Source of the DNA: Paludisphaera soli | GTDB taxonomy: Bacteria > Planctomycetota > Planctomycetia > Isosphaerales > Isosphaeraceae | Assembly (NCBI RefSeq): GCF_011064595.1 | Contig: NZ_JAALJI010000005.1 | Coordinates: 1-64,000, forward strand | Direction: 5' to 3' | DNA: 64,000 nt | Shown: positions 1 to 64,000 of the stretch, piece by piece | How the letters are laid out: every line of letters starts with the position of its first letter | Position numbering within the stretch: position 1 is the stretch's first letter | Program-made: the position numbers and the translations under genes | Notes under the pieces: generated by a model | What the model was told of the DNA's origin: nothing | The model's input: the letters and a program-made list of their open reading frames with translations, nothing else | Databases searched by the model: none

Positions 1-918
1 TGGCTGGCCGGGATCGTGGGGGCCGGCGACGGCGGCGGGCCGGGGGGCTTCGGCGGCGGCGACACCCTGAACGGCTCCAACACCGGCGGCGGCGGGGCCG
101 GCATGGGGGGGGCCGTCTTCAACCTCTTCGGCACGGTCACCATCCTCAACAGCACCCTCTCCCAGAACGTGGCCTCCGGCGGCTCCGGCGGAGGCTCGGC
201 CGACTCCCCTTCGAGCAAGAACGGCCAGTCCGGCTCGGGCTTCGGGGGCGGCGTCTTCAATCTCAACGGCGTCGTGAACGTCGTCAACTCGACCCTGGCG
301 GGCAACGGCGTCGGCTACGCCCTGGGGGCCGGCGCTCCGGGGCAGATGTCGGGCGCGGCGGTCTACTGCATCGCCATGGGCCTGACGCCGGAGGGGGGCC
401 AGGCCGCGGCGACGGTCAACCTCGGCAACAGCATCCTGACCAGCTCGAACCCGGCGGTCCCGGCCGTCGCCTCGTTCCCGGCCTACGGCCCGACCACGAT
501 CAACGCGATCGGCCCCAACCTCCTCTCCAACGTCCCGGTCGAGGTCCGCGACGCGGCCGTGAATGACGACCAGGCGGCGACCTACGCCGTGCGGTCCTAC
601 CGGGCCTCGGGGGCCGCGGACCTCTTGGCGACGTCCTCCGCGCCACGGTCCTACACGGGCGTCCGGTTCCTCGTGGCCGACCCCCGCCTGGGGGCCCTGG
701 GGACGAACGGCGGCCAGGCCTCGACCCGGGCGCTGCTGCCGAGGAGCCCGGCGATCGGCCGGGGCTCGAACCGCCTGGCAGCGGCCTACGGCCTGGAGAC
801 CGACGCCCGCGGGCCCGGCTTCCAACGCCGGGTCGGCCGGAGCGTGGACCTCGGCGCGTTCGAGTTCCACCCCGGTGCAGGCCCGAGGTTCGCGCGCCGG
901 CCGGGGGCGTTGAGATGA
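1..918 (+). CDS. Secreted beta-helix protein, choice-of-anchor Q C-terminus (5' end outside window)
   Basis: The frame is open from base 1, so only the C-terminal part of about 305 residues is seen. It begins with Gly-rich degenerate beta-helix rungs containing repeats such as 'GGAVFNLFGTVTILNST' and 'GGGVFNLNGVVNVVNST', as in right-handed beta-helix (pectate-lyase-like) surface proteins. The last 90 residues have the signature of the choice-of-anchor Q domain: 'DPRLGALGTNGGQASTRALL', then 'SPAIGRGS', then 'TDARGPGFQRRVGRSVDLGA'. Proteins of this kind are secreted or surface attached and large; the ligand is unknown. The stop TGA lies 84 bases before the next start. The family call is confident; the exact function cannot be read. 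Confidence 0.8.
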   Translation, partial: WLAGIVGAGDGGGPGGFGGGDTLNGSNTGGGGAGMGGAVFNLFGTVTILNSTLSQNVASGGSGGGSADSPSSKNGQSGSGFGGGVFNLNGVVNVVNSTLAGNGVGYALGAGAPGQMSGAAVYCIAMGLTPEGGQAAATVNLGNSILTSSNPAVPAVASFPAYGPTTINAIGPNLLSNVPVEVRDAAVNDDQAATYAVRSYRASGAADLLATSSAPRSYTGVRFLVADPRLGALGTNGGQASTRALLPRSPAIGRGSNRLAAAYGLETDARGPGFQRRVGRSVDLGAFEFHPGAGPRFARRPGALR

Positions 919-1001
919 GTCCCGCCCGAGCGATACCGGGGGCGACGTCCGGTGTTCCATCTTCGGATCGAGGACCAGGCCGGGGCGAGGGGGGCGAGGC
1001 G

Positions 1002-1859
1002 ATGAGCGTTCGACGACGGCTCGGGGCGACCTTGTGGCTGGGGCTGGGGATGATCGCAGGCTCGGGCTCGGCGTCGGCCGAGGAGGGTGCGACGACGACG
1101 AAGGGGTTCGTCTACAAGAAGCCGGCGAGCGGGCCGCTCAAGCTGCTGGTGACGTACCCGCCCGGCTGGAAGGCGACCGACGCCCGGCCGGGGGTCGTCT
1201 TCTTCTTCGGCGGCGGCTGGGCGGACGGCGACGTGAAGCAATTCGAGGAGCAGGCCGAGCACCTGGCCCGGCGGGGGATGGTCGCGGCGCGGGCGGACTA
1301 CCGGGTGAAGTCGCGGCAGGGGGTCTCGCCCGAGGCCTGCGTCGAGGACGCCAAGAGCGCCGTGAGGTGGCTCCGGGCCCACGCGAAGGAGCAGGGGATC
1401 GACCCGAGCCGGATCGTCGCGGCCGGCGGCTCGGCGGGGGGGCACATCGCCGCCTGCGCCGCGTTCACGCCGGGGCTGGACGCGGCCGGCGAGGACCCGG
1501 CGGTCTCCTCCAAGCCCGACGCCCTGGTCCTGTTCAACCCGGTCCTCCGGTTCCAGGGGGTCCCGAAGTTGATGCAGCGGATCGGCGGCGACGCCAAGCT
1601 GGGGAGGGCGATCTCGCCCGTCCTCCACGTTGGCAAGGGCGCCCCGCCGGCCCTGATCCTCTTCGGGACCGACGACCCCCTGGCCCCGATGGGGGACGAG
1701 TACGTCGCCAAGGCGAAGGCCGCCGGGGCCGTCGCCGAGCTGTTCACCGCCGAAGGGGTCGGCCACGGCTTCTTCAACCGGCCCCCCTGGAAGCAGAAGA
1801 CCACGGCCCGGATGGACGCCTTCCTGACCTCGATCGGCTACCTGCCGAAGCCCGGCTGA
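1002..1859 (+). CDS. Alpha/beta hydrolase, acetyl-esterase-like, exported
   Basis: A 285-residue serine hydrolase. Residues 1-25 form a signal peptide ('LGATLWLGLGMIAGSGSASA'). The oxyanion-hole segment 'FFFGGGW' replaces the usual HGGG, the nucleophile elbow is 'GGSAGG', the acid lies in 'FGTDDPLAP' and the histidine in 'GVGHGFFN', the full order of a hormone-sensitive-lipase/acetyl-xylan-esterase type triad. An ATG 87 bases upstream is in frame, but the start at 1002 gives a clean signal peptide and is preceded by a GAGG. It probably de-esterifies a carbohydrate or small ester in the periplasm; the substrate is not identifiable. It follows the beta-helix gene closely and may be read with it. 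Confidence 0.85.
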   Translation: MSVRRRLGATLWLGLGMIAGSGSASAEEGATTTKGFVYKKPASGPLKLLVTYPPGWKATDARPGVVFFFGGGWADGDVKQFEEQAEHLARRGMVAARADYRVKSRQGVSPEACVEDAKSAVRWLRAHAKEQGIDPSRIVAAGGSAGGHIAACAAFTPGLDAAGEDPAVSSKPDALVLFNPVLRFQGVPKLMQRIGGDAKLGRAISPVLHVGKGAPPALILFGTDDPLAPMGDEYVAKAKAAGAVAELFTAEGVGHGFFNRPPWKQKTTARMDAFLTSIGYLPKPG

Positions 1860-1867
1860 GGACGCAA

Positions 1868-2066
1868 ACCCTTCCCCCCTGGCGGGGGAAGGTGGCCCGC
1901 AGGGCCGGATGAGGGGGGGACGAGCGAGACGGCCGACGGGGTTCCAGCGGGGCTCGACGAGGCCGACCGTCGTGCGGGCAGGGCTCCGAATTCCGAGGCT
2001 CCCCGCGGGCGTCCCCCCCTCATCGGACCGCTGCGCGGTTTGTCTTCCCCCGCCACGGGGGAAGAC
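1868..2066. repeat. Dispersed palindromic repeat, inverted pair (family SPG)
   Basis: Two units of about 50 bases in opposite orientation. Unit one (1868-1920) reads 'CCCTTCCCCCCTGGCGGGGG' followed by AAGGTGGCCCGCAGGGCCGG and ATGAGGGGG. Unit two (2011-2066) is the mirror form: CCCCTCATCGGACCGC, GCGGT, then CTTCCCCC..GGGGGAAG. Each unit contains two hairpins. The same unit returns at 18.5-18.8, 30.4, 42.1 and 56.5-57.0 kb. Together they fill the gap between the esterase and the hemX-like gene. Confidence 0.85.
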
Positions 2067-2217
2067 CAGCACGAGCGCCGGCGGTGTCGCCGCGACCGCC
2101 CGCCGTCGCCCCTGGGATTCGGCCGGGCTTTCGCCTACAATGAATCCACGCGTCCCGAGGCGCGTCCCACCTGGCCGAGGCGACGGAAGCAAGAGAGGCG
2201 AGAGGCACCCACCGGGC

Positions 2218-3093
2218 ATGGATCGGCTGCAGATCCTCTGTTTCGCCGGGACGTACGGGCTGGCGCTGGCGGTCGAGCTGGCCCGGCTCTTCGTGCGCAG
2301 CGAGCTGCGGTGGCACCTGGGGGTCGGCCTGACGTTCCTGGGCTGGTGCGTGCAGACGCTCTACCTGGCCAACATCGCCTGGTCGGGCCGGACGCCCCTG
2401 CCGGTGACCTCGGCGTTCGAGTCGGTCATGGTGCTGTCGTGGGTCGTGGCCCTGATCGGGCTCTACCTGATGGTCCAGTGGCCGCGCAAGGTGGCCGTGG
2501 GCTTCTTCACGCTCCCCCTGGTCCTGGGCCTGATCCTGGGCGCCGCCTGGTTCGTCCCCCGGGCGGCCGAGGGCCGCGACTGGGAAGGGGCGACCGCCTT
2601 CTGGGGGACCGTCCACGGGATCTTCCTGCTGGCCGGGGCCGTCTGCGCGTCGCTGGCGTTCGCCGCGGGGCTCATGTACCTGGCCCAGATGCGCCGGCTG
2701 AAGTCCAAGCAGACGCGGAACTTCGGATTCTCGCTGCCGAGCCTGGAGCAGTCCGAGCGGGTGAACCGTGGGGCCATCGTGGCGGCCTTCCCGCTCTTGA
2801 CGGCCGGGCTCCTGATCGGGGCGTTGCTCAGCGCGGTGGAGCTTCGCAAAGGGGGGGGCGGGCCCCACGCGGGGGTCCCCTGGTACGACCCCAAGGTGCT
2901 GAGCGCGTTCGGGATGTGGCTGGTGTTCGCGGGGCTCCTGCACGCCCGGTTCCGGCCGTCGATGCGGGGACGGACGGTGATGATGCTGACGATCGCGGCG
3001 TTCGCCTTCCTGGTCTTCACCTGGGTCGGGGTCGAGGCCCTCCGCCTCCCCACGGCCCACGGCGCGCCTCGGACGGCGGGAGGCCCGCCGTGA
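2218..3093 (+). CDS. Cytochrome c assembly / HemX-like membrane protein (CcsA family)
   Basis: A 291-residue polytopic membrane protein with about eight hydrophobic segments. It shows features of the CcsA/CcmC/HemX family, including a 'WGTVHGIFLLAGA' helix with a conserved His and the tail 'TWVGVEALRLPTAHG'. Family members handle haem in cytochrome c maturation, or in the HemX subgroup influence glutamyl-tRNA reductase. The ATG at 2218 is chosen because upstream in-frame codons run through repeat DNA. Its stop overlaps the GTG of hemA by four bases (GTGA), so the two are translationally coupled, which favours a HemX-type role. A TACAAT at 2136-2141 could be the -10 of their promoter. Confidence 0.8.
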   Translation: MDRLQILCFAGTYGLALAVELARLFVRSELRWHLGVGLTFLGWCVQTLYLANIAWSGRTPLPVTSAFESVMVLSWVVALIGLYLMVQWPRKVAVGFFTLPLVLGLILGAAWFVPRAAEGRDWEGATAFWGTVHGIFLLAGAVCASLAFAAGLMYLAQMRRLKSKQTRNFGFSLPSLEQSERVNRGAIVAAFPLLTAGLLIGALLSAVELRKGGGGPHAGVPWYDPKVLSAFGMWLVFAGLLHARFRPSMRGRTVMMLTIAAFAFLVFTWVGVEALRLPTAHGAPRTAGGPP

Positions 3094-4409
3094 GGCTCCT
3101 CGCCCTCGGGGTCGACCACCGCTCCGCGCCGGCGACGGTCCGCGAGGCCCTGGCGTTCGGCGACGATCGCCTGGGCGCGGGCCTGCACGCGCTCCGGGAC
3201 GCCTTCCCCGGCAACGAGTTCGTGGTCCTCTCGACCTGCAACCGGGTGGAGGTCTACGCTGCGGGCCCGGCCGGCGACATCCCCGGGGTCGACGCCCTGA
3301 CGGCGTTCCTGGCCGACTTCCACGGCCTCAACCCCGAGACGATCGCCGGCCACCTGGTCGGCTACCACGACGAGGCGGTCGTCGGCCACCTCTTCCGGGT
3401 CGCCGCCAGCCTGGAGAGCCTCGTCCTGGGCGAGGGCCAGATCCTCGGCCAGGTCCGCGAGGCCTACCGGGCGGCCGTCGACCGCCAGGGGGCCGGGCCG
3501 GTCTTCCACACGGTCTTCCAGAACGCCCTCCGCGTCGGCAAGCTCGTCCGCGAGAAGACCGGCATGGACCAGGGGAAGCTCTCGGTCGCCAGCGTGGCCG
3601 TGGACCTCGCCCGCGAGGTCTTCGACACCTTCGCCGACAAGACCGTGCTGGTCATCGGCGCGGGCAAGATGGGGGATTTGACCCTCCAGCACCTCAAGAA
3701 CCTGAGCCCCGGCCGCATCCTGATCGTCAACCGGAACCCCGAACGCGCCCAGGCCGCCGCCGAGAAATGGCGCGGCGAGCCCGTCCCGTTCGACCGGCTG
3801 AACCAGGCCCTGATCGAGGCCGACCTGGTCATCAGCACCACGGCCGCCGCCGAGCCGGTGGTGAACTACGACCAGTACGTCCGCGTCCAGCGGGCCCGCC
3901 GCAACCGCCTGGCCCTGATCCTGGACATCGCCATCCCGCGCGACTTCGACCCCCGGATCGGCGACCTCGACCAGGTGACCCTGTACCACGTCGACGACCT
4001 GCGGGCCCAGGCCGAGCAGAACCTGTCGCGGCGTCGCAAGGGGGTCGACCCGGCCCTCCTGATCATCGAGCGCGAGACCGCCGCCTGCTACGCGGCCGTC
4101 CGCCAGCAGCAGGACGCCGGGGCGCTCCTGCGGCAGCTCGGCGACCGGGCCGACCAGATCCGCCGCCGCGAGCTGGACCACCTGTTCCAGAACCTCCCCC
4201 AGCTCTCCGACGCCGACCGCGAGGCCATCGCCCACATGGCCGCCCGGCTCCAGAACCAGTTCCTCCACCACCCCCGCGCCGCCGTCCGCTCCGCCGCCGC
4301 CGAGGCCGCCGCCGCCCCCGAAGCCCCCCACCCCATCCTCTCCGCCGTCCGCCACCTCTTCGGCCTCGCCGACCCCCCGGCCCCGAGCAGCCTCAAGAAG
4401 ATCACCTGA
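3090..4409 (+). CDS. hemA: Glutamyl-tRNA reductase
   Basis: This 439-residue enzyme reduces glutamyl-tRNA(Glu) to glutamate-1-semialdehyde with NADPH, the first step of C5-pathway tetrapyrrole synthesis. The catalytic cysteine is Cys50 in 'LSTCNRVEVY', exactly where the family has it. 'GEGQILGQVREAY' belongs to the substrate domain, 'VLVIGAGKMG' near residue 190 is the NADPH Rossmann loop, and the helical dimerisation domain follows from about residue 320. The GTG start gives 'MRLLALGVDHRSAP', a perfect N-terminus, and overlaps the hemX-like stop. The last 45 residues are a low-complexity Ala/Pro/His tail, which is extra compared with common HemA. Confidence 0.97.
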   Translation: MRLLALGVDHRSAPATVREALAFGDDRLGAGLHALRDAFPGNEFVVLSTCNRVEVYAAGPAGDIPGVDALTAFLADFHGLNPETIAGHLVGYHDEAVVGHLFRVAASLESLVLGEGQILGQVREAYRAAVDRQGAGPVFHTVFQNALRVGKLVREKTGMDQGKLSVASVAVDLAREVFDTFADKTVLVIGAGKMGDLTLQHLKNLSPGRILIVNRNPERAQAAAEKWRGEPVPFDRLNQALIEADLVISTTAAAEPVVNYDQYVRVQRARRNRLALILDIAIPRDFDPRIGDLDQVTLYHVDDLRAQAEQNLSRRRKGVDPALLIIERETAACYAAVRQQQDAGALLRQLGDRADQIRRRELDHLFQNLPQLSDADREAIAHMAARLQNQFLHHPRAAVRSAAAEAAAAPEAPHPILSAVRHLFGLADPPAPSSLKKIT

Positions 4410-4419
4410 GCCGCCCGCC

Positions 4420-4546
4420 GGAAATCGGCTTCGATTGGGTTCGTTCGCGCGCGGACCTCGCCCCATATTCCGATCGCAAATCCTGGCAATACAACGTCTT
4501 GCGTCCACCGCGAAAATTGGCTTCGTTCGGCGCGATTCGACACGCT
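4420..4546. repeat. Dispersed intergenic repeat copy 1 (family NEPN)
   Basis: Contains 'GGCTTCGATTGGGTTCGTTC' then GCGCGCGG, about 65 bases of variable sequence, and 'AAAATTGGCTTCGTTCGGCG'. The same two blocks in the same order return at 4792-4915. Read on the minus strand they give peptides of the kind 'RANEPNRS' and 'RTKPI', which I recall as frequent spurious ORF content in planctomycete genomes. Confidence 0.8.
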
Positions 4547-4791
4547 CGGCATGCCCGGCGGGGCATCCTTGAGAGGCTCGTGGCCGGGTGCTACGGCTTC
4601 GGGGAGCTTGCGGATCATTGCCGGGTGCCTCCCGAGCCGTCGCCGGTCTTCCCGGCCGGTCCGCAGACTCACGGAACTCGTGGCATCCGAAGATCGTCTC
4701 GCGCCCCCGGTGGGATTGCGTGAGGACCGTCCAGTTCGAGGTTGCGGCGACGTCCCGATCGATGCCGGAGGCCCTCGCCTCGCCACCCGTC

Positions 4792-4915
4792 GGGATTGGC
4801 TTCGATTGGGTTCGTTCGCGCGCGGCATTGCAGCCCATTATCCCTCCCCAACCGAATACATTATAAGGACTTAAATCGCCTCGGAAAATTGGCTTCGTTT
4901 GGCGTGCATCGTTTG
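4792..4915. repeat. Dispersed intergenic repeat copy 2 (family NEPN)
   Basis: Second copy: 'TGGCTTCGATTGGGTTCGTT' then CGCGCGCGG, a divergent AT-richer middle (CCGAATACATTATAAGG), and 'GAAAATTGGCTTCGTTTGGC'. Spacing between the conserved blocks is close to that of copy 1 about 370 bases upstream. The stretch between the copies holds nothing I recognise. The TTATAAGG at about 4861 could serve as a -10 for the gene at 5053, but no -35 is visible. Confidence 0.8.
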
Positions 4916-5052
4916 TCCCACGCGCTTTGCCATGACCCGACCGAGGGCGAAGTCTCGGGACGACCGAGCGTTGGTTGTCACAGTCTTTCCCGAAACGAGC
5001 ATCTCGATTGTCAGTGTCGGAGAAGATACGAGACTCGAACGAGGTGTAAATC

Positions 5053-5373
5053 ATGACGCGAATGGAAGGGGCCTTGAGAGGATTCGTGGTGCTGCCGATC
5101 GTGGTCGCGGTCCTCGGGGCCGTGCTCGGTTGCGTCGGGGGCTGGGCGCCGTGTCACGGGGTGCCGTATTCGGCCGGCGGGGCCGTTTTCGGGCTCGCGA
5201 CCTTCGGGGGGATCTTCGGCCCTCCCGCGGCCGTCCTCGGGGGAAGCCTCGGGGCGGTCTTCGCGCCAGGCTGGCGACAGCTGAGCGTCGGCGAACTGAT
5301 GGCCGCGATCGCGGGCTTGGGGGCGACCCTCGGCCTGTTCATGATCTGGGCCGCCTTCGGCCTGAGCCGGTAA
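5053..5373 (+). CDS. Small membrane protein, tandem paralogue 1
   Basis: A 106-residue hydrophobic protein with about three membrane helices rich in Gly and Ala. It shares with the next gene the start 'MTR.(E/Q)GA', the core 'LGAVLG.VGGWAPC.GVPY', and glycine-zipper helices ('GGIFGPPAAVLGGSLGA'). The single Cys in WAPC is conserved in both. The function is not recognised. It is transcribed with its paralogue, 40 bases apart, so the pair may form a heteromeric membrane assembly. Confidence 0.75.
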   Translation: MTRMEGALRGFVVLPIVVAVLGAVLGCVGGWAPCHGVPYSAGGAVFGLATFGGIFGPPAAVLGGSLGAVFAPGWRQLSVGELMAAIAGLGATLGLFMIWAAFGLSR

Positions 5374-5413
5374 GTCCGCCCGGCCCCCCCCTTTGATCTA
5401 CGAAGGAACGTCC

Positions 5414-5731
5414 ATGACGCGCATTCAAGGTGCGATCCAGGGCCTGGCGGCGGCGCCGCTGGCCGTCACGATGCTCGGGGCCGTCCTCGGCTTCGTCGGG
5501 GGCTGGGCCCCGTGTCGCGGCGTGCCCTACACGCTCATCGGGGCCCAGTTCGGGATGATCGCCTTCGGCGGCTACCTCGCGCCCCCCGCCGGCCTCCTCG
5601 GGGCCGCCTTCGGCGCGGCGATCACCCCGGCCGTCAAGGGCCTGAGCTTCGGCCAGTTGGCGATCGTCCTCGCGGCCGACATGGTGATCCTGAGCCTGAT
5701 CGTCACATGGACGGTCTTCGGGTTCGTCTGA
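5414..5731 (+). CDS. Small membrane protein, tandem paralogue 2
   Basis: A 105-residue protein, roughly half identical to the preceding one along its whole length ('MTRIQGAIQG', 'GGWAPCRGVPY', 'APPAGLLGAAFGAA'). It has three predicted membrane helices, and the WAPC cysteine is retained. ATG 5414 is preceded by GAAGGAA, a reasonable ribosome site; an upstream in-frame ATT would add seven residues not present in the paralogue. A recent tandem duplication is the simplest origin. No function can be assigned. Confidence 0.75.
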   Translation: MTRIQGAIQGLAAAPLAVTMLGAVLGFVGGWAPCRGVPYTLIGAQFGMIAFGGYLAPPAGLLGAAFGAAITPAVKGLSFGQLAIVLAADMVILSLIVTWTVFGFV

Positions 5732-5880
5732 TCCCAAGGCCCGGCTCCAGCCCGTTTCTTGCCGAATTGCCAAAGATTAGAGCGCAACGCCCCATCCTGA
5801 CAATGCGCCATCATGGGGCGTTGCGGAAACCCGGCTCGCGGATCCGAGAGTCGGGGTCCGGGGGATCCTCGCGGCCGCCG

Positions 5881-6255
5881 CTACCACAAGCCGCTCCGCG
5901 AGATCAGCCACGAGGCGTCGCCGGACCGGACCAACCACTGGTAGCCCGCGCCGCCTTGCGAGAACGGCTCGACCAGCCCGGCCACCTGGTCCCAACCCGA
6001 TTGCGAAAGCACGCATTCGAACCCGGCGTCGCGAAGTCGGATCACGCCCCGATCCCCGGGCCCGACCCGGAGGACCAGCCGGCACCCGTCGACCGCCTCG
6101 ACCCCGGGCCACTCGTGGACGGCGATCGTCTCCCGCTCGCCCGAAGCGAGCGCCCCCAGGGCCGTCAACATCCCGGCCGCTTCCTCGGGACGGAAGTCGA
6201 ACACCCGGACCAGGGGGCAGTCGTCCGAGCCGTCGGGGAGGAACTCCAGCTTCAC
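5881..6255 (-). CDS. Conserved hypothetical protein
   Basis: A 124-residue soluble protein starting at GTG 6255 with a GGAGG nine bases upstream ('MKLEFLPDGSDDCPLVRVFD'). The body is mixed alpha/beta with conserved-looking Trp and Gly near the end ('SGWDQVAGLVEP..GYQWLV'). There is no signal peptide or recognised motif. It stands alone on the minus strand between the small membrane pair (plus strand) and a thioredoxin-like gene. The codon third positions are strongly GC, as in real genes here. Confidence 0.65.
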   Translation of the reverse strand: MKLEFLPDGSDDCPLVRVFDFRPEEAAGMLTALGALASGERETIAVHEWPGVEAVDGCRLVLRVGPGDRGVIRLRDAGFECVLSQSGWDQVAGLVEPFSQGGAGYQWLVRSGDASWLISRSGLW

Positions 6256-6275
6256 GCGGGCCTCCAGTCAGTCTA

Positions 6276-6330
6276 GCACCGCCCACCCTTCGGTTCGGTC
6301 GCGGCGGGCCATGCCCACCGGACCCGGCTC
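6276..6330. repeat. Dispersed palindromic repeat copy 1 (family GTGGGCA)
   Basis: Contains CACCGCCCACC, CGGTTCGGTCG, CCATGCCCACC and ACCCGGCTC in the same order and spacing as the copy at 11077-11136. The core is an inverted repeat of GGTGGGC with GCCCACC. It lies in the short gap between two minus-strand genes. Confidence 0.75.
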
Positions 6331-6342
6331 GTGTGGGCTCCC

Positions 6343-6744
6343 TTAGCCCCGGAACGCCCACCAAGGCTTCCGCTTCCGTTTCGGCCCGTTCAGCCGCGAC
6401 TCGATCAAGCCCGCAAGCGTCTCCGGGTCGCGGTACCCGATGACCGAAATCGGTGGATGCCCCGAGACGAGCAGCCCGAGGGCAGGAATGTTCATGAAGC
6501 CGCACTGCTGACACAGTTCGCGGTTCTCTTCAAGGTCGGTGTTGCAGGAGACGAACACGACGCGACCGGCGAACCTGCCGGAGATGCCCTGGATGCTGCG
6601 GTCCATCGCCGGGTCATGCCCGTTCCAGGGCGCCCAGAAGTGAATGGCGACCGCCGGGTGTTGCTGCATGAGGTCCTCGACCTGGAGGCCCCGTACCTCG
6701 GGCGTCGAGGGCCTCCAGCCGGGGATGGGGCGGGGAAATTCCAT
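6343..6744 (-). CDS. Thioredoxin-like protein lacking the CxxC
   Basis: A 133-residue protein with a thioredoxin-type fold: beta strand plus active-site segment 'AVAIHFWAPWNGHDPAMDRS', strand 'GRVVFVSCNTD', cis-Pro region 'CGFMNIPALGLLVSG' and a C-terminal helix 'DPETLAGLIESRL'. At the place where thioredoxins have WCGPC it has WNGHDP, so it cannot act as a normal dithiol oxidoreductase. Two Cys occur later (LCQQC). It may be a binding or scaffold thioredoxin-like domain. The ATG at 6744 is the best start; the frame is open further upstream, but that sequence looks non-coding. Confidence 0.75.
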   Translation of the reverse strand: MEFPRPIPGWRPSTPEVRGLQVEDLMQQHPAVAIHFWAPWNGHDPAMDRSIQGISGRFAGRVVFVSCNTDLEENRELCQQCGFMNIPALGLLVSGHPPISVIGYRDPETLAGLIESRLNGPKRKRKPWWAFRG

Positions 6745-6890
6745 CGCACTCGCGACCTCAAGTCCCGATTCGTCGATCCGGCCGATCGGGCGTAACGGGA
6801 TCTCCGCATCACGACCGACCGAGCCGTTCGACCAGGAGTTACGGATGCCTTGATGATCCCGGGTGGGGCGGGAGCCGCCATGACGCCGGG

Positions 6891-7337
6891 TCAGGCGGGG
6901 TCCTGTGACATCCCTAAGGCGCGAAGCCACTCGTCGCCGAAGACAAGCCAACCACCGACGTGCATCACGAGCGTGGCGACCGCGTACCACAGGGCGCCGT
7001 TCAGGGCGAGCCAGCCCAGACCTTTCCAGCGTCGGGTCCAGACGACGTACCCCGGGACCAGGAGGCCGGCCCCGAGGAAGAACCACGGCCTGGAGAGGAG
7101 GGGGATGGGATGGCGACGCCCGCGGGCGTCGACGATCGCCCACCACCCGAGCGCGAGGGCCGCCGCGACGTGGAGCACGACGTCCATCCTCGACGGTTCC
7201 CAGAAGTGGATGCTCCTCACGCCCCAGGCGACGGCGAGCGTATAGAGGGCGACGAGCAACCCGAGAGTATGGCGGGAAGCCCGCCCCGCGGGGGGCGTGG
7301 GCGTCGCTGGTTCATCCGGCGTGGCCGATCCCGCCAT
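6891..7337 (-). CDS. Four-helix membrane protein, hypothetical
   Basis: About 148 residues. After an N-terminal Thr/Pro-rich stretch there are four hydrophobic helices ('LGLLVALYTLAVAWGV', 'VVLHVAAALALGWWAIVDA', 'WFFLGAGLLVPGYVVWTRR', 'LNGALWYAVATLVMHVGGWL'). I chose the ATG at 7337 rather than the adjacent GTG at 7340; both follow a GGGAAG. Function unknown. It ends about 150 bases before the thioredoxin-like gene start and points the same way. Confidence 0.7.
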   Translation of the reverse strand: MAGSATPDEPATPTPPAGRASRHTLGLLVALYTLAVAWGVRSIHFWEPSRMDVVLHVAAALALGWWAIVDARGRRHPIPLLSRPWFFLGAGLLVPGYVVWTRRWKGLGWLALNGALWYAVATLVMHVGGWLVFGDEWLRALGMSQDPA

Positions 7338-7340
7338 CAC

Positions 7341-7675
7341 GCTTCCCGCCGCCTGACCTGCGAAGTGGATGAACGAAAGGGCGTGATCGAAACAGGCCCT
7401 CGATCCCCATCATCCCGCCCGGCCCCCGCGAAGTCCAGGTCGGACCTTCCCGAAGCCGATTCGCGTCGGAACCGCCCGCCTCGACCGGATCGAATGCGGC
7501 GGGCGGCGCCCACCCTGCTGGACCGAAAATCCATCCGGCGAGGGCGGCCGCGTGATCGTCGAAGCCGACGGCTTCGACCGTCAGACGAGCCGCTCGACCC
7601 GGCGGTCGCTCCGCAACCCGGCCGGTCGGCGAGGGGCGGCGGCGGATTGGGACGAATGCCGATGCGATCGGCGCG
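7341..7675. other. Intergenic region, nothing recognised
   Basis: This is 335 bases of GC-rich sequence between the membrane protein and the isochorismatase-family gene. Reading frames on both strands are Arg-rich and without a usable start signal. I see no hairpin followed by a T tract. Confidence 0.5.
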
Positions 7676-8323
7676 TCAGGCGCCCGACTTGGCGTGGCCC
7701 GCGAGGAGCTGCATCTCCCAGGCGAAGGCGACGCCGGTGGCGCCGCCGTGGGCGACGAGGATCTCCGCGACGGCGGCGGCGGTCTTCTCGCGCGCCCAGT
7801 CCCGCTGCCATTCGCACATGACGGCCAACCAGGTCATCGGGATCGCGCCGGCCTGGGCCATGCGGCGGACGGCCATGTCGTGGGCCTCGGCCGAGACGCC
7901 GCCCGACGCGTCGGTGACGATGTACACGTCGTACCCCTCGCCCAGCGCCTGGATCGTCGGCATGGCGAGGCAGACCTCGGACCAGAGCGCCGCCAGGATG
8001 AGCTGCTTGCGGCCGCTCTTCTTCACGACGTCGGTGACGTTCGGGTCTTCCCAGGTGTTGATGAAGGTGCGGTCGATCGGCTGCTGCTCGGGGAAGACGT
8101 CCTGCAGTCCCTTGATCAGATAACCGCCGCGGTCCTGGATCACCGTCGTGAGGATCGTCGGCACGTCGAACGCCTTCGCCGCCTTGGCGAGCCCGATGAC
8201 GTTGTTGACGATCATCGTCGGTTCATGGCTGTGCAGGTTGGTGAACTGGAACGGCTGGTGGTCGATGAGCACCAGGATGCTGTCCGCGGGGCGCAGCAGC
8301 GCGTCGAGGCCGGTCTTGGGCAT
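7676..8323 (-). CDS. Isochorismatase-family (cysteine) hydrolase, YcaC-like
   Basis: A 215-residue cytoplasmic alpha/beta hydrolase of the isochorismatase superfamily. The catalytic Asp is in 'ILVLIDHQ', the Lys probably in 'YLIKGLQDVFP', and the nucleophilic Cys in 'ALWSEVCLAMPTIQAL', with the cis-peptide region just before it. The pattern and length match the YcaC subgroup, whose substrate is unknown. The ATG follows AAGGAG at good spacing. The AraC-type regulator lies 390 bases upstream in the same direction and may control it. Confidence 0.9.
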   Translation of the reverse strand: MPKTGLDALLRPADSILVLIDHQPFQFTNLHSHEPTMIVNNVIGLAKAAKAFDVPTILTTVIQDRGGYLIKGLQDVFPEQQPIDRTFINTWEDPNVTDVVKKSGRKQLILAALWSEVCLAMPTIQALGEGYDVYIVTDASGGVSAEAHDMAVRRMAQAGAIPMTWLAVMCEWQRDWAREKTAAAVAEILVAHGGATGVAFAWEMQLLAGHAKSGA

Positions 8324-8710
8324 GGTCGCTCCTTGTGGGGATCGAGGTTGTTCGCTTGCGGGATCGAGGGAGCCGTGGAGGGCGCGGATGGGGCCGCCCT
8401 CGAAGCGGGCGACGTCCGCACCGGCGACGGCGACCGGAACGTCGGGCGGGCCGGCTCGTGCAGCACCCGGCCGGCGGCAGGCCGCTCGGGGATCGTCGCG
8501 ATGCGCCGGCCTGATCGCGCTCGTTGGAGGGCGCGAGGTTCGCCCGCATCGGACGATCGCGGTCGATGGTCGGTCGATCGCTCATCGTCCTCGTCACGGA
8601 CCAGGGGGGTGAACTCGCCTGGCTGGTGAGAAGGAACGATACCCTCCCGCGTCCGGGAAGTCCCTGTTCGATCCTGCTATCCGCAGTCCGAAATCGTCAT
8701 GGATTCGCGC
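8324..8710. other. Intergenic region between regulator and hydrolase genes
   Basis: This is 387 bases containing no convincing gene. The plus-strand frames here are Arg/Gly-rich shadows. The region should hold the promoter of the hydrolase gene, but no clear -35/-10 pair is visible. Confidence 0.45.
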
Positions 8711-9628
8711 TCAGCGTTTCCGGTCGTTTCGCCACGCCGCCGGCGTCGCGCCGGTGAATTTCCGAAACGTCCGCCCGAAGTGGACCGCGTCGGCGAAGCC
8801 GGTGGCCTCGGCCACCTGGTCGAGAGTGGAGCGATTGTCGAGCAGCAGGGCCTGGGCGCGTCGGATGCGTGCGTCGAGCTGCCAGCGATAGGGGGCCATC
8901 CCGGTGGAGGCCCGGAACGCCCGGCTGAAGTGCGACTGCGACAGGTCCACCAGCGCCGCCAAATCCGCGAGGTCGACGCGCCTCGGAAGGTGCGCGTCCA
9001 GATACTCGACGACCCGCCGCAGTTGCCACGGCGCGAGGCCGTCGCCCCGCCTGGGGCTTCGGCCCGTCGGGCCGGCGAAGAGCCGCGCCGCGATCGCGGC
9101 GGTCAGCCCGTCGCCGTAGAGTTGCGCCGACGGGTCGGGGTCGTTCACGGCGTCGGCGAGCAGCCGGACCAGGGTCCAGAGGCGATCGTCGGAAAAGCGG
9201 AGCCGGGGGGTGGCGGTCGCGGCGGCGTCGAAATCGGTGCCCAGCCGCTCGCCCAGCGTCGCGAGATCGAAGGTCAGTGTGGCGTCCTTCACGAAGCGGA
9301 TGTCGTCGCTGAAGCCCCACGACTCATGGCCGGCCGGTGCGAAGTGCATGTGCCTGGGCGTGTAGGCGATCGCGCAGGGCTTATCCTCGCGCAGGCGCGG
9401 TTCGCAGCGCCCGCCCACCTCCTCCAGCACGACGCTGAGGCGGGTCTCGGTCTCGTGGGGCAGGCGATGAACGACCCGCCCCGCACAGTGGAAGTCGGTG
9501 ACGTCGACGCCCACACCGTTCCAGGCGCGTCGCGACGCTGAGAGTCTCGTCACGTTCTCGGGCAGGGGGATCACGCCGTCGACGCGGGAATCGGGGCCGC
9601 CGATCGGCGGGATGGGATCACGCGACAT
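8711..9628 (-). CDS. AraC-family transcriptional regulator
   Basis: A 305-residue regulator. The N-terminal 190 residues are a cupin-like sensing domain ('HRLPHETETRLSVVLEEVGG', 'YTPRHMHFAPAGHESWGFS'). The C-terminal 100 residues are two helix-turn-helix motifs: 'VDLADLAALVDLSQSHFSRA' and 'STLDQVAEATGFADAVHFGR', ending with the family signature 'FGRTFRKFTGATPAAWR'. The ATG is preceded by GAGGAGG. It most likely activates or represses the isochorismatase-family gene downstream in response to an unknown small molecule. Confidence 0.92.
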   Translation of the reverse strand: MSRDPIPPIGGPDSRVDGVIPLPENVTRLSASRRAWNGVGVDVTDFHCAGRVVHRLPHETETRLSVVLEEVGGRCEPRLREDKPCAIAYTPRHMHFAPAGHESWGFSDDIRFVKDATLTFDLATLGERLGTDFDAAATATPRLRFSDDRLWTLVRLLADAVNDPDPSAQLYGDGLTAAIAARLFAGPTGRSPRRGDGLAPWQLRRVVEYLDAHLPRRVDLADLAALVDLSQSHFSRAFRASTGMAPYRWQLDARIRRAQALLLDNRSTLDQVAEATGFADAVHFGRTFRKFTGATPAAWRNDRKR

Positions 9629-9798
9629 TTCGAAAGCCTCCTCGCCTGGAGTTTACCCGAGGAGGCAAGAGGTCGGACGGAGTGGCTTTCGACTCTCGCG
9701 ATGGGCGATCGGCCGTGGTCGGCTCGATCCGGCTCCATTTCGGCGAGTACGGAGGCAGGTGATTCCGATGGATGCCCGCGTCGGCCGGGGTGTTCGTG

Positions 9799-10281
9799 CT
9801 ACTTGGTAGCTCTTATCAGCTTGAACATCGGCTCCGTCCTCCAGACCTCCTGGCGGGTCAGGTCGAACCATTCGTGCGTCAGCTCAAACTTGTCGACCAG
9901 GGTCAGCGTGTGACGCCACTTCCCACGCTCGCCGAATGTTAGCGTCTTGAAGTCGTCGGACAGGGATGCGGCTTGCATCTTTTCAGGCGGATCGCCCGAT
10001 CGGTATACGTTCAATCCTGTGCCGCTGACCACGATCCAGTAGCCCGTATCGTTCTCCCAGTGCCCGACCCAGGTTTCGCGATCGAACGGCCCTGCATCCC
10101 AGGGGGTGCCGGGCGTGAACGTCTTCTCGCCGCGAATCCGGGCGGTCGCCTCGGCCGCCAGTTCCGGGTACTGGGCGCGGTTCTCGTAGGTCGGCCGATA
10201 CTGGGCGTTCAGGCCCCTCCACGCCTTCAGGACGCGGTCCGGTTGATCGCCCTCGAGCTGCTCGATGGAAGCTTCGATCAA
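9799..10281 (-). CDS. Hypothetical protein, C-terminal part of a gene split by an in-frame TAG
   Basis: A 160-residue frame starting at TTG 10281: 'MIEASIEQLEGDQPDRVLKA', then conserved-looking aromatic segments ('WVGHWENDTGYWIVVSGTG', 'EWFDLTRQEVWRTEPMFKL') suggestive of a small beta-rich domain. The same frame continues upstream past a single TAG (10312-10314) into two membrane helices beginning at ATG 10485, so the natural protein was probably about 228 residues with an N-terminal membrane anchor. As it stands only this soluble part would be made, if at all. Function unknown. Confidence 0.55.
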   Translation of the reverse strand: MIEASIEQLEGDQPDRVLKAWRGLNAQYRPTYENRAQYPELAAEATARIRGEKTFTPGTPWDAGPFDRETWVGHWENDTGYWIVVSGTGLNVYRSGDPPEKMQAASLSDDFKTLTFGERGKWRHTLTLVDKFELTHEWFDLTRQEVWRTEPMFKLIRATK

Positions 10282-10311
10282 CCCCTTCGTCGCGAGCCCG
10301 AAATCCGCGTT

Positions 10312-10485
10312 CTACTGGAGCATCGCGAGGGCGGCCCACAGGCCCGACGCCGTAACGGTCACGACCGCCATCGAGGCGATCCCGAGCGATATCCTCATCC
10401 CGCGGCCGCAGCGGAACTCGGACGCCAGCCACGCAATGGGGAGTCCCATGACGGCTAGGATCAGGGCACCCCCGAAGAAGGTCAT
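10312..10485 (-). pseudogene. N-terminal membrane segment cut off by a premature TAG
   Basis: The minus-strand frame from ATG 10485 gives a hydrophobic N-terminus ('MTFFGGALILAVMGLPIAWL') and a second helix ('VVTVTASGLWAALAMLQ'), then TAG. After the stop the same frame reads 'NADFGLATKGLIEASIEQLE' without interruption into the 9799-10281 frame. No frameshift is involved. A C-to-T change of a CAG codon is a simple explanation. It may be a pseudogene or a sequencing error. Confidence 0.6.
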
Positions 10486-10686
10486 GGCGGCTTGATCTCA
10501 AATGTTCGGCGATCCCGTCGACCTGGACGTAGGCCGACCCGACCGGGACGATGGCGGTCACCACTCTTGCCTGACACTCCGGGCGGAACCGGGCCCCGAT
10601 GATATGCTCGCATCCGACGACCACCCCGTGCCAGTGGTCCTCCCGGCTTGCCGCCTTCATCCCTTGCGAGCGACGGCGCCCGACCG

Positions 10687-11010
10687 TCAAAGCCACCGTC
10701 GCCACCAGGACCGGCGGCGGTAATACGCCTCGGCCGCGGCGTCGAATCGCTCGGCGAGGGTCAGGAACTCGTCGCCCCAGCCGCTGCTCAGGCTCACCTC
10801 CTGGATCGGCCCGGTCGGGGCGAAGAGGACGCAGAGCGTGAGCCGAGAAGGGACTCGCCCGAGTTCCAGCGCCGCGATCATTCCGTCGATCTCTCGCAAG
10901 GCCGCCTCGGCGTCCGACCACGAGGACCAGTCGAAGTTGGCGTCGGGCCGCGCAAGCCACATCCTGGCATCCAGGAGGACGTCTCGCAACTCGCCGCTCG
11001 CGGCGTCCAT
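10687..11010 (-). CDS. Hypothetical protein
   Basis: A 107-residue acidic soluble protein: 'MDAASGELRDVLLDARMWLA', a central beta segment 'SRLTLCVLFAPTGPIQEVSL', and a helical tail ending RRRSWWRRWL. The central segment is repeated in a broken copy just upstream (11134-11268). The distribution of hydrophobic residues suggests an alpha/beta fold with an amphipathic C-terminus. No family recognised. Confidence 0.65.
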   Translation of the reverse strand: MDAASGELRDVLLDARMWLARPDANFDWSSWSDAEAALREIDGMIAALELGRVPSRLTLCVLFAPTGPIQEVSLSSGWGDEFLTLAERFDAAAEAYYRRRSWWRRWL

Positions 11011-11076
11011 CCGTCCGTCTCCTGGGCGTGCCGCCCGTCAGTTCGAAGCGGGTCGCCTCGCTGCGAAATGCGGTAA

Positions 11077-11136
11077 GGTGGGCACCGCCCACCTCTTCGT
11101 TTCGGTCGTGGTGGGCAATGCCCACCCTACCCGGCT
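11077..11136. repeat. Dispersed palindromic repeat copy 2 (family GTGGGCA)
   Basis: Contains two hairpins, GGTGGGC-ACC-GCCCACC and GGTGGGCA-A-TGCCCACC, separated by TCTTCGTTTCGGTCGT and followed by CTACCCGGCTC. It matches the copy at 6276-6330. It lies at the exact point where a duplicated gene fragment stops matching its parent. Confidence 0.8.
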
Positions 11137-11268
11137 CACCTCCTGGATCGGCCCGGTCGGGGCGAACACCACGGACGTCGTGAGCCGCGACGGGCCCCGC
11201 CCACGATCCAGCGACGCGACGCTTCGCCAGGTCCTGAAATAATCAGGGACGGCCCCCGAAAGACTCAC
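11134..11268 (-). pseudogene. Truncated paralogue of the 10687-11010 gene
   Basis: On the minus strand the segment reads '..SRLTTSVVFAPTGPIQEVS', matching 'SRLTLCVLFAPTGPIQEVS' of the neighbouring gene. DNA identity is high over about 40 bases (CACCTCCTGGATCGGCCCGG and following). After that the frame enters the palindromic repeat and gives the spurious tail 'RVGWALPTTT..AVPTLP'. The rest of the gene is absent. A tandem duplication followed by repeat insertion, or a deletion, explains it. Confidence 0.65.
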
Positions 11269-11298
11269 CGTAACGTGACCGGAGCCACGGAGGTTACG

Positions 11299-11577
11299 AT
11301 GAGCCCGCTATTCGCCGCGACGACCCATTCGGACCTCTCGCAACACTACATCGGCTGGGGCACGCTGTCGCTGATCAACGCCGGCCTGGCGCAGTCCAAG
11401 GGTCACAGCGGCCTGGCCTGGTGGCTGATCTCGCTCCTGCTCGGCCCGGTGGCCACCTTCATCATCGTCGTCTTCCTTCAACCGCCGTCGACGCCGCCCG
11501 GCCCTCCGAGCATCCCGTCCCAGGGTCTTCCGGACAAGCCGCCGGTCGATCCGGACATGTCCGATCCGCTGGCCTGA
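11299..11577 (+). CDS. Small membrane protein
   Basis: A 92-residue protein with a Thr/His-containing N-terminus, an amphipathic 'GWGTLSLINAGLAQSKGHSG' segment, one strong membrane helix ('WWLISLLLGPVATFIIVVFL') and a Pro-rich C-terminal tail. The ATG at 11299 follows GGAGG at ideal spacing; the in-frame GTG at 11275 is less likely. The 'NAxLAxxKGxSGxxWxxxSLLLGP' pattern recurs in small bacterial membrane proteins of unknown role. Confidence 0.75.
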   Translation: MSPLFAATTHSDLSQHYIGWGTLSLINAGLAQSKGHSGLAWWLISLLLGPVATFIIVVFLQPPSTPPGPPSIPSQGLPDKPPVDPDMSDPLA

Positions 11578-12131
11578 GCCCGAAAGGGGCGACGGACGAC
11601 GGCTCGGGTCGTCGTGAGGTCTCCCAGCCCCGGCGAAGCCTCGTGGATGAGGGGGCTTCGGGCTCCCTGGACCTTCCGCGACTTCGTTGATGCTCTGCAG
11701 CCAGTCCGAGCAGCCGTTCGGCCGTGGCCTGTCTTGCCTCTTCCGCGACCCCCGGCCGTCGAGCCGCACGAATCTCCTCGCCCCAAAGCGCACGCCGCCA
11801 GGCCCGCCGCTCGTCCGCGTGGCTCGGGCGGCGCGGCGGCGAGTCCCGGGGAGAGTCGGAGCGGTCCACCGACTCGCTCGCCGGGCGGCTCCAGGCCCAG
11901 GCGTCGGTCATCGTGAGCGTCCCCGGGCTGACGCGGAAGGCCCTGTCGCTCGCCCGGAGGGACCGCACCTGCCAGGCAACTCCGATATTTAGAAGAAAGA
12001 ATTCGACCGAGCTGATCCGGCCCATTACCCTGGCTCGGAACGCCGCAGTCCCGGCGTCCGACCCGACCCGATTTCGCATCAAGCGGGGCTCATTGTTGGT
12101 TCCCCGCACACCCCGCACACGGGAGGTAGCG
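11578..12131. other. Intergenic region, possible gene remnant
   Basis: This is 554 bases without a convincing gene. On the minus strand around 11710-11870 a frame reads 'DERRAWRRALWGEEIRAARR' and 'EEARQATAERLLGLAAEH', which resembles real protein. However, its codon third positions lose GC preference and it has no start signal, so it may be a decayed gene. An AT-richer patch (GATATTTAGAAGAAAGAATTC, 11983-12003) may hold a promoter. Confidence 0.4.
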
Positions 12132-12653
12132 ATGGCGAGCAGGAGCAGAGCGAACGTCGGCCTTACCTTCGGCAGGCGGCTGACCTATTCGAGCAGTCGA
12201 AAGGTCGAATACGAGCGGGCCGGCGACCAGAGGGCGTTCCAGATCGGGTTCGTACCGGGCCTCGCTGCGGGCGTCGGGACCCCCGGCTACGACGGAGTGG
12301 CCAACACCCAGTCCCCGACGCGGTCGCGCAACTACTCCGCGGTGATCCCGGCCAGCGGCCAGAATGTGGACGTGACGTTCTTCGTGGACGGTGATTGCCA
12401 GCAGGGATCGGGCACGAACACCGTCCTCGTGCTGATCGTGAACGACCAGCACAGCGTGACCCATTTCGCCGAGGGCGAAGAATTCACTCCGGTTTCGTTC
12501 CGGTTCCGTGCCGAGGCGGTGGAGGATATCCGGCTGACCTTCATACTCATCGCGCAGCGCGACTCCGCTCATCGCGACGCCACGGCCGTGATCGTGGTCA
12601 ACAGGATCGGCGTGGACGCTGCGTGGCCGGGGCCGGGGACCGATCCGGCCTGA
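12132..12653 (+). CDS. Hypothetical beta-rich protein
   Basis: A 173-residue protein starting at ATG 12132 after GGGAGGT. It is rich in Ser/Thr/Val with alternating hydrophobic strands ('NVDVTFFVDGDCQQGSG', 'TNTVLVLIVNDQHSVTHFAE', 'IRLTFILIAQRDSAHRDATA'), suggesting a beta-sandwich. There is no signal peptide. The C-terminus 'VNRIGVDAAWPGPGTDPA' is Pro-rich. No family recognised; it stands alone on the plus strand. Confidence 0.65.
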   Translation: MASRSRANVGLTFGRRLTYSSSRKVEYERAGDQRAFQIGFVPGLAAGVGTPGYDGVANTQSPTRSRNYSAVIPASGQNVDVTFFVDGDCQQGSGTNTVLVLIVNDQHSVTHFAEGEEFTPVSFRFRAEAVEDIRLTFILIAQRDSAHRDATAVIVVNRIGVDAAWPGPGTDPA

Positions 12654-12925
12654 GCCGGAGCACTCCGGCGTTCCGGACGGCCCGCCTGCGATGGGCGCTC
12701 GCCCTGTCCGTGAACGCCGGCTCCGCTCGGGGACTCTGGCTGGTCTGGTCGACCGCCATCGTCCCGCCGCCCAGGATCACGCGACGCGCATGAAGTCCCG
12801 GAAGGTGCGGGGTCCGTCGGCGGCCCGCAAACGGGATCGGCGCGCCGCGTGATCGCGGCGCGCGCTTCGCATGGTCGGAAACGGGTAGGATGGGGCTTTG
12901 GCCACCGCGACCGAGGGGGGAGACG

Positions 12926-14407
12926 ATGTTCGAGCAAGAGGCCTCGGCTACAGTCGGCGACAAGGTCGGCTGGCGGTTCGAAGACACGTACGCGCGGCTG
13001 CCGGAGGTCCTGTTCGTGCCGACGGCGCCGGCCCCGGTGAAGGCCCCGCGGGTGGCGGTGCTCAACCACGGGCTGGCGGGGGAACTCGGGCTGGACCTGG
13101 AGGCGATCTCGGAGGAGGCCGCCGCGCGGCTGTTCGCGGGGCAGGACGTGCCCGCCGGGGCGAGGCCGATCGCGCAGGCGTACGCCGGGCACCAGTACGG
13201 GCACTTCACCATGCTCGGCGACGGCCGGGCGATCCTGCTGGGGGAGCACCGCGACCCGTCGGGACGGCTGGTCGACGTCCAGTTCAAGGGGTCGGGGCGG
13301 ACGCGGTACTCGCGCGGGGGGGACGGGCTGGCCGTCCTCGGGCCGATGCTCCGCGAGCACATCATCAGCGAGGCGATGGCCGCTCTGGGCGTCCCTACCA
13401 CGCGGAGCCTGGCGGTGGTGGCCACCGGCGACGTGGTGTATCGCGAGACCCCGCGCCAGGGGGCGATCCTCACCCGCACGGCCGCCAGCCACATCCGGGT
13501 CGGCACGTTCCAGTTCGCGGCGGGGATCGGCGAGCCGGACGTCCTGCGGGCGCTCGCCGACTACGCGATCGAACGCCACGACCCGGAGCTGGCGGACGCG
13601 CCCGACAAGTACCGGGCCTTCCTGAGCGCCGCGGTCGACCGCCAGGCCGCGCTCATCGCGCGCTGGCAGAACGTCGGGTTCCTTCATGGGGTGATGAACA
13701 CCGATAACATGGCGGTCTCCGGCGAGACGATCGACTACGGCCCCTGCGCGTTCATGAACGCCTACGACCCGCGCACCGTCTTCAGCTCGATCGACCGCGG
13801 CGGCCGGTACGCGTATGAGAACCAGCCGGGCATTGCCCAGTGGAACCTCGCCCGGCTCGCCGAGGCCCTGCTGCCGCTGCTCGACCCCGACCAGCAGAAG
13901 GCGATCGCGATCGCCACCGAGGTCCTGGAGGAATTCCCCGAGCGGTTCGAAAGCTACTGGCTGGCCGGGATGCGGAAGAAGCTGGGACTCCAGACGGCGG
14001 AACTCGGCGACCTCGACCTGGTCCGGTCGCTGCTCGACTGGATGCACACGATGGGCGCCGATTTCACGAACACGTTCCGCGACCTGGCGTCCGACGAGCC
14101 CCCGGCCGGCGACCGCTTCCAGGACCCGGAGTTCCTGGCCTGGCACGCGCGCTGGCGGGAACGCCTGGGCCGCGAAGGCGACCGAGCCGAGGCCTTCGCC
14201 CTGATGCGGAGCGTCAACCCGGCCGTCGTCCCGCGCAACCACCGCGTCGAGGAGGCCCTCGCCGCCGCCGAGCAGGGCGACGACCTTTCCGTGATGCACG
14301 ACCTGCTCGCCGCGCTCGCGTCCCCCTTCGAGGACCGGCCCGAGCACGCCAAGTACCGCGAGCCCCCCGCCGACGATCGCGGCTATCGGACCTTCTGCGG
14401 GACCTGA
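12926..14407 (+). CDS. selO: Protein adenylyltransferase SelO (YdiU/UPF0061 family)
   Basis: A 493-residue pseudokinase-fold enzyme that transfers AMP from ATP to Ser, Thr or Tyr of target proteins and takes part in redox stress responses in known members. Diagnostic segments are 'AQAYAGHQYGHFTMLGDGRA', the ATP-binding Lys in 'VQFKGSGRTRYSRGGDG', 'ILTRTAASHIRVGTFQFAA', and the metal-binding 'GVMNTDNMAVSG'. The C-terminal metal-linked Cys of some SelO proteins is present only as '..RTFCGT'. The ATG at 12926 follows GGGGGAGA. A TAGGAT at 12886-12891 could be its -10. Confidence 0.95.
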   Translation: MFEQEASATVGDKVGWRFEDTYARLPEVLFVPTAPAPVKAPRVAVLNHGLAGELGLDLEAISEEAAARLFAGQDVPAGARPIAQAYAGHQYGHFTMLGDGRAILLGEHRDPSGRLVDVQFKGSGRTRYSRGGDGLAVLGPMLREHIISEAMAALGVPTTRSLAVVATGDVVYRETPRQGAILTRTAASHIRVGTFQFAAGIGEPDVLRALADYAIERHDPELADAPDKYRAFLSAAVDRQAALIARWQNVGFLHGVMNTDNMAVSGETIDYGPCAFMNAYDPRTVFSSIDRGGRYAYENQPGIAQWNLARLAEALLPLLDPDQQKAIAIATEVLEEFPERFESYWLAGMRKKLGLQTAELGDLDLVRSLLDWMHTMGADFTNTFRDLASDEPPAGDRFQDPEFLAWHARWRERLGREGDRAEAFALMRSVNPAVVPRNHRVEEALAAAEQGDDLSVMHDLLAALASPFEDRPEHAKYREPPADDRGYRTFCGT

Positions 14408-14478
14408 CGCGGCCGCGGGACGGCCCGGAAGCGATCCGGCGACCGCTCCCGTCCCTGGACCGTCGAGGGGCTCGGATC

Positions 14479-14582
14479 GGGTGCCACGGGTTCCTTGAGC
14501 CCGTGGAATCGGCGTCGGATCGGTCCCGGGCCGTCGCTGGGATCCCGAGCCGGTCCCCGGGTTCTTTGAACCCGTGGCACCC
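14479..14582. repeat. MITE-like element copy 1 with terminal inverted repeats
   Basis: A 104-base element. It opens with GGGTGCCACGGG-TTCCTTGAG-CCCGTGG and closes with GGGTTCTTTGAACCCGTGGCACCC, so the ends are inverted repeats of each other and each end is itself a hairpin. The middle is ATCGGCGTCGGATCGGTCCC followed by variable sequence. A copy of nearly the same length (103 bases) lies at 24928-25030. Both are followed by a (G/A)AGGATT. Confidence 0.8.
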
Positions 14583-14722
14583 GGAGGATTTCCGCGAAAT
14601 CCGGGGGACTTTCCGCGGAGTCTCGGGATCCGGACGAATCTCCCCAATATCCAGCCGCGTCGAGCGAAGCCTCCGAGCGAGCGACGCCAAAGCGGACGTC
14701 GCCGCCCGAGGAGGTGATCCCG

Positions 14723-15463
14723 ATGACGGGCCGCGACTTCTTCTTCCTGTGGATCGGCCTGATGGTGGGGGGTGCCGTCCACCGGAGCGCTGCGTCGACC
14801 GGGGAGAAGCGGCCGGCTTCGGACTCCGCCGAACAGTCCAGGGCGCTCCGGGCGTTCCTCCTCACCGTCTTCGCCGTCCTTGCGATCATTTACGCGATCT
14901 TGCTGGCGGGGTTCGACCTCTACATCCTCTACCGGATGATCATCGGTCGCGACCGGTGGGAACCGAGCCTCTTCCTGATCATCCCAGGGATGGCGGCGGC
15001 CTCGGCCTTCCTCGGCTGGCTCGGGATCCGGCTCCTTCGGCGCGCGCGGCCGGCTCCGGACGCCGCCGAACAGGCCGACTGGCACCTCCGGGCGCGGGAG
15101 GCGGGGGCGGCGACGAGGCGGGCGGCCCTGGACGCCTCCGAACGGACCCGCGGGTTCCGGGCGGCCTTCGTCGCGGTCTTCCCCTTCGCCGCGCTCGTCT
15201 ACGCGGCCATGCTGGCGGGGATCGCCCTGTTCGCGATCGGTCGGCTGCTCCTCGGCCAGGACCGGTGGGAGCCCGCCCTCTCCCTGATCCTCCCGGTCGT
15301 GGCCGTGGCCTCGGCCCTCCTCGCCTGGCTCGGGCTCCGGCTCCTGCGCGGCCGTGACCTGCGAGCCGAGTACGCCCAGGCCTGGGACGACGCCCGGGGG
15401 CTCTACGCCCGGACGTTCGACGAGGGGAAGCCGAAGCCGGCCCGGGACGCCGACCTGGATTGA
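14723..15463 (+). CDS. Membrane protein with internal duplication
   Basis: A 246-residue protein with two similar halves. Each has two membrane helices and the shared core 'G(R/Q)DRWEP(S/A)L', followed by 'ASAFLGWLGIRLLRRAR' in the first half and 'ASALLAWLGLRLLRGRD' in the second. A basic linker with helical character joins them. The ATG at 14723 is preceded by GAGGAGGT; the GTG at 14714 overlaps that site and is less likely. Function unknown. It arose by duplication of a two-helix unit. Confidence 0.75.
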   Translation: MTGRDFFFLWIGLMVGGAVHRSAASTGEKRPASDSAEQSRALRAFLLTVFAVLAIIYAILLAGFDLYILYRMIIGRDRWEPSLFLIIPGMAAASAFLGWLGIRLLRRARPAPDAAEQADWHLRAREAGAATRRAALDASERTRGFRAAFVAVFPFAALVYAAMLAGIALFAIGRLLLGQDRWEPALSLILPVVAVASALLAWLGLRLLRGRDLRAEYAQAWDDARGLYARTFDEGKPKPARDADLD

Positions 15464-15470
15464 GCCGAGG

Positions 15471-15725
15471 TCAGCGGCGATCGCCGAAACCTCGCGCGAG
15501 GCGACCCACGCCCGCCAGGCTCAGGGATCCGGCGGCCAGCAGGACGGCCCCCTCCGTGACCCGGTCCGCCAGGGTGACATTCGACCGCGCCTGGATCCCG
15601 CTGCGGCCGCCCCCCCTGTCCGCGACCTGGATGGCGACGCCGAACAGGAAGACGAGGGCCAGAAAGGCTAGCAGCGCCTGCGCGAACAGGACCATGATGG
15701 TGACCCCGAGCGGCCTCCGGCTCAT
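15471..15725 (-). CDS. Small two-helix membrane protein
   Basis: An 84-residue protein: basic start 'MSRRPLG', helix 'VTIMVLFAQALLAFLALVFL', a polar Gly-rich loop and a second helix 'TEGAVLLAAGSLSLAGVG'. It converges on the preceding membrane protein with seven bases between the stops. No function recognised. Confidence 0.6.
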   Translation of the reverse strand: MSRRPLGVTIMVLFAQALLAFLALVFLFGVAIQVADRGGGRSGIQARSNVTLADRVTEGAVLLAAGSLSLAGVGRLARGFGDRR

Positions 15726-15787
15726 CGGCGGCGATCCTTCCTCGATCCTCGCGCGGATCGGCTGGTCTCGGCGGGAGATGCGACGCG

Positions 15788-16564
15788 ATGGAAGACCACC
15801 GGGAGTGGTACGAGAAGGACCGGCTCGCCTGGATCAACCGGCGTTGGGACCAACGGCGCGGGGTCGAGTCGTTCGCTGCTAACCGAGACCTGGTCCTCAT
15901 CAAGGCCTCGGTCGAAGAGGTCGGGCGGGCCCTGGCCCCGGAGGCGGCCGTCTGGGAGCGCGACGTCCTCGGCCGCGAGATCACCCTGGAGCGGTCCGCA
16001 TGCTTCCTCTTCCGGCTGCGGGGCCACTCGTGGACGGAGGTCGTCGACTATCACGAGCCCCCCTACTGGGACGAAAGCATCGACGACAAGGACTGGCGGT
16101 CGCTCTCGAAGAAGCTGGGCACCCAACTCATCACCTTCGGGATGAGCGACAGCTGCTCCAGCGTCGGGTACACGCTCTGGGCCGACGGCGAACTCCAGGA
16201 GAGCTTCTTCGCCGAAGAGGCCTGCGCCGAGGACGAAGACGAGGAGGACGAGGTCGCCGGTCGGCCGGAGCCCGGGGTGAGCCACTTCGTCTCGAAGCGG
16301 CGAGCCACGACCCTCGCGGAGATCCGGAACATCTGGGACTTCGCCCACGACTTCCTGGTGGAGCAGGACGCCTTCGATCCTGGCATCGGGTTCGGCTATT
16401 TCGTGGGCCAATACTGGCCCGAGCCGGGCCTCCGGGCGCGGGTCGAGAACCCCGGCCTCGGGCTGGGGCTCGGCTCCCACGGGACGGCGACGAGCTTCCC
16501 GGACTTCGAACGGATCGACTACATCGACTTCCGCCTTCGGAAAGTCTCGCCTCGCCCGTCGTGA
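15788..16564 (+). CDS. Conserved hypothetical protein
   Basis: A 258-residue soluble acidic protein: 'MEDHREWYEKDRLAWINRRW', a mixed alpha/beta region ('LVLIKASVEEVGRAL', 'FLFRLRGHSWTEVVDYH'), and a strongly acidic loop (EEACAEDEDEEDE). It ends with a domain rich in Phe/Gly ('FDPGIGFGYFVGQYWPEP', 'FERIDYIDFRLRKV'). There are no export signals or catalytic motifs I recognise. The arrangement resembles proteins that read out a measured value (early 'SVEEVGRAL'), but that is speculation. Confidence 0.7.
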   Translation: MEDHREWYEKDRLAWINRRWDQRRGVESFAANRDLVLIKASVEEVGRALAPEAAVWERDVLGREITLERSACFLFRLRGHSWTEVVDYHEPPYWDESIDDKDWRSLSKKLGTQLITFGMSDSCSSVGYTLWADGELQESFFAEEACAEDEDEEDEVAGRPEPGVSHFVSKRRATTLAEIRNIWDFAHDFLVEQDAFDPGIGFGYFVGQYWPEPGLRARVENPGLGLGLGSHGTATSFPDFERIDYIDFRLRKVSPRPS

Positions 16565-16672
16565 TGAGACGATGCGAGGCGGGCCCGTGCGGGGACCGTT
16601 CGCGAACAGGCCGGGAGTCCTGCCCACCCCTCCACACCGCCCGGACATTCAACCCATCCCTCCTATCCTATT

Positions 16673-16678
16673 TATAAT
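16673..16678 (+). promoter_or_regulatory. Putative -10 box for the gene at 16808
   Basis: A perfect TATAAT lies in a rare AT-rich patch (CCTATTTATAATATCTG) within otherwise GC-rich sequence. A weak TTCAAC at 16648-16653 (spacing 19) is the only -35 candidate. The nearest downstream gene on this strand starts at 16808. Confidence 0.4.
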
Positions 16679-16807
16679 ATCTGCTCGATCTGTCATGCTG
16701 GGAAGCATGGACCCGTCGGATCGGACCGGCGGGCGGGGCCTCATCCGCGGCATCGCGCGCAGCGCGAAGGGTTCCGGGGGGCGAGGGGATCTCGTGGAGA
16801 CGGGCCG

Positions 16808-18478
16808 ATGATCGCGAGCTTGATGACGCTGACGGTGGCCGCCCTGGTCGGGGCCGTCCCCCCGGAGGCCGCCTGGCTGGGTTCGTTGCCGGCCGACGTG
16901 CAGGCGGTGGCCTGGGTGCGGGGGGTGGAGGCGGCGCGCGACGACGTGGCCGCGATGGTCGGGGCGATGGGCCCGGACCTGGACCGGGCGATCCGTCCCG
17001 AGCTGGACCGGGCGATCGCGGGCTTCACCGGCCGATTCGGGGCCGCCGCGGCGCGGTCGCCCCTGTTCATCCTGGTCGGCCGCGCCCGCCCGGGGGGCGA
17101 CGGGATCCCGCCGATCGCGCTGGTGGCCCGGCCCGACGACGTCGAGGGCCTGCGGCGGGCCCTCAGCGGGGGCGAGCCCCAGGCGTCTCCCCGCGACGGC
17201 GGCTACGAAGCCCTGGCGGGCGCCGGCGGGACGTCCTACGTCGCCTCGGGCCCAGGGTTCGTCGCGTTCGGCACGGATGAGGAGCTGATCGCGGCCGTCG
17301 CGAAGCGGGGCGGGGATTCGCTGGATTCGGTGATGACCGACGACCAGCGCGAGCGGCTCTTCGCCGGCGACGTCGGCCTGTTCGTCAACCTGGCGGCCTT
17401 CCGGGTCGGTCGCGGCGAGGAGATCGAGCAGCTGCGGCGGTCCGCGCGGGTCCTGTTCTCGCAGCTCGGCGATGACGGCTTCGCGGAGTGCGCCGCGATC
17501 GTCTACGATCGGGTCCACGACGAGCTGATCCAGACGCGCGGGGTCGCCCTCGGGGTGGACTTCCACGCGAACGGCCTCGACGTGGCGGGCGCGACGCGGG
17601 CCGTGGCCGGCTCGGACCTGGAGCGTCGGCTCCCCGGCGCCCGGCCCGGCGATCCGGAGGCCCTGGCCACGCTGCCGGTCGGCTCGGCGCACTACCGCTA
17701 CCTCTCGGGCGAGGCGGACGACGTCTCCTGGATGGAGCGGCTGGTTCTGGCGTTCGTCGGCCGCCGCGTCACCCCGGACGACGCGAAGTTCGCGGAGATC
17801 CTGGAGCACTACCGCCGGGCGGGGCACATCGAGCTGATCAACGCGACCACGTCGCGCGGCGGCTTCGGGTGGATCTACCTGCCGACTCCCGAGAACCCCA
17901 CGGAGATGGTCGCCGCGATGGGGGGCGTGCTGGAGGCGATGAAGGGGGACGCCCGGGGAGGCTTCGGCGCGGACGTCGTCATGGAGCGCGCGGCGGTGGT
18001 CCACCGGGGGTTCACGCTGAACCACGCCCGGGTCGCCTTCGACTACGCGAAGCTCGCGGGGGGCGACGCCTCGGCGGCCGCGTCCATGCGTTCGTTCTTC
18101 GGCGGCGACTCGATGGACGAGTGGTTCGGCACCGACGGCACGCGCGTCCTCTCGGTCATCGCCCACGACTGGGACGAGGCCCGCGCCCGGATCGACGCCG
18201 CCCTGGCGGGCGAGGGCGCGATCGGCGCGACGCCGTCGTACCGGGCCGTGCGATCGCGGCTGCCGGCGCGGGTCAACGACCTGACGCTGATCAGCGTCCG
18301 CGAGCTGCTGGGCCTGCCGCCGGATCCCTCCGCCGACCCCGGCTTCATCGGCGTCGCCCTCACCGGCGCCCCCGACGGCCGCGAGTTCCGCATCGCCGTC
18401 CCCCGCGAGATCGGCCCGATCGTCGAGCCGTCGCTGGTCCCACTGCTCGAAGGCCTCCTCGCCCCGGCGACGCCGTAA
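16808..18478 (+). CDS. Exported hypothetical protein (DUF3352-like)
   Basis: A 556-residue protein with an N-terminal hydrophobic leader ('MIASLMTLTVAALVGAVPPE'). The body alternates 'LFILVGRARPGGDG', 'VEGLRRALSGG', 'SYVASGPGFVAFGTDEELIA', then later 'LVPLLEGLLAPATP'. This is the layout of DUF3352-type planctomycete proteins that repeat the theme 'value, subtract, recheck'. The mature part is probably periplasmic. A GGAG sits before the ATG. The biochemical role is unknown. Confidence 0.75.
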   Translation: MIASLMTLTVAALVGAVPPEAAWLGSLPADVQAVAWVRGVEAARDDVAAMVGAMGPDLDRAIRPELDRAIAGFTGRFGAAAARSPLFILVGRARPGGDGIPPIALVARPDDVEGLRRALSGGEPQASPRDGGYEALAGAGGTSYVASGPGFVAFGTDEELIAAVAKRGGDSLDSVMTDDQRERLFAGDVGLFVNLAAFRVGRGEEIEQLRRSARVLFSQLGDDGFAECAAIVYDRVHDELIQTRGVALGVDFHANGLDVAGATRAVAGSDLERRLPGARPGDPEALATLPVGSAHYRYLSGEADDVSWMERLVLAFVGRRVTPDDAKFAEILEHYRRAGHIELINATTSRGGFGWIYLPTPENPTEMVAAMGGVLEAMKGDARGGFGADVVMERAAVVHRGFTLNHARVAFDYAKLAGGDASAAASMRSFFGGDSMDEWFGTDGTRVLSVIAHDWDEARARIDAALAGEGAIGATPSYRAVRSRLPARVNDLTLISVRELLGLPPDPSADPGFIGVALTGAPDGREFRIAVPREIGPIVEPSLVPLLEGLLAPATP

Positions 18479-18519
18479 CGACGCGCCGATCCGTGAACAG
18501 ACCATCGCGAATCGTCCTG

Positions 18520-18850
18520 CTCCCCTCGTCGGAGAAGGCGGCCGGAGGCCGGATGAGGGGGGGACGCGCGCGAGCGCCTTCGGAGGCTCGACCGGGCCGG
18601 CCTTCGGTCGAGCCGCCCCGCCCTTCGAACCCTGCGAGCGGGCTTCACGTGCATATCGGCTGATATCTCAAACCCTTCCCCCCTGGCGGGGGAAGGTGGC
18701 CCGCAGGGCCGGATGAGGGGGAAGACGAGCGAGAAGGCCGTCGGAGCATCCGGTGGGCTCGGACGTCGTCGCGACCTCGCATCGTCAGCCTGGATGGTCC
18801 CCCTCATCGACCGCTTCGCGGTCGTTCCCCCACCGAGGGGGGAAGGGAAT
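18520..18850. repeat. Cluster of three SPG-family palindromic units
   Basis: Unit one is 18520-18573 (CTCCCCTCGTCGGAGAAGGC, then GGCCGGATGAGGGGG). Unit two, 18669-18733, is nearly identical to the copy at 1868-1920. Unit three, 18797-18850, is inverted: CCCCTCATCGACCGC, TTCGCGGTC, then CCCCCACCGAGGGGGG. The composite direct-direct-inverted arrangement fills the gap after the DUF3352-like gene. Confidence 0.85.
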
Positions 18851-18893
18851 TCTTTGATGCGAATCCCAGCGCCCTGACTCCCGGCGGCTGGCG

Positions 18894-19352
18894 TCACGGG
18901 CCCGCCGGGTGCGGCCCGTCGTCGCGCACGGTCCGGACCCATTCCGAGACCGGCCGCGGCGGGTCGTCGAGCAGGCCGCACATCGCGTCGTCGGTCGGCT
19001 TCCAGTCGAACACCTGCGGCGGGGCGAAGTCGGTGTCGATGTGCGCGCGGGCCGACCACCAGTACAACTCCCGCAGGACCCGTTCGAACTTCCCCAGCCA
19101 GACGTCCCAGCGGTCTTGCTCATAGGGAAAGTCCTTCATCGACAGGCCGAAGTGGATGATCTGGCGGCGGTAGATGCCCCTAGGGTAAGGCGCGGGCAGG
19201 GCGAAGATGCCCCTGACCACCCATGGGTGGTCATCCTCCTCGGGCACGGCCGCCAGGGCGTCGCGGTTCAAGTCGTACATCCGCCTGAACCCCTCGCCGA
19301 CATGCCATGTGGCGCCGACGATCCGACCGTAGATGATCGCCTCGTGTCCCAT
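18894..19352 (-). CDS. Conserved hypothetical protein
   Basis: A 152-residue soluble protein beginning 'MGHEAIIYGRIVGATWHVGE', with many aromatic residues ('FPYEQDRWDVWLGKFERVLR', 'LYWWSARAHIDTDFAP') and no signal peptide. The composition is like that of small proteins found beside polymorphic toxins or secreted effectors, but no motif proves that. It follows the secreted lipocalin-like gene by 35 bases on the same strand. Confidence 0.7.
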   Translation of the reverse strand: MGHEAIIYGRIVGATWHVGEGFRRMYDLNRDALAAVPEEDDHPWVVRGIFALPAPYPRGIYRRQIIHFGLSMKDFPYEQDRWDVWLGKFERVLRELYWWSARAHIDTDFAPPQVFDWKPTDDAMCGLLDDPPRPVSEWVRTVRDDGPHPAGP

Positions 19353-19387
19353 CGTCGCCCCCCCGCGCGGATGCTCAAGGTCGCGGT

Positions 19388-19780
19388 TTACTTGCCGCCC
19401 CCCTTCTCGCGCTTGCCCTCGATCTCGAACTCCCGAAGCTGGCCGAGGTCCACCGCGCCTTTCCCCTTCAGCTCGTCCCCTTCGACCTTCAGCGTGTAGT
19501 CGATGGGGATGTCGTTGTCCTGATACTTCCTCACGGCGGAGAAGGTCAGCTTCCCGTCCTGGAATTTCAGGTCCTTCAGCTTCTCGCCCTTCTGATCGGC
19601 CCAGTCCATGGTCCCGGTCATCGCGTCGCCCTCCTTCTTGATCGTCAGGGTGGACGTCCGCGCCTGGCCGCCGATCTCGTAGCTGCACAGCCACTTGCCG
19701 ACCGGGTCGGCCGCCTTGTCGTCGGCCGCGGCCAGGCCGCACGCCCCGAGGATCACCGCCATCGAGAGAATCGCCTTCAT
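19388..19780 (-). CDS. Secreted small beta-barrel-like protein
   Basis: A 130-residue protein with a signal peptide (MKAILSMAVILGACGLAAA). The mature part 'DPVGKWLCSYEIGGQARTST' then 'LTIKKEGDAMTGTMDW', 'LKFQDGKLTFSAVRKY' and 'YTLKVEGDELKGKGAVDLG' shows the alternating strand pattern of lipocalin-like or TIGR03067-like planctomycete proteins. The ATG follows CGGAGG. It is probably periplasmic; the ligand is unknown. Confidence 0.8.
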   Translation of the reverse strand: MKAILSMAVILGACGLAAADDKAADPVGKWLCSYEIGGQARTSTLTIKKEGDAMTGTMDWADQKGEKLKDLKFQDGKLTFSAVRKYQDNDIPIDYTLKVEGDELKGKGAVDLGQLREFEIEGKREKGGGK

Positions 19781-20244
19781 GATCGCCTCCGAGAGGGTGG
19801 GCGACGAACGCGGCCCGACGCGGGCCGCCCGTCGCAGGTGGCGATTCTATCCGCGCCAAGGTCGGCGATCACCGAGATACCGGCCGATCATCGGATGCGT
19901 CCGTGAGGGCTCACGCGCAATCCTCCGACGAAGCCCGACGCGAGAACCCGTCGGGATCGGGCCGCCGGCGGCTTCTCCGGGGGTCGGCCCCTGGCTCGGG
20001 ATCGCTCACGGCGGACGAGGGATTCGAACCGACGGACCGGAACGCCCCCCGCGAGGGGCATGCGGGGCCCTCTTCGGAGGGGGTCGGTCGGATCGTGAGG
20101 TGATCCGACGACAAATCCGCGCGGGGCATCAACGAAGACTTTCGGCGACGATCGCATGTTTGATAGGATGCCGCCGGCGGTCGCGAGGAGCGTCGTCGGG
20201 CCAGGCGACGCGGGACGACCGCCACTCTGCAGAGGAGCTACCGC
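19781..20244. other. Intergenic region upstream of the repeat-protein cluster
   Basis: 464 bases. A tRNA-like T-loop (GGTTCGAATCC on the minus strand, about 20030) is present but the stems do not pair, so no tRNA is called. A TAGGAT at 20164-20169 is a plausible -10 for the gene at 20245, which has AGAGGAG before its ATG. Confidence 0.5.
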
Positions 20245-21615
20245 ATGATGCGCCCGCACCGATCGTCGCGACGCCCCGCCCGAAGGCCGGTTCTGGAATC
20301 GCTGGAGGGGCGCCGCCTGTTGACGGCCGCCCCGTCGGCGATCGCGAGCCAGCTGGACCCGTCGGGGGGGCCGTACGCCGTCTTCCTGGCGTTCTCGCGG
20401 ACGGTCGAGGAGTCCGAGGGGGTGATCCAGGTCGCGCTCATGCGCACGGGCGACCTGACGACCGCGGCGACGATCTCCGTCCGCACGGCCCCGGTCACGG
20501 CGCTGGAGGGATACGACTTCGTCCCCCTCGACCGGGTGGTGACGTTCGCCGCCGGCGAGGCCGAGGCGACGTTCGATCTCGCCATCGTCGACGACGCGAT
20601 CTCGGAGCCCCTGGAGAAGCAGCTCCGGCTGGAGCTGTATCGCGGCGAGGAGGACGACCTGGTCGCCACTACGGCGCAGACGGTGACGATCGTCGACGAC
20701 GAGCCGGGGAGCGCCTCGCGGCTCGTGTTCCACGCCTTCGGCGCCGCCGGGCTCTGGACGTACAACGAGGCGGAAGGCTACCGCAAGATCAACGACGGCT
20801 CCCCCGAGGCGATCGTCGCCGCCCCCGGGCGCGGGGCCTACCTGGACTTCGGCCCGGCCGGCCTCTGGTCGTGGGACGCCCTGCGCGGATATTCCCGGCT
20901 CAGCCACGTCGACCCGGAGATCATCCTGACGTCGAGCCTCGGCGAGCGGGCCCTGATCGACTTCGGCCACGGCGGGGTCTGGCAGTGGTCGGCCGAAGGG
21001 GGCTACGCCAAGGTCCACGACCTGAGCCCGCGCGCGATGTCGGGCTTCCCCGGCAGCGCCGTCTTCGACTACGCCGAGCACGGCCTCTGGACCTGGAACG
21101 AGAACACCGGCTGGGCGAAGGTCCGCGACTACGGGCCCGAGCAGATGCTGAACGCCGGGGGCGTCTACTTCCTGGACTACGGGGTCTTCGGCCTCTGGCG
21201 GCTCGACGCCGGCGGCGCCGTGGCGCGCGTCCACGAGGGGAACGCCGAGGAGATGACGCTGCTCCCCTATGGGATCCTCGTCGACTTCGGCTCCGCGGGC
21301 CTCCGGAAGCTGGGCGACTTCGACGTGTGGTCGCAGGTCAGCTCGCATTCGCCGAGGGCGATGCTCTCGTCCGAGCTGCTGGACTTCGGGGCCGGGGGCT
21401 TCTGGCGGCTGGCGGCGGACGGGACCTGGAGCAAGCTCAACACCGTCGCGCCCCGATCGGTCGTCTACGCCGCCCCCGACCTGGTCCACATGGACTACGG
21501 CGACGCCGGGCTCTGGACCTGGTCGGCCGCGACGGGCTGGCGGAAGCTCAACCCCGCCCGCGCGACGCTGCTGGGCTTTGCCATGACCGAGCCGATCGTG
21601 CGCCTGCCGGGCTGA
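20245..21615 (+). CDS. Secreted Calx-beta protein with eight WxW-type repeats, paralogue A
   Basis: A 456-residue protein. The basic N-terminus ends in 'VLESLEGRRLLTA', the export/anchor motif of planctomycete surface proteins. Residues of about 45-155 form a Calx-beta domain ('GYDFVPLDRVVTFAAGEAEA', ending VTIVDDEPGSAS). From about 160 to the end there are eight repeats of 35-45 residues of the form (h)xDFGxxGLWxWxxxxGYxKhxDxxPExh, for example 'FGAAGLWTYNEAEGYRKIND'. The repeat pattern suggests an eight-bladed propeller or stacked beta unit. It is probably extracellular. Two paralogues follow directly. Confidence 0.8.
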   Translation: MMRPHRSSRRPARRPVLESLEGRRLLTAAPSAIASQLDPSGGPYAVFLAFSRTVEESEGVIQVALMRTGDLTTAATISVRTAPVTALEGYDFVPLDRVVTFAAGEAEATFDLAIVDDAISEPLEKQLRLELYRGEEDDLVATTAQTVTIVDDEPGSASRLVFHAFGAAGLWTYNEAEGYRKINDGSPEAIVAAPGRGAYLDFGPAGLWSWDALRGYSRLSHVDPEIILTSSLGERALIDFGHGGVWQWSAEGGYAKVHDLSPRAMSGFPGSAVFDYAEHGLWTWNENTGWAKVRDYGPEQMLNAGGVYFLDYGVFGLWRLDAGGAVARVHEGNAEEMTLLPYGILVDFGSAGLRKLGDFDVWSQVSSHSPRAMLSSELLDFGAGGFWRLAADGTWSKLNTVAPRSVVYAAPDLVHMDYGDAGLWTWSAATGWRKLNPARATLLGFAMTEPIVRLPG

Positions 21616-21758
21616 CCGGCGGCCGGGCCCGGCGGCGCCGGGGGTCTTCCCGCCGGGCCGCACGATTCGTTATGATCGCCGACGGCCGGGCCGGCATGGC
21701 GTCCGATCGGATGAGGACGCGCCGGGCGGGCCGCCGCACGCCGGGATGGAGCCTCAGC

Positions 21759-23204
21759 ATGATGCGAGTGCAGCAGGGTCGGGCGCGTCGTCGTCGAAAC
21801 CGCTCGTGGGGCCTGGAGCCGCTGGAGGATCGGCGGCTCCTGACGCAGTATTACTTCCCCGCGGACCCGAATCTGTCGCTGATCGACCTCGAGTCGGGGC
21901 CCGCCTTCGTCTCCGAGTCGGCGGGCGAGGCGACGTTCACGGTCGGCCGGAGCGGCGACGTCTCCGGGCCGGCGAGCGTCCGGGTGGAGACGCGTCCGAT
22001 GCAGGCCGTTCCGGGGTACGACTACGTCCCCCTGGAGACGACGCTGACGTTCGCCCCGGGCGAGACGCGGGCGACGTTCAAGGTGAAGATCCTCGACGAC
22101 CGGATCGCGGAGCCGACCTACAAGAGCATCCGGGTCGAGTTGAGCGACGCGGTAGGCGCCTACAGCGTGGGGGCCCAGCGGAGCCGGGAGGTGACGATCG
22201 CCGACGACGAGCCGGCGAGCGCGTCGCCGCTCACGTACCACGCCTTCGCCGGGGCCGGGCTCTGGACGTACAACGAGGTCGAGGGCTGGCGGAAGATCAA
22301 CGACGCCACGCCCGAGGCGATCGTCCCGGCCCCGGATCGCGGGGCCGTCCTGGACTTCGGCCCGTCGGGCCTCTGGGCGTTCGACGAGCTGCGCGGGTAT
22401 CGCAAGCTCAACGACGTGGACCCCCGGGCGATCCTGGGCTCCGCCTGGACGAGCGACCTGCTCGTCGACTTCGGCCACGGCGGCCTCTGGACCTGGAACG
22501 AGCGGGAAGGCTACCGCAAGATCAACGACGCGGTCCCCGACGCGATGGCCGGCGACGCCTCGGGCTGGGTGATGCTCGACTTCGGGGCACACGGCCTCTG
22601 GTCCTGGTCGAGCGGCGCGGGCTGGGGCCGGATCCGTGACCACGGCCCGGAGGCGATGCTCGTCACCCCGGGGGGGGGCGGGCAGGCCTACCTGGACTAC
22701 GGCGCGGACGGGCTCTGGGAGTGGCATCCGTCCGGGACCCTCCTGCAGCTCTCCGAGGCCGACCCCGAGACGATGGCCGTGCCCGTCGGCGGCGAGCTGT
22801 ACGTCGGCTTCGGCCCCTTCGGGCTCTGGAACTGGAGCGCGTACCGCTACAGCTGGAAGAAGGTCAACGACGTCGCCCCGCGCGCGATGGCGACCGACCC
22901 CCGCGGCCTGCCGCAGCTCCTCGACGGCACCCCGCCGCCGGCCCTGTTCCTGGACTACGGGGACGACGGCCTCTGGCGGCTGGGGGATTACGGGGCGTGG
23001 GACCGACTCAATGACGTCGGGCCCGCGAGCGTCACCTACGCGGGCGTGGACGACCTGCTGCTGAACTACGGGACGGACGGGCTCTGGCGATGGACCCGGA
23101 AGGGTGGCTACGCCAGGCTCCGCGACGTCGCGCCGACGGCCTCGGCGGTCGCCTCCTCGGCGGCGATCTTCCGGGGGACGGTCCGCGACTTCCTCGCGGT
23201 CTGA
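21759..23204 (+). CDS. Secreted Calx-beta protein with eight WxW-type repeats, paralogue B
   Basis: A 481-residue protein with the same architecture as the preceding gene: Arg-rich start, 'GLEPLEDRRLLTQ', Calx-beta domain ('GYDYVPLETTLTFAPGETRA', ending VTIADDEPASAS), then eight repeats ('FHAFAGAGLWTYNEVEGWRK', 'LVDFGHGGLWTWNEREGYRK' and others). Both the first Met and the following Met would serve; the segment GGATGGAGCC-CAG before the start is shared with paralogue C, supporting 21759 as start. A TATGAT at 21671 may be its own -10. No catalytic residues are seen. Confidence 0.8.
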   Translation: MMRVQQGRARRRRNRSWGLEPLEDRRLLTQYYFPADPNLSLIDLESGPAFVSESAGEATFTVGRSGDVSGPASVRVETRPMQAVPGYDYVPLETTLTFAPGETRATFKVKILDDRIAEPTYKSIRVELSDAVGAYSVGAQRSREVTIADDEPASASPLTYHAFAGAGLWTYNEVEGWRKINDATPEAIVPAPDRGAVLDFGPSGLWAFDELRGYRKLNDVDPRAILGSAWTSDLLVDFGHGGLWTWNEREGYRKINDAVPDAMAGDASGWVMLDFGAHGLWSWSSGAGWGRIRDHGPEAMLVTPGGGGQAYLDYGADGLWEWHPSGTLLQLSEADPETMAVPVGGELYVGFGPFGLWNWSAYRYSWKKVNDVAPRAMATDPRGLPQLLDGTPPPALFLDYGDDGLWRLGDYGAWDRLNDVGPASVTYAGVDDLLLNYGTDGLWRWTRKGGYARLRDVAPTASAVASSAAIFRGTVRDFLAV

Positions 23205-23319
23205 CCCGGGGCGCGTCGCCGCGCCGGCTGGGACTCCGAACAGCTTACGACGACCGGCCGCGCCCGGTCGGGCCGCGCCGCGGCCCCGGGCCGGCCGGAC
23301 ACCAGGATGGAGCCGCAGG

Positions 23320-24711
23320 ATGAAGCGAACGAAGCCAGGACGGGCGCGACGACGTGCGGGGGGCAAGCCGACCCTGGAGACGCTGGAAGGCCGCCGGATG
23401 CTCTCGGGCCCCGGGACCGAGGGCGTCGGTCCGCAGGCCTCGGCGGTCGTCTCGCTGATCGAGTTCGACCGGGCCTCGATCCGGACGGTCCAGGAATCAA
23501 CGGCGACCGTGTCGTTCCTCGTCAAACGGACCGGCGACCTGTCGTCCGCCGCGACCGTGCGGGCCCGGACCGTGGCCGGCACGGCGCTGGAGGGGTACGA
23601 CTACGTCCCGCTCGAGACGACGCTGACGTTCGCCCCCGGCCAGCCCACCGCGACGTTCGTGGTGAGCCTCGTGAACGACGCGATCGCGGAGGCGCCGTAC
23701 AAGCCGTTCCGGGTGCTGCTGGAGGGCCCGAGCGAGGGGGCCGGGCTGGGGCAGGTTTCGATCGCCCCGGTGACGATCCTCGACGACGAGCCGGACTCCA
23801 AGCTGCCGATGACCCTGCTCGACTTCGGCCCGCACGGGGTCTGGACCCACGGGCCGAACGGGGGCTTCCGCAAGATCCACGACGGCGGGGCGCAGGCGAT
23901 CGCGGCCTCGTCGAACCGGAACGCCTACCTGGACCTCGGCGGGGACGGGCTCTGGGCGTGGGACTCGCTTCGCGGGCTCCGCCGGCTGGCCGAGGCCGAC
24001 CCCGAGAACATCGTGGTCGTCAACGACGACTGGAACCACGCCGAGGACGTCCTGCTCGTCGATTTCGGCCCCACCGGCCTCTGGCGGTTCAGCGAGAGTC
24101 GGGGCTGGGCCCGGCTCAGCGACGTCGACCCCCGGGCGATCGTCGTCGACCGCCTGGACGCCTACATCGACTTCGGCCACGGCGGCCTCTGGCGGTATCG
24201 CGACGCGTCGCCCTCCTGGTACAAGCTCAACGACGTGGCGCCCGAGTCCATGGCCGCCGACGGCGTGCTGTTCCTCGACTACGGCTCGCGCGGGATCTGG
24301 AGCTGGGCCGCCGCCCAGGGCTGGCGGAAGGTGGGCGAGGGGGACCCCCAGGCGATCGCCGGCTCCGGGACGACGCTCTACGCCGACTTCGGCGCCGCCG
24401 GCGTCTGGAGCCGGACCGAGGCCGACGGCTGGTTCCAGGTCGCCGCGGCCGACCCGCGCTCGATGCGCGTGGCGGGCGGGACCCTCTTCCTGGACTTCGG
24501 CGTCCACGGCCTCTGGTCGTGGGGGACGGGCGCGACGCCGGCCTCGCGGTTCACCAGGCTGACCGACGCCGCCGTCGAGTCGTTCGCCGTCGGCCCGGCC
24601 GGCGACCGGGCGGTCGTCGACGCGGGCACCGCCGGCGTCTGGATCTGGACCCGCGACGGCTACCGCCGCCTGAACGCCGCCAACCCGACGGCGATCGCCG
24701 TGACCGCCTGA
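23320..24711 (+). CDS. Secreted Calx-beta protein with eight WxW-type repeats, paralogue C
   Basis: A 463-residue third member: 'MKRTKPGRARRRAGGKPTLE' then TLEGRRMLSG, Calx-beta domain ('GYDYVPLETTLTFAPGQPTA', ending VTILDDEPDSKL), and eight repeats ('LLDFGPHGVWTHGPNGGFRK' through 'VVDAGTAGVWIWTRDGYRRL'). It is the most diverged in the repeats, with the fourth and seventh longer. The 5' flank ACCAGGATGGAGCCGCAGG resembles that of paralogue B, so the duplicated unit included the leader. The three genes are separated by 143 and 115 bases. Confidence 0.8.
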   Translation: MKRTKPGRARRRAGGKPTLETLEGRRMLSGPGTEGVGPQASAVVSLIEFDRASIRTVQESTATVSFLVKRTGDLSSAATVRARTVAGTALEGYDYVPLETTLTFAPGQPTATFVVSLVNDAIAEAPYKPFRVLLEGPSEGAGLGQVSIAPVTILDDEPDSKLPMTLLDFGPHGVWTHGPNGGFRKIHDGGAQAIAASSNRNAYLDLGGDGLWAWDSLRGLRRLAEADPENIVVVNDDWNHAEDVLLVDFGPTGLWRFSESRGWARLSDVDPRAIVVDRLDAYIDFGHGGLWRYRDASPSWYKLNDVAPESMAADGVLFLDYGSRGIWSWAAAQGWRKVGEGDPQAIAGSGTTLYADFGAAGVWSRTEADGWFQVAAADPRSMRVAGGTLFLDFGVHGLWSWGTGATPASRFTRLTDAAVESFAVGPAGDRAVVDAGTAGVWIWTRDGYRRLNAANPTAIAVTA

Positions 24712-24763
24712 CGGCGCCGGGGCGTCGCGGCCCCCCATCCGGTAGCCTGGGGTCTGGGCCACG

Positions 24764-24782
24764 AGGCAGGCAGGCAGGCAGG
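24764..24782. repeat. Short tandem repeat (GGCA)n
   Basis: Four tandem GGCA units lie just before the DUF4058 remnant. The run is close to its ribosome site. Confidence 0.6.
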
Positions 24783-24793
24783 AGGGCGCGTCG

Positions 24794-24927
24794 ATGCCGT
24801 CACCGTTCCCGGGCATGAATCCGTACCTGGAGCAGCCGGCGCTCTGGCCCGATTTTCAGACGAAGGCGCTTCTCGGCATCAAGGAGGAGCGGCTCGTCTC
24901 GTTGATACGCCCTCGCTGCTTCGCGCC
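24794..24927 (+). pseudogene. DUF4058 protein, N-terminal remnant
   Basis: The frame opens with 'MPSPFPGMNPYLEQPALWPD', which is the hallmark start of DUF4058 proteins (usually 250-280 residues). After about 40 codons the sequence runs into a MITE-like repeat at 24928, and beyond it the frame is only the antisense of the P1 peptidase gene. So just the first sixth of the gene remains. Confidence 0.75.
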
Positions 24928-25030
24928 GGGTGCCACGGGTTCTCTGAACCCGTGGATCGGCGTCGGGCCCATCCCGGACCGTTGCCGAAATCCCTGGCCT
25001 GTCCACGGGTTCGGAGAACCCGTGGCACCC
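24928..25030. repeat. MITE-like element copy 2 with terminal inverted repeats
   Basis: A 103-base element, GGGTGCCACGGG-TTCTCTGAA-CCCGTGG at one end and CCACGGG-TTCGGAGAA-CCCGTGGCACCC at the other, with ATCGGCGTCGGGCCCATCCC in the middle. It is a homologue of 14479-14582 and marks the breakpoint of the DUF4058 remnant. Confidence 0.8.
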
Positions 25031-25075
25031 GAAGGATTCCCGCCCACGCTCGGCGAATTCGAACGAGGGTCTCGA

Positions 25076-26254
25076 TCAGGGGATCCGGTTGTACTTCCGG
25101 AGCGCCTCGCGGACGCGGTCGACGGGGATCGCTTCGACGGACCGGCCGCCGGCGCCGGTCATGTCCTCGGCCCGGAGCAGGGCGTTGCAGACGGCCTCCT
25201 CGACGCCTTCCAGCGCGGCCTGGAACAGGGGGGAGACGGCGTCGGTGGGGAGGACGGTGCGGGGGCGGCGGCGTTCGTCGCCGTGGGCGACGCGGAGGCC
25301 GGGCGCGGTGGAGAAGGCGACGGCGTAGTCGCCGCTGCCGTTGGTGAACGACGAGCCGACGCGGGCCAGGCCGAACACGGCGCGGGCCGCCAGCCGCTTC
25401 AGGTCGCGGGCGTCGAGCGGGGCGTCGGTCGCCACGACGATCAGGCACGAGCCGTCGCCGTCGCGGCGGTCGCCCTTGTCCGGCGGGTCGTTGGCGGCGA
25501 CGCGGAAGGCGTGGCGGCCCAGCTCCTTGCCGATCGGGGCGCCGGCCATGGTGAGCACGCCGCCGAAGTTCGCCTGGACGAGCACGCCGACCGTCCAGCC
25601 GCCGAGGCGGTCGGGGAGCTTGCGCGAGGACGTGCCGATCCCCCCCTTCCAGCCGAAGCACTCGCAGCCCGTCCCCGCGCCGACGTTCCCCTCGGCGACC
25701 GGGCCGTCGGCCGCGGACTCGATCGCGCGGAGGACGTGCTCGCGGCGGACGTGCAGGCCGCGGATGTCGTTGAGCCCGCCGTCGTTGGTCTCGCCGACCA
25801 GGGCGTTGACCGAGCGGACGTCCTCGTGGCCGGGGCGATCCAGGGTGTAGCGGACGACGGCCTCGACCGCCGCGCCGACGGAAAGGGTGTTGGTCAGGAC
25901 GATCGGCGTCTCGATCGCGCCGAGTTCCTCCACCTGGGTCGAGCCCGCGAGCTTGCCGAACGCGTTGCCGACGAACACCGCGCCCGGGACCTTCTCGCGG
26001 AAGAGGTCGCCGCCGTGCGGCAGGATCGCCGTGACCCCGGTGCGGACCGAGGCCCCCTCGATCAGCGTGGTCTGCCCGACCTTGACCCCGGGGACGTCGG
26101 TGATCGCGTTCAGCGGCCCCGGCGCGAACACGCCGGGGGCGACGCCCAGCTCGCGAACGCGAGGCCGCGGCGGCGCGGGGGGCTCGGCGGCGGGAGCGGG
26201 GAGGTTGAAGACGACGGCGATCGTGAGACATCGAAGGAGCTGGCGGGTAGTCAT
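25076..26254 (-). CDS. P1 family peptidase (DmpA/L-aminopeptidase, S58)
   Basis: A 392-residue exported N-terminal-nucleophile peptidase. A signal peptide (MTTRQLLRCLTIAVVFNLPA) is followed by 'LNAITDVPGVKVGQTTL', 'GVTAILPHGGDLF', 'VFVGNAFGKLAGSTQVEELG', and the self-cleavage site 'SFTNGSGDYAVAFS' where Ser307 becomes the new N-terminal nucleophile in this family. Known members release N-terminal residues from short or D-amino-acid peptides. The ATG 26254 is chosen over upstream frames that run through REP sequence. It is periplasmic by its leader. Confidence 0.92.
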   Translation of the reverse strand: MTTRQLLRCLTIAVVFNLPAPAAEPPAPPRPRVRELGVAPGVFAPGPLNAITDVPGVKVGQTTLIEGASVRTGVTAILPHGGDLFREKVPGAVFVGNAFGKLAGSTQVEELGAIETPIVLTNTLSVGAAVEAVVRYTLDRPGHEDVRSVNALVGETNDGGLNDIRGLHVRREHVLRAIESAADGPVAEGNVGAGTGCECFGWKGGIGTSSRKLPDRLGGWTVGVLVQANFGGVLTMAGAPIGKELGRHAFRVAANDPPDKGDRRDGDGSCLIVVATDAPLDARDLKRLAARAVFGLARVGSSFTNGSGDYAVAFSTAPGLRVAHGDERRRPRTVLPTDAVSPLFQAALEGVEEAVCNALLRAEDMTGAGGRSVEAIPVDRVREALRKYNRIP

Positions 26255-26304
26255 GAATCGTCGCCTTTCCGAACCGGCGGCGGCAGGTTGACGCCCCGGC
26301 CCCT

Positions 26305-26331
26305 GCGCCCGGGCGGGCCGCCCGGGCCACC
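26305..26331. repeat. REP palindrome 1 near the RAYT gene
   Basis: GCGCCCGGGCGG-G-CCGCCCGGGC followed by CACC. The stem pairs GCCCGGGCGG with CCGCCCGGGC. Same orientation as the copy at 27000. Confidence 0.85.
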
Positions 26332-26370
26332 GTATTCGATTCCCATCGGCCTCGGCAAGGTCCCCGGGAC

Positions 26371-26976
26371 TCAAGAATCTGGTGGCCCGGGCGGTCCGCC
26401 CGGGCGAGCGGGGCTGAAGCCTTCCTCGAAGCCCTGAGCATCGCCATACCACCACGGGTAATCCTCGGGGGTCGGGCAGAGGCCGGCCTCGACGGGATTG
26501 TTGTTCATATAGACCCAGGTCTCCCAGAACTCAGGCTCGTCGCGCATGATGCGGTCATAGCGCTCGTCCTGCCAAACAGGGCCCGAAGTGGCGTGAAGCC
26601 TATTGATGGCTCGCGCCGAGAACCCCTTGTTGGTGTGAAGGATCTCCGCCAGCGAGTAGAAAGTCCCATCCTCGCGCCGAACGGGCGTGGTCAGGACGTG
26701 GACGTGGTCCGGCATGACGACGATGGCGTGGAGCAGATAACGCCGACGGTCCCAGTGCCGCCAATTGCCCAGGACGAGGGAGCGGTCGGCCTCGTCGAGC
26801 GCCCGCCCCGGGGCGCAGCGATAGGTCAGGAAGTACGTCGAGCCGCCGAGCTGCCAGTGGGGCAGGGTCCGCCTCGTCCGGAGCAGGCGGGAGTCGATCG
26901 GCCTGATCCGACGGTCGGGGCCTGGCGGGGCGGGGGGGCCGCCATCGGGGGGGTCGCCCGACTGCGAATGGGACAT
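26371..26976 (-). CDS. REP-associated tyrosine transposase (RAYT, Y1/HUH family)
   Basis: A 201-residue single-stranded-DNA transposase of the IS200/IS605-related RAYT group, whose members bind and cleave REP hairpins. The HUH motif is 'MPDHVHVL'; the catalytic Tyr is probably in 'WQDERYDRIMRDE'; the family tail 'YMNNNPVEAGLCPTPEDYPW' is present. 'LGGSTYFLTYRC' gives the first strand. The ATG at 26976 follows GGAGCC. The last twelve codons (ARPGGPPGPPDS) are written by a REP copy. REP palindromes lie on both sides, so the enzyme and its probable substrates are together. Confidence 0.92.
   Translation of the reverse strand: MSHSQSGDPPDGGPPAPPGPDRRIRPIDSRLLRTRRTLPHWQLGGSTYFLTYRCAPGRALDEADRSLVLGNWRHWDRRRYLLHAIVVMPDHVHVLTTPVRREDGTFYSLAEILHTNKGFSARAINRLHATSGPVWQDERYDRIMRDEPEFWETWVYMNNNPVEAGLCPTPEDYPWWYGDAQGFEEGFSPARPGGPPGPPDS
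26381..26409. repeat. REP palindrome 2, inside the RAYT coding end
   Basis: GGTGGCCCGGGCGG-T-CCGCCCGGGC, in inverse orientation to the copies at 26305 and 27000. It supplies the C-terminal codons of the RAYT gene just before the TGA at 26371. Confidence 0.85.
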
Positions 26977-26999
26977 GGGTGGCTCCTCCCAGGGCGCTC

Positions 27000-27027
27000 G
27001 CGCCCGGGCGGACCGCCCGGGCCACCA
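27000..27027. repeat. REP palindrome 3 near the RAYT start
   Basis: GCGCCCGGGCGG-A-CCGCCCGGGC followed by CACCA, just upstream of the RAYT ribosome site. It is the third copy of the same hairpin within 730 bases. Confidence 0.85.
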
Positions 27028-27074
27028 TTCTTCTCTTCACTCATCCATAAGCGGCGCCCTGCCCGGCCGCCACG

Positions 27075-27118
27075 AAAAAAAAGGCCCGCCCCCGACGTCG
27101 AGGCGTCGGGGGCGGGCC
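27075..27118 (-). terminator. Intrinsic terminator of the secDF operon
   Basis: On the minus strand a 15-base-pair perfect stem (GGCCCGCCCCCGACG with its complement) and a six-base loop are followed by eight T residues. It lies about 30 bases beyond the secDF stop. This is the clearest rho-independent terminator in the window. Confidence 0.93.
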
Positions 27119-27145
27119 CTGGATGGGGGGGAGTCTTCGTTGGCG

Positions 27146-30100
27146 TCAGCGCGAGGCGACGGCCTTGGACGACTTGTCGCCGGGCCTGGCGAGGGCGTCG
27201 TGGCCGTGGTCCTCGTGGCCGATCCAGTCGACGAGGATCGGGGTGGCGATGTACACGGTGCTGTAGGTGCCGCTGAGGAAGCCGACGACCAGGGCGAAGG
27301 CGAAGCCGTGGAGCCCCTCGCCGCCGAGGACGTACAGGACGACCACGACGAGCCAGGCGGTGAGCGACGTCAGGATCGTCCGGCTGAGGGTCTGGTTGAT
27401 GGCGTCGTTGACCAGCTTGGGGGTGAGGTGGGGGCTCTTGCCCTTGATCTCCCGGATGCGGTCGAAGATGACGATCGTGTCGTTCACCGAGAAGCCGATG
27501 AGCGTCAGGAAGGCCGCGACGATCGGCAGGTCGATCTTGAACTGGTCGATCATCAGCAGCGTGTTCAGCCCAGGCACGAGCGCCAGCCAGTAGCTGACGG
27601 CGATGGCGCCCAGGGTGATGAGCACGTCGTGGACGACGGCGAGCACCGCGGCCAGGCCGTAGGTGAAGGAGTGGAACCGCCACCAGAGGTAGAAGATGAT
27701 GATCAGCCAGCTCGCCACGGTGGCGATCAGGGCCAGGGTCCGGGTCTCCGAGGCGACCGTGCTGCCGAAGTTGGCGATCCGCTCGAACAGCATGTCGCGG
27801 TTGTTGGCCAGCGAGTCCTTCAGCGCGGCGAGGTGGGCCTGGGCGGCGTCGGGATCCAGGTCGGTCTTGAGCACCAGCCGGGTCCCCTCGGCGGGGGCCT
27901 GGCCGCCGGAGCCGGCGGGGACGATCTCGAACCGGGAGTTCGGGTTGACGATCCCGGCGGCGTCGAGCACGCGGGCGAACTCGGCCGAGACGACCTGGGC
28001 CGGCGGCTGGGTGCTGTTGAACGACGTGGTGTTGAACGCCAGCTCATACTCGCGGCCGCCGGCGAACCGGGCCGCGATCGTCGACGGGGCTTTCGCCCCG
28101 GCGGCCGCGGCGGCGGGGGCCGGCGCCCCGGCGAGGGCCTTCTCGGCGCCCACGGTCATCTCGACCTTGGCGAGCGACGGGCCGAACGCCTCGATGATCT
28201 GGTCCTTGACCTTCGTCGAGTCCTGCTCGGTGGTCCGGATGTTGAACCGGGCCGCCTTCTCCTTCTGGTTCTGGCTGACGCGGAGGCTCTCGATGGTCAC
28301 GTCGGGCAGGACGCCGGCCTTCTCGCGGACGAACTCCGTGCGCTTGCTGTCGGTCAGGCTGCGGACGGTGGCGTCGGCCTCGTTCAGGCGGATGGTGACC
28401 AGGGTGCCGCCGGTGAAGTCGATGTTGTACATCGTCCGGCCGCGGGCGAAGAACGCGGCCAGGCCCAGAACGATCAGCACCAGGGAGACCGCCATGCAGT
28501 AGTAGCGGGGGCCGACGAAGTCGATGTTCGTCTTCTCGAACATCTTGCGGAAGTGCAGCTCGCGGAGCCAGCCGTGCAGGTAGGCGGTCTCGAAGATGTA
28601 CCGCGACATGAAGACCGCGGTGAACAGGTTCCAGAGCATGCCCAGGATCATCGTGAGGGCGAAGCCCTTCACTTCCTCGGTCCCCACCGCGTACAGCACG
28701 ATCGCCGCCAGCAGGTTGGTGACGTGCGAGTCGAAGATCGTCACCCAGGCCCGGTTGAACCCGTTGCGGATCTGCTGGGCGAGCCCGGCCCCGCGCTCCT
28801 TCTCCTCCCGCATGCGCTCGAAGACCAGCACGTTGGCGTCGACCGCCATGCCGATCGTCAGCGCCAGGCCCGCCAGGCCCGGCAGCGAGAACGTGGCCTG
28901 GATGAACGCCATCGAGCCCACGAGCAGGATCATGTTCACGATCAGGGCCACGACCGCCACCACGCCGGCGAACCGGTAGTAGGCGATCATGAAGATCGGC
29001 ACGATCAGCATCGAGACCCAGATGGCCCGCCAGCCCTTGGCGATCGAGTCCTCGCCGAGCGTCGGGCCGACGTTCTCCTCCTGGAGCGGCGTCGGGTCGA
29101 GGCTCGCCGGCAGGCTGCCGGCCTGGAGGATGTTGATGAGGTGCTGGACCTCCTTCAGCTTGAAGCCCTGGCCGCCCCCCTCGATGATCCCCGAGTCGCG
29201 GATCTCCGAGTTGATCGACGGGGCCGACATCACCAGGTTGTCCAGCAGGATCGCCAGCTGGTAGCGGAAGGCGTCGCCTTCCTCGGGCAGGTGCTCGCGG
29301 GTCAGCTGGCCGAACTTCCGGGCCCCCTGGCGGTTGAACTGGAAGCCCACCGCCGGCTGGAGCTTCTCGTCCGTCTGCTGATACGCCCGCGAGAGGTACT
29401 TGCCGGTCACGTCCTGGCGGTCCTGGACGCAGAGGATGAAGATCTCGGTGCGGCCGTCGGAGACCTTCTCCTCGCGGACGATCGGGTCGCCGGGCCGGGG
29501 GTTCGTCGGGTCGCCGCCGCGGATGCCGCTGGGGTTGTACTCGACCCGATACGAGGCGATCGACTTGAGATTGTGGGGCTCGGCCAGGGTCAGCGTGTCG
29601 GCCGTGTTGCGGACGATCGGGATCGCCAGGGTCTTGTCGGCGCCCCCCGCGTCCTTGCCGGTCAGCACGACCTCCACGCCGGCGTAGAGGTCGCGCTTCC
29701 AGCGCTGATTCGGGTCGGTGATCGTGACGTCGGTGAACTGGGGGTCGTTCCCGTTGGAGATCTCGCCCAGGCGGGCCCACTTGTAGCGGGCGGGGGGCTT
29801 GGCCAGGCCGCCGGGGCCCATGGCGCGGGCGATCGCCTCGGAGTCGTGCTTCTGGTTGGCGAGGATGCGGAACTCCAGCGAGCCCACGTCCGTCAGCATG
29901 TTCTTGATCTCTTCGACCTCCTCCGGGCTCGCCTTCGGGAGGATGATCTCCAGCCGGTTGTTGCCGATGTTGCGGATCGGCGTCTCCTTCACCCCCTGCG
30001 GGTCGGCGCGCTGCTTGAGCGCGGCGATCAGCTCCTCCATGTTGAAGTTGGGGGCCTGCTGGCTCTCCTTGGCGACCTCGTACACGAGGATCGTCCCCCC

Positions 30101-30211
30101 GGAGAGGTCGATGCCCAGCTTCAGCTTCTTCTCGGGGGGATACATGGCGATCAGGCCCAGGAGGGTCGATCCCACGATCAGGATGCTCTTCCAGTTCACT
30201 AGGTTCTTCAT
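27146..30211 (-). CDS. secDF: Protein translocase subunit SecDF (fused)
   Basis: A 1021-residue fusion of SecD and SecF, an RND-type membrane machine that uses the proton gradient to pull secreted proteins across the membrane. The SecD part has an N-terminal helix, 'LGIDLSGGTILVYEV', the P1 domain end 'NLVMSAPSINSEIRDSGIIE', and 'GMAVDANVLVFERMREE'. The SecF part starts near residue 580 with 'YNIDFTGGTLVTIRLNE' and has 'GFSVNDTIVIFDRIREIKGK'. Periplasmic Ala/Pro insertions are longer than usual. It is the last gene of the tgt-yajC-secDF operon. Confidence 0.96.
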   Translation of the reverse strand: MKNLVNWKSILIVGSTLLGLIAMYPPEKKLKLGIDLSGGTILVYEVAKESQQAPNFNMEELIAALKQRADPQGVKETPIRNIGNNRLEIILPKASPEEVEEIKNMLTDVGSLEFRILANQKHDSEAIARAMGPGGLAKPPARYKWARLGEISNGNDPQFTDVTITDPNQRWKRDLYAGVEVVLTGKDAGGADKTLAIPIVRNTADTLTLAEPHNLKSIASYRVEYNPSGIRGGDPTNPRPGDPIVREEKVSDGRTEIFILCVQDRQDVTGKYLSRAYQQTDEKLQPAVGFQFNRQGARKFGQLTREHLPEEGDAFRYQLAILLDNLVMSAPSINSEIRDSGIIEGGGQGFKLKEVQHLINILQAGSLPASLDPTPLQEENVGPTLGEDSIAKGWRAIWVSMLIVPIFMIAYYRFAGVVAVVALIVNMILLVGSMAFIQATFSLPGLAGLALTIGMAVDANVLVFERMREEKERGAGLAQQIRNGFNRAWVTIFDSHVTNLLAAIVLYAVGTEEVKGFALTMILGMLWNLFTAVFMSRYIFETAYLHGWLRELHFRKMFEKTNIDFVGPRYYCMAVSLVLIVLGLAAFFARGRTMYNIDFTGGTLVTIRLNEADATVRSLTDSKRTEFVREKAGVLPDVTIESLRVSQNQKEKAARFNIRTTEQDSTKVKDQIIEAFGPSLAKVEMTVGAEKALAGAPAPAAAAAGAKAPSTIAARFAGGREYELAFNTTSFNSTQPPAQVVSAEFARVLDAAGIVNPNSRFEIVPAGSGGQAPAEGTRLVLKTDLDPDAAQAHLAALKDSLANNRDMLFERIANFGSTVASETRTLALIATVASWLIIIFYLWWRFHSFTYGLAAVLAVVHDVLITLGAIAVSYWLALVPGLNTLLMIDQFKIDLPIVAAFLTLIGFSVNDTIVIFDRIREIKGKSPHLTPKLVNDAINQTLSRTILTSLTAWLVVVVLYVLGGEGLHGFAFALVVGFLSGTYSTVYIATPILVDWIGHEDHGHDALARPGDKSSKAVASR

Positions 30212-30406
30212 CGGCGTTCCTCAAGCCCCGCAGGCGGCGGCCGACCGCGGTCCCTGGTCGGCGGAAAATCGGGATTGGATCGGTGGATTCAGAGGCGGTC
30301 TCGGCCTACCGCACGCCTTCGCGGGCGGGCCGACGGTGATGCCATGCAAGGCGGTGCGGGCTGCCGAAGGCCTCCCGGGCGGGCCGACGGCGCGGCGGAG
30401 TTCGTG

Positions 30407-30470
30407 CTCGTCCCCCCCTTCATCCGGCCCTTCGGGCCTTCTTCCCCCGCCCGGGGGAAAGGACGTCGAT
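30407..30470. repeat. SPG-family palindromic unit between yajC and secDF
   Basis: CGTCCCCCCCTTCATCCGGC, CCTTCGGG, then CTTCCCCCGCCCGGGGGAAA and GGACGTCGATCG. It lies inside the operon, so it is transcribed; its hairpin lacks a T tract on either strand and should not terminate strongly. Confidence 0.8.
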
Positions 30471-30504
30471 CGCCCCAAAAAGGGGGGAGGGGACCTCGGC
30501 CGGG

Positions 30505-30846
30505 TCAGTCCGAGTTCGCCCCCGGGCCTTCCAGCACCCGCACGACGCTGGCGCGGGTGACGCTCATCTTGCCTTCGTCGATCCGCAGCCCCACGCGGTC
30601 CGAATTCGGGTCGATCGACACGACGGTCCCGTAGATCCCCCCGGCGGTGACCACCTTGTCGTTCTTCTTCAGGGCGTCGATCATCGCCCGCCGCTTCTTC
30701 TCCTGGTCCTTCTGGGGGAGGTAGATCATGAAGTAGAAGAGCAGGGGGATCGGCAGCAGGAAGATCAGCGTCGTCCAGTTGCTGGGCGGCGCGCCCGCGT
30801 CCTGGGCGAAGAGGGGGCCGATCGCTTCGAACAATCCTGGCATCAT
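30505..30846 (-). CDS. yajC: Preprotein translocase subunit YajC
   Basis: A 113-residue protein with one N-terminal membrane helix ('LIFLLPIPLLFYFMIYLP'), then 'QKDQEKKRRAMIDALKKNDK' and the beta domain 'VVTAGGIYGTVVSIDPNSDR', all standard for YajC, which associates with SecDF. Two Met codons lie at the start (30846 and 30843). It sits between tgt and secDF as in most bacteria. Confidence 0.96.
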   Translation of the reverse strand: MMPGLFEAIGPLFAQDAGAPPSNWTTLIFLLPIPLLFYFMIYLPQKDQEKKRRAMIDALKKNDKVVTAGGIYGTVVSIDPNSDRVGLRIDEGKMSVTRASVVRVLEGPGANSD

Positions 30847-30943
30847 GGGGGTCCGATTAAGGCTGGCGTTTCGCGGGGGCCTTCGGCGCGGGGCGGGGCG
30901 GCACGGGGCCCGGCGGCGGCCGGATTTTCCTGCACTCTAACGC

Positions 30944-32134
30944 CTAGGGTCCCAGGGCTTCAAGCACTTCCAACCGCAACTGGACGAATCGACCGGCCCT
31001 TATCGCCTCGCGGGCCCTCCCCATGAGGCGGTGGAGATACGCCAGGTTGTGGATCGACGCCAAAATAGGCCCCAGCATCTCCTTGGCCAGGAACAGGTGC
31101 CGCAGGTAGGCCCGCGAGAACTTCGCGCAGGCGAGGCAGTCGCAGCCCTCCTCCAGCGGCCGGGGGTCGCGGGCGTGGGCCGCGTTGCGGAGCTTCACCT
31201 GGCCGCTCGCGGTGAAGCAGGTCGCGTTGCGGCCGTTGCGGGTGGGCATCACGCAGTCGAACATGTCGATCCCCGCCAGCACGGCGTCGAGCAGGTCCTG
31301 CGGCCGGCCCACGCCCATCAGGTAGCGCGGGCGGTCCTCCGGCAGGCGGTGGACCGAGACGTCGAGGGCGCGGCGGACCTCCTCGCGGCTCTCGCCCACG
31401 CTCACGCCGCCGACCGCGTAGCCGTCGAAGTCCATCGCGATCAGGGCCTCGGCGCAGCGGCCGCGGAGGTCCTCGTGCGAGCCCCCCTGGACGATGCCGA
31501 AGAGGGCCTGGTCGGGCCGCCGCTTCGCGTCCTTGCAGCGGGCGGCCCAGGCGATCGTGCGGTCGACGGCCTTCGCGATCTCGGGCTTGGCGGAGGGGAG
31601 GGGGGGGCACTGGTCGAGGCACATGGCGACGTCGGCGCCGAGGGCCTCCTGGATCGCCACGGCGCGCTCGGGGGTCAGCTCCAGGAGCCGGCCGTCGAGG
31701 TGGGAGCGGAACGTGGCCCCCTTGTCGGTGATCTTCGCCTTGTCGGCGAGGCTGAAGACCTGGAACCCGCCCGAGTCGGTGAGGATCGGGCCGTCCCAGG
31801 CCATGAAGCGGTGCAGGCCGCCGAGGGCGGCGACCGTCTCCTCGCCGGGGCGGAGGGCCAGGTGATACGTGTTGGCGAGGATCATCCGCGAGCCCACGCC
31901 GCGGAGCTGCTCCGGGGTCAGCCCCTTGACCGTCGCCTGGGTGCCGACCGGCATGAAGACGGGGGTCTCGACCGGGCCGTGGGGGGTGTGAAGGGTCCCC
32001 GCGCGGGCGGCGGAGCCGGCGTCGCGCGCCGTCGCGGTGAAGCGGACGGGGCGGACGCCGGGCGGGGTCGTCGACTCGGTCGTGGGGGGGGCGGCCCCTG
32101 GCGCGTGGGCGTCGGCGGCGGTGTCCGGGCTCAC
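30944..32134 (-). CDS. tgt: Queuine/preQ1 tRNA-guanine transglycosylase
   Basis: A 396-residue enzyme exchanging G34 for preQ1 in tRNAs with GUN anticodons. The general acid is Asp120 in '[13 protein letters not shown]', the nucleophile Asp lies in '[13 protein letters not shown]', and zinc ligands are in '[20 protein letters not shown]'. The GTG start at 32134 adds about 30 low-complexity residues before the conserved '[10 protein letters not shown]'; no better start is present. It begins seven bases after the TPR/alpha-CTD gene, so the two are cotranscribed. Confidence 0.96.
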
Positions 32135-32141
32135 GGCGGGG

Positions 32142-33536
32142 TCAGTCGTTCTTGAGCTTCAGGCCGAGCGCGGCGAGCTTGTCGCGGACCTCGTTGAGCG
32201 AGGTGACGCCGAAGTTCTTGCACTCCAGCAGGTCGTCGCCCGACCGCTTGGCGAGGTCGCCGACGGTCTGGAGGTTGAGCTTGCTCATGCACTTGCGGGC
32301 CCGGACCGACAGGCTCAGCTCGCTGATCGGCTTGCTGAGCATGGCCTGCATCTCGGGGGAGACTTCCTGCGCCGGCTCGGCGCGGTGGTCGCCGGCGCCG
32401 TTCGGGCCGCCGCGTTCGGCACCTTCCAGGGCCATGCCCAGGCGGACCCCCTTGGAACGCATCATCTCCTTGATCTCGGCGAGCGAGGTCTCGCCGAAGT
32501 TCTTGGAGGCCAAAAGCGCCGCCTCGGTGGTCCGGGTGAGGTCGCCGAGCGTCCGGATGTTCATCTTGCGGAGGCAGTTGCGGCTGCGGACCGACAGTTC
32601 GAAGTCGGTGACGGGGATCTCCAGCAGCTGCTTGAGGACCGTGTAGCCCTTCTCGGCCTCCTCGTCGTAGTACATCCCCTTGCTGGCCTGGCAGTCCTTG
32701 ACGAACAGCCGGGCGCGGGGGTGGTTGGGGTCGTACTCCAGGACGTGGCGGTAGCACTGCTCGGCGTCGCGGAACTTCATCTCGTCCTCGTACAGCACGC
32801 CCAGGTTGATCCAGGCGGCGAGCGGGACGGGGGGGCGCTCGGTGCAGCGCTTGTAGAAGTCGACCGCGGCGTCGTCGTTGCCGTACAGGTCGTTGATGTA
32901 GGCCAGCTCGAAGAGGGCGCCGTTGTGGTCGCGGTCCAGGCTCAGGGCCTTCTCCAGCTCGGCGGCGGCCAGCTCCAGCTCGCCTTCGGCGGCGAGCACG
33001 GCCCCCTGCTGGAAGTGGAACTCGGCCGACGAGCCGACCGACTTCTCCAGCCCGTGGAGGATCTTCTTGGCCTCGGCGATCTTGGCGGCGCCCTGCTCGA
33101 ACCGGCCGTTGGACTCGTCGACCTTGCCCAGCCGCCGCAGCGCGCCGGCGCGGCGAAGCTCGGAGTTCTTGGCGTCGTAGCCGAGCTTGGCCGACTGCGC
33201 GAAGGCGTCGGCCGCCTCCTGGTACTTCTGGAGGTTCTCGTACGCCAGGCCCTGGAAGTACAGGGCCATGCCGAGGTCCCCGGCGCGGCGGAGCTGGTCC
33301 AGGCCGGCGGCGTAGCGGCCCAGCAGGACCTCGCCCACGCCCAGCCGCAGGTGGGCCTCGGGGTTGCCGCTCGGCTCCTTCTTCTCGCGGTCGCGGATCG
33401 TCCCCACGGCGTCGCGGAGGGTGCGGTAGCGGGAGGGGTCGCGGTTGAGCACCTCGCGCAGGTCGGCGACGGCCGAAACATCGAAGGGCGTGCGATCCAT
33501 GATCGCGCGGACGTCCGTGGTCATCATCTCAGTCAT
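32142..33536 (-). CDS. TPR protein with two RNA polymerase alpha C-terminal domains
   Basis: A 464-residue protein. Residues 30-300 are TPR repeats ('[20 protein letters not shown]', '[20 protein letters not shown]'). The end has two alpha-CTD (helix-hairpin-helix) units, '[38 protein letters not shown]' and '[38 protein letters not shown]'. In RNA polymerase this domain binds UP elements and activators. The fusion to TPRs suggests a factor linking transcription to protein interactions; its target is unknown. It heads the tgt-yajC-secDF operon and has a consensus-like promoter. Confidence 0.9.
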
Positions 33537-33638
33537 CGCCGAATCATCTCCGTGTGCCGCCCGCATGCATCCAGGCCGACCGATCACCACCCGCGCGCGC
33601 CGGGCCGCGACGCCCAGGCCTCGGCGGGTGAATCCCAG

Positions 33639-33667
33639 ATCGTAAGCAATTTCCCTTGACTTGTCAA
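33639..33667 (-). promoter_or_regulatory. Sigma-70-type promoter of the TPR/alpha-CTD-tgt-yajC-secDF operon
   Basis: On the minus strand a perfect TTGACA (-35, bases 33662-33667) is separated by 17 bases from TACGAT (-10, 33639-33644). The spacing is ideal and the start codon is about 100 bases downstream. It is the best -35 match noticed in the window. Confidence 0.75.
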
Positions 33668-33725
33668 AGTCCGGCGAAACGGCGAGCCGCCCGAAACCAT
33701 GCGGCGCGGTCGGGATGCGGCCGGC

Positions 33726-34859
33726 TCACCCCTCAAAGGCCGGGCCGAGGGCCGAGCGGAGGCGGCCGATCATGACGGAGTCGCCCTGCGCCCGGAGGCG
33801 GGGGAGGGCCCGGCGCGCGTGCCGCGAGGCGGCGTCGGCGTCGCCGGCCGCGGCGTGGGCCAGGGCGAGGTCGGCCTCGATGTAGTCGAGCGAGACCCCG
33901 ATCAGCGGCGACGCGTGCCGGAACGCCGAGAGCCGGCCGCGGGCCTCCTCCAGCAGGGCGACGGCCTCGCGGGGCCTCCCCTCGGCGCGGACGATCTGGC
34001 CCTCCAGCGCGAGGGCGAAGGGGACGACCACGTCGCTCAGGGCGTGCTCGCGGGCCTCCTCCAGCAGCTCCCGGGCCCGGCGGGGGTCGTCGCCGTGTCG
34101 GGCCTCGAACCGGGCCATGTCGAGCAGGATCGTCGGGTTGTCCGGGGCTAGCTCCAGGGCTCGCTCCATCGCGGCGCGGGCCTCCTCGAACCGTTGGGCG
34201 GCGCAAAGCACGTCGGGGAGGCGGCCGAGGTAGAGCCATTCGGGCATCACCTCGCCGTCGCCGTAAGGGGCAACCGCGGCGAGGCCCTCTTCCACCCTCC
34301 CGAGCCCCGCCAGCGCCCGCGCCCGCTGGAAGGCCAACTCCTCGGGCGGGACGTTCGATCCCTGAAGCTCGTCGACGAGCCGCAAGACTTCCTCCCAGCG
34401 TCCCCACGCCACGGCGTCGATCATCCGCTCGTAGCTTCCCGCCTCCCCTCGGAAGATCTGGGCCGCGGCCGCGAAGAGGGCGGGCGCGAGCAGGTAGGCC
34501 GTCGCGAGCCAGTCGACCCACGACCAGGGCCGCCCGTCCCATCGACGAAACGCCACCACGCCCAGGGCCAGCAGCATCGTCCATCGCCGGCCGCGATAGA
34601 GGTTCCTCGACAGGACCAGCAACCCCGCGATCGGCGCGGGCAGGTCGCGGAACCGGAGGTAGTCGCGCGGCGAGATCGCCCCGGCCACGTCGGCCTGCCG
34701 CGAGTAGAGGGCCCCCGCGTCGTCCGTGTGCAGGACGACCTCGTCGAGCCCCATCGCCTCGCGCGCGATCCGGACGGCCTCGTCGGTCGATCCCGCCTCG
34801 ACGCTCTCGGTCACGGTCTTGCCCGTCGCGTCGCGACCGGTCAGCAGATACTCGGGCAT
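33726..34859 (-). CDS. Membrane TPR protein with GspF-like N-terminal domain
   Basis: A 377-residue protein. The first 50 residues ('MPEYLLTGRDATGKTVTESV' and 'EAVRIAREAMGLDEVVLH') resemble the small N-terminal domain of type II secretion GspF/PilC proteins. Two membrane segments follow near residues 85-140 ('WTMLLALGVVAFRRWDG', 'WLATAYLLAPALFAAAAQIF'). The rest is cytoplasmic or periplasmic TPR helices ('RFEEARAAMERALELAPDNP'). Function unknown; probably a scaffold. Confidence 0.75.
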   Translation of the reverse strand: MPEYLLTGRDATGKTVTESVEAGSTDEAVRIAREAMGLDEVVLHTDDAGALYSRQADVAGAISPRDYLRFRDLPAPIAGLLVLSRNLYRGRRWTMLLALGVVAFRRWDGRPWSWVDWLATAYLLAPALFAAAAQIFRGEAGSYERMIDAVAWGRWEEVLRLVDELQGSNVPPEELAFQRARALAGLGRVEEGLAAVAPYGDGEVMPEWLYLGRLPDVLCAAQRFEEARAAMERALELAPDNPTILLDMARFEARHGDDPRRARELLEEAREHALSDVVVPFALALEGQIVRAEGRPREAVALLEEARGRLSAFRHASPLIGVSLDYIEADLALAHAAAGDADAASRHARRALPRLRAQGDSVMIGRLRSALGPAFEG

Positions 34860-35268
34860 GGCTCGTCGCGGCCCCTCCGGATCCGGTCGCGGTCCGGCCG
34901 GCGGCCCGAAGCGGGCGGCCCGTCGAGACGCGTCGCGGGAGAGGCTATCACGCAGGACCGCGCGTTGAAAGCGGCGTCCCTGTACAGCTCGTAGGCGCGT
35001 CGGGCCCGAGGCAGGATCTCGCCGCGAGAGCGGCGGACCTTCGTGTAGCCGGCTTGGCGATTTCTCCCGGATGCGACGACGCCTTCCGTTTTATCGGCCG
35101 CGCCGCCGGCCGCGGCCGGTCGAATCCGGCCGCGCGGGGGGGGGCGGCCCGGGAATCGCGGGAATGCCGACCCATGCGCGGCGTCGCCGACGCTATGCTC
35201 TAGATGAGGCGACGCGGGCCGTCAACCGCGTCCGACCGGCCGGGAAGACCACGTGCGGGAGCCTGCCT
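34860..35268. other. Divergent intergenic region
   Basis: 409 bases between a minus-strand TPR gene and the plus-strand caspase-like gene, so it should hold two promoters. A TATGCT at 35194-35199 is a weak -10 for the latter. No gene or strong hairpin is seen. Confidence 0.45.
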
Positions 35269-36909
35269 ATGCGACTGCTCGGGCTGTTGGGGATCCTGGT
35301 CGCGACGGCGTCGGCCGCGCAGGCGGGGACGCACGTGACGACGTTCGGCGGCGGGCCGCCGTCGCACAACCAGATCTCGCTGGAGCGGAACGTCGCGTAC
35401 TTCCGGCGGGTGCTCGCCGGGCTCGGCCTGGGGGGCGTGCGGCACGACATCTACTTCGGCGACGGCGGCGCGGGGAACACCGTCCAGCGGCGGCTCCCCG
35501 AGGGGGACGACCAGCGGCTGGCCAAGGCCCTGGGCCTGATCCTGTTCAACGACGCCGACGCCGACATGCGGTACTCCCGCGTGGACATCCCCGACCTCGT
35601 CGGCCCGTCGAGCGCCGCCAATCTCGACGCCTGGTTCGAGCAGGTCGGCCGCGCCTTGCCGCCGGGCGAGCGCCTCCTCTTCTACTTCACAGGCCACGGC
35701 GGCCCCGACCCGAAGGGGGGCGACAAGCCCCGGAACACCAACCTCGTCATGCCGGGCGAGCCCAACGCCTACCCGATGGAGCGGTTCGTCGGGCAGCTCG
35801 ACGCGATGAGCCCGGACGTCGAGGTGACGCTGGTGATGGTCCAGTGCTACTCCGGCGGGTTCGCGAACGTCATCTACAACGAGGGGGACCCGGCCAGGGG
35901 GTTCGCCCGCCACCCCCGCGCCGGGTTCTTCTCGACGATCGCCTCGCGGACCGCCGCCGGCTGCACGCCCGACATCGCCGAGGAGGACTACCACGAGTTC
36001 TCCACGTCGTTCTTCGAGGCCCTGGCCGGCGAGACCCGCACCGGCCGCGCCGTGACCCGCCCCGACTTCGACGGCGACGGCCGGACCTCGTACGCCGAGG
36101 CCTTCGCCCACGTTTTGCTCAGCTCCGACACCATCGACCTCCCCACCACGACCTCGGACCGGCTGCTCCGCGACAAGAGCCGGTTCGCCCGCGCCGAGGA
36201 CGGCCCCGCGCAGGGCCTGCTCCCCCAGGACGCGCCGTGGTCCACCGTGATCGCCGCCGCGTCGCCCCCGGAGCGCGCGGCGCTGGAGGGGCTTTCGCAG
36301 CTCCTCGGCCTCGACGGCGAGGACCGGCTGACCCGGGCCCGCGCCAAGGCCAAGGCGATCGACCCCAGCCGCAACACCGGCCGGGGGCGCGGCCGCAACC
36401 AGCCCCGCGACCGCCCCGAAGCCGCCCAGGCCGAGCCCGAGCCCGAATCGTTCGACCGCGAGCCGACCGCCCAGGCCCCGACGGAAGGGGGCCGCCGGGG
36501 CGGGCCCGGTCCCGCCGCCGGACGCCTCCGCTCCGCCCTGGCCGACCGCTGGCCCGAGCTGACCGTGCCGCTGCACCCCGACGCCCCCCGGATCCTGGCC
36601 GAGCAGGGGGGCGAGATCCGCCGGTTCCTCGAAGCCCAGCCCGACTACCGGGCGTTCGCCGGACGGCTCGCCCGCCGCCCCGCCCCGGGCCCCGACGACC
36701 CCGAGCGGCGTTGGGTCAAGTACCAGCGCCTGCTCGACCGCGCCGACAGCGTGATCCTCGGCGCCAACCTCGCCCGGATCAACGACCCCGAGGCCCTCGG
36801 CGTCTTCCGCCGCCTGGTCGAGCTGGAAGCCCGCACCCTCGGCCCGGACCGCCCCCCCATCGCCGAAGGCCGCCCCGCCGCCCCCACCCCGCCGCCGGCC
36901 GGCTCCTGA
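35269..36909 (+). CDS. Secreted caspase-like (C13/C14-type) peptidase with EF-hand-like loop
   Basis: A 546-residue protein with a signal peptide (MRLLGLLGILVATASAAQAG). The caspase-like catalytic pair is His143 in 'LLFYFTGHGG' and Cys193 in 'VTLVMVQCYSGGF', each at the end of a hydrophobic strand as in clan CD enzymes. A calcium-binding-type loop DFDGDGRTSYAE begins at about residue 266. The C-terminal 200 residues are Pro/Arg/Ala-rich with a helical segment. It is likely a periplasmic or secreted endopeptidase; the specificity is not predictable. The start is chosen for the signal peptide. Confidence 0.85.
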   Translation: MRLLGLLGILVATASAAQAGTHVTTFGGGPPSHNQISLERNVAYFRRVLAGLGLGGVRHDIYFGDGGAGNTVQRRLPEGDDQRLAKALGLILFNDADADMRYSRVDIPDLVGPSSAANLDAWFEQVGRALPPGERLLFYFTGHGGPDPKGGDKPRNTNLVMPGEPNAYPMERFVGQLDAMSPDVEVTLVMVQCYSGGFANVIYNEGDPARGFARHPRAGFFSTIASRTAAGCTPDIAEEDYHEFSTSFFEALAGETRTGRAVTRPDFDGDGRTSYAEAFAHVLLSSDTIDLPTTTSDRLLRDKSRFARAEDGPAQGLLPQDAPWSTVIAAASPPERAALEGLSQLLGLDGEDRLTRARAKAKAIDPSRNTGRGRGRNQPRDRPEAAQAEPEPESFDREPTAQAPTEGGRRGGPGPAAGRLRSALADRWPELTVPLHPDAPRILAEQGGEIRRFLEAQPDYRAFAGRLARRPAPGPDDPERRWVKYQRLLDRADSVILGANLARINDPEALGVFRRLVELEARTLGPDRPPIAEGRPAAPTPPPAGS

Positions 36910-36962
36910 GCGATCGACGGGCCGAACGGAAGGCCGATGCGACCACGCCTTTCGCCCGCCTT

Positions 36963-36996
36963 TTTGCCGGAGATAGAGGGATTTATCTCCGGCAAA
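36963..36996. other. Long perfect hairpin
   Basis: TTTGCCGGAGATA and its exact complement TATCTCCGGCAAA are separated by eight bases. There are T residues before it but no T tract after, so it is not a clean terminator for the caspase-like gene. It may be a repeat or a binding site. Confidence 0.75.
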
Positions 36997-37100
36997 GCGA
37001 GCGTCCCAGAACCCGACGCGGTCGGCCGGTATCGAGATTTTGATTTCGAGACGTGTTGCGACCTCGGCGTTCGGTGCCGTTGAGCCGGTAAGACGGAGGT

Positions 37101-37126
37101 GTCGCAGAACCGGGCGTTTTTGAGTC
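37101..37126. repeat. Degenerate palindrome at left edge of a two-gene cassette
   Basis: GTCGCAGAACCGGGCGTTTT followed by TGAGTC. Its reverse complement matches the palindrome at 38641-38666 (CTCAAAAACG and GTTCT shared). Imperfect inverted halves. Confidence 0.55.
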
Positions 37127-37297
37127 AGCCTCGTGGCAGGCATGGAGGGTCAAGAATCGGGCGGCGGGGCGTCCTTGCCGCTCGAATGCCTCGCAGGTCC
37201 AATGGACACGTTCAAGGGTGGGCTGGGCTACTTGGGCGGTCCCTTGGACTGGCCCGGGTTACCGGGCATGGCATGGCACATACCGGAGCAACGGTCG

Positions 37298-37885
37298 ATG
37301 GACGCCGGCGAACTGATGGCCAAGCTCGACAAGATTCGCTTCTTCGAGGCCTATACCCCCGAGGCGGAGAAGAAGGCCCGGGCCCGCGTCCTCAAGCAGT
37401 ACAAGGAGGGGCTCGCGGGCGAGTCGCGTAAGTATTTCGAGCGGTTCCCCGGGTTCGCGTTGTGTTTCCTCGGCGTCGACATGGAGCTGGACGGGGCCGA
37501 GGACCTCAAGCTCGTCCTCAAGCAGTTCGCGGCCGACACGTTCGGGCTGTTCAAGCCGACGCACGTGAAGGCAGTCCGCGACCGGGACAAGGACGTCACG
37601 CGGTTGGAGTTCCGCGTCGACGGGGTGCCGTACAAGGCGGAGGCGGGATATGAAGGCTGGGTGCCCGACGAGGTTTTTCAGGTCATCGTGAAGGCGTTCA
37701 AGACGCACTGCAACAAGCTCGGCTTCCACGCGGTCATCTTCCCGGAGTTCAGCCAGGAGGCGACCATGACCGTCTGCACCGCCCGGGCCTTCAAGGCGGC
37801 GGTGAAGGCCGGGCTGCTACCCGCGGATTACCATCAGGCGTACGACCCGTCCGAGTACGGCGAGGCCGCGTCCGAGGAGGCGTGA
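37298..37885 (+). CDS. Hypothetical protein, cassette gene 1
   Basis: A 195-residue soluble protein: 'MDAGELMAKLDKIRFFEAYT', charged helices ('EKKARARVLKQYKEGLAGES'), and an alpha/beta part ('FALCFLGVDMELDGAEDLKL', 'VTRLEFRVDGVPYKAEAGYE'). No signal peptide. ATG 37298 follows GGAGCAA; an open frame continues 55 codons upstream, but that part looks unlike coding sequence. It is 65 bases before a second unknown gene, and palindromes flank the pair. No domain recognised. Confidence 0.65.
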   Translation: MDAGELMAKLDKIRFFEAYTPEAEKKARARVLKQYKEGLAGESRKYFERFPGFALCFLGVDMELDGAEDLKLVLKQFAADTFGLFKPTHVKAVRDRDKDVTRLEFRVDGVPYKAEAGYEGWVPDEVFQVIVKAFKTHCNKLGFHAVIFPEFSQEATMTVCTARAFKAAVKAGLLPADYHQAYDPSEYGEAASEEA

Positions 37886-37950
37886 CCCAACACGACTGAC
37901 TCGCGGGGGTCGCTCGGGGGCGGACGCTCACGACTCGGGAGTGAGGACGC

Positions 37951-38505
37951 ATGAGCTGGCAAGTGGTGCCGCTGAAGGTCGACTGGCAGAAGTTCTTGCG
38001 GTCCTTCCCCAAGCCCGACTGTTGGGCCGAGGGGACCACCTCCCGATTGACCCGCGACGACTCGGGGCAGCAGGACGCGTGGGTCGAGTGCTACGCAGCC
38101 ATGAGGAAGCACTTACCCGAGGAGACGGTCTTCGCCGTCGACTGGCTCGTGCAGGCGACGACCCTGGACTCGCTGCCGAAATGGAAGGGCTTCAAGCTGC
38201 CCGTCTGGTACAAGCCGCATCGGGCGTTCGACCCGGAGGACTACCAGGGGCCGGGCAGTGGATGCGAGCCGGTCCCGCTGATGAGCCCGGGCAACGTCGT
38301 GGACATGCTCCACTGCCTGCGGCTGCGGGAGCCCGAGCGGGTCACGGAGGACGTGCAGGTCGCGTGGGCACGCCTGACGGACAAGGGGTGGGTGAATGAC
38401 GCCTTCGAGGACGCGGGGCGGTTCCTCGCCCACTTCGGCGAGTGGCGTGCGGTCTTCGAGGAAGTGGAATCGGAGAAAGCCGGGTACGCCTTGGACTTCG
38501 CCTGA
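37951..38505 (+). CDS. Hypothetical protein, cassette gene 2
   Basis: A 184-residue soluble protein: 'MSWQVVPLKVDWQKFLRSFP', Trp-rich middle ('WVECYAAMRKHLPEE', 'GFKLPVWYKPHRAFDPEDY'), then 'LMSPGNVVDMLHCLRLREPE' and a helical end. The size, acidity and Trp content are in the range of immunity proteins to polymorphic toxins or of DUF1877-like proteins, but no diagnostic motif is present. It is cotranscribed with gene 1. Confidence 0.65.
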   Translation: MSWQVVPLKVDWQKFLRSFPKPDCWAEGTTSRLTRDDSGQQDAWVECYAAMRKHLPEETVFAVDWLVQATTLDSLPKWKGFKLPVWYKPHRAFDPEDYQGPGSGCEPVPLMSPGNVVDMLHCLRLREPERVTEDVQVAWARLTDKGWVNDAFEDAGRFLAHFGEWRAVFEEVESEKAGYALDFA

Positions 38506-39024
38506 GCTTCTGGATGGTCGGTCGGCACCGACGAAAATGCAGGCGGAACGACAGCTCAGGGAAGGCGTCAGACCATGCAGAGAACGCACTCGACCTACGT
38601 GGCTGCCTGGCGAATATTGAAGCACGTTCCACGGCGTTGCGTCTCAAAAACGAGCGTTCTTGAGACAGGACGAGCGAACGCAACATAAAGGCCATTCCGA
38701 CGACGGAAGTCCCCGTCCATCGAAGTCGGATCATCTCCGGGAGAACCCGGCGGCCGCTTCCGGTCGCCGCGTCGCCTTGAGGGTTCCCACGGGCCCGGAT
38801 CACGCGTCGGGTCGTGACCGCCCCGCCCGCCGACGGCCGGTCCCCCCGGCCCTCCGGCGGCTTCCGCGCGCCGCCCGCTCATCCGGCCTGCGGCCGCTTT
38901 CCGCCGCGAAACGACGAGGCGCGGCAGGGACCGGCCCTGTCGAGCGGGGGTTGCGGCGGGACGGGCGCGGGCGGACAATCCATCGAGGATTCCATCGTCG
39001 AGTCGAACCGGAGAGGGGGCGTTC
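38506..39024. other. Intergenic region downstream of the cassette
   Basis: 519 bases with no gene I can support. It contains a palindrome at 38641-38666; the rest is GC-rich with Arg-rich spurious frames. The gene at 39025 has GAGAGGGGG before its ATG. Confidence 0.5.
38641..38666. repeat. Palindrome at right edge of the two-gene cassette
   Basis: GTCTCAA-AAACG-AG-CGTTC-TTGAGAC, a 12-base stem with one mismatch and a two-base loop. It is related to 37101-37126 and could also act as a transcription stop for the cassette, but no T tract follows. Confidence 0.6.
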
Positions 39025-40503
39025 ATGCGGGCCTGGGCCTGGGGGATCGTCGCGGCGGCGGGGTTCGGGCTGATGGTCGGGACGTATCAGCGGCGGATGG
39101 CGGTCGACCCGTCGGCACCCTGGGGCTCGGCGATGCTGGCGATCGGCGAGGGGGGGGCCGAGGCCGCGCCCGAGGGGGCCTCGGCGCTGGGGACGCGGGT
39201 CGTCTTGCTGCCGCTGTCGGGGACCGCCGCGGGGTTCACGCAGGCGATGGCGGCCGACGACCCCAGGGCGGCCTCGCGGTTCGCGGCCCTCGTCGCGCCC
39301 AAGCTGATCGGGCTCCCCCCCGGCGAGTTCGCCGCGCTGAGCCCCTGGCTGCGCTCGGGGCGGCTTCCCGAGGCCGACGCCGACGAGGTCCTCGCCGGCG
39401 CGGAGGCGGACGAGGGCGACCTGACCGTCGGCGACCGGCGATTCCGGGTCGTCGGGAAGCTCAAGCCGGACGTCGCGCTCTTCGCCTCGTCCTACCTCGT
39501 CCCGTCGGACGCGAAGCTCGACGAGGCGCCCGCCGGGCCGGATGTGGAATCGCTCGAAGCGACCTTGCTGCGCGCGCCCGACGCGAAGGCCGGCGGTGCC
39601 GGGCTGGGCGAGCGGATCCTGGCCGCGTATCCCAGGGATCGGTTCCAGCTCGTCACCCCCCGGCTCCGGCCCGACGGGTCGACGTTCCTCCTCTACCTGT
39701 CCGGCCAGGCGCTGTTCCTGCTGGGGGGCTCCGGGCTCTTGATCGCCCTCTACCGTCGGCTGGCGGAGCGGTCGACCTCGACGCTGTTCGCGCCCGCCCT
39801 GCGCGAGATCGCCGGCAGGCCCCGGCTGATCTGGGGGCTGCACCTGGCGTACTTCGGCCTGTACGTCCTGGGCTCGCTGGCGGCGTACGGCCTGCCGGAG
39901 CTGAACGCGTACCTGATGTCGATCGTGTCGTCGGAGTTGGGGAGCGGGGGCAAGGGGCCGCTGGCCGTCGCGGGGCAGGCGTATCGCACCGGGTCCATCC
40001 CGTACGCCGCGGTCGTGACGTTCCTGGTGAACTTCCCGCTCGGCTCGCTGGCGGCGATCACGCTGCCGTCGCTGATCGTGCCGGGCTCGGGCGTCTTGCT
40101 GTCGCTCTTCCGCGCCTCGACCTGGGGCCTCCTCCTGGGCCCGACCGAGTCCCTGCTGGCTCGCCGGATGATCCCCCACTCCGGGACGCTGCTCCTGGAA
40201 GGCGAGGGCTACATCCTGGCCACGTTCTTCGCCCTGCTCGTGCCGATCTACCTGTTCGGCCGGGGCCCGGTCCGCGAAGTCTCCCGCCCGCCGGCCGAGG
40301 ATGACCTGGCGTTCGGCGACGCGCCGGCGCCGGCCGTCCCGGCCCCTGAGCAGACCCCCGAACCGACCGGCCCCCAGGGCTTCGTCCGCCGATACCTCGG
40401 GGCCCTCGCCATCAACGTGAGGGGCAACGCCCTCGTCGCGATCGTCCTGGCCGTCGCCGCCGTCTACGAGGCGTACGAGGTCATCCGCATGGCGGGGTTC
40501 TGA
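39025..40503 (+). CDS. Polytopic membrane protein, SpoIIM-like
   Basis: A 492-residue protein. An N-terminal membrane helix is followed by a periplasmic domain of about 200 residues ('VVLLPLSGTAAGFTQAMAAD', 'LKPDVALFASSYLVPSD') and then about six helices. The helix set 'VTFLVNFPLGSLAAITLPSL', 'GSGVLLSLFRASTWGLLLGP' and 'LLLEGEGYILATFFALLVP' resembles the stage II sporulation protein M family, which in non-sporulating bacteria has no fixed role. It ends exactly one base before the convergent sigma-factor stop. Confidence 0.7.
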   Translation: MRAWAWGIVAAAGFGLMVGTYQRRMAVDPSAPWGSAMLAIGEGGAEAAPEGASALGTRVVLLPLSGTAAGFTQAMAADDPRAASRFAALVAPKLIGLPPGEFAALSPWLRSGRLPEADADEVLAGAEADEGDLTVGDRRFRVVGKLKPDVALFASSYLVPSDAKLDEAPAGPDVESLEATLLRAPDAKAGGAGLGERILAAYPRDRFQLVTPRLRPDGSTFLLYLSGQALFLLGGSGLLIALYRRLAERSTSTLFAPALREIAGRPRLIWGLHLAYFGLYVLGSLAAYGLPELNAYLMSIVSSELGSGGKGPLAVAGQAYRTGSIPYAAVVTFLVNFPLGSLAAITLPSLIVPGSGVLLSLFRASTWGLLLGPTESLLARRMIPHSGTLLLEGEGYILATFFALLVPIYLFGRGPVREVSRPPAEDDLAFGDAPAPAVPAPEQTPEPTGPQGFVRRYLGALAINVRGNALVAIVLAVAAVYEAYEVIRMAGF

Positions 40504-41916
40504 TCACTCGTCCATAATGATGACCAGCTGGGCGCATGGGTAGGGCGAGAACGGCTCGCCGTCCACGTGCACCGGCGCGGTGGTGATCACGACGGTCTCG
40601 CCCGGGGCCGTCGGGGGTGCGCGGTGGCCGTGCGTCGTCATCCCTCCCCTTTCCATGCGATCTCGAAAAGGGAGAAGCATGACCGAGGTAATGCCGCCCG
40701 GCTCGCAGCCGTTACAGCTCGTCGCCAGCGCGGCCCATAACTCGCGACCGAACAGGACGCCGGCGAAGCGCCCGTCCGGCGGCCGAATCTGGATGACCAA
40801 GGTCACGGGCCCGTCTTCCTTCTTCCGGAAGGACTGGGATTCGACGATTCGGGGAGGGGCGTCGGCCGCCGTCAGTTCGCGGAAGACCACGCGGAACCGC
40901 GTCCCGGCAGGCCCCTGCAGCTGGTATTTCCACAGGTGGACCCCGGCGGCCCGGACGAGGTCGTCGACGTCGAGGGCGGCTGTCTTGAGCGAGCGGGCGA
41001 CGGTCGGCGGCTCGGGCTCGGGCTCGGGAGCGGGAGCGGGCTCGGGGGCGGCTACGGGCGCGGGAGGGGGATCGGGGGGCCTGTTCGACAGGGCCGCGAC
41101 GACGCCGCCGACGGCGAGCAGGACGCCCAGGCCCGCCGCGAGGGGCTTCCAGGTCGAGGACGACATGATTCGCATCGCCTTTCGTGAGAGCGACAGGATG
41201 GAAGCCGGGATCGGCCCGGAGGAGGTCGCGAGCCGCGTCGCGGACTGGATGAGGGCGGCCGAGAGCGGTTCGCCCGCGCGGAGGATCGCCAGGGAGCCGA
41301 GGGCCTCGACGCCCCCCCGGCGCAGGAGCCGCTCGCGGAGGCGTTCGCGGCCCCGCGCGAGGCGGCTCTTGACGGTCCCCGGCGGGCAGTGGAGGGCGAG
41401 GGCGGCCTGATCGTGGGTCATCCCCTGGAGGTCGCAGAGGACGACCGCAGCGCGGTAGCGGTCGGGCAGGGCGGCGACGGCCTCGTGGAGCGCGGGCGCG
41501 AGGTCGACGGCTTCCGGTCCATCCCCGGATCGGGCCGAGGCCTCGCCGGCGGCGCGTTCGTGGCGGAGCCGGCGGGCGGCGTCGGCCCGGGCGTGCGCGG
41601 CGACGCGGCGGGCCACGCCGAACAGCCAGGGGCCGAGCGAGCCCCGGACGCGGAGGCCCGGAGCGCGGCGGGCGAGGACCAGGAACGTCGCCTGGAAGGC
41701 GTCGTCGGCCGCGTGCCGGTCGCGCAGGACGCCCCGGCCGACGCGCAGGACCATCGGCCCGTGCCGCTCCACGAGCGCCTCGAACGCCGCCTCGGCCGAC
41801 TCGCCCCCGCCGGCGACGAACCGCGCGAGCAGCTCGCCGTCGGTCAGGCCGAGCCCGCCCCCGCCGCCGAAGATCGCCCGCAGGTGCCGCCCCGCAACCG
41901 TCCCGTCGTCCGCCAT
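40504..41916 (-). CDS. ECF-type sigma-70 factor with transmembrane anchor and extra C-terminal domain
   Basis: A 470-residue protein. Region 2 ('AAFEALVERHGPMVLRVGRG', 'DDAFQATFLVLARRA') and region 4 ('LPDRYRAAVVLCDLQGMTHD', 'CPPGTVKSRLARGRERLRER') of an extracytoplasmic-function sigma factor occupy the first 190 residues. Near residue 260 comes a membrane helix ('WKPLAAGLGVLLAVGGVVAA'), a Pro/Glu linker and a domain of about 150 residues with two Cys (SCNGCEPG). No anti-sigma gene is adjacent, so the tail may take that role across the membrane. Confidence 0.9.
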   Translation of the reverse strand: MADDGTVAGRHLRAIFGGGGGLGLTDGELLARFVAGGGESAEAAFEALVERHGPMVLRVGRGVLRDRHAADDAFQATFLVLARRAPGLRVRGSLGPWLFGVARRVAAHARADAARRLRHERAAGEASARSGDGPEAVDLAPALHEAVAALPDRYRAAVVLCDLQGMTHDQAALALHCPPGTVKSRLARGRERLRERLLRRGGVEALGSLAILRAGEPLSAALIQSATRLATSSGPIPASILSLSRKAMRIMSSSTWKPLAAGLGVLLAVGGVVAALSNRPPDPPPAPVAAPEPAPAPEPEPEPPTVARSLKTAALDVDDLVRAAGVHLWKYQLQGPAGTRFRVVFRELTAADAPPRIVESQSFRKKEDGPVTLVIQIRPPDGRFAGVLFGRELWAALATSCNGCEPGGITSVMLLPFRDRMERGGMTTHGHRAPPTAPGETVVITTAPVHVDGEPFSPYPCAQLVIIMDE

Positions 41917-42134
41917 CCGATCGCCCCCTCGCGCCTTCGATGCCTGGATTGCCCGGACCGGGCCCGATCGTTCCAACATTCTCGAAGATCGCGCGGGATT
42001 CCCCCAGGCGGTCGGACGCGCAGGCCCGAGGGATTCTCAAATCGGGCCCGATCGGGCAGGATGGAGGGGCGTCCGGGCGAGGGGCCCGCGGGCGGCTCCA
42101 CTGGGACGATCCGAGATCCAGACGGCCTCCTTGC

Positions 42135-42192
42135 TGGTCTTCCCCCTCATCCGGCCCTTCGGGCCACCTTCCCTCAGGGGGAAGGACGTCGT
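42135..42192. repeat. SPG-family palindromic unit between divergent genes
   Basis: CTTCCCCCTCATCCGGCCCT, TCGGGCC, then ACCTTCCCTCAGGGGGAAGG and ACGTCG. It lies in the 313-base gap between the sigma-factor gene and the TPR gene, the only recognisable structure there. Confidence 0.8.
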
Positions 42193-42229
42193 GGTCCGCT
42201 CTCGACCCAGGATCGGAATCCATCGCGTC

Positions 42230-43429
42230 ATGGCCCGTCGTCGCACGCCTCGTCGCCCGAGCCGACCTTCGCCCGCGCCTCGCGTCGAGGCGGCCTCGCG
42301 GTCGTCGGCCTTGACGGCGAGGCGCGTCGGCTTCGCGTTCGCGGCCGTGCTGGCGCTCGTCGCGATCTTCCTGGCGACCCGGCCGGAGGGGATCGACGCG
42401 GTCCGCAGGCGGGCCGAGGCGGCCTCGGCGCGGAAGGACTGGGGGGAGGCGCTGACGCTCTGGCGGCGGGTGAACGCCTCGCCCTCGGCGACGGCGGCGA
42501 CCCGGCTGGAGGAAGGCCGGGCCTGCCTGGCGCTCGGCCGGGCCGCGCAGGGGGAGGCCGCGTTGCGGGAGGCGACGGCGGCCGACCCGAAGCTCGCGAA
42601 GGCCTGGGCGCTGCGGCTGGAGATCCTCCGGGTGGAGGACCGCTGGTTCGACGCCTCGGCCGTCGGCTGGGAGGCGTTCGAGGCGGTCGCGCCGGAGGAC
42701 CGCGCGGCGGTGCTCCGCGAGCTGACCCTGGCCGCCATCTCCGACCTCCCCGACGACCTGGCGCGCGACGCCCTGAAGAAGTGGATCGCGGCCGACCCCG
42801 AGGACGTGGAGGCCGAGGCCGCCCTCCAGCGTCGGATCGGCGCCGACCCGAGGTCCGACGACCCCGACCGGCCGACCCGGCTCGCCCGATTGGAGGAGCT
42901 GGTCGCGAGGCATTCCGGGAGCCCCTCGGCGCGCGAGGCGCTGGCGACGCTGCTGGCCGACGGCGGCGACGTGGAGCGGGGCCGCGAGGTGCTCGACGCC
43001 TGGCCCGAACCGGCGCGCGACGGCCGATACGACCGGCTGGTCGGCCGCTGGAAGCTGGAATACGACGCCCGCCCCGAGGAGGCCGTCGGCCCCCTCGCGC
43101 GGGCGATCGAGGCGGCCCCGCACGACTGGCGGACGCACTACCGCCTGGCTCGGGCCCTGACGATCCTGGGCCGTCGCGAGGAGGCGGCGAAGGAGGCGAA
43201 GGCGACCGCGAGGATCCGCGAGGCGCTCGACCCGATGACGCTCGGCCCGGCGCTGGAGGACGCGTTCGCGAAGGTCGACCGCCCCTCGGCGCGGGCGACG
43301 ATCGCCGACGCCTGCGCCCGGGTCGGCCTGGATCGGCTGGCCCGGGCGTGGCGTGAGCTGCCGGCGGCGCCGCCGGCGCCGGCTCAGACCTCGACGGGGG
43401 CGGCCGGGACGAGCCGGCCGATGCCGTAG
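42230..43429 (+). CDS. Membrane-anchored TPR protein
   Basis: A 399-residue protein. A basic N-terminus ([16 protein letters not shown]) precedes one membrane helix ('[20 protein letters not shown]') and then TPR-like helices ('[20 protein letters not shown]', '[20 protein letters not shown]', '[20 protein letters not shown]'). Residues beyond the membrane are probably periplasmic. The 3' end overlaps the convergent UDP-glucose dehydrogenase gene by 46 bases; the last 15 residues are antisense to it. ATG 42230 is chosen because the upstream frame is repeat DNA. Confidence 0.75.
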
Positions 43430-44709
43430 TAGGTGAAGCCCATCTCGACCATGCGCTCGGGGTCGAAGACGTTGCGGCCGTCGAAGACGACGGGGCGGGC
43501 GAGGAGCCGCTTGATGACCTCGAAGTCGGGGTTGCGGAACTCGTTCCACTCGGTGGCGATCACCAGGGCGTCGGCGCCTTCGAGGGCCCCGTAGGGGCGG
43601 TCGCAGTAGGCGATCTTGTCGCCGTAGATCGCCCGGACGTTGGGGATGGCCTCGGGGTCGTGGACCCGGACGTTGGCCCCGGCGGCGAGCAGGGCGTCGA
43701 CCAGGACGAGGGCCGGGGCCTCGCGGATGTCGTCGGTGCGGGGCTTGAAGGCCAGGCCCCAGACGCCGATCGTCTTGCCGGCCAGGTCGCCGTGGAAGTG
43801 CTCGGTCACCTTGCGGACGAGGACCTGCTTCTGGGCCTCGTTGACCTCGTCGACCGCGAGCATCATCCGGGGCTCCAGGCCCCGGGTCTGGGCCATGTGG
43901 ACGACCGCGCGGATGTCCTTCGGGAAGCAGCTGCCGCCGTAGCCGACGCCCGGGTGCAGGAAGTGGAAGCCGATGCGCTGGTCGTGGCCGATGCCGCGGC
44001 GGACGTCGTTGACGTCGGCCTGGTAGGCCTCGCAGAGGTTGGCCATCTCGTTGATGAAGCTGATCTTGGTGGCCAGCAGGCAGTTGGCGACGTACTTGGT
44101 CATCTCGGCCGACTCCGGCGACATGACCAAAAACGGCCGGTCGGTGCGGAGGAAAGGCGCGTACAGCTCGTGCAGGGTCTCGGCGACCTCGGGTCGGCGG
44201 ACGCCGACGACGACGCGGTCGGGCTTGTTGAAGTCCTCGATCGCGGCGCCTTCCTTGAGGAACTCGGGGTTGTTGGCGACGTCGAACGGGACCTTGGCGT
44301 GCTCCTTCATCAGCCGGGCCAGCTCGGCGTTGGTGCCGACGGGGACCGTGCTCTTGATGACGATCACCTTGGGGCCGTTGAGCGCGGCGGCCAGCTGGCG
44401 GCCGACGGCCCAGACGCCCGAGAGGTCGGCGCCGCCGTCGTCCCCCTGGGGGGTGCCGACGGCGATGAAGACGATCTCGGCCTCGGCGACGCCCGAGGCC
44501 AGGTCGGTCGAGAACTTGAGCCGGCCGTCGCGGTAGTTGCGGTGGACCAGCTCGGCGAGGCCGGGCTCGTAGATCGGGATGCGGCCCTGCTTCAGACCCT
44601 CGATCTTGTCCTCGAGCTTGTCGATGCAGACGACGTCGTTGCCGCTCTCGGCCAGGCAGGTCCCCTGGACCAGCCCGACGTATCCCGTTCCGATGACTGC
44701 GATTTTCAC
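43384..44709 (-). CDS. UDP-glucose 6-dehydrogenase
   Basis: A 441-residue enzyme oxidising UDP-glucose to UDP-glucuronate with two NAD, used for capsule and exopolysaccharide precursors. The NAD-binding motif is '[20 protein letters not shown]'; '[20 protein letters not shown]' and '[14 protein letters not shown]' are family blocks; catalytic Cys261 is in '[15 protein letters not shown]'. The GTG start follows GAGAGG. A glycosyltransferase-like gene is about 180 bases upstream on the same strand, pointing to polysaccharide synthesis. Confidence 0.96.
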
Positions 44710-44891
44710 GGGGCCTCTCTCGTTTTTGGGGGATCGTCTCGGCGACCGGGGGGAGGGCGGGGCCGATCGCGCCGGACGTGGGGAGGGCGGGGCCGCTCCG
44801 CGGCGCCGCCCCGCGACGCGCCGGGGCGTCGCAGGGGCCTATTATGGAAACGTAGCTCCGGTTCCGCAAGTTCGACGGACCCGCGGGGCGG

Positions 44892-45941
44892 TCACGCCAC
44901 GCCCCCGTTACGGGCGTTCCACGACGCGGTGACCCGCGAGCACTTCCGCTTCAGCAGCTCGGTGTAGACCTTGCGGTAGGCCTTGCGGGCCAGGAAGGCC
45001 GGGTCCCTCGGGAACCGGACCTGGACCAGCGGGCCGTGGCCCAGCAGCCAGTCGTGATACTCCGGCAGCTCCCCCCGGATCCTCGCCATGAACCGGGGCC
45101 AGTGCTCCGGGTCGCGCGAGCGGCTGTAGTGCACCAGCCGGGCGTCGGGGACGAGGGGAGCCGCGCCGGGGCCTTCCAGCATCCCCTGGTAGAGCATGTG
45201 GTGCTCCTGCCGCGACAGCTCCCGGAACCGCAGCCCCAGCTTGACCATGGCCAGCATCACCGCGTTCTGCTCGTTGTGCCAGAACACGTTGTCATAATAA
45301 GCGACGCCCGCCTCGATCATCCGGCGGGTGAAGTCGGCGTAGACCTCGGAGAAGCCCAGGCCGCGGCGGAAGGCGAAGACCCCGGCGCAGAACGCGATCC
45401 GCTGGCGGGGGCTGGGGCCGTCGGCCAGGAGCCAGGGGACGGCGTCCCAGTCGACCCCGACCGCGTCGCAGGCGCGCCGCCAGTAGCCCAGGAACCGCTC
45501 GGTCCCCGACCCCGGCTCGCGGATCGCCGGCGCCACCGGCTCGCGGCGGGCGGCGAGTTCGGCCCCGTTCGGCAGCCCCAGCTCGGAGAGCGGGCGCAGG
45601 ACCAGGACGTCGCTGTCCAGCCAGATCACCACCGGCGTCGTCGCCAGCCGGTCCGCCAGCCGCACGGCCACGACCTTGTTGTACCAGTTGTACCAGGTCA
45701 TCTCGTTCTCGCGCGAGGCGTCGTGCAGCTCCACGCCGTACGACTCCAGCCCGGCCAGCGTCGCCGGCGACAGCCGGCGGTCGCGGCGCGGCAGGACCGC
45801 CAGCACCCGCGACTGGCCGATCGGCCCCCCCCAGCGCCGGAGCGACTCCAGCATCAGGAGCGACTCGCTCTCCAGCCGCCCCGCCTCGATGCAGAACACG
45901 ATGGTGGCCCGGTCGGAGGTGGGCTCCGCGATCGTCGACAT
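44892..45941 (-). CDS. Glycosyltransferase-like protein with DxD motif
   Basis: A 349-residue protein with the nucleotide-sugar-transferase pattern: a first strand 'RATIVFCIEAGRLESESL', a metal-binding 'TPVVIWLDSDVLVLRPLSEL', and 'LVHYSRSRDPEHWPRFMARI' near the end. Retaining GT-A enzymes such as GT8 relatives have this layout. No membrane helix. Together with the downstream UDP-glucose dehydrogenase it suggests a surface glycan. ATG 45941 is preceded by GGGACGGG. Confidence 0.75.
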   Translation of the reverse strand: MSTIAEPTSDRATIVFCIEAGRLESESLLMLESLRRWGGPIGQSRVLAVLPRRDRRLSPATLAGLESYGVELHDASRENEMTWYNWYNKVVAVRLADRLATTPVVIWLDSDVLVLRPLSELGLPNGAELAARREPVAPAIREPGSGTERFLGYWRRACDAVGVDWDAVPWLLADGPSPRQRIAFCAGVFAFRRGLGFSEVYADFTRRMIEAGVAYYDNVFWHNEQNAVMLAMVKLGLRFRELSRQEHHMLYQGMLEGPGAAPLVPDARLVHYSRSRDPEHWPRFMARIRGELPEYHDWLLGHGPLVQVRFPRDPAFLARKAYRKVYTELLKRKCSRVTASWNARNGGVA

Positions 45942-46292
45942 GGACCCGTCCCGCAGCGAAGGAATCGGAATCAATCGCCGGGCGCCCCGGGCCCGACGGC
46001 CCCTCGCCGCGGGCGGCGCGCCGGCCCGGGATCAGCCTAGCAGCCGGGGCCTCGCGCTTGAAATACGAAATCGGGCCGGGAGCCGCCCCGCGGACGACGC
46101 CCCCCGCCGGGCGACGTCTCGCGGGCCGGCGGGGCAGGCGTTAGAATGGGTCGCCCGCCGCCCGGCCCGCGCGCGGCGGCGCGACGGGAAGCGGAGCGAA
46201 GATCGGGCCGCCGGCGGGCGAAGATGCGGGCCGATTCGATTCGGGACGAAGGCCGGCGCGGCGCCGGACCCAGGGCGAGACGGGAGTCGACA

Positions 46293-48083
46293 GTGGCATT
46301 GCTCGTGCAGAAGTTCGGCGGGACGAGCGTCGCCGATTCGGACAAGATCCTGGCCGCCGCCCGGCGGGCCATCCAGGCGCATCAGCGGGGGGACCAGGTC
46401 CTGGTCGTCGTCTCGGCCCGCGGCCACACGACCGACGAGCTCGTCGCCCTGGCGCGCGAGATCAACGACCGCCCCCCGGCGCGCGAGATGGACATGCTCC
46501 TCTCCACCGGCGAGCAGGTCAGCGTGGCCCTCATGGCGATGGCCGTGGAGGCCCTGGGCGTCCCCGCCATCAGCTTCACCGGCGCCCAGATCGGCCTGGT
46601 GACGGACAGCTTCCACGCCAAGGCCCGGATCCGCAACATCTCCACCGAGCGGATGCAGGCGGCGCTCGACGAGGGCCGGATCGTCATCGTCGCCGGCTTC
46701 CAGGGGGTGGACGAGAACTACAACATCACCACCCTGGGCCGGGGCGGGTCCGACACCACGGCCGTCGCCCTGGCCGCCGTCCTCGGCGCGTCGGCCTGCG
46801 AGATCTACACCGACGTCGACGGCGTCTACACCACCGACCCCCGGATCGTCCCCGAGGCCCGCAAGATCGACCGGATCAGCTACGACGAGATGCTGGAGCT
46901 GGCCAGCCTCGGCGCCGGCGTGATGCACTCGCGGTCGATCGAGTTCGCCAAGAAGTACGGCGTGCCGATCCACGTCCGCAGCAGCTTCTCCGACGCCCCC
47001 GGCACCTGGATCGTCGCCGAGTCCGACGCCCGCCGCCTGGGCGTCGCCGTCACCGGCGCGGCGCTCGCGAAGGACGAGGCCCGGATCACCATCCACGGCG
47101 TCCCCGACCGCCCGGGCGTCGTCCACACGATCTTCCACACGATCTCGAAGGCCGCGATCGTCGTCGACATGATCGTCCAGAACGTCGCCGTCGAGGGCCT
47201 CGCCGAGGTCAGCTTCACCGTCGCCAAGGGGGACCTGCCGGACGTCCTCTCGGCCGCCGAGGCCGCCGCCGCGGCCGTCGGCGCGGCGGGCGTGGCCCAC
47301 GACGCCGACGTCGCCAAGGTCTCGGTCGTCGGCCTGGGTATGCGCACCCACACCGGCGTCGCCACCACGATGTTCGAGGCCCTCGCCGACGAGGGGATCA
47401 ACATCCAGATGATCACCACCAGCGAGATCAAGATCAGCGTCCTGGTCGAGCGCCCGAAGGCCGCCGCCGCCCTCCGCGCCGTGCACAAGGCGTTCCTGCT
47501 GGAGATGGTCCACGCCCAGGCCCCGGAGCCCTTCTTCCCCACCCCGTCGACCGGCCGGGCCATGAAGCTCGTCCCGCTGGCCGACCCGACCGCCGACCCC
47601 GCGCTGCCGCAGGGGATGGAAGACCTCGTGATCGCCGGCGTCGACCTGGACGAGACCCAGGCCAACGTCGCGCTCTTCGGCGTCCCCGACGAGCCCGGCT
47701 ACGCCGCCAGGGTCTTCCGCGCCATCGGCGACGCCGGCGTCTTCGTCGACATGATCGTCCAGAACGTCAGCCTGGCCGGCAAGACCGACCTCTCGTTCAC
47801 CGTCCCCCGCGAGTCCGCCGACCGCGCCGCCGAGGCCGTCCGCCCGTTCGCCGGCGGGTCCGTCGACGTCGAGCCCCGCCTGGCGAAGCTCGCCGTCTCC
47901 GGCGTCGGCATGCGGACCCACACCGGCGTCGCCACCGCCATGTTCCGCGCCCTGGCCGACGCCTCGATCAACATCAAGCTCATCAACACCAGCGAGGTCC
48001 GCATCAACGTCGGCGCCGACGCCGCCGGCGGCAAGCTCGCCCTGGCGAGCCTCCGCAAGGCCTTCGCGCTGGACGAAGAATGA
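46293..48083 (+). CDS. lysC: Aspartate kinase with four ACT domains
   Basis: A 596-residue enzyme phosphorylating aspartate, the entry to Lys, Thr and Met synthesis. The kinase domain (1-250) has 'LLVQKFGGTSVADSDKI', 'LLSTGEQVSVALMAMA', 'LGRGGSDTTAVALAAVLGA' and 'EIYTDVDGVYTTDPRIV'. ACT domains 1-2 (about 265-405) show 'VVGLGMRTHTGVATTMFEAL'. After a Pro-rich linker there is a second ACT pair (about 450-596) with 'SGVGMRTHTGVATAMFRALA' and 'IKLINTSEVRINVGAD'. Most bacterial enzymes have two ACT domains. The GTG start follows GGGAG. TAGAAT at 46142 is a possible -10. Confidence 0.96.
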   Translation: MALLVQKFGGTSVADSDKILAAARRAIQAHQRGDQVLVVVSARGHTTDELVALAREINDRPPAREMDMLLSTGEQVSVALMAMAVEALGVPAISFTGAQIGLVTDSFHAKARIRNISTERMQAALDEGRIVIVAGFQGVDENYNITTLGRGGSDTTAVALAAVLGASACEIYTDVDGVYTTDPRIVPEARKIDRISYDEMLELASLGAGVMHSRSIEFAKKYGVPIHVRSSFSDAPGTWIVAESDARRLGVAVTGAALAKDEARITIHGVPDRPGVVHTIFHTISKAAIVVDMIVQNVAVEGLAEVSFTVAKGDLPDVLSAAEAAAAAVGAAGVAHDADVAKVSVVGLGMRTHTGVATTMFEALADEGINIQMITTSEIKISVLVERPKAAAALRAVHKAFLLEMVHAQAPEPFFPTPSTGRAMKLVPLADPTADPALPQGMEDLVIAGVDLDETQANVALFGVPDEPGYAARVFRAIGDAGVFVDMIVQNVSLAGKTDLSFTVPRESADRAAEAVRPFAGGSVDVEPRLAKLAVSGVGMRTHTGVATAMFRALADASINIKLINTSEVRINVGADAAGGKLALASLRKAFALDEE

Positions 48084-48204
48084 CGGACGCGGCGACGGCC
48101 GGGGTCCGCCCGGGGATCCCGGCCGGCTCTCGGGTGAATCGCTCGCGGTCGCAGGCATTCCTGATGCAGACTCCAACGCCTCCCCGCACCCAGGAGCCCC
48201 GCGC

Positions 48205-49374
48205 ATGGCCTTCCGACCGCTCGTCGCCCTCCTCGCCCTGACGGCCGCCTTCACCTGTCGGCCCGGCCTGGCGATGCAGGAGCCGGCCCCGGAGACGAAG
48301 CCCGCCGAAGTCGGGGCGGATCGGCCCCTCGCGGAGCGGTTCCGGGACCTGAAGCGGAAGATCCAGGAGCGATCCCGGGCGCAGTCCGCCGAACTCGCCG
48401 AACTCCGGCGCGCGGGGGCGGCGGGGGGCTCGCCCGAGATCCGGAAGTCCATCGAGCGGGCCCGGCGGGATCACGGTGCCATCCGCGACGAGGTCGCGGC
48501 CCTGATCAAGGCGCATCCGGACGACCCGGCGGCGTTCGACGGCCTGCTCCTGATCGGCGCCGAGCTGGACGACGACCTGGCGGCCTTCGTGGAGGATCGC
48601 TACCTGGGCGACCCTCGCATCGCGACGCTCTGCCCGCTGCTGCGGCATTCGCGGCGCGAGTCGAGCCGGCGGCTTTTGGAGAAGATCGCCGCGGAGGGCC
48701 CGGACGGCCGCTCGCGCGCCCAGGCGGCCTACGCCCTCGCCGAGTCGCACCTGGCCCGCGCGAAAGGGCCCGACGCCTCGGGCCGCGATCGCGCCATGGA
48801 CGAGGCCAAACGCCACTTCGAGCGGATCGTCGCGGACCATCCCGAGGAGCGGTCGCTCGAAGGCTCGTACCGGCTGGCCGACCGCGCGAAAGGCGCCCTG
48901 GCCTGGATCGCCAACGCCCCGAGCCTGCAGGTCGGGCGGGTCGCGCCCGCGATCGTCGGCGAACTCCTGGACGGCGGCCGCTTCGACCTGGCCGACCATC
49001 GCGGCAAGGTCGTGGCCCTGGTCTTCTGGGGGACCTGGTGCCAGCCCTGCATGGCGATGGTCCCCCATGAGCGCGAGCTGGTCGCCCGCATGAAGGGCCG
49101 GCCGTTCGCCTTCATCGGCGTCGACGCCGACCGCCCCGAGGACCGCGAGAAGGCCCTGCAGACGACCCGCGACGAGAAGATGGACTGGCCCTCGCTCTGG
49201 GACGGCGGCTTCGACGGCCCCATCCAGGCCCGCTACAACGTCGACCACTACCCGACCGTCTACGTCCTCGACGCCCGCGGCGTCATCCGCTTCGTCGACC
49301 CCCGCGGCGACGACCTGGACCGCGCCGTGGAAAGGCTCCTCGCCGAGATCGAGCCGGCGCCGGCCTCACCTTGA
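48205..49374 (+). CDS. Exported TlpA-like thioredoxin-fold protein
   Basis: A 389-residue protein. Signal peptide 'PLVALLALTAAFTCRPGLAM'; a coiled-coil helix 'RFRDLKRKIQERSRAQSAEL'; TPR-like helices to residue 235; then a TlpA/ResA-type domain with 'RFDLADHRGKVVALVFWGTW', active site WCQPC, 'FAFIGVDADRPEDREKAL' and 'YNVDHYPTVYVLDARGVIRF'. It is likely a periplasmic thiol-disulfide reductase. It is 121 bases after lysC with no shared function obvious. Confidence 0.88.
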   Translation: MAFRPLVALLALTAAFTCRPGLAMQEPAPETKPAEVGADRPLAERFRDLKRKIQERSRAQSAELAELRRAGAAGGSPEIRKSIERARRDHGAIRDEVAALIKAHPDDPAAFDGLLLIGAELDDDLAAFVEDRYLGDPRIATLCPLLRHSRRESSRRLLEKIAAEGPDGRSRAQAAYALAESHLARAKGPDASGRDRAMDEAKRHFERIVADHPEERSLEGSYRLADRAKGALAWIANAPSLQVGRVAPAIVGELLDGGRFDLADHRGKVVALVFWGTWCQPCMAMVPHERELVARMKGRPFAFIGVDADRPEDREKALQTTRDEKMDWPSLWDGGFDGPIQARYNVDHYPTVYVLDARGVIRFVDPRGDDLDRAVERLLAEIEPAPASP

Positions 49375-49544
49375 AAGAGGGGTCCGCCGACCGCGAGGAC
49401 TTTCCGACGTACCGGGCCGGGGCCGAGATCCGGTACAATCGCCGCATCGAGCATCTTCATTCGACGGCTTCACAGGCCGAGGCCGCCCCGGGCCGCTCGC
49501 CCGGGATCACGCCCCGGTCGCCCGAACAAGCAGGTGGGATTCGC

Positions 49545-50279
49545 ATGGGACGGATCTTCGAGAAGCGCAAGGCTTCGATCTTCAAGACTTCCGCTCAGAA
49601 GTCCAAGCTCTTTTCCAAGTACGGCCGGCAGCTGTACATGGCCGCCAAGAACGGCGTGCCCGACCCCGACGCCAACCCGGCCCTGCGCGCCATGGTCGAG
49701 AAGGCCAAGCGCGAGAACGTCGCCAGCCACGTGATCGAAAAGGCGATCCAGAAAGCGGCCGGCGCGGGGGGCGAGGACTTCCAGCCCGCGCGCTACGAGG
49801 GTTTCGGCCCCGGCGGCTCCCTGCTCATCGTCGACTGCCTGACCGACAACAACACCCGGACCATCTCCGACGTCCGCAACTGCTTCAACAAGACGAACTC
49901 CAAGCTGTCCGCCAACGGCTCCGTGGTCATGTCCTTCGACCACCTGGCGGTCCTCTCCTTCCCCGGCGACGACGAGGAGAAGGTCATCGAGGCCCTGTTC
50001 GCCGCCGACGTCGCCGTCGAGGAGGTCGAGTGCAAGGACGGCACCACCACCGTCTTCGCCCCCCCCGCCGAGTTCTTCAAGGCCAAGACCGCCCTCCTGG
50101 AAGCGTTCCCCGGCCTGGAGTTCGAGGTCCAGGAGATCACCTTCCTCCCCCAGTCCAGCAAGACCCTCGCCGGCGACGACCTGGTCGTCTTCGAGAAGCT
50201 CATGAATATGCTGCACGACTGCGACGACGTGCAGGAGATTTACCATAACGTCGAGCTGGCGGGCGAATCCGAGTCGTGA
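49545..50279 (+). CDS. YebC/PmpR family regulatory protein
   Basis: A 244-residue member of the YebC/TACO1 family, described variously as DNA-binding regulators or as translation factors. It has 'MGRIFEKRKASIFKTSAQKS', 'GVPDPDANPALRAMVEKAKR', 'EKAIQKAAGAGGEDFQPARY', 'GFGPGGSLLIVDCLTDNNTR' and 'VRNCFNKTNSKLSANGSVVM'. The usual 'AGHSKWA' start is replaced by GRIFEKRKAS, as in the YebC2-type subgroup. ATG 49545 is confirmed by that start. A TACAAT at 49434-49439 is a possible -10. Confidence 0.93.
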   Translation: MGRIFEKRKASIFKTSAQKSKLFSKYGRQLYMAAKNGVPDPDANPALRAMVEKAKRENVASHVIEKAIQKAAGAGGEDFQPARYEGFGPGGSLLIVDCLTDNNTRTISDVRNCFNKTNSKLSANGSVVMSFDHLAVLSFPGDDEEKVIEALFAADVAVEEVECKDGTTTVFAPPAEFFKAKTALLEAFPGLEFEVQEITFLPQSSKTLAGDDLVVFEKLMNMLHDCDDVQEIYHNVELAGESES

Positions 50280-50316
50280 CGGATTCGCGACCCTCTCGTC
50301 CTCGGTCCTCCGACGG

Positions 50317-50616
50317 CCTGGCAACAGAGACCTATCGTTCACCGTCCCTCGCGAGAGCGCCGACCACGCCGCGGCCGCCGTCCGCCCGCTCGCCGGCGGC
50401 CAGATCGCCGTCGAGCCGAACCTGGCCAAGCTGGCCGTCTCGGGCGTCGGCATGCGGACCCACACCGGCGTCGCCACCGCCATGTTCCGCGCCCTGGCCG
50501 ACGCCTCCATCAACATCAAGCTCATCAACACCAGCGAGGTCCGCATCAACGTCGGCGCCGACGCCGCCGGCGGCCGACTCGCCCTGCAAAGCCTCCGCGA
50601 GGCCTTCGCCCTCGAC
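50317..50616 (+). pseudogene. Partial duplicate of the last lysC ACT domains
   Basis: The frame reads 'DLSFTVPRESADHAAAAVRP', then 'LAKLAVSGVGMRTHTGVATA', 'INIKLINTSEVRINVGADAA' and 'ALQSLREAFALDG', almost identical to residues 495-594 of the aspartate kinase 2.5 kb upstream, with near-identical DNA over about 130 bases. It lacks the start of ACT domain 3 and has no start codon with a ribosome site. After the match the frame goes on in non-coding Arg-rich sequence. It begins 38 bases after the yebC stop. Confidence 0.8.
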
Positions 50617-50786
50617 GGGGGCGGTGGGGCGGGGATCGTTCGAGGGGCCCGAGACGCCCCGGCGCACGGCCGGGGCCGGGTCTCGACATCCTCCCCGACC
50701 CACAGGGGACCGCCGCGACCGCCATCACGATCCGGGAGGCGCAGGCGCGGCCGACGCCGGCGATCCGCGACTCGCCCGGGCGGCGG

Positions 50787-51284
50787 TCAGGTCGCTCGAC
50801 TGAGTGCCGTCTCGACCGCGGCGACGGATCGATCGAGCGCCTGGGCCAGGGTCTCGCCGAACCGCGAGCCGTCGGCCCCCGCCGTGGCGGCCGCCAGACG
50901 GGCCGCGAATCCGAGGTGGTAGTCCGTGAGCCAATCCGGGTGCGGGTCAGGGATGGGGATCGGCGGCCACCACGGCGGAAACTTCGGCGGCCTCGGGGGA
51001 GTGGGGCACCAGTCCTCCAGGTCGCGCAACGCGACCCCGAGGTCCTGCCCGAACCGCTCGGTCAACCAGACGTTGCGGATGAACTCGGACGCGATCGCGG
51101 CGCCCAGCTCGTGCGGCGGCAGCGGTTGGGGGTTGAGCGACACCCTGGAGAGGTAGCTGAGCGGCCCCTGGGGGATGATGTCGTAGATGGCGGGATTGCG
51201 ACGCCCGAGGATCGCGAGAAGCCGGCCGTCGATGGAAAGGCGTCTCCTCTTCCTGGCGGCCTGTTGCTGGGTTGCTTCTTCCAT
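50787..51284 (-). CDS. Hypothetical protein with LNPQPLPP motif
   Basis: A 165-residue protein: a basic N-terminus, 'PAIYDIIPQGPLSYLSRVSL', the motif NPQPLPPHELG, a Trp/Pro segment ('PPKFPPWWPPIPIPDPHPDW') and a helical end. The 'SLNPQPLPP' segment recurs in small proteins of several bacterial phyla without known role. ATG follows AGGAG at ideal spacing. Confidence 0.75.
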   Translation of the reverse strand: MEEATQQQAARKRRRLSIDGRLLAILGRRNPAIYDIIPQGPLSYLSRVSLNPQPLPPHELGAAIASEFIRNVWLTERFGQDLGVALRDLEDWCPTPPRPPKFPPWWPPIPIPDPHPDWLTDYHLGFAARLAAATAGADGSRFGETLAQALDRSVAAVETALSRAT

Positions 51285-52218
51285 CCGAAACTCCTGTGGG
51301 ACGATTCCCGATGCGGGGTCGGCACCTGACGACTCGGCCGATCAAACGGAAGACCGGTATCCAAGCCGCCGCCATTCGCAGCGCCAGGACGAAGCAGCGC
51401 GTTCGACGACGCGCATCCACGATGATGAGCCCGGCTCGACCCGCGGCGCGGGTCGATTGGATCCCCGCCGAGGCGCGACCGTCGAGATCGAAGAAACGAG
51501 GCGCGATCAGCGACCGAGAAGGTGCGCGGCGCCCGCGCCTGAGTGCAGACCGACGCCCAGCGTCAAGGAGACGGCCGAATCCTCGCGTGAGAAGTGGCGA
51601 TCTTGATGTGGATTCTCGCTGCGACCATGATCATTCACAACAAGTCGGCCTGGTTCAAGACAAATCAGGAACGAGACTGGAATTAATCGGCGCTTGCAGC
51701 CGAATTTTGAGCTTTGATGAATTCCAGGGCGAGCCCGGCTTCCTTCAATCCTTCCCATCTCGCGGCGGCCGGGCGGGACGGCTTCGCCTCGGGGAACATC
51801 CGCTCGCGGTCAAGGACGCCCTCGGCGATCGGCCGCCGCGAGCCGACTCGGCGCGGGTCGGGAGGCGGTGGGCTCCGACCTCGCGTTCGACGCGGATGGC
51901 GTCTTCCGGCCCTGGTGCATCCGTTCGCGAGCGTCGCCCTCGCCTGAAGCGTCGGGTCGGACTGGGGTGACCTGATCGCGAGGGGGGTCGTTTTCGAGGA
52001 CGCCCGGACGATCGTCGTTCGGAGTGCGGCCGGTCGGCTGGGCCGGCCCGTCGGAACGGGTTTGTCAAACCGGCCGCCAGCCGAAATAATGGAAGCCGGG
52101 CCGGGTCCCGTTCGGGTGGGGGTGCGCGCGGGTGCGGCGGCCCGAGACCGAGGGCCGGCGCGGGTCCGTTTTCCTACCTCGTCCTCAGCAACAGCCCCAG
52201 AGAAAAGAGCACACAGCC
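51285..52218. other. Large intergenic region upstream of argG, with a lower-GC core
   Basis: 934 bases with no gene I can support; frames on both strands are Arg-rich or lack start signals. Bases 51600-51730 are notably AT-richer than the surroundings. The argG promoter lies near its right end (52062-52090). The rest could be a leader RNA or decayed sequence. Confidence 0.5.
52062..52090 (+). promoter_or_regulatory. Putative sigma-70-type promoter of argG
   Basis: TTGTCA (52062-52067), 17 bases, then AATAAT (52085-52090); each box differs from consensus by one base. The GTG of argG is about 120 bases beyond the expected transcript start. Confidence 0.6.
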
Positions 52219-53478
52219 GTGGCGCGTGAGAAGATCGTCCTCGCCTACAGCGGCGGCCTCGATACGTCGGTGGCCGTCAAGTGGATCAACGAAACGTACG
52301 ACATGGACGTCATCGCCTACACCTGCGACCTCGGGCAGGGGCAGGACATCCATGCGATCCGCGACAAGGCGCTGAGGACCGGCGCGATCGAGGCCGTCGC
52401 CGAGGACGCCCGCAACCTGTTCATCGACTACTTCGTCTGGCCCTCGCTGATGGCCGGGGCGCTCTACGAGGGCAAGTACCCGCTCGCCACGGCGCTGGGG
52501 CGGCCCCTGATCGCCCAGCTGATGGTCCGGGTGGCGCGCGAGCACGGCGCGACGGCCGTGGCCCACGGCTGCACGGGCAAGGGGAACGACCAGGTCCGGT
52601 TCGACGTGACCTTCCAGACGCTCGCGCCCGACCTCAAGATCGTCGCCCCGGTCCGCGAGTGGAAGTGGACCCGGACGCAGGAGCTGGAGTACGCCGCCAA
52701 GCACGGCATCGAGGTCGAGGCGACCAAGAAGTCGATCTTCAGCACCGACCAGAACCTCTGGGGCCGGTCCATCGAGGCCGGCATTTTGGAAGACCCCTGG
52801 GTCGAGCCCCCGGCCGAGACCTTCCAGTGGACCGTCGACCCCCGCGAGGCCCCCGACGAGCCCGAGGAGGTCGAGATCACCTTCGAGCAGGGCCGCCCGG
52901 TCGCCTGGAACGGCGTCGAGATGGACGGCATCGAGCTGATCGAGGCCGCCAACAAGACCGCCGGCAAGCACGGCGTCGGCCGCATCGACCACATCGAGAA
53001 CCGCCTCGTCGGCATCAAGTCGCGCGAGATCTACGAGGCCCCCGGCGCGGTCCTTTTGAACGAGGCCCACAAGGAGCTGGAGTTCCTCACGCTCTCGAAG
53101 GAATCGCAGCGGTTCAAGACGCACGTCAGCCAGACCTACGCCGACCTGATCTACAACGGCCTCTGGTTCAGCCAGCTCCACCAGGACCTGATGGCGTTCA
53201 CCGTCTCCAACCAGCAGTACGTCTCGGGCGTGGTCCGGATGAAGTTGTACAAGGGGGGCCTGATCGTCGTCGGCCGCAAGAGCCCGCACAGCCTCTACCG
53301 CCACGAGCTGGCGACGTACGAGGAAGGCGACCAGTACGACGCCACCGCCGCCATGGGCTTCATCAAGATCCACGGCCTCGGCCAGACCACCCAGGCCAAG
53401 CACCAGCTCCTCAACTCCAAGGCCGGCGGCGCCCGCCTGGAACTCCCCAGCATCATCCCGCCCGACAAGGCCCGGTGA
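52219..53478 (+). CDS. argG: Argininosuccinate synthase
   Basis: A 419-residue enzyme joining citrulline and aspartate with ATP in arginine synthesis. The ATP-binding loop is 'IVLAYSGGLDTSVAVKWINE'. 'YTCDLGQG', 'AHGCTGKGNDQVRFD', 'YAAKHGIEVEATKKSIFSTD' and 'NLWGRSIEAGILEDPWVEPP' are family blocks. The GTG start gives the standard N-terminus. It stands alone; the other arginine genes are elsewhere. The start is fixed by alignment to the family rather than by its weak ribosome site. Confidence 0.97.
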   Translation: MAREKIVLAYSGGLDTSVAVKWINETYDMDVIAYTCDLGQGQDIHAIRDKALRTGAIEAVAEDARNLFIDYFVWPSLMAGALYEGKYPLATALGRPLIAQLMVRVAREHGATAVAHGCTGKGNDQVRFDVTFQTLAPDLKIVAPVREWKWTRTQELEYAAKHGIEVEATKKSIFSTDQNLWGRSIEAGILEDPWVEPPAETFQWTVDPREAPDEPEEVEITFEQGRPVAWNGVEMDGIELIEAANKTAGKHGVGRIDHIENRLVGIKSREIYEAPGAVLLNEAHKELEFLTLSKESQRFKTHVSQTYADLIYNGLWFSQLHQDLMAFTVSNQQYVSGVVRMKLYKGGLIVVGRKSPHSLYRHELATYEEGDQYDATAAMGFIKIHGLGQTTQAKHQLLNSKAGGARLELPSIIPPDKAR

Positions 53479-53532
53479 ACGGCCCGAGCCCGGCCCTCGC
53501 CCGCGATCGACGCGGGCGGGGGCGGGCGATTC

Positions 53533-54498
53533 TCAGCGGGCCAGCCCGCGGAAGTAGGCGATCCAGTCCTGGCCCGTCTCCTTCGTCAGCCCTTCCAGGG
53601 CCGCGTCGATCTTCGGGCGGGCCGGGGTGCCGGCCTTCTCCCGCTCCGAACCCCGGCGCGCCAGGCGCTCGGTCTCGCCGGTCCATTCGCTGGTGGAGAA
53701 GCCTCGGGAGAGCGCGGCGAGGTACCAGACGCGGGCGTCGTCGGGTCGGGACTCCGTCAGGGCCCGGAAGGCTTCGGACGCCTCGCGGTAGTGGCGCTTG
53801 CGGAAGTCCTCCAGGGCGGGGGCGATGTCCGCGTCGGCCTGAGCCTCCTCCGCCCCGGGGCGGAGGGCCTCGGCGTCGCTGGGGGCCGTCGCCTCCTCGT
53901 CCTTCGGCGCCGTGCGGGCCTTCTGAAGCTCGGCCACGAGGCCCCGCAGCTCGTCGATCGAGGCCCGGTTCGCCTCCACGCCGGCGGGGATCTCGTCCAG
54001 CTTGCGGGAGAGCGAATCGACGGCCGACGAGGCGGCTTCCAGCTTGGCGACCCGCTCCAGCATCGGGCCGAGGTCGGGCATCGGCGTCGCGAGCTTCGCG
54101 TCCAGGTCCCGTCGCACCCCGTCGACCCGCCCGGAGAGGTCGTCGAGGCGATCGGCCAGGGGGCCCGCGGCCGGCCCCGGCGGCTCGGCCGTCACGCTCG
54201 CGGCCTTCTCCGCGGGGGCCGGCCGATCCGCGAGGAAGGTCAGGTAGGCCCAGGCCCCGACCCCGCCCATCAGCAGCGAGAGCGCGCCGGCGACCGCCAG
54301 GGTGGCGAGGCCGAGCTCGGCGGTCGGGCCGACCGGCGGCCCATCGACCCGGCGAGGGCCATCGGGCCAGAGGGCCGCACGCGTCGGCTCCTCCACCCGG
54401 GCCGGATCGGTCGGCTCGTTGATCAGGAAATCCTCTGCGGCCCGATCGCCCTCGGGATCGCCAGGGCGGTCGTCCGTCGTCTCATCGTGGGGCGTCAT
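53533..54498 (-). CDS. Membrane-anchored coiled-coil/TPR protein
   Basis: A 321-residue protein. An acidic cytoplasmic N-terminus of about 60 residues, one membrane helix ('LGLATLAVAGALSLLMGGVG'), a periplasmic coiled coil ('LADRLDDLSGRVDGVRRDLD', 'SAVDSLSRKLDEIPAGVEAN'), and a C-terminal TPR unit ('FRKRHYREASEAFRALTESR'). Function unknown. It converges on argG with 54 bases between the stops. Confidence 0.75.
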   Translation of the reverse strand: MTPHDETTDDRPGDPEGDRAAEDFLINEPTDPARVEEPTRAALWPDGPRRVDGPPVGPTAELGLATLAVAGALSLLMGGVGAWAYLTFLADRPAPAEKAASVTAEPPGPAAGPLADRLDDLSGRVDGVRRDLDAKLATPMPDLGPMLERVAKLEAASSAVDSLSRKLDEIPAGVEANRASIDELRGLVAELQKARTAPKDEEATAPSDAEALRPGAEEAQADADIAPALEDFRKRHYREASEAFRALTESRPDDARVWYLAALSRGFSTSEWTGETERLARRGSEREKAGTPARPKIDAALEGLTKETGQDWIAYFRGLAR

Positions 54499-54770
54499 GA
54501 TTCTCGGCTCCCAGCAGGCCGAAGGCCTCGCGGCTCGCCTCGACGTCGAAATCCCGCTCGGACGGCCCTCGGGAAGATCAGGCGAACCTCATGCCGTCCC
54601 GGACGCGATCTGGGTAAAAGGGCCGTTTTCGGGGATCTCGGCGAGGTCGGGGGAGCATCGAGATCTCCAGGAGCTCCGACGCCCGCCCAGGCCGCAGCCC
54701 CTTGATTCCTCGGACAAATGTGAGACAATGACGCCGGTGGCAAAGTCGGCCTCTATCCGGGAGCCTCGCC

Positions 54771-55022
54771 ATGGTGCGATTGCGGGTCTTGCTTGCGGGC
54801 CTGGTGCTGGTCGGCGTCGGGGGGCGGGCGGGGGCCTGCCTGAACGACAGCGAGCTGAAGACGCACGAGCGGGAATTTCGCTCGCAGTACGGCGAGTGGG
54901 CCGGGGCCGGGCCGGGCCCAGGGCGTCGGGCCCTGCGGCACGACGTGCTGCTCGGGGGCGGGGCGGCCTTGCTGGTGGGGGCGTTCGCGCTGGCCGCGAG
55001 ACGCGATCGGACGGGGGCCTGA
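54771..55022 (+). CDS. Small exported protein
   Basis: An 83-residue protein: signal-like 'LRVLLAGLVLVGVGGRAGAC', a short polar middle with one more charged helix ('LNDSELKTHEREFRSQYGEW') and a C-terminal membrane helix ('LLGGGAALLVGAFALAARR'). The ATG follows GGGAG. It ends three bases before the next gene and is surely cotranscribed with it. It may be an accessory of that protein. Confidence 0.7.
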   Translation: MVRLRVLLAGLVLVGVGGRAGACLNDSELKTHEREFRSQYGEWAGAGPGPGRRALRHDVLLGGGAALLVGAFALAARRDRTGA

Positions 55023-55025
55023 ATC

Positions 55026-56495
55026 ATGGCCGCGACACGACGCGTCGCCCTGACGGCGCTGGCGATGGTGGCGGGCTGGTGCGTCGGATGGCTGGCCGGG
55101 GCGATCCCGAACGCCAGGAGGTCCCTGGATAAATCGAACTACCCGTTCCTGGCCCGGATGGTCCTCCCGCCGCACCACGCCCCGAAGTACGAGGGGGGCG
55201 TGGCCTTCCGGTTCGCCATGGCGCACGACGTGATCCACGAGCGTTTCGCGAAGCACGGCCCCGCTTATTATCGCGAGCGGGACCGGCTCGTCCGCGCGAA
55301 GCTGGCGGGGCTGCCGGCCGACGACCCCTCGGCATTCGACCTGACCGACGACCTGGGCGTGGGGCTCGACCGGCTGGGGAGGTCGGACGAGGCCGTCGAG
55401 GTGATGCGCGCCAAGCTCGCCCGCCAGGAGGCGAAGGGTCTGCAAGGGCGCGACCTCTACACGTCGTACGCGAACCTCGGCACGTTCCTGATCCACGGCG
55501 CCTTCAAGGCGGCCGCCGCCGGCGACGCCCCGGCTCGCGAGCGGTTCCGCGAGGGCGTCGGCTTCATCCGCAAGTCCGTGGAGGTGAACCCCGAGGCCCA
55601 CTTCGGCCGCGAGCAGTGGCAGGCCGCGATCGCCGAGTTCCTCCTCGCCGCCATGGACGACCCGTCGCTCCTGAAGGCCTACGACTGCCTCGGGAATCGG
55701 CTCGACCGCCCGACCGGGGAAGTCCTCGACCGCGAGACCAACCAGCTCGACACGGGCTACGGCCGCCCTTACGACCTGGCCTTCAGCAAGGGGGAGGTCC
55801 CGCCACGCTCCCCCTCGATCCGCGATCACATCACGAAGGTCGGCGCCGAGGCGGGCTGGCAGGAGGTCCCGGTCCCCTCGCATCGCGTCCCGGTGGCGTT
55901 CGACGAGCCGACGCTGGGGATCATCGGCATGTGGCGGCAGGGAGGCGGGGCCAACCCGCACTTCGCCCTGGCGCTGGGGGAGACGATGCTCCGCGTGGGC
56001 CAGCGATCGATCGCCTGGACGGCCTACGAGCGCGCTTATCGCCTGGCCGATCGCTACTCGGCCGACCCGGCCATCCAGGAGTTCCTGCGCGAGCATTGCC
56101 GGAAGCGTCAGGCGCAGATCGTGGAGTCGCTGGCCTCCGAACCGGCGCGAGTCGCGAGCCTTCTCCCCCAGTTCGAAGCCGAGCTGGCCTACGGCGAGGG
56201 CTACCAGAAGGACTACCAGGCGTTCGAGGCGGCGAAGATCGCCGCCGGGGCCTCGATCGACGACGAGACCTTCTTCGACGACTTCCCGCGCGCGAGCGAG
56301 AAGATCGCGTCGCGCAGCGGATCGGAGGAGCGCTTCGCCCAGGTCGACCGGGCCGACATGAACGCCTACATCGCGTCCGACATCCAGGCCAAGGCCCTGT
56401 TCGGGGCCGGCCTCGCCGCCCTCGCCATGGCCGCCTTCCTGCGAGTGAAGCCCCGCCGGAGCCCACCCCAGGAGCCCGCTTCGGCCGGTGCGTGA
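55026..56495 (+). CDS. Membrane-anchored TPR-type protein
   Basis: A 489-residue protein with an N-terminal signal anchor ('LTALAMVAGWCVGWLAGAIP'), a long periplasmic helical-repeat body ('FDLTDDLGVGLDRLGRSDEA', 'DLYTSYANLGTFLIHGAFKA', 'IAWTAYERAYRLADRYSADP') and a C-terminal membrane helix ('ALFGAGLAALAMAAFLRVKP'). Similar proteins in planctomycetes track counts of repeats without known partners. The start three bases after the small exported protein's stop shows an operon. Confidence 0.75.
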   Translation: MAATRRVALTALAMVAGWCVGWLAGAIPNARRSLDKSNYPFLARMVLPPHHAPKYEGGVAFRFAMAHDVIHERFAKHGPAYYRERDRLVRAKLAGLPADDPSAFDLTDDLGVGLDRLGRSDEAVEVMRAKLARQEAKGLQGRDLYTSYANLGTFLIHGAFKAAAAGDAPARERFREGVGFIRKSVEVNPEAHFGREQWQAAIAEFLLAAMDDPSLLKAYDCLGNRLDRPTGEVLDRETNQLDTGYGRPYDLAFSKGEVPPRSPSIRDHITKVGAEAGWQEVPVPSHRVPVAFDEPTLGIIGMWRQGGGANPHFALALGETMLRVGQRSIAWTAYERAYRLADRYSADPAIQEFLREHCRKRQAQIVESLASEPARVASLLPQFEAELAYGEGYQKDYQAFEAAKIAAGASIDDETFFDDFPRASEKIASRSGSEERFAQVDRADMNAYIASDIQAKALFGAGLAALAMAAFLRVKPRRSPPQEPASAGA

Positions 56496-56540
56496 CCGGG
56501 GCTCCTCTTCGTGCGGGTAGGGGGGTGGGATTCGCATGTC

Positions 56541-56970
56541 TCGCCTTCCCCTCCCGGCGGGGGAGGGGCCGTGAAGCGGCCGATGAGGGGGAGACGCTCG
56601 CGAGGCGCCGCGGATTTCGACGCCCCACACGCACGGCCGACGGCTTCGGAGGGGTCTCCAGGGTCGCCGACGACGCTCGTGCTGGTCTTCCCTTCCCCCC
56701 TGGCGGGGGAAGGTGCCCCGAAGGGGCGGATGAGGGGGACCATCCAGGGGGCCCGCGCGCGGAAGCAGTGGTGTTCCAGCCCGCTTGTTTCACCGCCGCT
56801 TTCCGTGCTCGTCTCCCCCTCATCGACCGCTCCGCGGTCCTTCCCCCACCAGGGGGGAAGGACGATTGCGAGGGCCGGTTCGGCTGTTGCTTCAGACGGT
56901 GTTCCGGCTCGTCGTCCGCCTCACCCGGCCCTGCGGGCCGCCTTCGCCCGCCAGGGGGGAAGGACGTCGA
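56541..56970. repeat. Cluster of four SPG-family palindromic units
   Basis: Units at 56541-56600 (CTTCCCCTCCCGGCGGGGGA, GAAGCGGCC, GATGAGGGGG), 56690-56740 (CTTCCCCCCTGGCGGGGGAA, CCCCGAAGGGG, GGATGAGGGGG), and inverted forms at 56812-56870 and 56913-56970. Between them are pieces also seen around the other clusters (GTGCTGGTCTTCCC, CGACGGCTTCGGA). The cluster occupies most of the 687-base gap before egtB. Confidence 0.85.
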
Positions 56971-57008
56971 GTCGTCTGGACCCGTCGCGGTCGCGGCCCT
57001 CCCGAAAC

Positions 57009-57037
57009 TTGCCGAGGGGACGGATCGCCCCTACAAT
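57009..57037 (+). promoter_or_regulatory. Putative promoter of the egt operon
   Basis: TTGCCG (57009-57014), 17 bases, TACAAT (57032-57037). The egtB ATG lies about 140 bases beyond the expected start. Spacing is ideal and the -10 differs from consensus at one base. Confidence 0.6.
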
Positions 57038-57182
57038 CGCTTCGATCCGACGGGCTTTTCGGCTCGAAAGATGCAAGGTTTGGACAAGCCGAGCGGAGCG
57101 CCCCTTGACTTGGCCCCGTACAAATCCTCGCGAGGCCGATCCCGGTCCCTCGTCATCCGAGCCCGACACCCGTGGAGACGAG

Positions 57183-58448
57183 ATGTCCGACCTGCCGTCC
57201 GACCCGCCCGCCCGGCCCTCGCTCGCGGCGCGCTACCGCGAGGTCCGCGGCCGCAGCGAGCGGCTGTGCGCGACGCTGGAGCCGGAGGACTACCAGCTCC
57301 AGTCGATGCCCGACTGCAGCCCGCCGAAGTGGCACCTGGCGCACTCGGCCTGGTTCTTCGAGACGTTCATCCTGGTCGCGCACGCGCCGGGGTATCGGGT
57401 GCATCATCCGCGCTACGGCTTCCTGTTCAACTCGTACTACGACGCGATCGGCGACCGCTGGCCGCGGCCCGCGCGGGGGCTGCTGTCGCGGCCCACGGTC
57501 GCCGAGGTCCACGCCTACCGCCGCGTGGTCGACGAGGGGATGCTCGGGCTGATCGAGTCGGCCGACGACCGGACCCTCGACCTCATCGCGCCGCTCCTGG
57601 AGATCGGCCTGAACCACGAGGAGCAGCACCAGGAGCTGCTGCTGACCGACCTGAAGCACGCGTTCGGCCTGAATCCGCTGCGCCCCGCCTACGCCCCGCC
57701 GGCCGAGGAGACCTCGGCCGACCCGAGCCCCCCCCTGAGCTGGGAGCCGCACCAGGGGGGCGTGCGGGGGATCGGCCACGACGGGCCCGGCTTCGCGTTC
57801 GACAACGAGGGGCCGCGGCATCGCGAGTATGTAGGCGCCTTCGAGTTGGCCTCGCGGCCGGTGAACAACGGCGAATACCTGGCGTTCCTCGAGGACGGCG
57901 GCTACGACCGGCCCGAGCTGTGGCTGTCCGACGGCTGGGCCGCGCGGCGCGGCGGCGGCTGGTCGGCGCCGATGCACTGGCACCGCGACGGGCCGGGGTT
58001 CGCCCTGTTCACGCTCCGGGGGATGCGTCCCCTGGACCCGGCCGAGCCGGCGTGCCACCTGAGCTACTACGAGGCCGACGCTTACGCCCGATGGGCCGGC
58101 GCCCGCCTGCCCACCGAGGCGGAGTGGGAGGTCGCGGCCGGGTCGCGCCCCGTGGCGGGGAACTTCCTGGACTCGGGCCGGCTCCATCCGGCGAGCCCCG
58201 GCGGCTCGTGTTACGGCGACGTCTGGGAGTGGACCGCCAGCCCGTACGCGGCGTACCGGGGCTATCGGCCCGCGGCCGGCGCGCTGGGGGAATACAACGG
58301 GAAGTTCATGTGCAACCAGATGGTGCTGCGGGGCGGGTCGTGCGTCACGCCGCCGGGGCACGTCCGGCCGACCTACCGCAACTTCTTCCCGCCCGACGCC
58401 CGCTGGCAGTTCTCGGGCCTCCGACTCGCCAAGGACCTCTCCGAATGA
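57183..58448 (+). CDS. egtB: Ergothioneine biosynthesis protein EgtB (iron-dependent sulfoxide synthase)
   Basis: A 421-residue enzyme that couples a thiol (gamma-glutamylcysteine or cysteine) to trimethylhistidine with oxygen. The N-terminal DinB-like part has 'SPPKWHLAHSAWFFETFIL' and the iron-site 'GLNHEEQHQELLLTDLKHAF'. The C-terminal formylglycine-enzyme-like part has 'RPVNNGEYLAFLEDGGYDRP', 'LPTEAEWEVAAG' and 'GGSCVTPPGHVRPTYRNFFP'. No egtC or egtA is nearby, so it may use cysteine directly. ATG 57183 follows GGAGACGAG. Its stop overlaps egtD by four bases (ATGA). Confidence 0.96.
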   Translation: MSDLPSDPPARPSLAARYREVRGRSERLCATLEPEDYQLQSMPDCSPPKWHLAHSAWFFETFILVAHAPGYRVHHPRYGFLFNSYYDAIGDRWPRPARGLLSRPTVAEVHAYRRVVDEGMLGLIESADDRTLDLIAPLLEIGLNHEEQHQELLLTDLKHAFGLNPLRPAYAPPAEETSADPSPPLSWEPHQGGVRGIGHDGPGFAFDNEGPRHREYVGAFELASRPVNNGEYLAFLEDGGYDRPELWLSDGWAARRGGGWSAPMHWHRDGPGFALFTLRGMRPLDPAEPACHLSYYEADAYARWAGARLPTEAEWEVAAGSRPVAGNFLDSGRLHPASPGGSCYGDVWEWTASPYAAYRGYRPAAGALGEYNGKFMCNQMVLRGGSCVTPPGHVRPTYRNFFPPDARWQFSGLRLAKDLSE

Positions 58449-59389
58449 TCGACGTCAAGCTCGCGCCGGCCCACCGCCGCTTCCGCGCCGACGTGCTCGC
58501 CGGCCTGGCGCTCCCGCGGAAGCGGCTGCCGTCCAAGTACTTCTACGACGCGGCCGGCTCGCGGCTGTTCGAGCGGATCACCGAGCTGCCCGAGTACTAC
58601 CCCACGCGCACCGAGCTGGGGATCATGCGGCGGCACGCCGACGCCATGGCGGCCCGCTGCGGCCCGGACTGCCTGCTGATCGAGCTGGGCGCCGGCGCGC
58701 TGACCAAGGTCCGGCTGCTGCTCGACCGGCTCGACGCCCCGGCCGGCTTCGCGCCGGTGGACGTCTCGGGCGAGCACCTCCGCGAGGCGGCCGCCGTCCT
58801 GGCCGAGGACTACCCGGCGCTCGCCATCGAGCCGGTCGTCGCCGACTTCACCGGCCCGTTCCAGGTCCCCGAGGCCCCGGACGCGCGGAAGGTCGTGTAC
58901 TTCCCCGGCTCCACCCTGGGCAACTTCGACCCCGAGGAGGCCGACGCCCTGCTGCGGCGGATCGCCCGCCTGGTCGGCCCCGGCGGCGGGCTGCTGCTGG
59001 GCGTCGACCTGCGCAAGGACCCGGCGGTTTTGGAGCGGGCCTACGACGACGCGGCCGGCGTGACCGCCGCGTTCAACCGCAACCTGCTGGTGCGGATCGA
59101 CCGCGAGCTGGGGGGGGACTTCGACGCGCCGTCGTTCCGCCACGTCGCGTTCTACGACCCGGAGAAGTCCCGCGTCGAGATGCACCTGGTGACCGACGTG
59201 GCGCGTCGGGTCCGGGTCGGGACCTCCACGTTCGCCTTCCTCCCCGGCGAGTCGATCCACACCGAGAACTCCCACAAGTACGACGTGCCCGAGCTGGCCG
59301 CCCGCGCCGAGGCGTGCGGGCTCCGGCTGGACGAGGCCTGGACCGACCCGCGAGACTACTTCGCGGTCCTCTATTTCACCGCGGCCTGA
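58445..59389 (+). CDS. egtD: L-histidine N(alpha)-methyltransferase EgtD
   Basis: A 314-residue SAM-dependent enzyme making trimethylhistidine (hercynine). Motifs are 'LPSKYFYDAAGSRLFERITE', the SAM loop 'LLIELGAGALTKVRLLLDRL', 'VVYFPGSTLGNFDPEEAD', and 'FLPGESIHTENSHKYDV' near the end. It starts inside the egtB stop, so the two are translated together. It supplies the substrate of EgtB. Confidence 0.97.
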   Translation: MIDVKLAPAHRRFRADVLAGLALPRKRLPSKYFYDAAGSRLFERITELPEYYPTRTELGIMRRHADAMAARCGPDCLLIELGAGALTKVRLLLDRLDAPAGFAPVDVSGEHLREAAAVLAEDYPALAIEPVVADFTGPFQVPEAPDARKVVYFPGSTLGNFDPEEADALLRRIARLVGPGGGLLLGVDLRKDPAVLERAYDDAAGVTAAFNRNLLVRIDRELGGDFDAPSFRHVAFYDPEKSRVEMHLVTDVARRVRVGTSTFAFLPGESIHTENSHKYDVPELAARAEACGLRLDEAWTDPRDYFAVLYFTAA

Positions 59390-59417
59390 GCGACGCCCCT
59401 CCCGGAGATCGACGACG

Positions 59418-59699
59418 ATGAAGGCGACGTGGAACGGCACCGTGCTGGCCGAATCGGACAAGACCGTGACGGTCGAGGGGAACCACTACTTCCCCGCCGA
59501 ATCGATCAACTGCGAGTATTTCAAGCCGAGCGACACGCACACGACCTGCCCGTGGAAGGGGGTCGCCAGCTACTACACGATCGAGGTGGACGGGAAGCGG
59601 AACCCGGACGCCGCCTGGTACTACCCGGAGCCGAAGTCCGCCGCCTCGGAGATCTCCGGCCGCGTCGCCTTCTGGAAGGGCGTGACGGTGTCGGCCTGA
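59418..59699 (+). CDS. DUF427 domain protein
   Basis: A 93-residue protein of the DUF427 family: 'VLAESDKTVTVEGNHYFPAE', 'FKPSDTHTTCPWKGVASYYT', 'PDAAWYYPEPKSAASEISGR', 'VAFWKGVTV'. The function is unknown in the family; the conserved TxCPWKG motif with one Cys suggests a small binding role. It lies 28 bases after egtD, and its stop shares one base with the ABC ATPase start (TGATG), tying it to the operon. Confidence 0.92.
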   Translation: MKATWNGTVLAESDKTVTVEGNHYFPAESINCEYFKPSDTHTTCPWKGVASYYTIEVDGKRNPDAAWYYPEPKSAASEISGRVAFWKGVTVSA

Positions 59700-60436
59700 T
59701 GTTCACGCTCCGCGACGTCCAGAAGGTGTACGCGGGGCGGCCGGCGCTCGGGCCGATCACGCTGGACCTCCCCGCCGGCCGGACGACGGTCCTGATCGGC
59801 CCCAGCGGGTGCGGCAAGTCCACGCTCCTGCGGCTGCTCATCGGCCTGGCCGGCCCCCACAAGGGGGTCGTCGCCTTCGACGGCGCGCCGGTCACGCCCG
59901 AGACGGCCCGGTCGGTCCGTCTGCGGGTGGGGTACGTCATCCAGGACGGCGGCCTCTTCCCGCACCTGACCGCCCGCGCGAACGTCACCCTGATGGCCCG
60001 CCACCTCGGCCGCGACCGCGAGGCGATCGCCGCGCGCGTGGACGAGCTGGCCGCGCTGACCCGCTTCCCGGCCGACGGCCTGGACCGCCGCCCCGGCGAG
60101 CTTTCCGGCGGCCAGCGCCAGCGCGTGGGCCTGATGCGAGCCCTGATGCTGGACCCGGACGCGCTTCTGCTCGACGAGCCGCTCGGCGCGCTCGACCCGC
60201 TCGTCCGCGCCGACCTCCAGGCGGAGCTTCGCGAGATCTTCCGGGCCCTCCGCAAGACCGTCGTGCTGGTGACGCACGACCTGGGCGAGGCGACCTATTT
60301 CGCCGACCGGGTCGTCCTGCTGCGCGACGGCCGGATCGTCCAGGAGGGGAGCCCCGGCGACCTCTGGCACCGCCCGGCCGACCCCTTCGTCACCCGCTTC
60401 GTCCAGGCCCAGCGCGGGCCGGAGGTGCCCGCGTGA
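59699..60436 (+). CDS. ABC transporter ATP-binding protein, glycine-betaine/EgtV-like
   Basis: A 245-residue ATPase of the quaternary-amine (OpuA/OsmV/EgtV) group: Walker A 'LIGPSGCGKSTLL', Q-loop 'GYVIQDGGLFPHLTARANVT', signature 'ELSGGQRQRVGLMRAL', Walker B 'DALLLDEPLGALDPLVRADL', switch His in 'VVLVTHDLGEATYFAD'. It lacks the C-terminal CBS pair of OpuCA-type proteins. It follows DUF427 with a one-base overlap and itself overlaps the permease gene by four (GTGA). Confidence 0.95.
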   Translation: MFTLRDVQKVYAGRPALGPITLDLPAGRTTVLIGPSGCGKSTLLRLLIGLAGPHKGVVAFDGAPVTPETARSVRLRVGYVIQDGGLFPHLTARANVTLMARHLGRDREAIAARVDELAALTRFPADGLDRRPGELSGGQRQRVGLMRALMLDPDALLLDEPLGALDPLVRADLQAELREIFRALRKTVVLVTHDLGEATYFADRVVLLRDGRIVQEGSPGDLWHRPADPFVTRFVQAQRGPEVPA

Positions 60437-61932
60437 GGCGTCCCCGCGTCTTCCCGTCCACCCGCCTGCTGCTGATCCTGGCCCTCGCCACCGCCCCCGG
60501 CTGCTCCCGGACCGAGAAGCCGGTGGTGATCGGAGCCAAGAAGTTCACCGAGTCGGTGATCCTCGCCGAGATGGGCGTCGCCCTGGCGCGCGACGCCGGG
60601 GCCGAGGCCCGCCGCGACGACCTCGGCGGCACGCCCGCGCTCTGGCTGGCGCTGACCCAGGGGGACATCGACGCCTACCCCGAGTACACCGGGACCATCA
60701 CCCGGCAGATCCTCAAGGCCGACCCGCCCGACCTGGCCGCGGCCCTGGCCGAGAAGGGGGTCCGCCTGGGCCGGCCGATGGGCTTCCGCAACAACTACGC
60801 GCTCGGCATGCGCAAGGACGTCGCCGCCGAGTTGGGCATCACCAAGACGTCCGACCTTCGCGACCATCCCGACCTGCGCTGCGGGTTCATCCACGAGTTC
60901 CTCGATCGGCCCGACGGCTGGCCCGGCGTGAGGGCGCGCTACAACCTGCCGCAGACGAACGTGCAGGGGATGAACCACACGCTCGCCTATCGCGGCGTGG
61001 TGGAGAAGGCGCTCGACGTCACCGAGGTCTACACCACCGACGGCGAGATCGCCCAGTACGACCTGCTGGTGCTCCCCGACGACCTGCACTTCTTCCCCTC
61101 GTACGAGGCGGTCTGGCTCTATCGCGCCGACCTCGGCGCGCGTCACCCCGAGGTCGTCGACCGCCTCCGACGCCTGGAGGGGAAGATCACCGAGCCCGAG
61201 ATGCAGCGGATGAACGCCGCCGTGCAGGGGGAGAAGCGCGACGAGGCGCAGGTCGCCGTCGAGTTCCTCCGGTCGAAGCTGGGCGTGGACGCCGTCGGGT
61301 CGGCCGAGGGGACGCTCGCCGGCCGGGTCCTGGCCACGACGGGCGAGCACCTGCTGCTGGTCGTCCCGTCGCTCCTGGCGGCCATCGCGATCGCGGTGCC
61401 CCTGGGGATCGTCGCCGCGCGTCGGCCGACGCTCGGCCGGTTCGTGCTGGGGGCCGTGGGGCTGCTCCAGACGATCCCGTCGCTGGCGCTCCTGCTGTTC
61501 ATGATCCCGGTGATGATGTGGCTGATCGGCCGGGGCACCGGCGCGCCGCCGGCCGTCGCCGCCCTGACCCTGTACAGCCTGCTCCCCATCGTCCGCAACA
61601 CCCACGCCGGCCTGACGGGCGTCCCCCGGTCGCTCCGCGAGTCGGCCGAGGCGCTGGGGCTCCCCCCCTTGGCGATCCTCCGCCGGGTGGAGCTGCCGCT
61701 CGCAGCCCCGACGATCCTCGCCGGCGTGCGCACGGCCGCCGTCATCAACGTGGGGACGGCCACCCTCGGCGGCTTCATCGGCGCCGGCGGCTACGGCCGG
61801 CCGATCCTCCGCGGCATCGACAAGTTCGACGTCCCCCTGATGCTCGAAGGCGCCATCCCCGCCGCCCTCCTCGCCGTCGCCATCGAGGCCCTCTTCGGCC
61901 TGATCGAACGCGCCGTCTCGCGCCGGGGGTGA
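60433..61932 (+). CDS. ABC substrate-binding/permease fusion, betaine-type, possible ergothioneine transporter (EgtU-like)
   Basis: A 499-residue lipoprotein-permease fusion. The N-terminus has a lipobox ('LLILALATAPGCSRTEKPV'). Residues of about 27-285 are an OpuAC/ProX-type binding domain ('VIGAKKFTESVILAEMGVAL', 'LALTQGDIDAYPEYTGTITR', 'VTEVYTTDGEIAQYDLLVLP'). From about residue 300 comes the permease ('LLLVVPSLLAAIAIAVPLGI', EAA loop 'PRSLRESAEALGLPPLAILR'). EgtU of pneumococcus has the opposite order, permease then binding domain. The link to ergothioneine rests on operon context and family, not on the binding residues. Confidence 0.9.
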   Translation: MRRPRVFPSTRLLLILALATAPGCSRTEKPVVIGAKKFTESVILAEMGVALARDAGAEARRDDLGGTPALWLALTQGDIDAYPEYTGTITRQILKADPPDLAAALAEKGVRLGRPMGFRNNYALGMRKDVAAELGITKTSDLRDHPDLRCGFIHEFLDRPDGWPGVRARYNLPQTNVQGMNHTLAYRGVVEKALDVTEVYTTDGEIAQYDLLVLPDDLHFFPSYEAVWLYRADLGARHPEVVDRLRRLEGKITEPEMQRMNAAVQGEKRDEAQVAVEFLRSKLGVDAVGSAEGTLAGRVLATTGEHLLLVVPSLLAAIAIAVPLGIVAARRPTLGRFVLGAVGLLQTIPSLALLLFMIPVMMWLIGRGTGAPPAVAALTLYSLLPIVRNTHAGLTGVPRSLRESAEALGLPPLAILRRVELPLAAPTILAGVRTAAVINVGTATLGGFIGAGGYGRPILRGIDKFDVPLMLEGAIPAALLAVAIEALFGLIERAVSRRG

Positions 61933-62372
61933 CGGGGCGTCGAGTCGGCCTGGTCCCCCTTCACGTCGCCCGAGACGCCGTCGATCGCCGCCGCCGGCTC
62001 GCGACCTACCAGGCGGAGCCGCCGGGCCTGCGCCTGCGTCCGATGCGTCCGTCCGGTCGACCACCTCTCCCGTCTCGATCGACCCGGCCCGACGACGATC
62101 CCGCCACCGCTCTCCTCGTCCCGGGGCCCGCGCGACGGACCGGCCCGCCGCATTGGAGAAGGCCGCTCGCATCTCGGCCGCCGGATCGGCGCAAACCAGC
62201 GAAAAGGCGAATCAACCCACTCGCCGATTCGACAAATCTTTATTTGCAGAATAAATTTCAAACGAATTGCGCCCGCGTTGTGCTCCAATGGGGCGCGGCC
62301 CCCATCGTCGGGCAGGGCCGCTCCCGCCGTCGATCGAAGGACGGGCACCGCACGACAACGAAGGCCGAACCC
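61933..62372. other. Intergenic region with AT-rich promoter-like patch
   Basis: 440 bases. The first 290 are GC-rich with no gene seen. At 62228-62275 the sequence turns AT-rich (ATTCGACAAATCTTTATTTG, then CAGAATAAATTTC); TCGACA at 62229 with a poor -10 about 16 bases further could drive the gene at 62373. No terminator of the egt operon is evident. Confidence 0.45.
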
Positions 62373-63980
62373 ATGCCGCGATTCCTCCCCATAGGACGGC
62401 CCGGAGGGCGTACGCGCCGGCGGACCTCCCGATCGGCCGTCTCGCCCCGCGTCGAGCCTCTGGAGGGCCGCACGCTCCTGGCGAACCTGCTCCTCAACGG
62501 CGGCTTCGAGCAGCCCCGGGTCCCCGCGGGGGGCTTCTTCCGCACGTTCGACGTCGGCAGCCCGCAGCTGACCGGCTGGACGATCGCCGCCGGCGACCTC
62601 GACGTCGTGGGCAACCAGCCTGCGGCCGAGGGGACGCAGAGCCTGGACCTCAACGGCACCGTCCCGGCCGTGCTCCGTCAGGAGTTCGCCACGATCCCGG
62701 GGGGACGCTACCGGCTCTCGTTCCAGTACGCCGACAATCCCGGGGGCGCCGTCGCGGCCCCGTCCGCGCTGGTCCAGGTCATCGGCGAGGCCGAGGCGCT
62801 CCACGTCAGCGAGACGATCGCCCACTCGGGGTCGACCCTGGCCGACATGCGGTATACGCCCTTCTCGGCCTTCTTCACCGCCACCTCGTCGACCACGGCG
62901 CTGCGGTTCCAGTCGCTGGTGGAAGGGAATGCCGGGGTCGTGCTCGACGCCGTCGCGGTGGAGCCCGCCCTCGACGCCTCGGCCGCCGACCTGGCGGCCA
63001 CGGTCCGCGCGCCGGCCGAGGCCGTCGCCGGAGAGACGCTGACCTATCAGATCACCGTCGCCAACCGCGGGCCGGGCGAAGCGCGGGCGGTCGCGCTCGC
63101 CGACGCGCTGCCAGCCCACACCACGTTCGTCTCGCTCACGACGCCGGCCGCCTGGACGGCGACCACGCCGGCGGTCGGCTCGCACGGGTCCGTCTCCATC
63201 TCGACCCCGAACCTCGCCGGCGGTGCCTCCGCGACGTTCACGCTGGTCGTCCGCGTCTCCCCCGGCACGCCCGTCGGCACGCGGATCTCCGTCACGGCCT
63301 CCGTCGCCTCGTCCTCGCCCGACCCCACCCCGTCGAACGACGCCGCGACGCAGGTCGCCACGGTCCAGGCGCCCCTCCCCGCGGCCGACCTGGCGGTCGC
63401 CGTCGCCGCGCCGGGCGCCGCCTTCGTCGGCCAGGACCTGGCCTATACCGTCACCGTCACCAACCTCGGCGCCGTCCGCTCCGCCCCCGGAGTCGCCCTG
63501 AGCTTCGCCGTCCCGGCCGGCGCGACGTTCATCTCGGCGACGACGAGCCTCGGGACGGTCGTGGCGGCGGGCGGCACGGTCACCGCCGACCTCGGCGCGA
63601 TCGACGGCGGCGGCACGGCGAGGGTGACGATCGTCCTCAGGCCGACGACGGCCGGGAGCCTCGTCGTCGTGGCCCGAATCGACGGCGGCGTCTCCGACCC
63701 CGACCCGGCCAACAACACCGCGGAAGCCGTCACGGCCGTCCAGGCCCCGGCCCCCGTCCGCGTCTCCGCCCGCCAACTCATGCTCCTCCAGCGCGCGGAA
63801 CGACGGTCGTACCTCGCATTCGCCCGGGCCGTCCGGTCCCAATTCCGGCGCGCCGACGGCGTGATACGGGCCTCGGTCGAAAGGACCCTCCGCGACATCC
63901 TCAGGGAGCTGAGGGGGAAATGGGCCGCGGAGACTCGGAGTCGGACCGCCGGCCAACCCTTCGACTTCCCCGACCTGTAA
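62373..63980 (+). CDS. Secreted protein with choice-of-anchor and two DUF11 domains
   Basis: A 535-residue protein. The basic N-terminus ends with 'VEPLEGRTLLANLLLNGGFE', the planctomycete export motif run straight into a DUF642-like/choice-of-anchor beta-sandwich ('TGWTIAAGDLDVV', 'SLDLNGTVPAVLRQEFATIP'). Then two DUF11/CARDB-type repeats ('AGETLTYQITVANRGPGEAR', 'VGQDLAYTVTVTNLGAVRSA') and a basic helical tail ('RRADGVIRASVERTLRDIL'). Probably an outer-surface structural protein. It is complete, with a TAA 20 bases before the window end. Confidence 0.85.
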   Translation: MPRFLPIGRPGGRTRRRTSRSAVSPRVEPLEGRTLLANLLLNGGFEQPRVPAGGFFRTFDVGSPQLTGWTIAAGDLDVVGNQPAAEGTQSLDLNGTVPAVLRQEFATIPGGRYRLSFQYADNPGGAVAAPSALVQVIGEAEALHVSETIAHSGSTLADMRYTPFSAFFTATSSTTALRFQSLVEGNAGVVLDAVAVEPALDASAADLAATVRAPAEAVAGETLTYQITVANRGPGEARAVALADALPAHTTFVSLTTPAAWTATTPAVGSHGSVSISTPNLAGGASATFTLVVRVSPGTPVGTRISVTASVASSSPDPTPSNDAATQVATVQAPLPAADLAVAVAAPGAAFVGQDLAYTVTVTNLGAVRSAPGVALSFAVPAGATFISATTSLGTVVAAGGTVTADLGAIDGGGTARVTIVLRPTTAGSLVVVARIDGGVSDPDPANNTAEAVTAVQAPAPVRVSARQLMLLQRAERRSYLAFARAVRSQFRRADGVIRASVERTLRDILRELRGKWAAETRSRTAGQPFDFPDL

Positions 63981-64000
63981 AGAACCTCCGCTCGGGAAGG

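Follow-up and report, generated by a model that had tools for sequence, protein, structure and literature searches.

Three tandem genes of Paludisphaera soli encode putative exported proteins that join a Calx-beta domain to a predicted eight-bladed propeller of a new family

Introduction

Beta-propellers commonly act as platforms for protein-protein interactions, and Calx-beta and Ig-like domains are typical neighbours in adhesins. For planctomycetes, Studholme et al. (2004), cited in PMC8567305, proposed that an N-terminal motif serves as an export signal. The available part of PMC8567305 gives this motif as RRLxxExLExRxLLA and counts 52 motif genes in Tuwongella immobilis, of which 20 were detected, 8 of these in the SDS fraction only. 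As for blade number, the part of Pereira and Lupas (PMC9218822) that is available describes a continuum in highly repetitive propellers.

Here we describe three adjacent genes, A, B and C, which lie in a window of 64 kb (the whole stretch of P. soli DNA that was analysed), and compare their products with relatives in the six genomes of the genus and beyond. Our results indicate that their C-terminal repeats are a new family of a well-known fold.

Results

Gene organization and N-terminal domains

Reading of the open frames confirmed that A, B and C are tandem genes arranged head to tail on the forward strand (Table 1). The frame of B remains open upstream to 19695 and that of C to 23104, so their start codons were chosen from the export motif and from a site resembling GGATGGAG ahead of the ATG. 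A and B share 47% identity and A and C 41% (MAFFT). A preliminary description of this DNA had given the three genes a shared leader. When the alignment was read by eye, a leader with GGATGGAG was indeed common to B, C and several orthologues, but that of A differs. The TTATGAT box in the B leader looks like a -10 element, and may thus be part of a promoter.

Table 1. Positions of genes A, B and C and of their domains and leaders in the window.
Feature	Position	Strand	Description or evidence
Gene A	20245..21615	+	456 aa: putative export motif, Calx-beta, predicted eight-bladed propeller
Gene B	21759..23204	+	481 aa: putative export motif, Calx-beta, predicted eight-bladed propeller
Gene C	23320..24711	+	463 aa: putative export motif, Calx-beta, predicted eight-bladed propeller; same-branch relatives in four other species
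A Calx-beta domain, aa 53-152	20401..20700	+	Pfam PF03160 E 2.4e-13
A eight repeats / predicted propeller	20725..21612	+	Repeat profile search
B Calx-beta domain, aa 42-150	21882..22208	+	Pfam PF03160 E 1e-15; AF2 overlay on 3ead
B eight repeats, predicted 8 blades x 4 strands (aa 158-465)	22233..23201	+	AF2 model, VIA overlay, profile search
C Calx-beta domain, aa 47-157	23458..23790	+	Pfam PF03160 E 1.8e-17; phmmer 3ead E 3.6e-10
C eight repeats / predicted propeller	23815..24708	+	Repeat profile search
B leader: TTATGAT box and GGATGGAG ahead of ATG, similar in several orthologues	21670..21758	+	Alignment read by eye
C leader GGATGGAGCCGCAG, resembles B leader	23306..23319	+	Alignment read by eye

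The planctomycete export motif that had been noted at the N-termini is present in all three proteins as ExLExRx[LM]L (ESLEGRRLL in A, EPLEDRRLL in B and ETLEGRRML in C); the core ExLExRxLL is exact in A and B, and C carries a single L to M change. Pfam Planc_extracel (PF07595) scored below its cut-off of 25.5 bits for A (13.7) and C (13.2) and was not listed for B. Judging from the published work on this motif, A, B and C are probably exported.

Each protein also contains one Calx-beta domain with DDEP at its end, as first described, and Pfam PF03160 scored 50.6 bits in A, 58.3 in B and 63.9 in C against a cut-off of 27. Overlay of the AF2 model of the B domain on Calx CBD1 (3ead) with VIA gave a Z of 18.1 and an rmsd of 1.3 over 114 residues. 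Acidic residues of the three proteins align with the E of TVxE, the D of GxD, one or two of the IDDD acids, an E and the final DD of CBD1 (C by phmmer to 3ead, A and B by alignment), and the sites aligned with the remaining CBD1 acids are non-acidic in A, B and C. Some of the aligned CBD1 acids would be calcium ligands. The Calx-beta domain may be a calcium-binding, and so calcium-stabilised, spacer.

Definition and sequence affinities of the repeat

When a profile built from two of the proteins was run against the held-out third, it found 8 repeats in each case, which agrees with the number given in the preliminary description. Nineteen of the 24 single repeats had an E value below 1e-8 (database size 1000), and the worst stood at 0.0055. 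In comparison, the three-protein profile listed 57 matches (E up to 10) among 600 shuffled versions of the three sequences, none of them better than 0.044. No further six-frame ORF of at least 60 residues in the 64 kb window passed E 1e-3 to the repeat profile.

The repeats of A, B and C are 33-49 residues long, mainly 36-38. A consensus of [YF][VLI]D[FY]G[PA]xGLWRW....GWxKLNDADPEAMA....dG was derived from 41 proteins of the genus, using 290 of about 313 blades (the weakest, at 10 bits or less, the longest and the shortest were dropped). Within it the D is conserved in 92% of blades, the two G in 93 and 100%, the W in 97% and the P in 89%, and the median internal blade identity per protein ranges from 32 to 63%. 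Insertions occur before strand B (37/290 blades), in the CD loop (20/290) and as 7 single cases elsewhere, and none was seen in the BC turn of the 290 aligned blades. This distribution suggests that one face of the ring is variable and the other nearly constant.

The preliminary description had regarded the repeat as apparently undescribed, and this stands for A, B and C themselves: at E up to 10 their repeats had no Pfam or NCBIfam match other than PUD, below its cut-off (A, E 0.32), in searches where the HMMER filters conceal most weaker matches. Likewise, no title or abstract on this repeat was found in a search of openly accessible journal articles. It does not stand for the relatives. L026 (22.1 bits) and L041 (21.4 bits) pass the Pfam NHL cut-off of 20, and the SSL_N cut-off of 18.9 was reached by one of the two L019 proteins, L021, L041 and L057, with up to 34.6 bits in L041. 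From the proline onward, the seven-bladed relatives read PEGFA...GTLYVDFGPHGLW, like NHL and SSL blades.

A more distant relative from another class of the phylum, L079, has a VIIDFGxxGIW blade together with an intact DxDxNGxDD loop and matches Pfam FG-GAP at E 2.1e-12. Its blade profile aligned with a profile of 27 blades, taken from five genus proteins with seven blades each, at an hhalign probability of 86% over 24 columns; G111, with 1 usable blade, was left out of this comparison. These data would also agree with a calcium-loaded FG-GAP/VCBS (integrin-like) propeller in A, B and C, but the AB loop of the three proteins has no DxDxDG and Pfam FG-GAP was not listed for them. We therefore rejected this assignment as very unlikely, the calcium loop being missing. 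Because relatives reach NHL and SSL_N, and the distant one FG-GAP, the repeat can be placed in a known superfamily, and in terms of sequence it is a putative propeller blade of the NHL/FG-GAP neighbourhood that lacks the calcium loop.

Structure prediction of eight- and seven-bladed rings

An eight-bladed propeller had been suggested as the fold of the repeats, and the AF2 model of B, run with nine related rows, bears this out with 32 strands in the repeats, 8 x 4 (mean pLDDT 82.6, pTM 0.76). Overlay of this model (about residues 150-470) with VIA placed the WD40-type ring of IFT-A (8f5p_E; Z 19.6, rmsd 3.5, 285 residues) and NirF (6tv2; Z 19.5, rmsd 4.0, 306 residues) in a tie, followed by NirN (6rte; Z 19.3), AztD (6ck1; Z 18.5) and the designed Scone-E (7ax2; Z 18.4). 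We take these four, NirF, NirN, AztD and Scone-E, to be eight-bladed. There was no lectin among the best 50 VIA rows of the B model.

The seven-bladed relative L026, run in AF2 with three rows, gave a model of 28 strands, 7 x 4, with a pLDDT of 92.5 and a pTM of 0.88. Here the first 18 of the best 50 VIA rows were Photorhabdus PLL/PHL lectins (Z 22.1-23.7, 2.3-2.5 A), which are one lectin family and not 18 independent matches. The best overlay, with 8q82_A, had a Z of 23.7 and an rmsd of 2.3 over 249 of 263 residues; next came YVTN (1l0q, 21.8), RCC1-like (4l1m, 21.7) and WD40 rings, from Z 21.8 down, so that in Z the PLL lectins are only slightly ahead of propellers unrelated to them. PDB profile searches with the family did not list PLL lectins and gave insignificant matches, E 0.05 and above. 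Tectonin, tachylectin and NHL propellers were absent from the best 50 VIA rows of either model, an absence that does not count against any of them, and the tectonin/tachylectin Pfam family was not listed for A, B and C.

Foldseek ranked virginiamycin/streptogramin B lyases on top for the L026 model (2z2n, E 4.1e-9, TMq 0.64), with tectonin-2 5fsc_B at rank 26. The top rank is what an enzyme, for instance one resembling virginiamycin B lyase, would be expected to show. However, many unrelated propellers score almost equally, and what is conserved is the blade consensus, which recurs in each blade; this makes an enzyme highly improbable. Collectively, a propeller fold of the repeats is well supported by prediction. 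The strand order in each repeat is B-C-D-A, and the last strand of the protein would therefore probably pair into blade 1 and lock the ring. The conserved tryptophans may serve only in packing between blades.

Blade number and attached domains in the genus

All 41 proteins of the genus with an unbroken array (10 from G000, 11 from G029, 10 from G032, 5 from G030, 4 from G031 and 1 from G028) have either 7 or 8 blades. Three of these arrays were read by eye, and automatic counts agree for the others. L050 (7 or 8 hits, interrupted by a gap), L045 (7 or 8 hits) and frame 1743 of L044 (9 hits, one blade being split) were taken as having 8 blades. The counts were made without L043, whose array is broken over two frames (1 + 5 blades), a frame of L037 at 14513 with a single blade and duplicate loci (L023-L028, which repeat G032 genes, and L001-L015, L029-L036, L060-L062 and L075-L078, which repeat others). 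Also left out were L064-L067, L073 and L079, which lie outside the genus, although L064 was retained in the trees. The repeats are rich in aromatics, as might be expected of an open array of independent carbohydrate-binding units with no closed ring, but the restriction to 7 or 8 repeats in 41/41 proteins and the overlay of the AF2 models on closed rings render such an array extremely unlikely.

Where a Calx-beta domain directly precedes the ring, all 24 proteins have 8 blades. Among the 17 proteins without it, 15 have 7 blades (with PPC, HExxH, CAP, Big_9 or nothing recognised), and two, the PA14 protein L018 and L056, have 8. The comparison of 24/24 with 2/17 gives a Fisher p of 2e-9, uncorrected for shared descent; an independent-pairs test had 2 usable pairs (p 0.5), which means that the association may reflect ancestry. 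L064, from G111 in another taxonomic family of the class, likewise combines Calx-beta with 8 blades.

Trees placed the Calx-beta-bearing, eight-bladed L041, L051 and L053 within an otherwise seven-bladed clade, beside the seven-bladed L021. When the 26 eight-bladed rows of the genus were all held in a single clade, an AU test rejected that arrangement (p 0.015), for a group that was defined once the first tree had been seen and repeats that align imperfectly. Since L021 groups with L041, L051 and L053, gain and loss of a blade look the same in these trees. One might imagine that the adjoining domain sets ring size, with eight blades next to Calx-beta and otherwise seven, that Calx-beta docks on the ring as a rigid, calcium-gated recognition unit, that size switched more than once, and that the family arose from an FG-GAP/VCBS calcium-loop blade, its calcium dependence, first a property of the ring, having passed to the Calx-beta stalk. 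We consider this whole scenario unlikely.

In the genus proteins the ring is C-terminal, behind PPC, HExxH regions, CAP, PA14, Big_9 or Calx-beta. Because the same ring also occurs on HExxH and CAP proteins, it is most simply explained as a module for targeting or adhesion. Alternatively, A, B and C could have a scaffolding role in the structure of the cell wall or the extracellular matrix, with the ring binding other surface proteins and not glycans. This would be in keeping with the general role of propellers as interaction platforms and the adhesin-like Calx-beta and Ig-like neighbours, and WD40 and RCC1 rings do overlay the B and L026 models nearly equally well. Substrate or surface targeting is nevertheless the simpler explanation for rings on HExxH and CAP proteins, and we view a scaffold as possible but somewhat doubtful.

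History of the array at the secDF locus

The preliminary description had attributed the array to recent duplication. Data showed that C is 63, 59, 53 and 48% identical to genes of four other species (tblastn) and 41% to A (MAFFT). In trees, C groups with genes of G031, G029, G032 and G030 and with the L018 ring (100/100), and A groups with one G032 gene (98/72 and 98/82). As A and C branch with genes of other species, on supported branches, their duplications predate the species, and a recent tandem duplication of A, B and C was rejected. The ring nearest to that of C, 69-75% identical to it by tblastn, is part of a frame of 1962 residues in the same genome that also has PA14, a likeness best explained by recent transfer of a ring between genes.

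The array adjoins secDF (Pfam SecD_SecF_C 4.8e-70). Three copies stand beside secDF here, six in G029, six in G032 and one in G031, and in G030 secDF and the C-type copy share a contig, about 42 kb apart. In G028 secDF is present, and the sole propeller gene, a seven-bladed one with PPC, is elsewhere. Thus, the slot beside secDF holds 0-6 copies across the species of the genus.

Distribution of the family

At E 1e-5 the family was found in 6/6 genomes of the genus and 0/39 other genomes of its taxonomic family, where E 1e-3 added one weak match (8.5e-4). Across the class, in a search that scored at most 6 candidates per genome, at least 19 of 397 genomes matched at 1e-3, 6 of them in the genus and at least 13 others, with E values from 9.4e-58 (G111) to 8.5e-4. 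A sample of the phylum had 2/392 matches at 1e-5, namely the genome itself and the FG-GAP relative. A pattern scan of genome contigs returned 24 stretches, of which 6 were confirmed, all in the MAG Planctomycetales bacterium 71-10. Taken together, these results show that the family is sparse outside the genus.

The seven-bladed domain of L026 had no match in plasmids or phages, and none of 23 pattern matches in viral contigs was a confirmed relative. When B was searched against plasmids, 10 records were found, all within residues 29-180, which is the Calx-beta part. A plasmid, phage or viral origin was rejected, since the propeller lacks plasmid and phage matches and a confirmed viral relative.

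Discussion

We propose that A, B and C are exported and act as binding proteins at the cell surface or outside the cell, with the ring as a recognition module, a reading to which we give about even weight; as a guess, the ligand would most likely be a glycan or a matrix polymer. The ExLExRx[LM]L motif would send the three proteins out of the cell, and the Calx-beta domain that comes next would be a calcium-stabilised spacer. The C-terminal repeats would fold into an eight-bladed beta-propeller whose last strand locks it. This ring would be the recognition module; in the genus it is also found on proteins of the metalloprotease-like, CAP, PA14 and Ig-like kinds. Copy number differs between species at or near the secDF locus. 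We guess that the ligand sits between neighbouring blades or on the AB/CD face, which is rich in indels, and carbohydrate binding by putative ring sites is possible.

The family adds to planctomycete surface proteins a propeller that has no Pfam or NCBIfam model. Its closely related members, whose rings have either seven or eight blades, form a natural set for the study of changes in ring size, and the small proteins (about 460 aa) could be used to test binding by planctomycete surface rings.

The Calx-beta domain resembles that of Na/Ca exchangers (30-34% identity and rmsd 1.3-1.4 to 3ead and 3gin), but here it occurs as a single copy, fused to a predicted propeller in a probably extracellular protein. 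The repeats are a new family of the well-known propeller fold. Taken from its proline onward, the blade is similar to those of NHL and SSL propellers (PxxxA...dGtlYvxDfg...W), whereas A, B and C match neither Pfam model (listed to E 10), and in the relatives just about 15 residues match, with no single stretch that passes alone. The number of blades, 7-8, is a further difference. The VIIDFGxxGIW blade of L079 links the genus blade to FG-GAP/VCBS propellers, from which A, B and C differ in the absence of the DxDxDG calcium loop and of a listed Pfam match.

Among structures, the Photorhabdus PLL/PHL seven-bladed lectins are the best VIA overlay of L026 (rmsd 2.3-2.5 over 249-252 residues). They differ in that sequence profiles do not find them, the predicted rings of A, B and C are eight-bladed, and PLL is not known to carry a Calx-beta domain. 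The B model overlays the eight-bladed NirF, NirN, AztD and Scone-E over about 281-308 residues, at an identity of 9-12%, and the functions of these proteins are unrelated. Compared with Asp-box propellers, whose motif is SxDxGxTW in the available part of PMC9218822, the blade reads D[FY]GxxGLW, with the W two residues further from the D. Finally, in contrast to the continuum of blade numbers described in the available part of Pereira and Lupas (PMC9218822), the A/B/C family shows two values only among its 41 proteins.

Gene neighbourhood and copy number

In four genomes, the array of propeller genes adjoins secDF and is convergent with it (window 20245-30211, compared with loci L037, L044, L054, L081, L083 and L085), the copies beside secDF numbering 3, 6, 6 and 1. 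Broken ring copies were found in one of the six-copy genomes, G029, and are signs of copy birth and death. In the window, the DUF4058 similarity apparently ends early, and the gene with the sub-threshold Y1_Tnp match lies near the start of the DUF4058 gene.

Features in and around the propeller gene arrays
Feature	Location	Remarks
Broken ring copy	L043, about 1722-2660	G029
Broken ring copy	L037, 14513-14900	G029
DUF4058 gene, start	window 24794-25000	E 3.6e-10 over 40 residues
Gene with Y1_Tnp match below cut-off	window 26374-26976	16.5 bits; cut-off 23
secDF	window 27146-30211	adjoins array, convergent

Genes B and C and several orthologues have in common a TTATGAT-like box and a leader, GGATGGAG (window 21670-21758 and 23245-23319). 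Each gene of the array may have its own promoter.

Probable domain transfer and possibly related repeats

In the same genome as gene C, a PA14-containing frame of 1962 residues ends in a propeller (L018, 8613-9515) that shares 69-75% identity with the gene C propeller (window 23815-24708), best explained by a recent domain transfer. The long Calx-beta members (L017, L037, L044) carry about 400 residues N-terminal of Calx-beta that are repetitive in appearance; Pfam at E 0.05 gave no match for this region, which is perhaps a second propeller.

A distant planctomycete protein (L079, 1-1431) has the blade of the window family with intact calcium loops (FG-GAP), and possibly represents an ancestor-like form. 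Another planctomycete repeat, SGTWxYxxxxWxQLTxAvaxxi, occurs in about 7 units (L066 3396-4331, and L067) and may be a cousin of the window-family blade.
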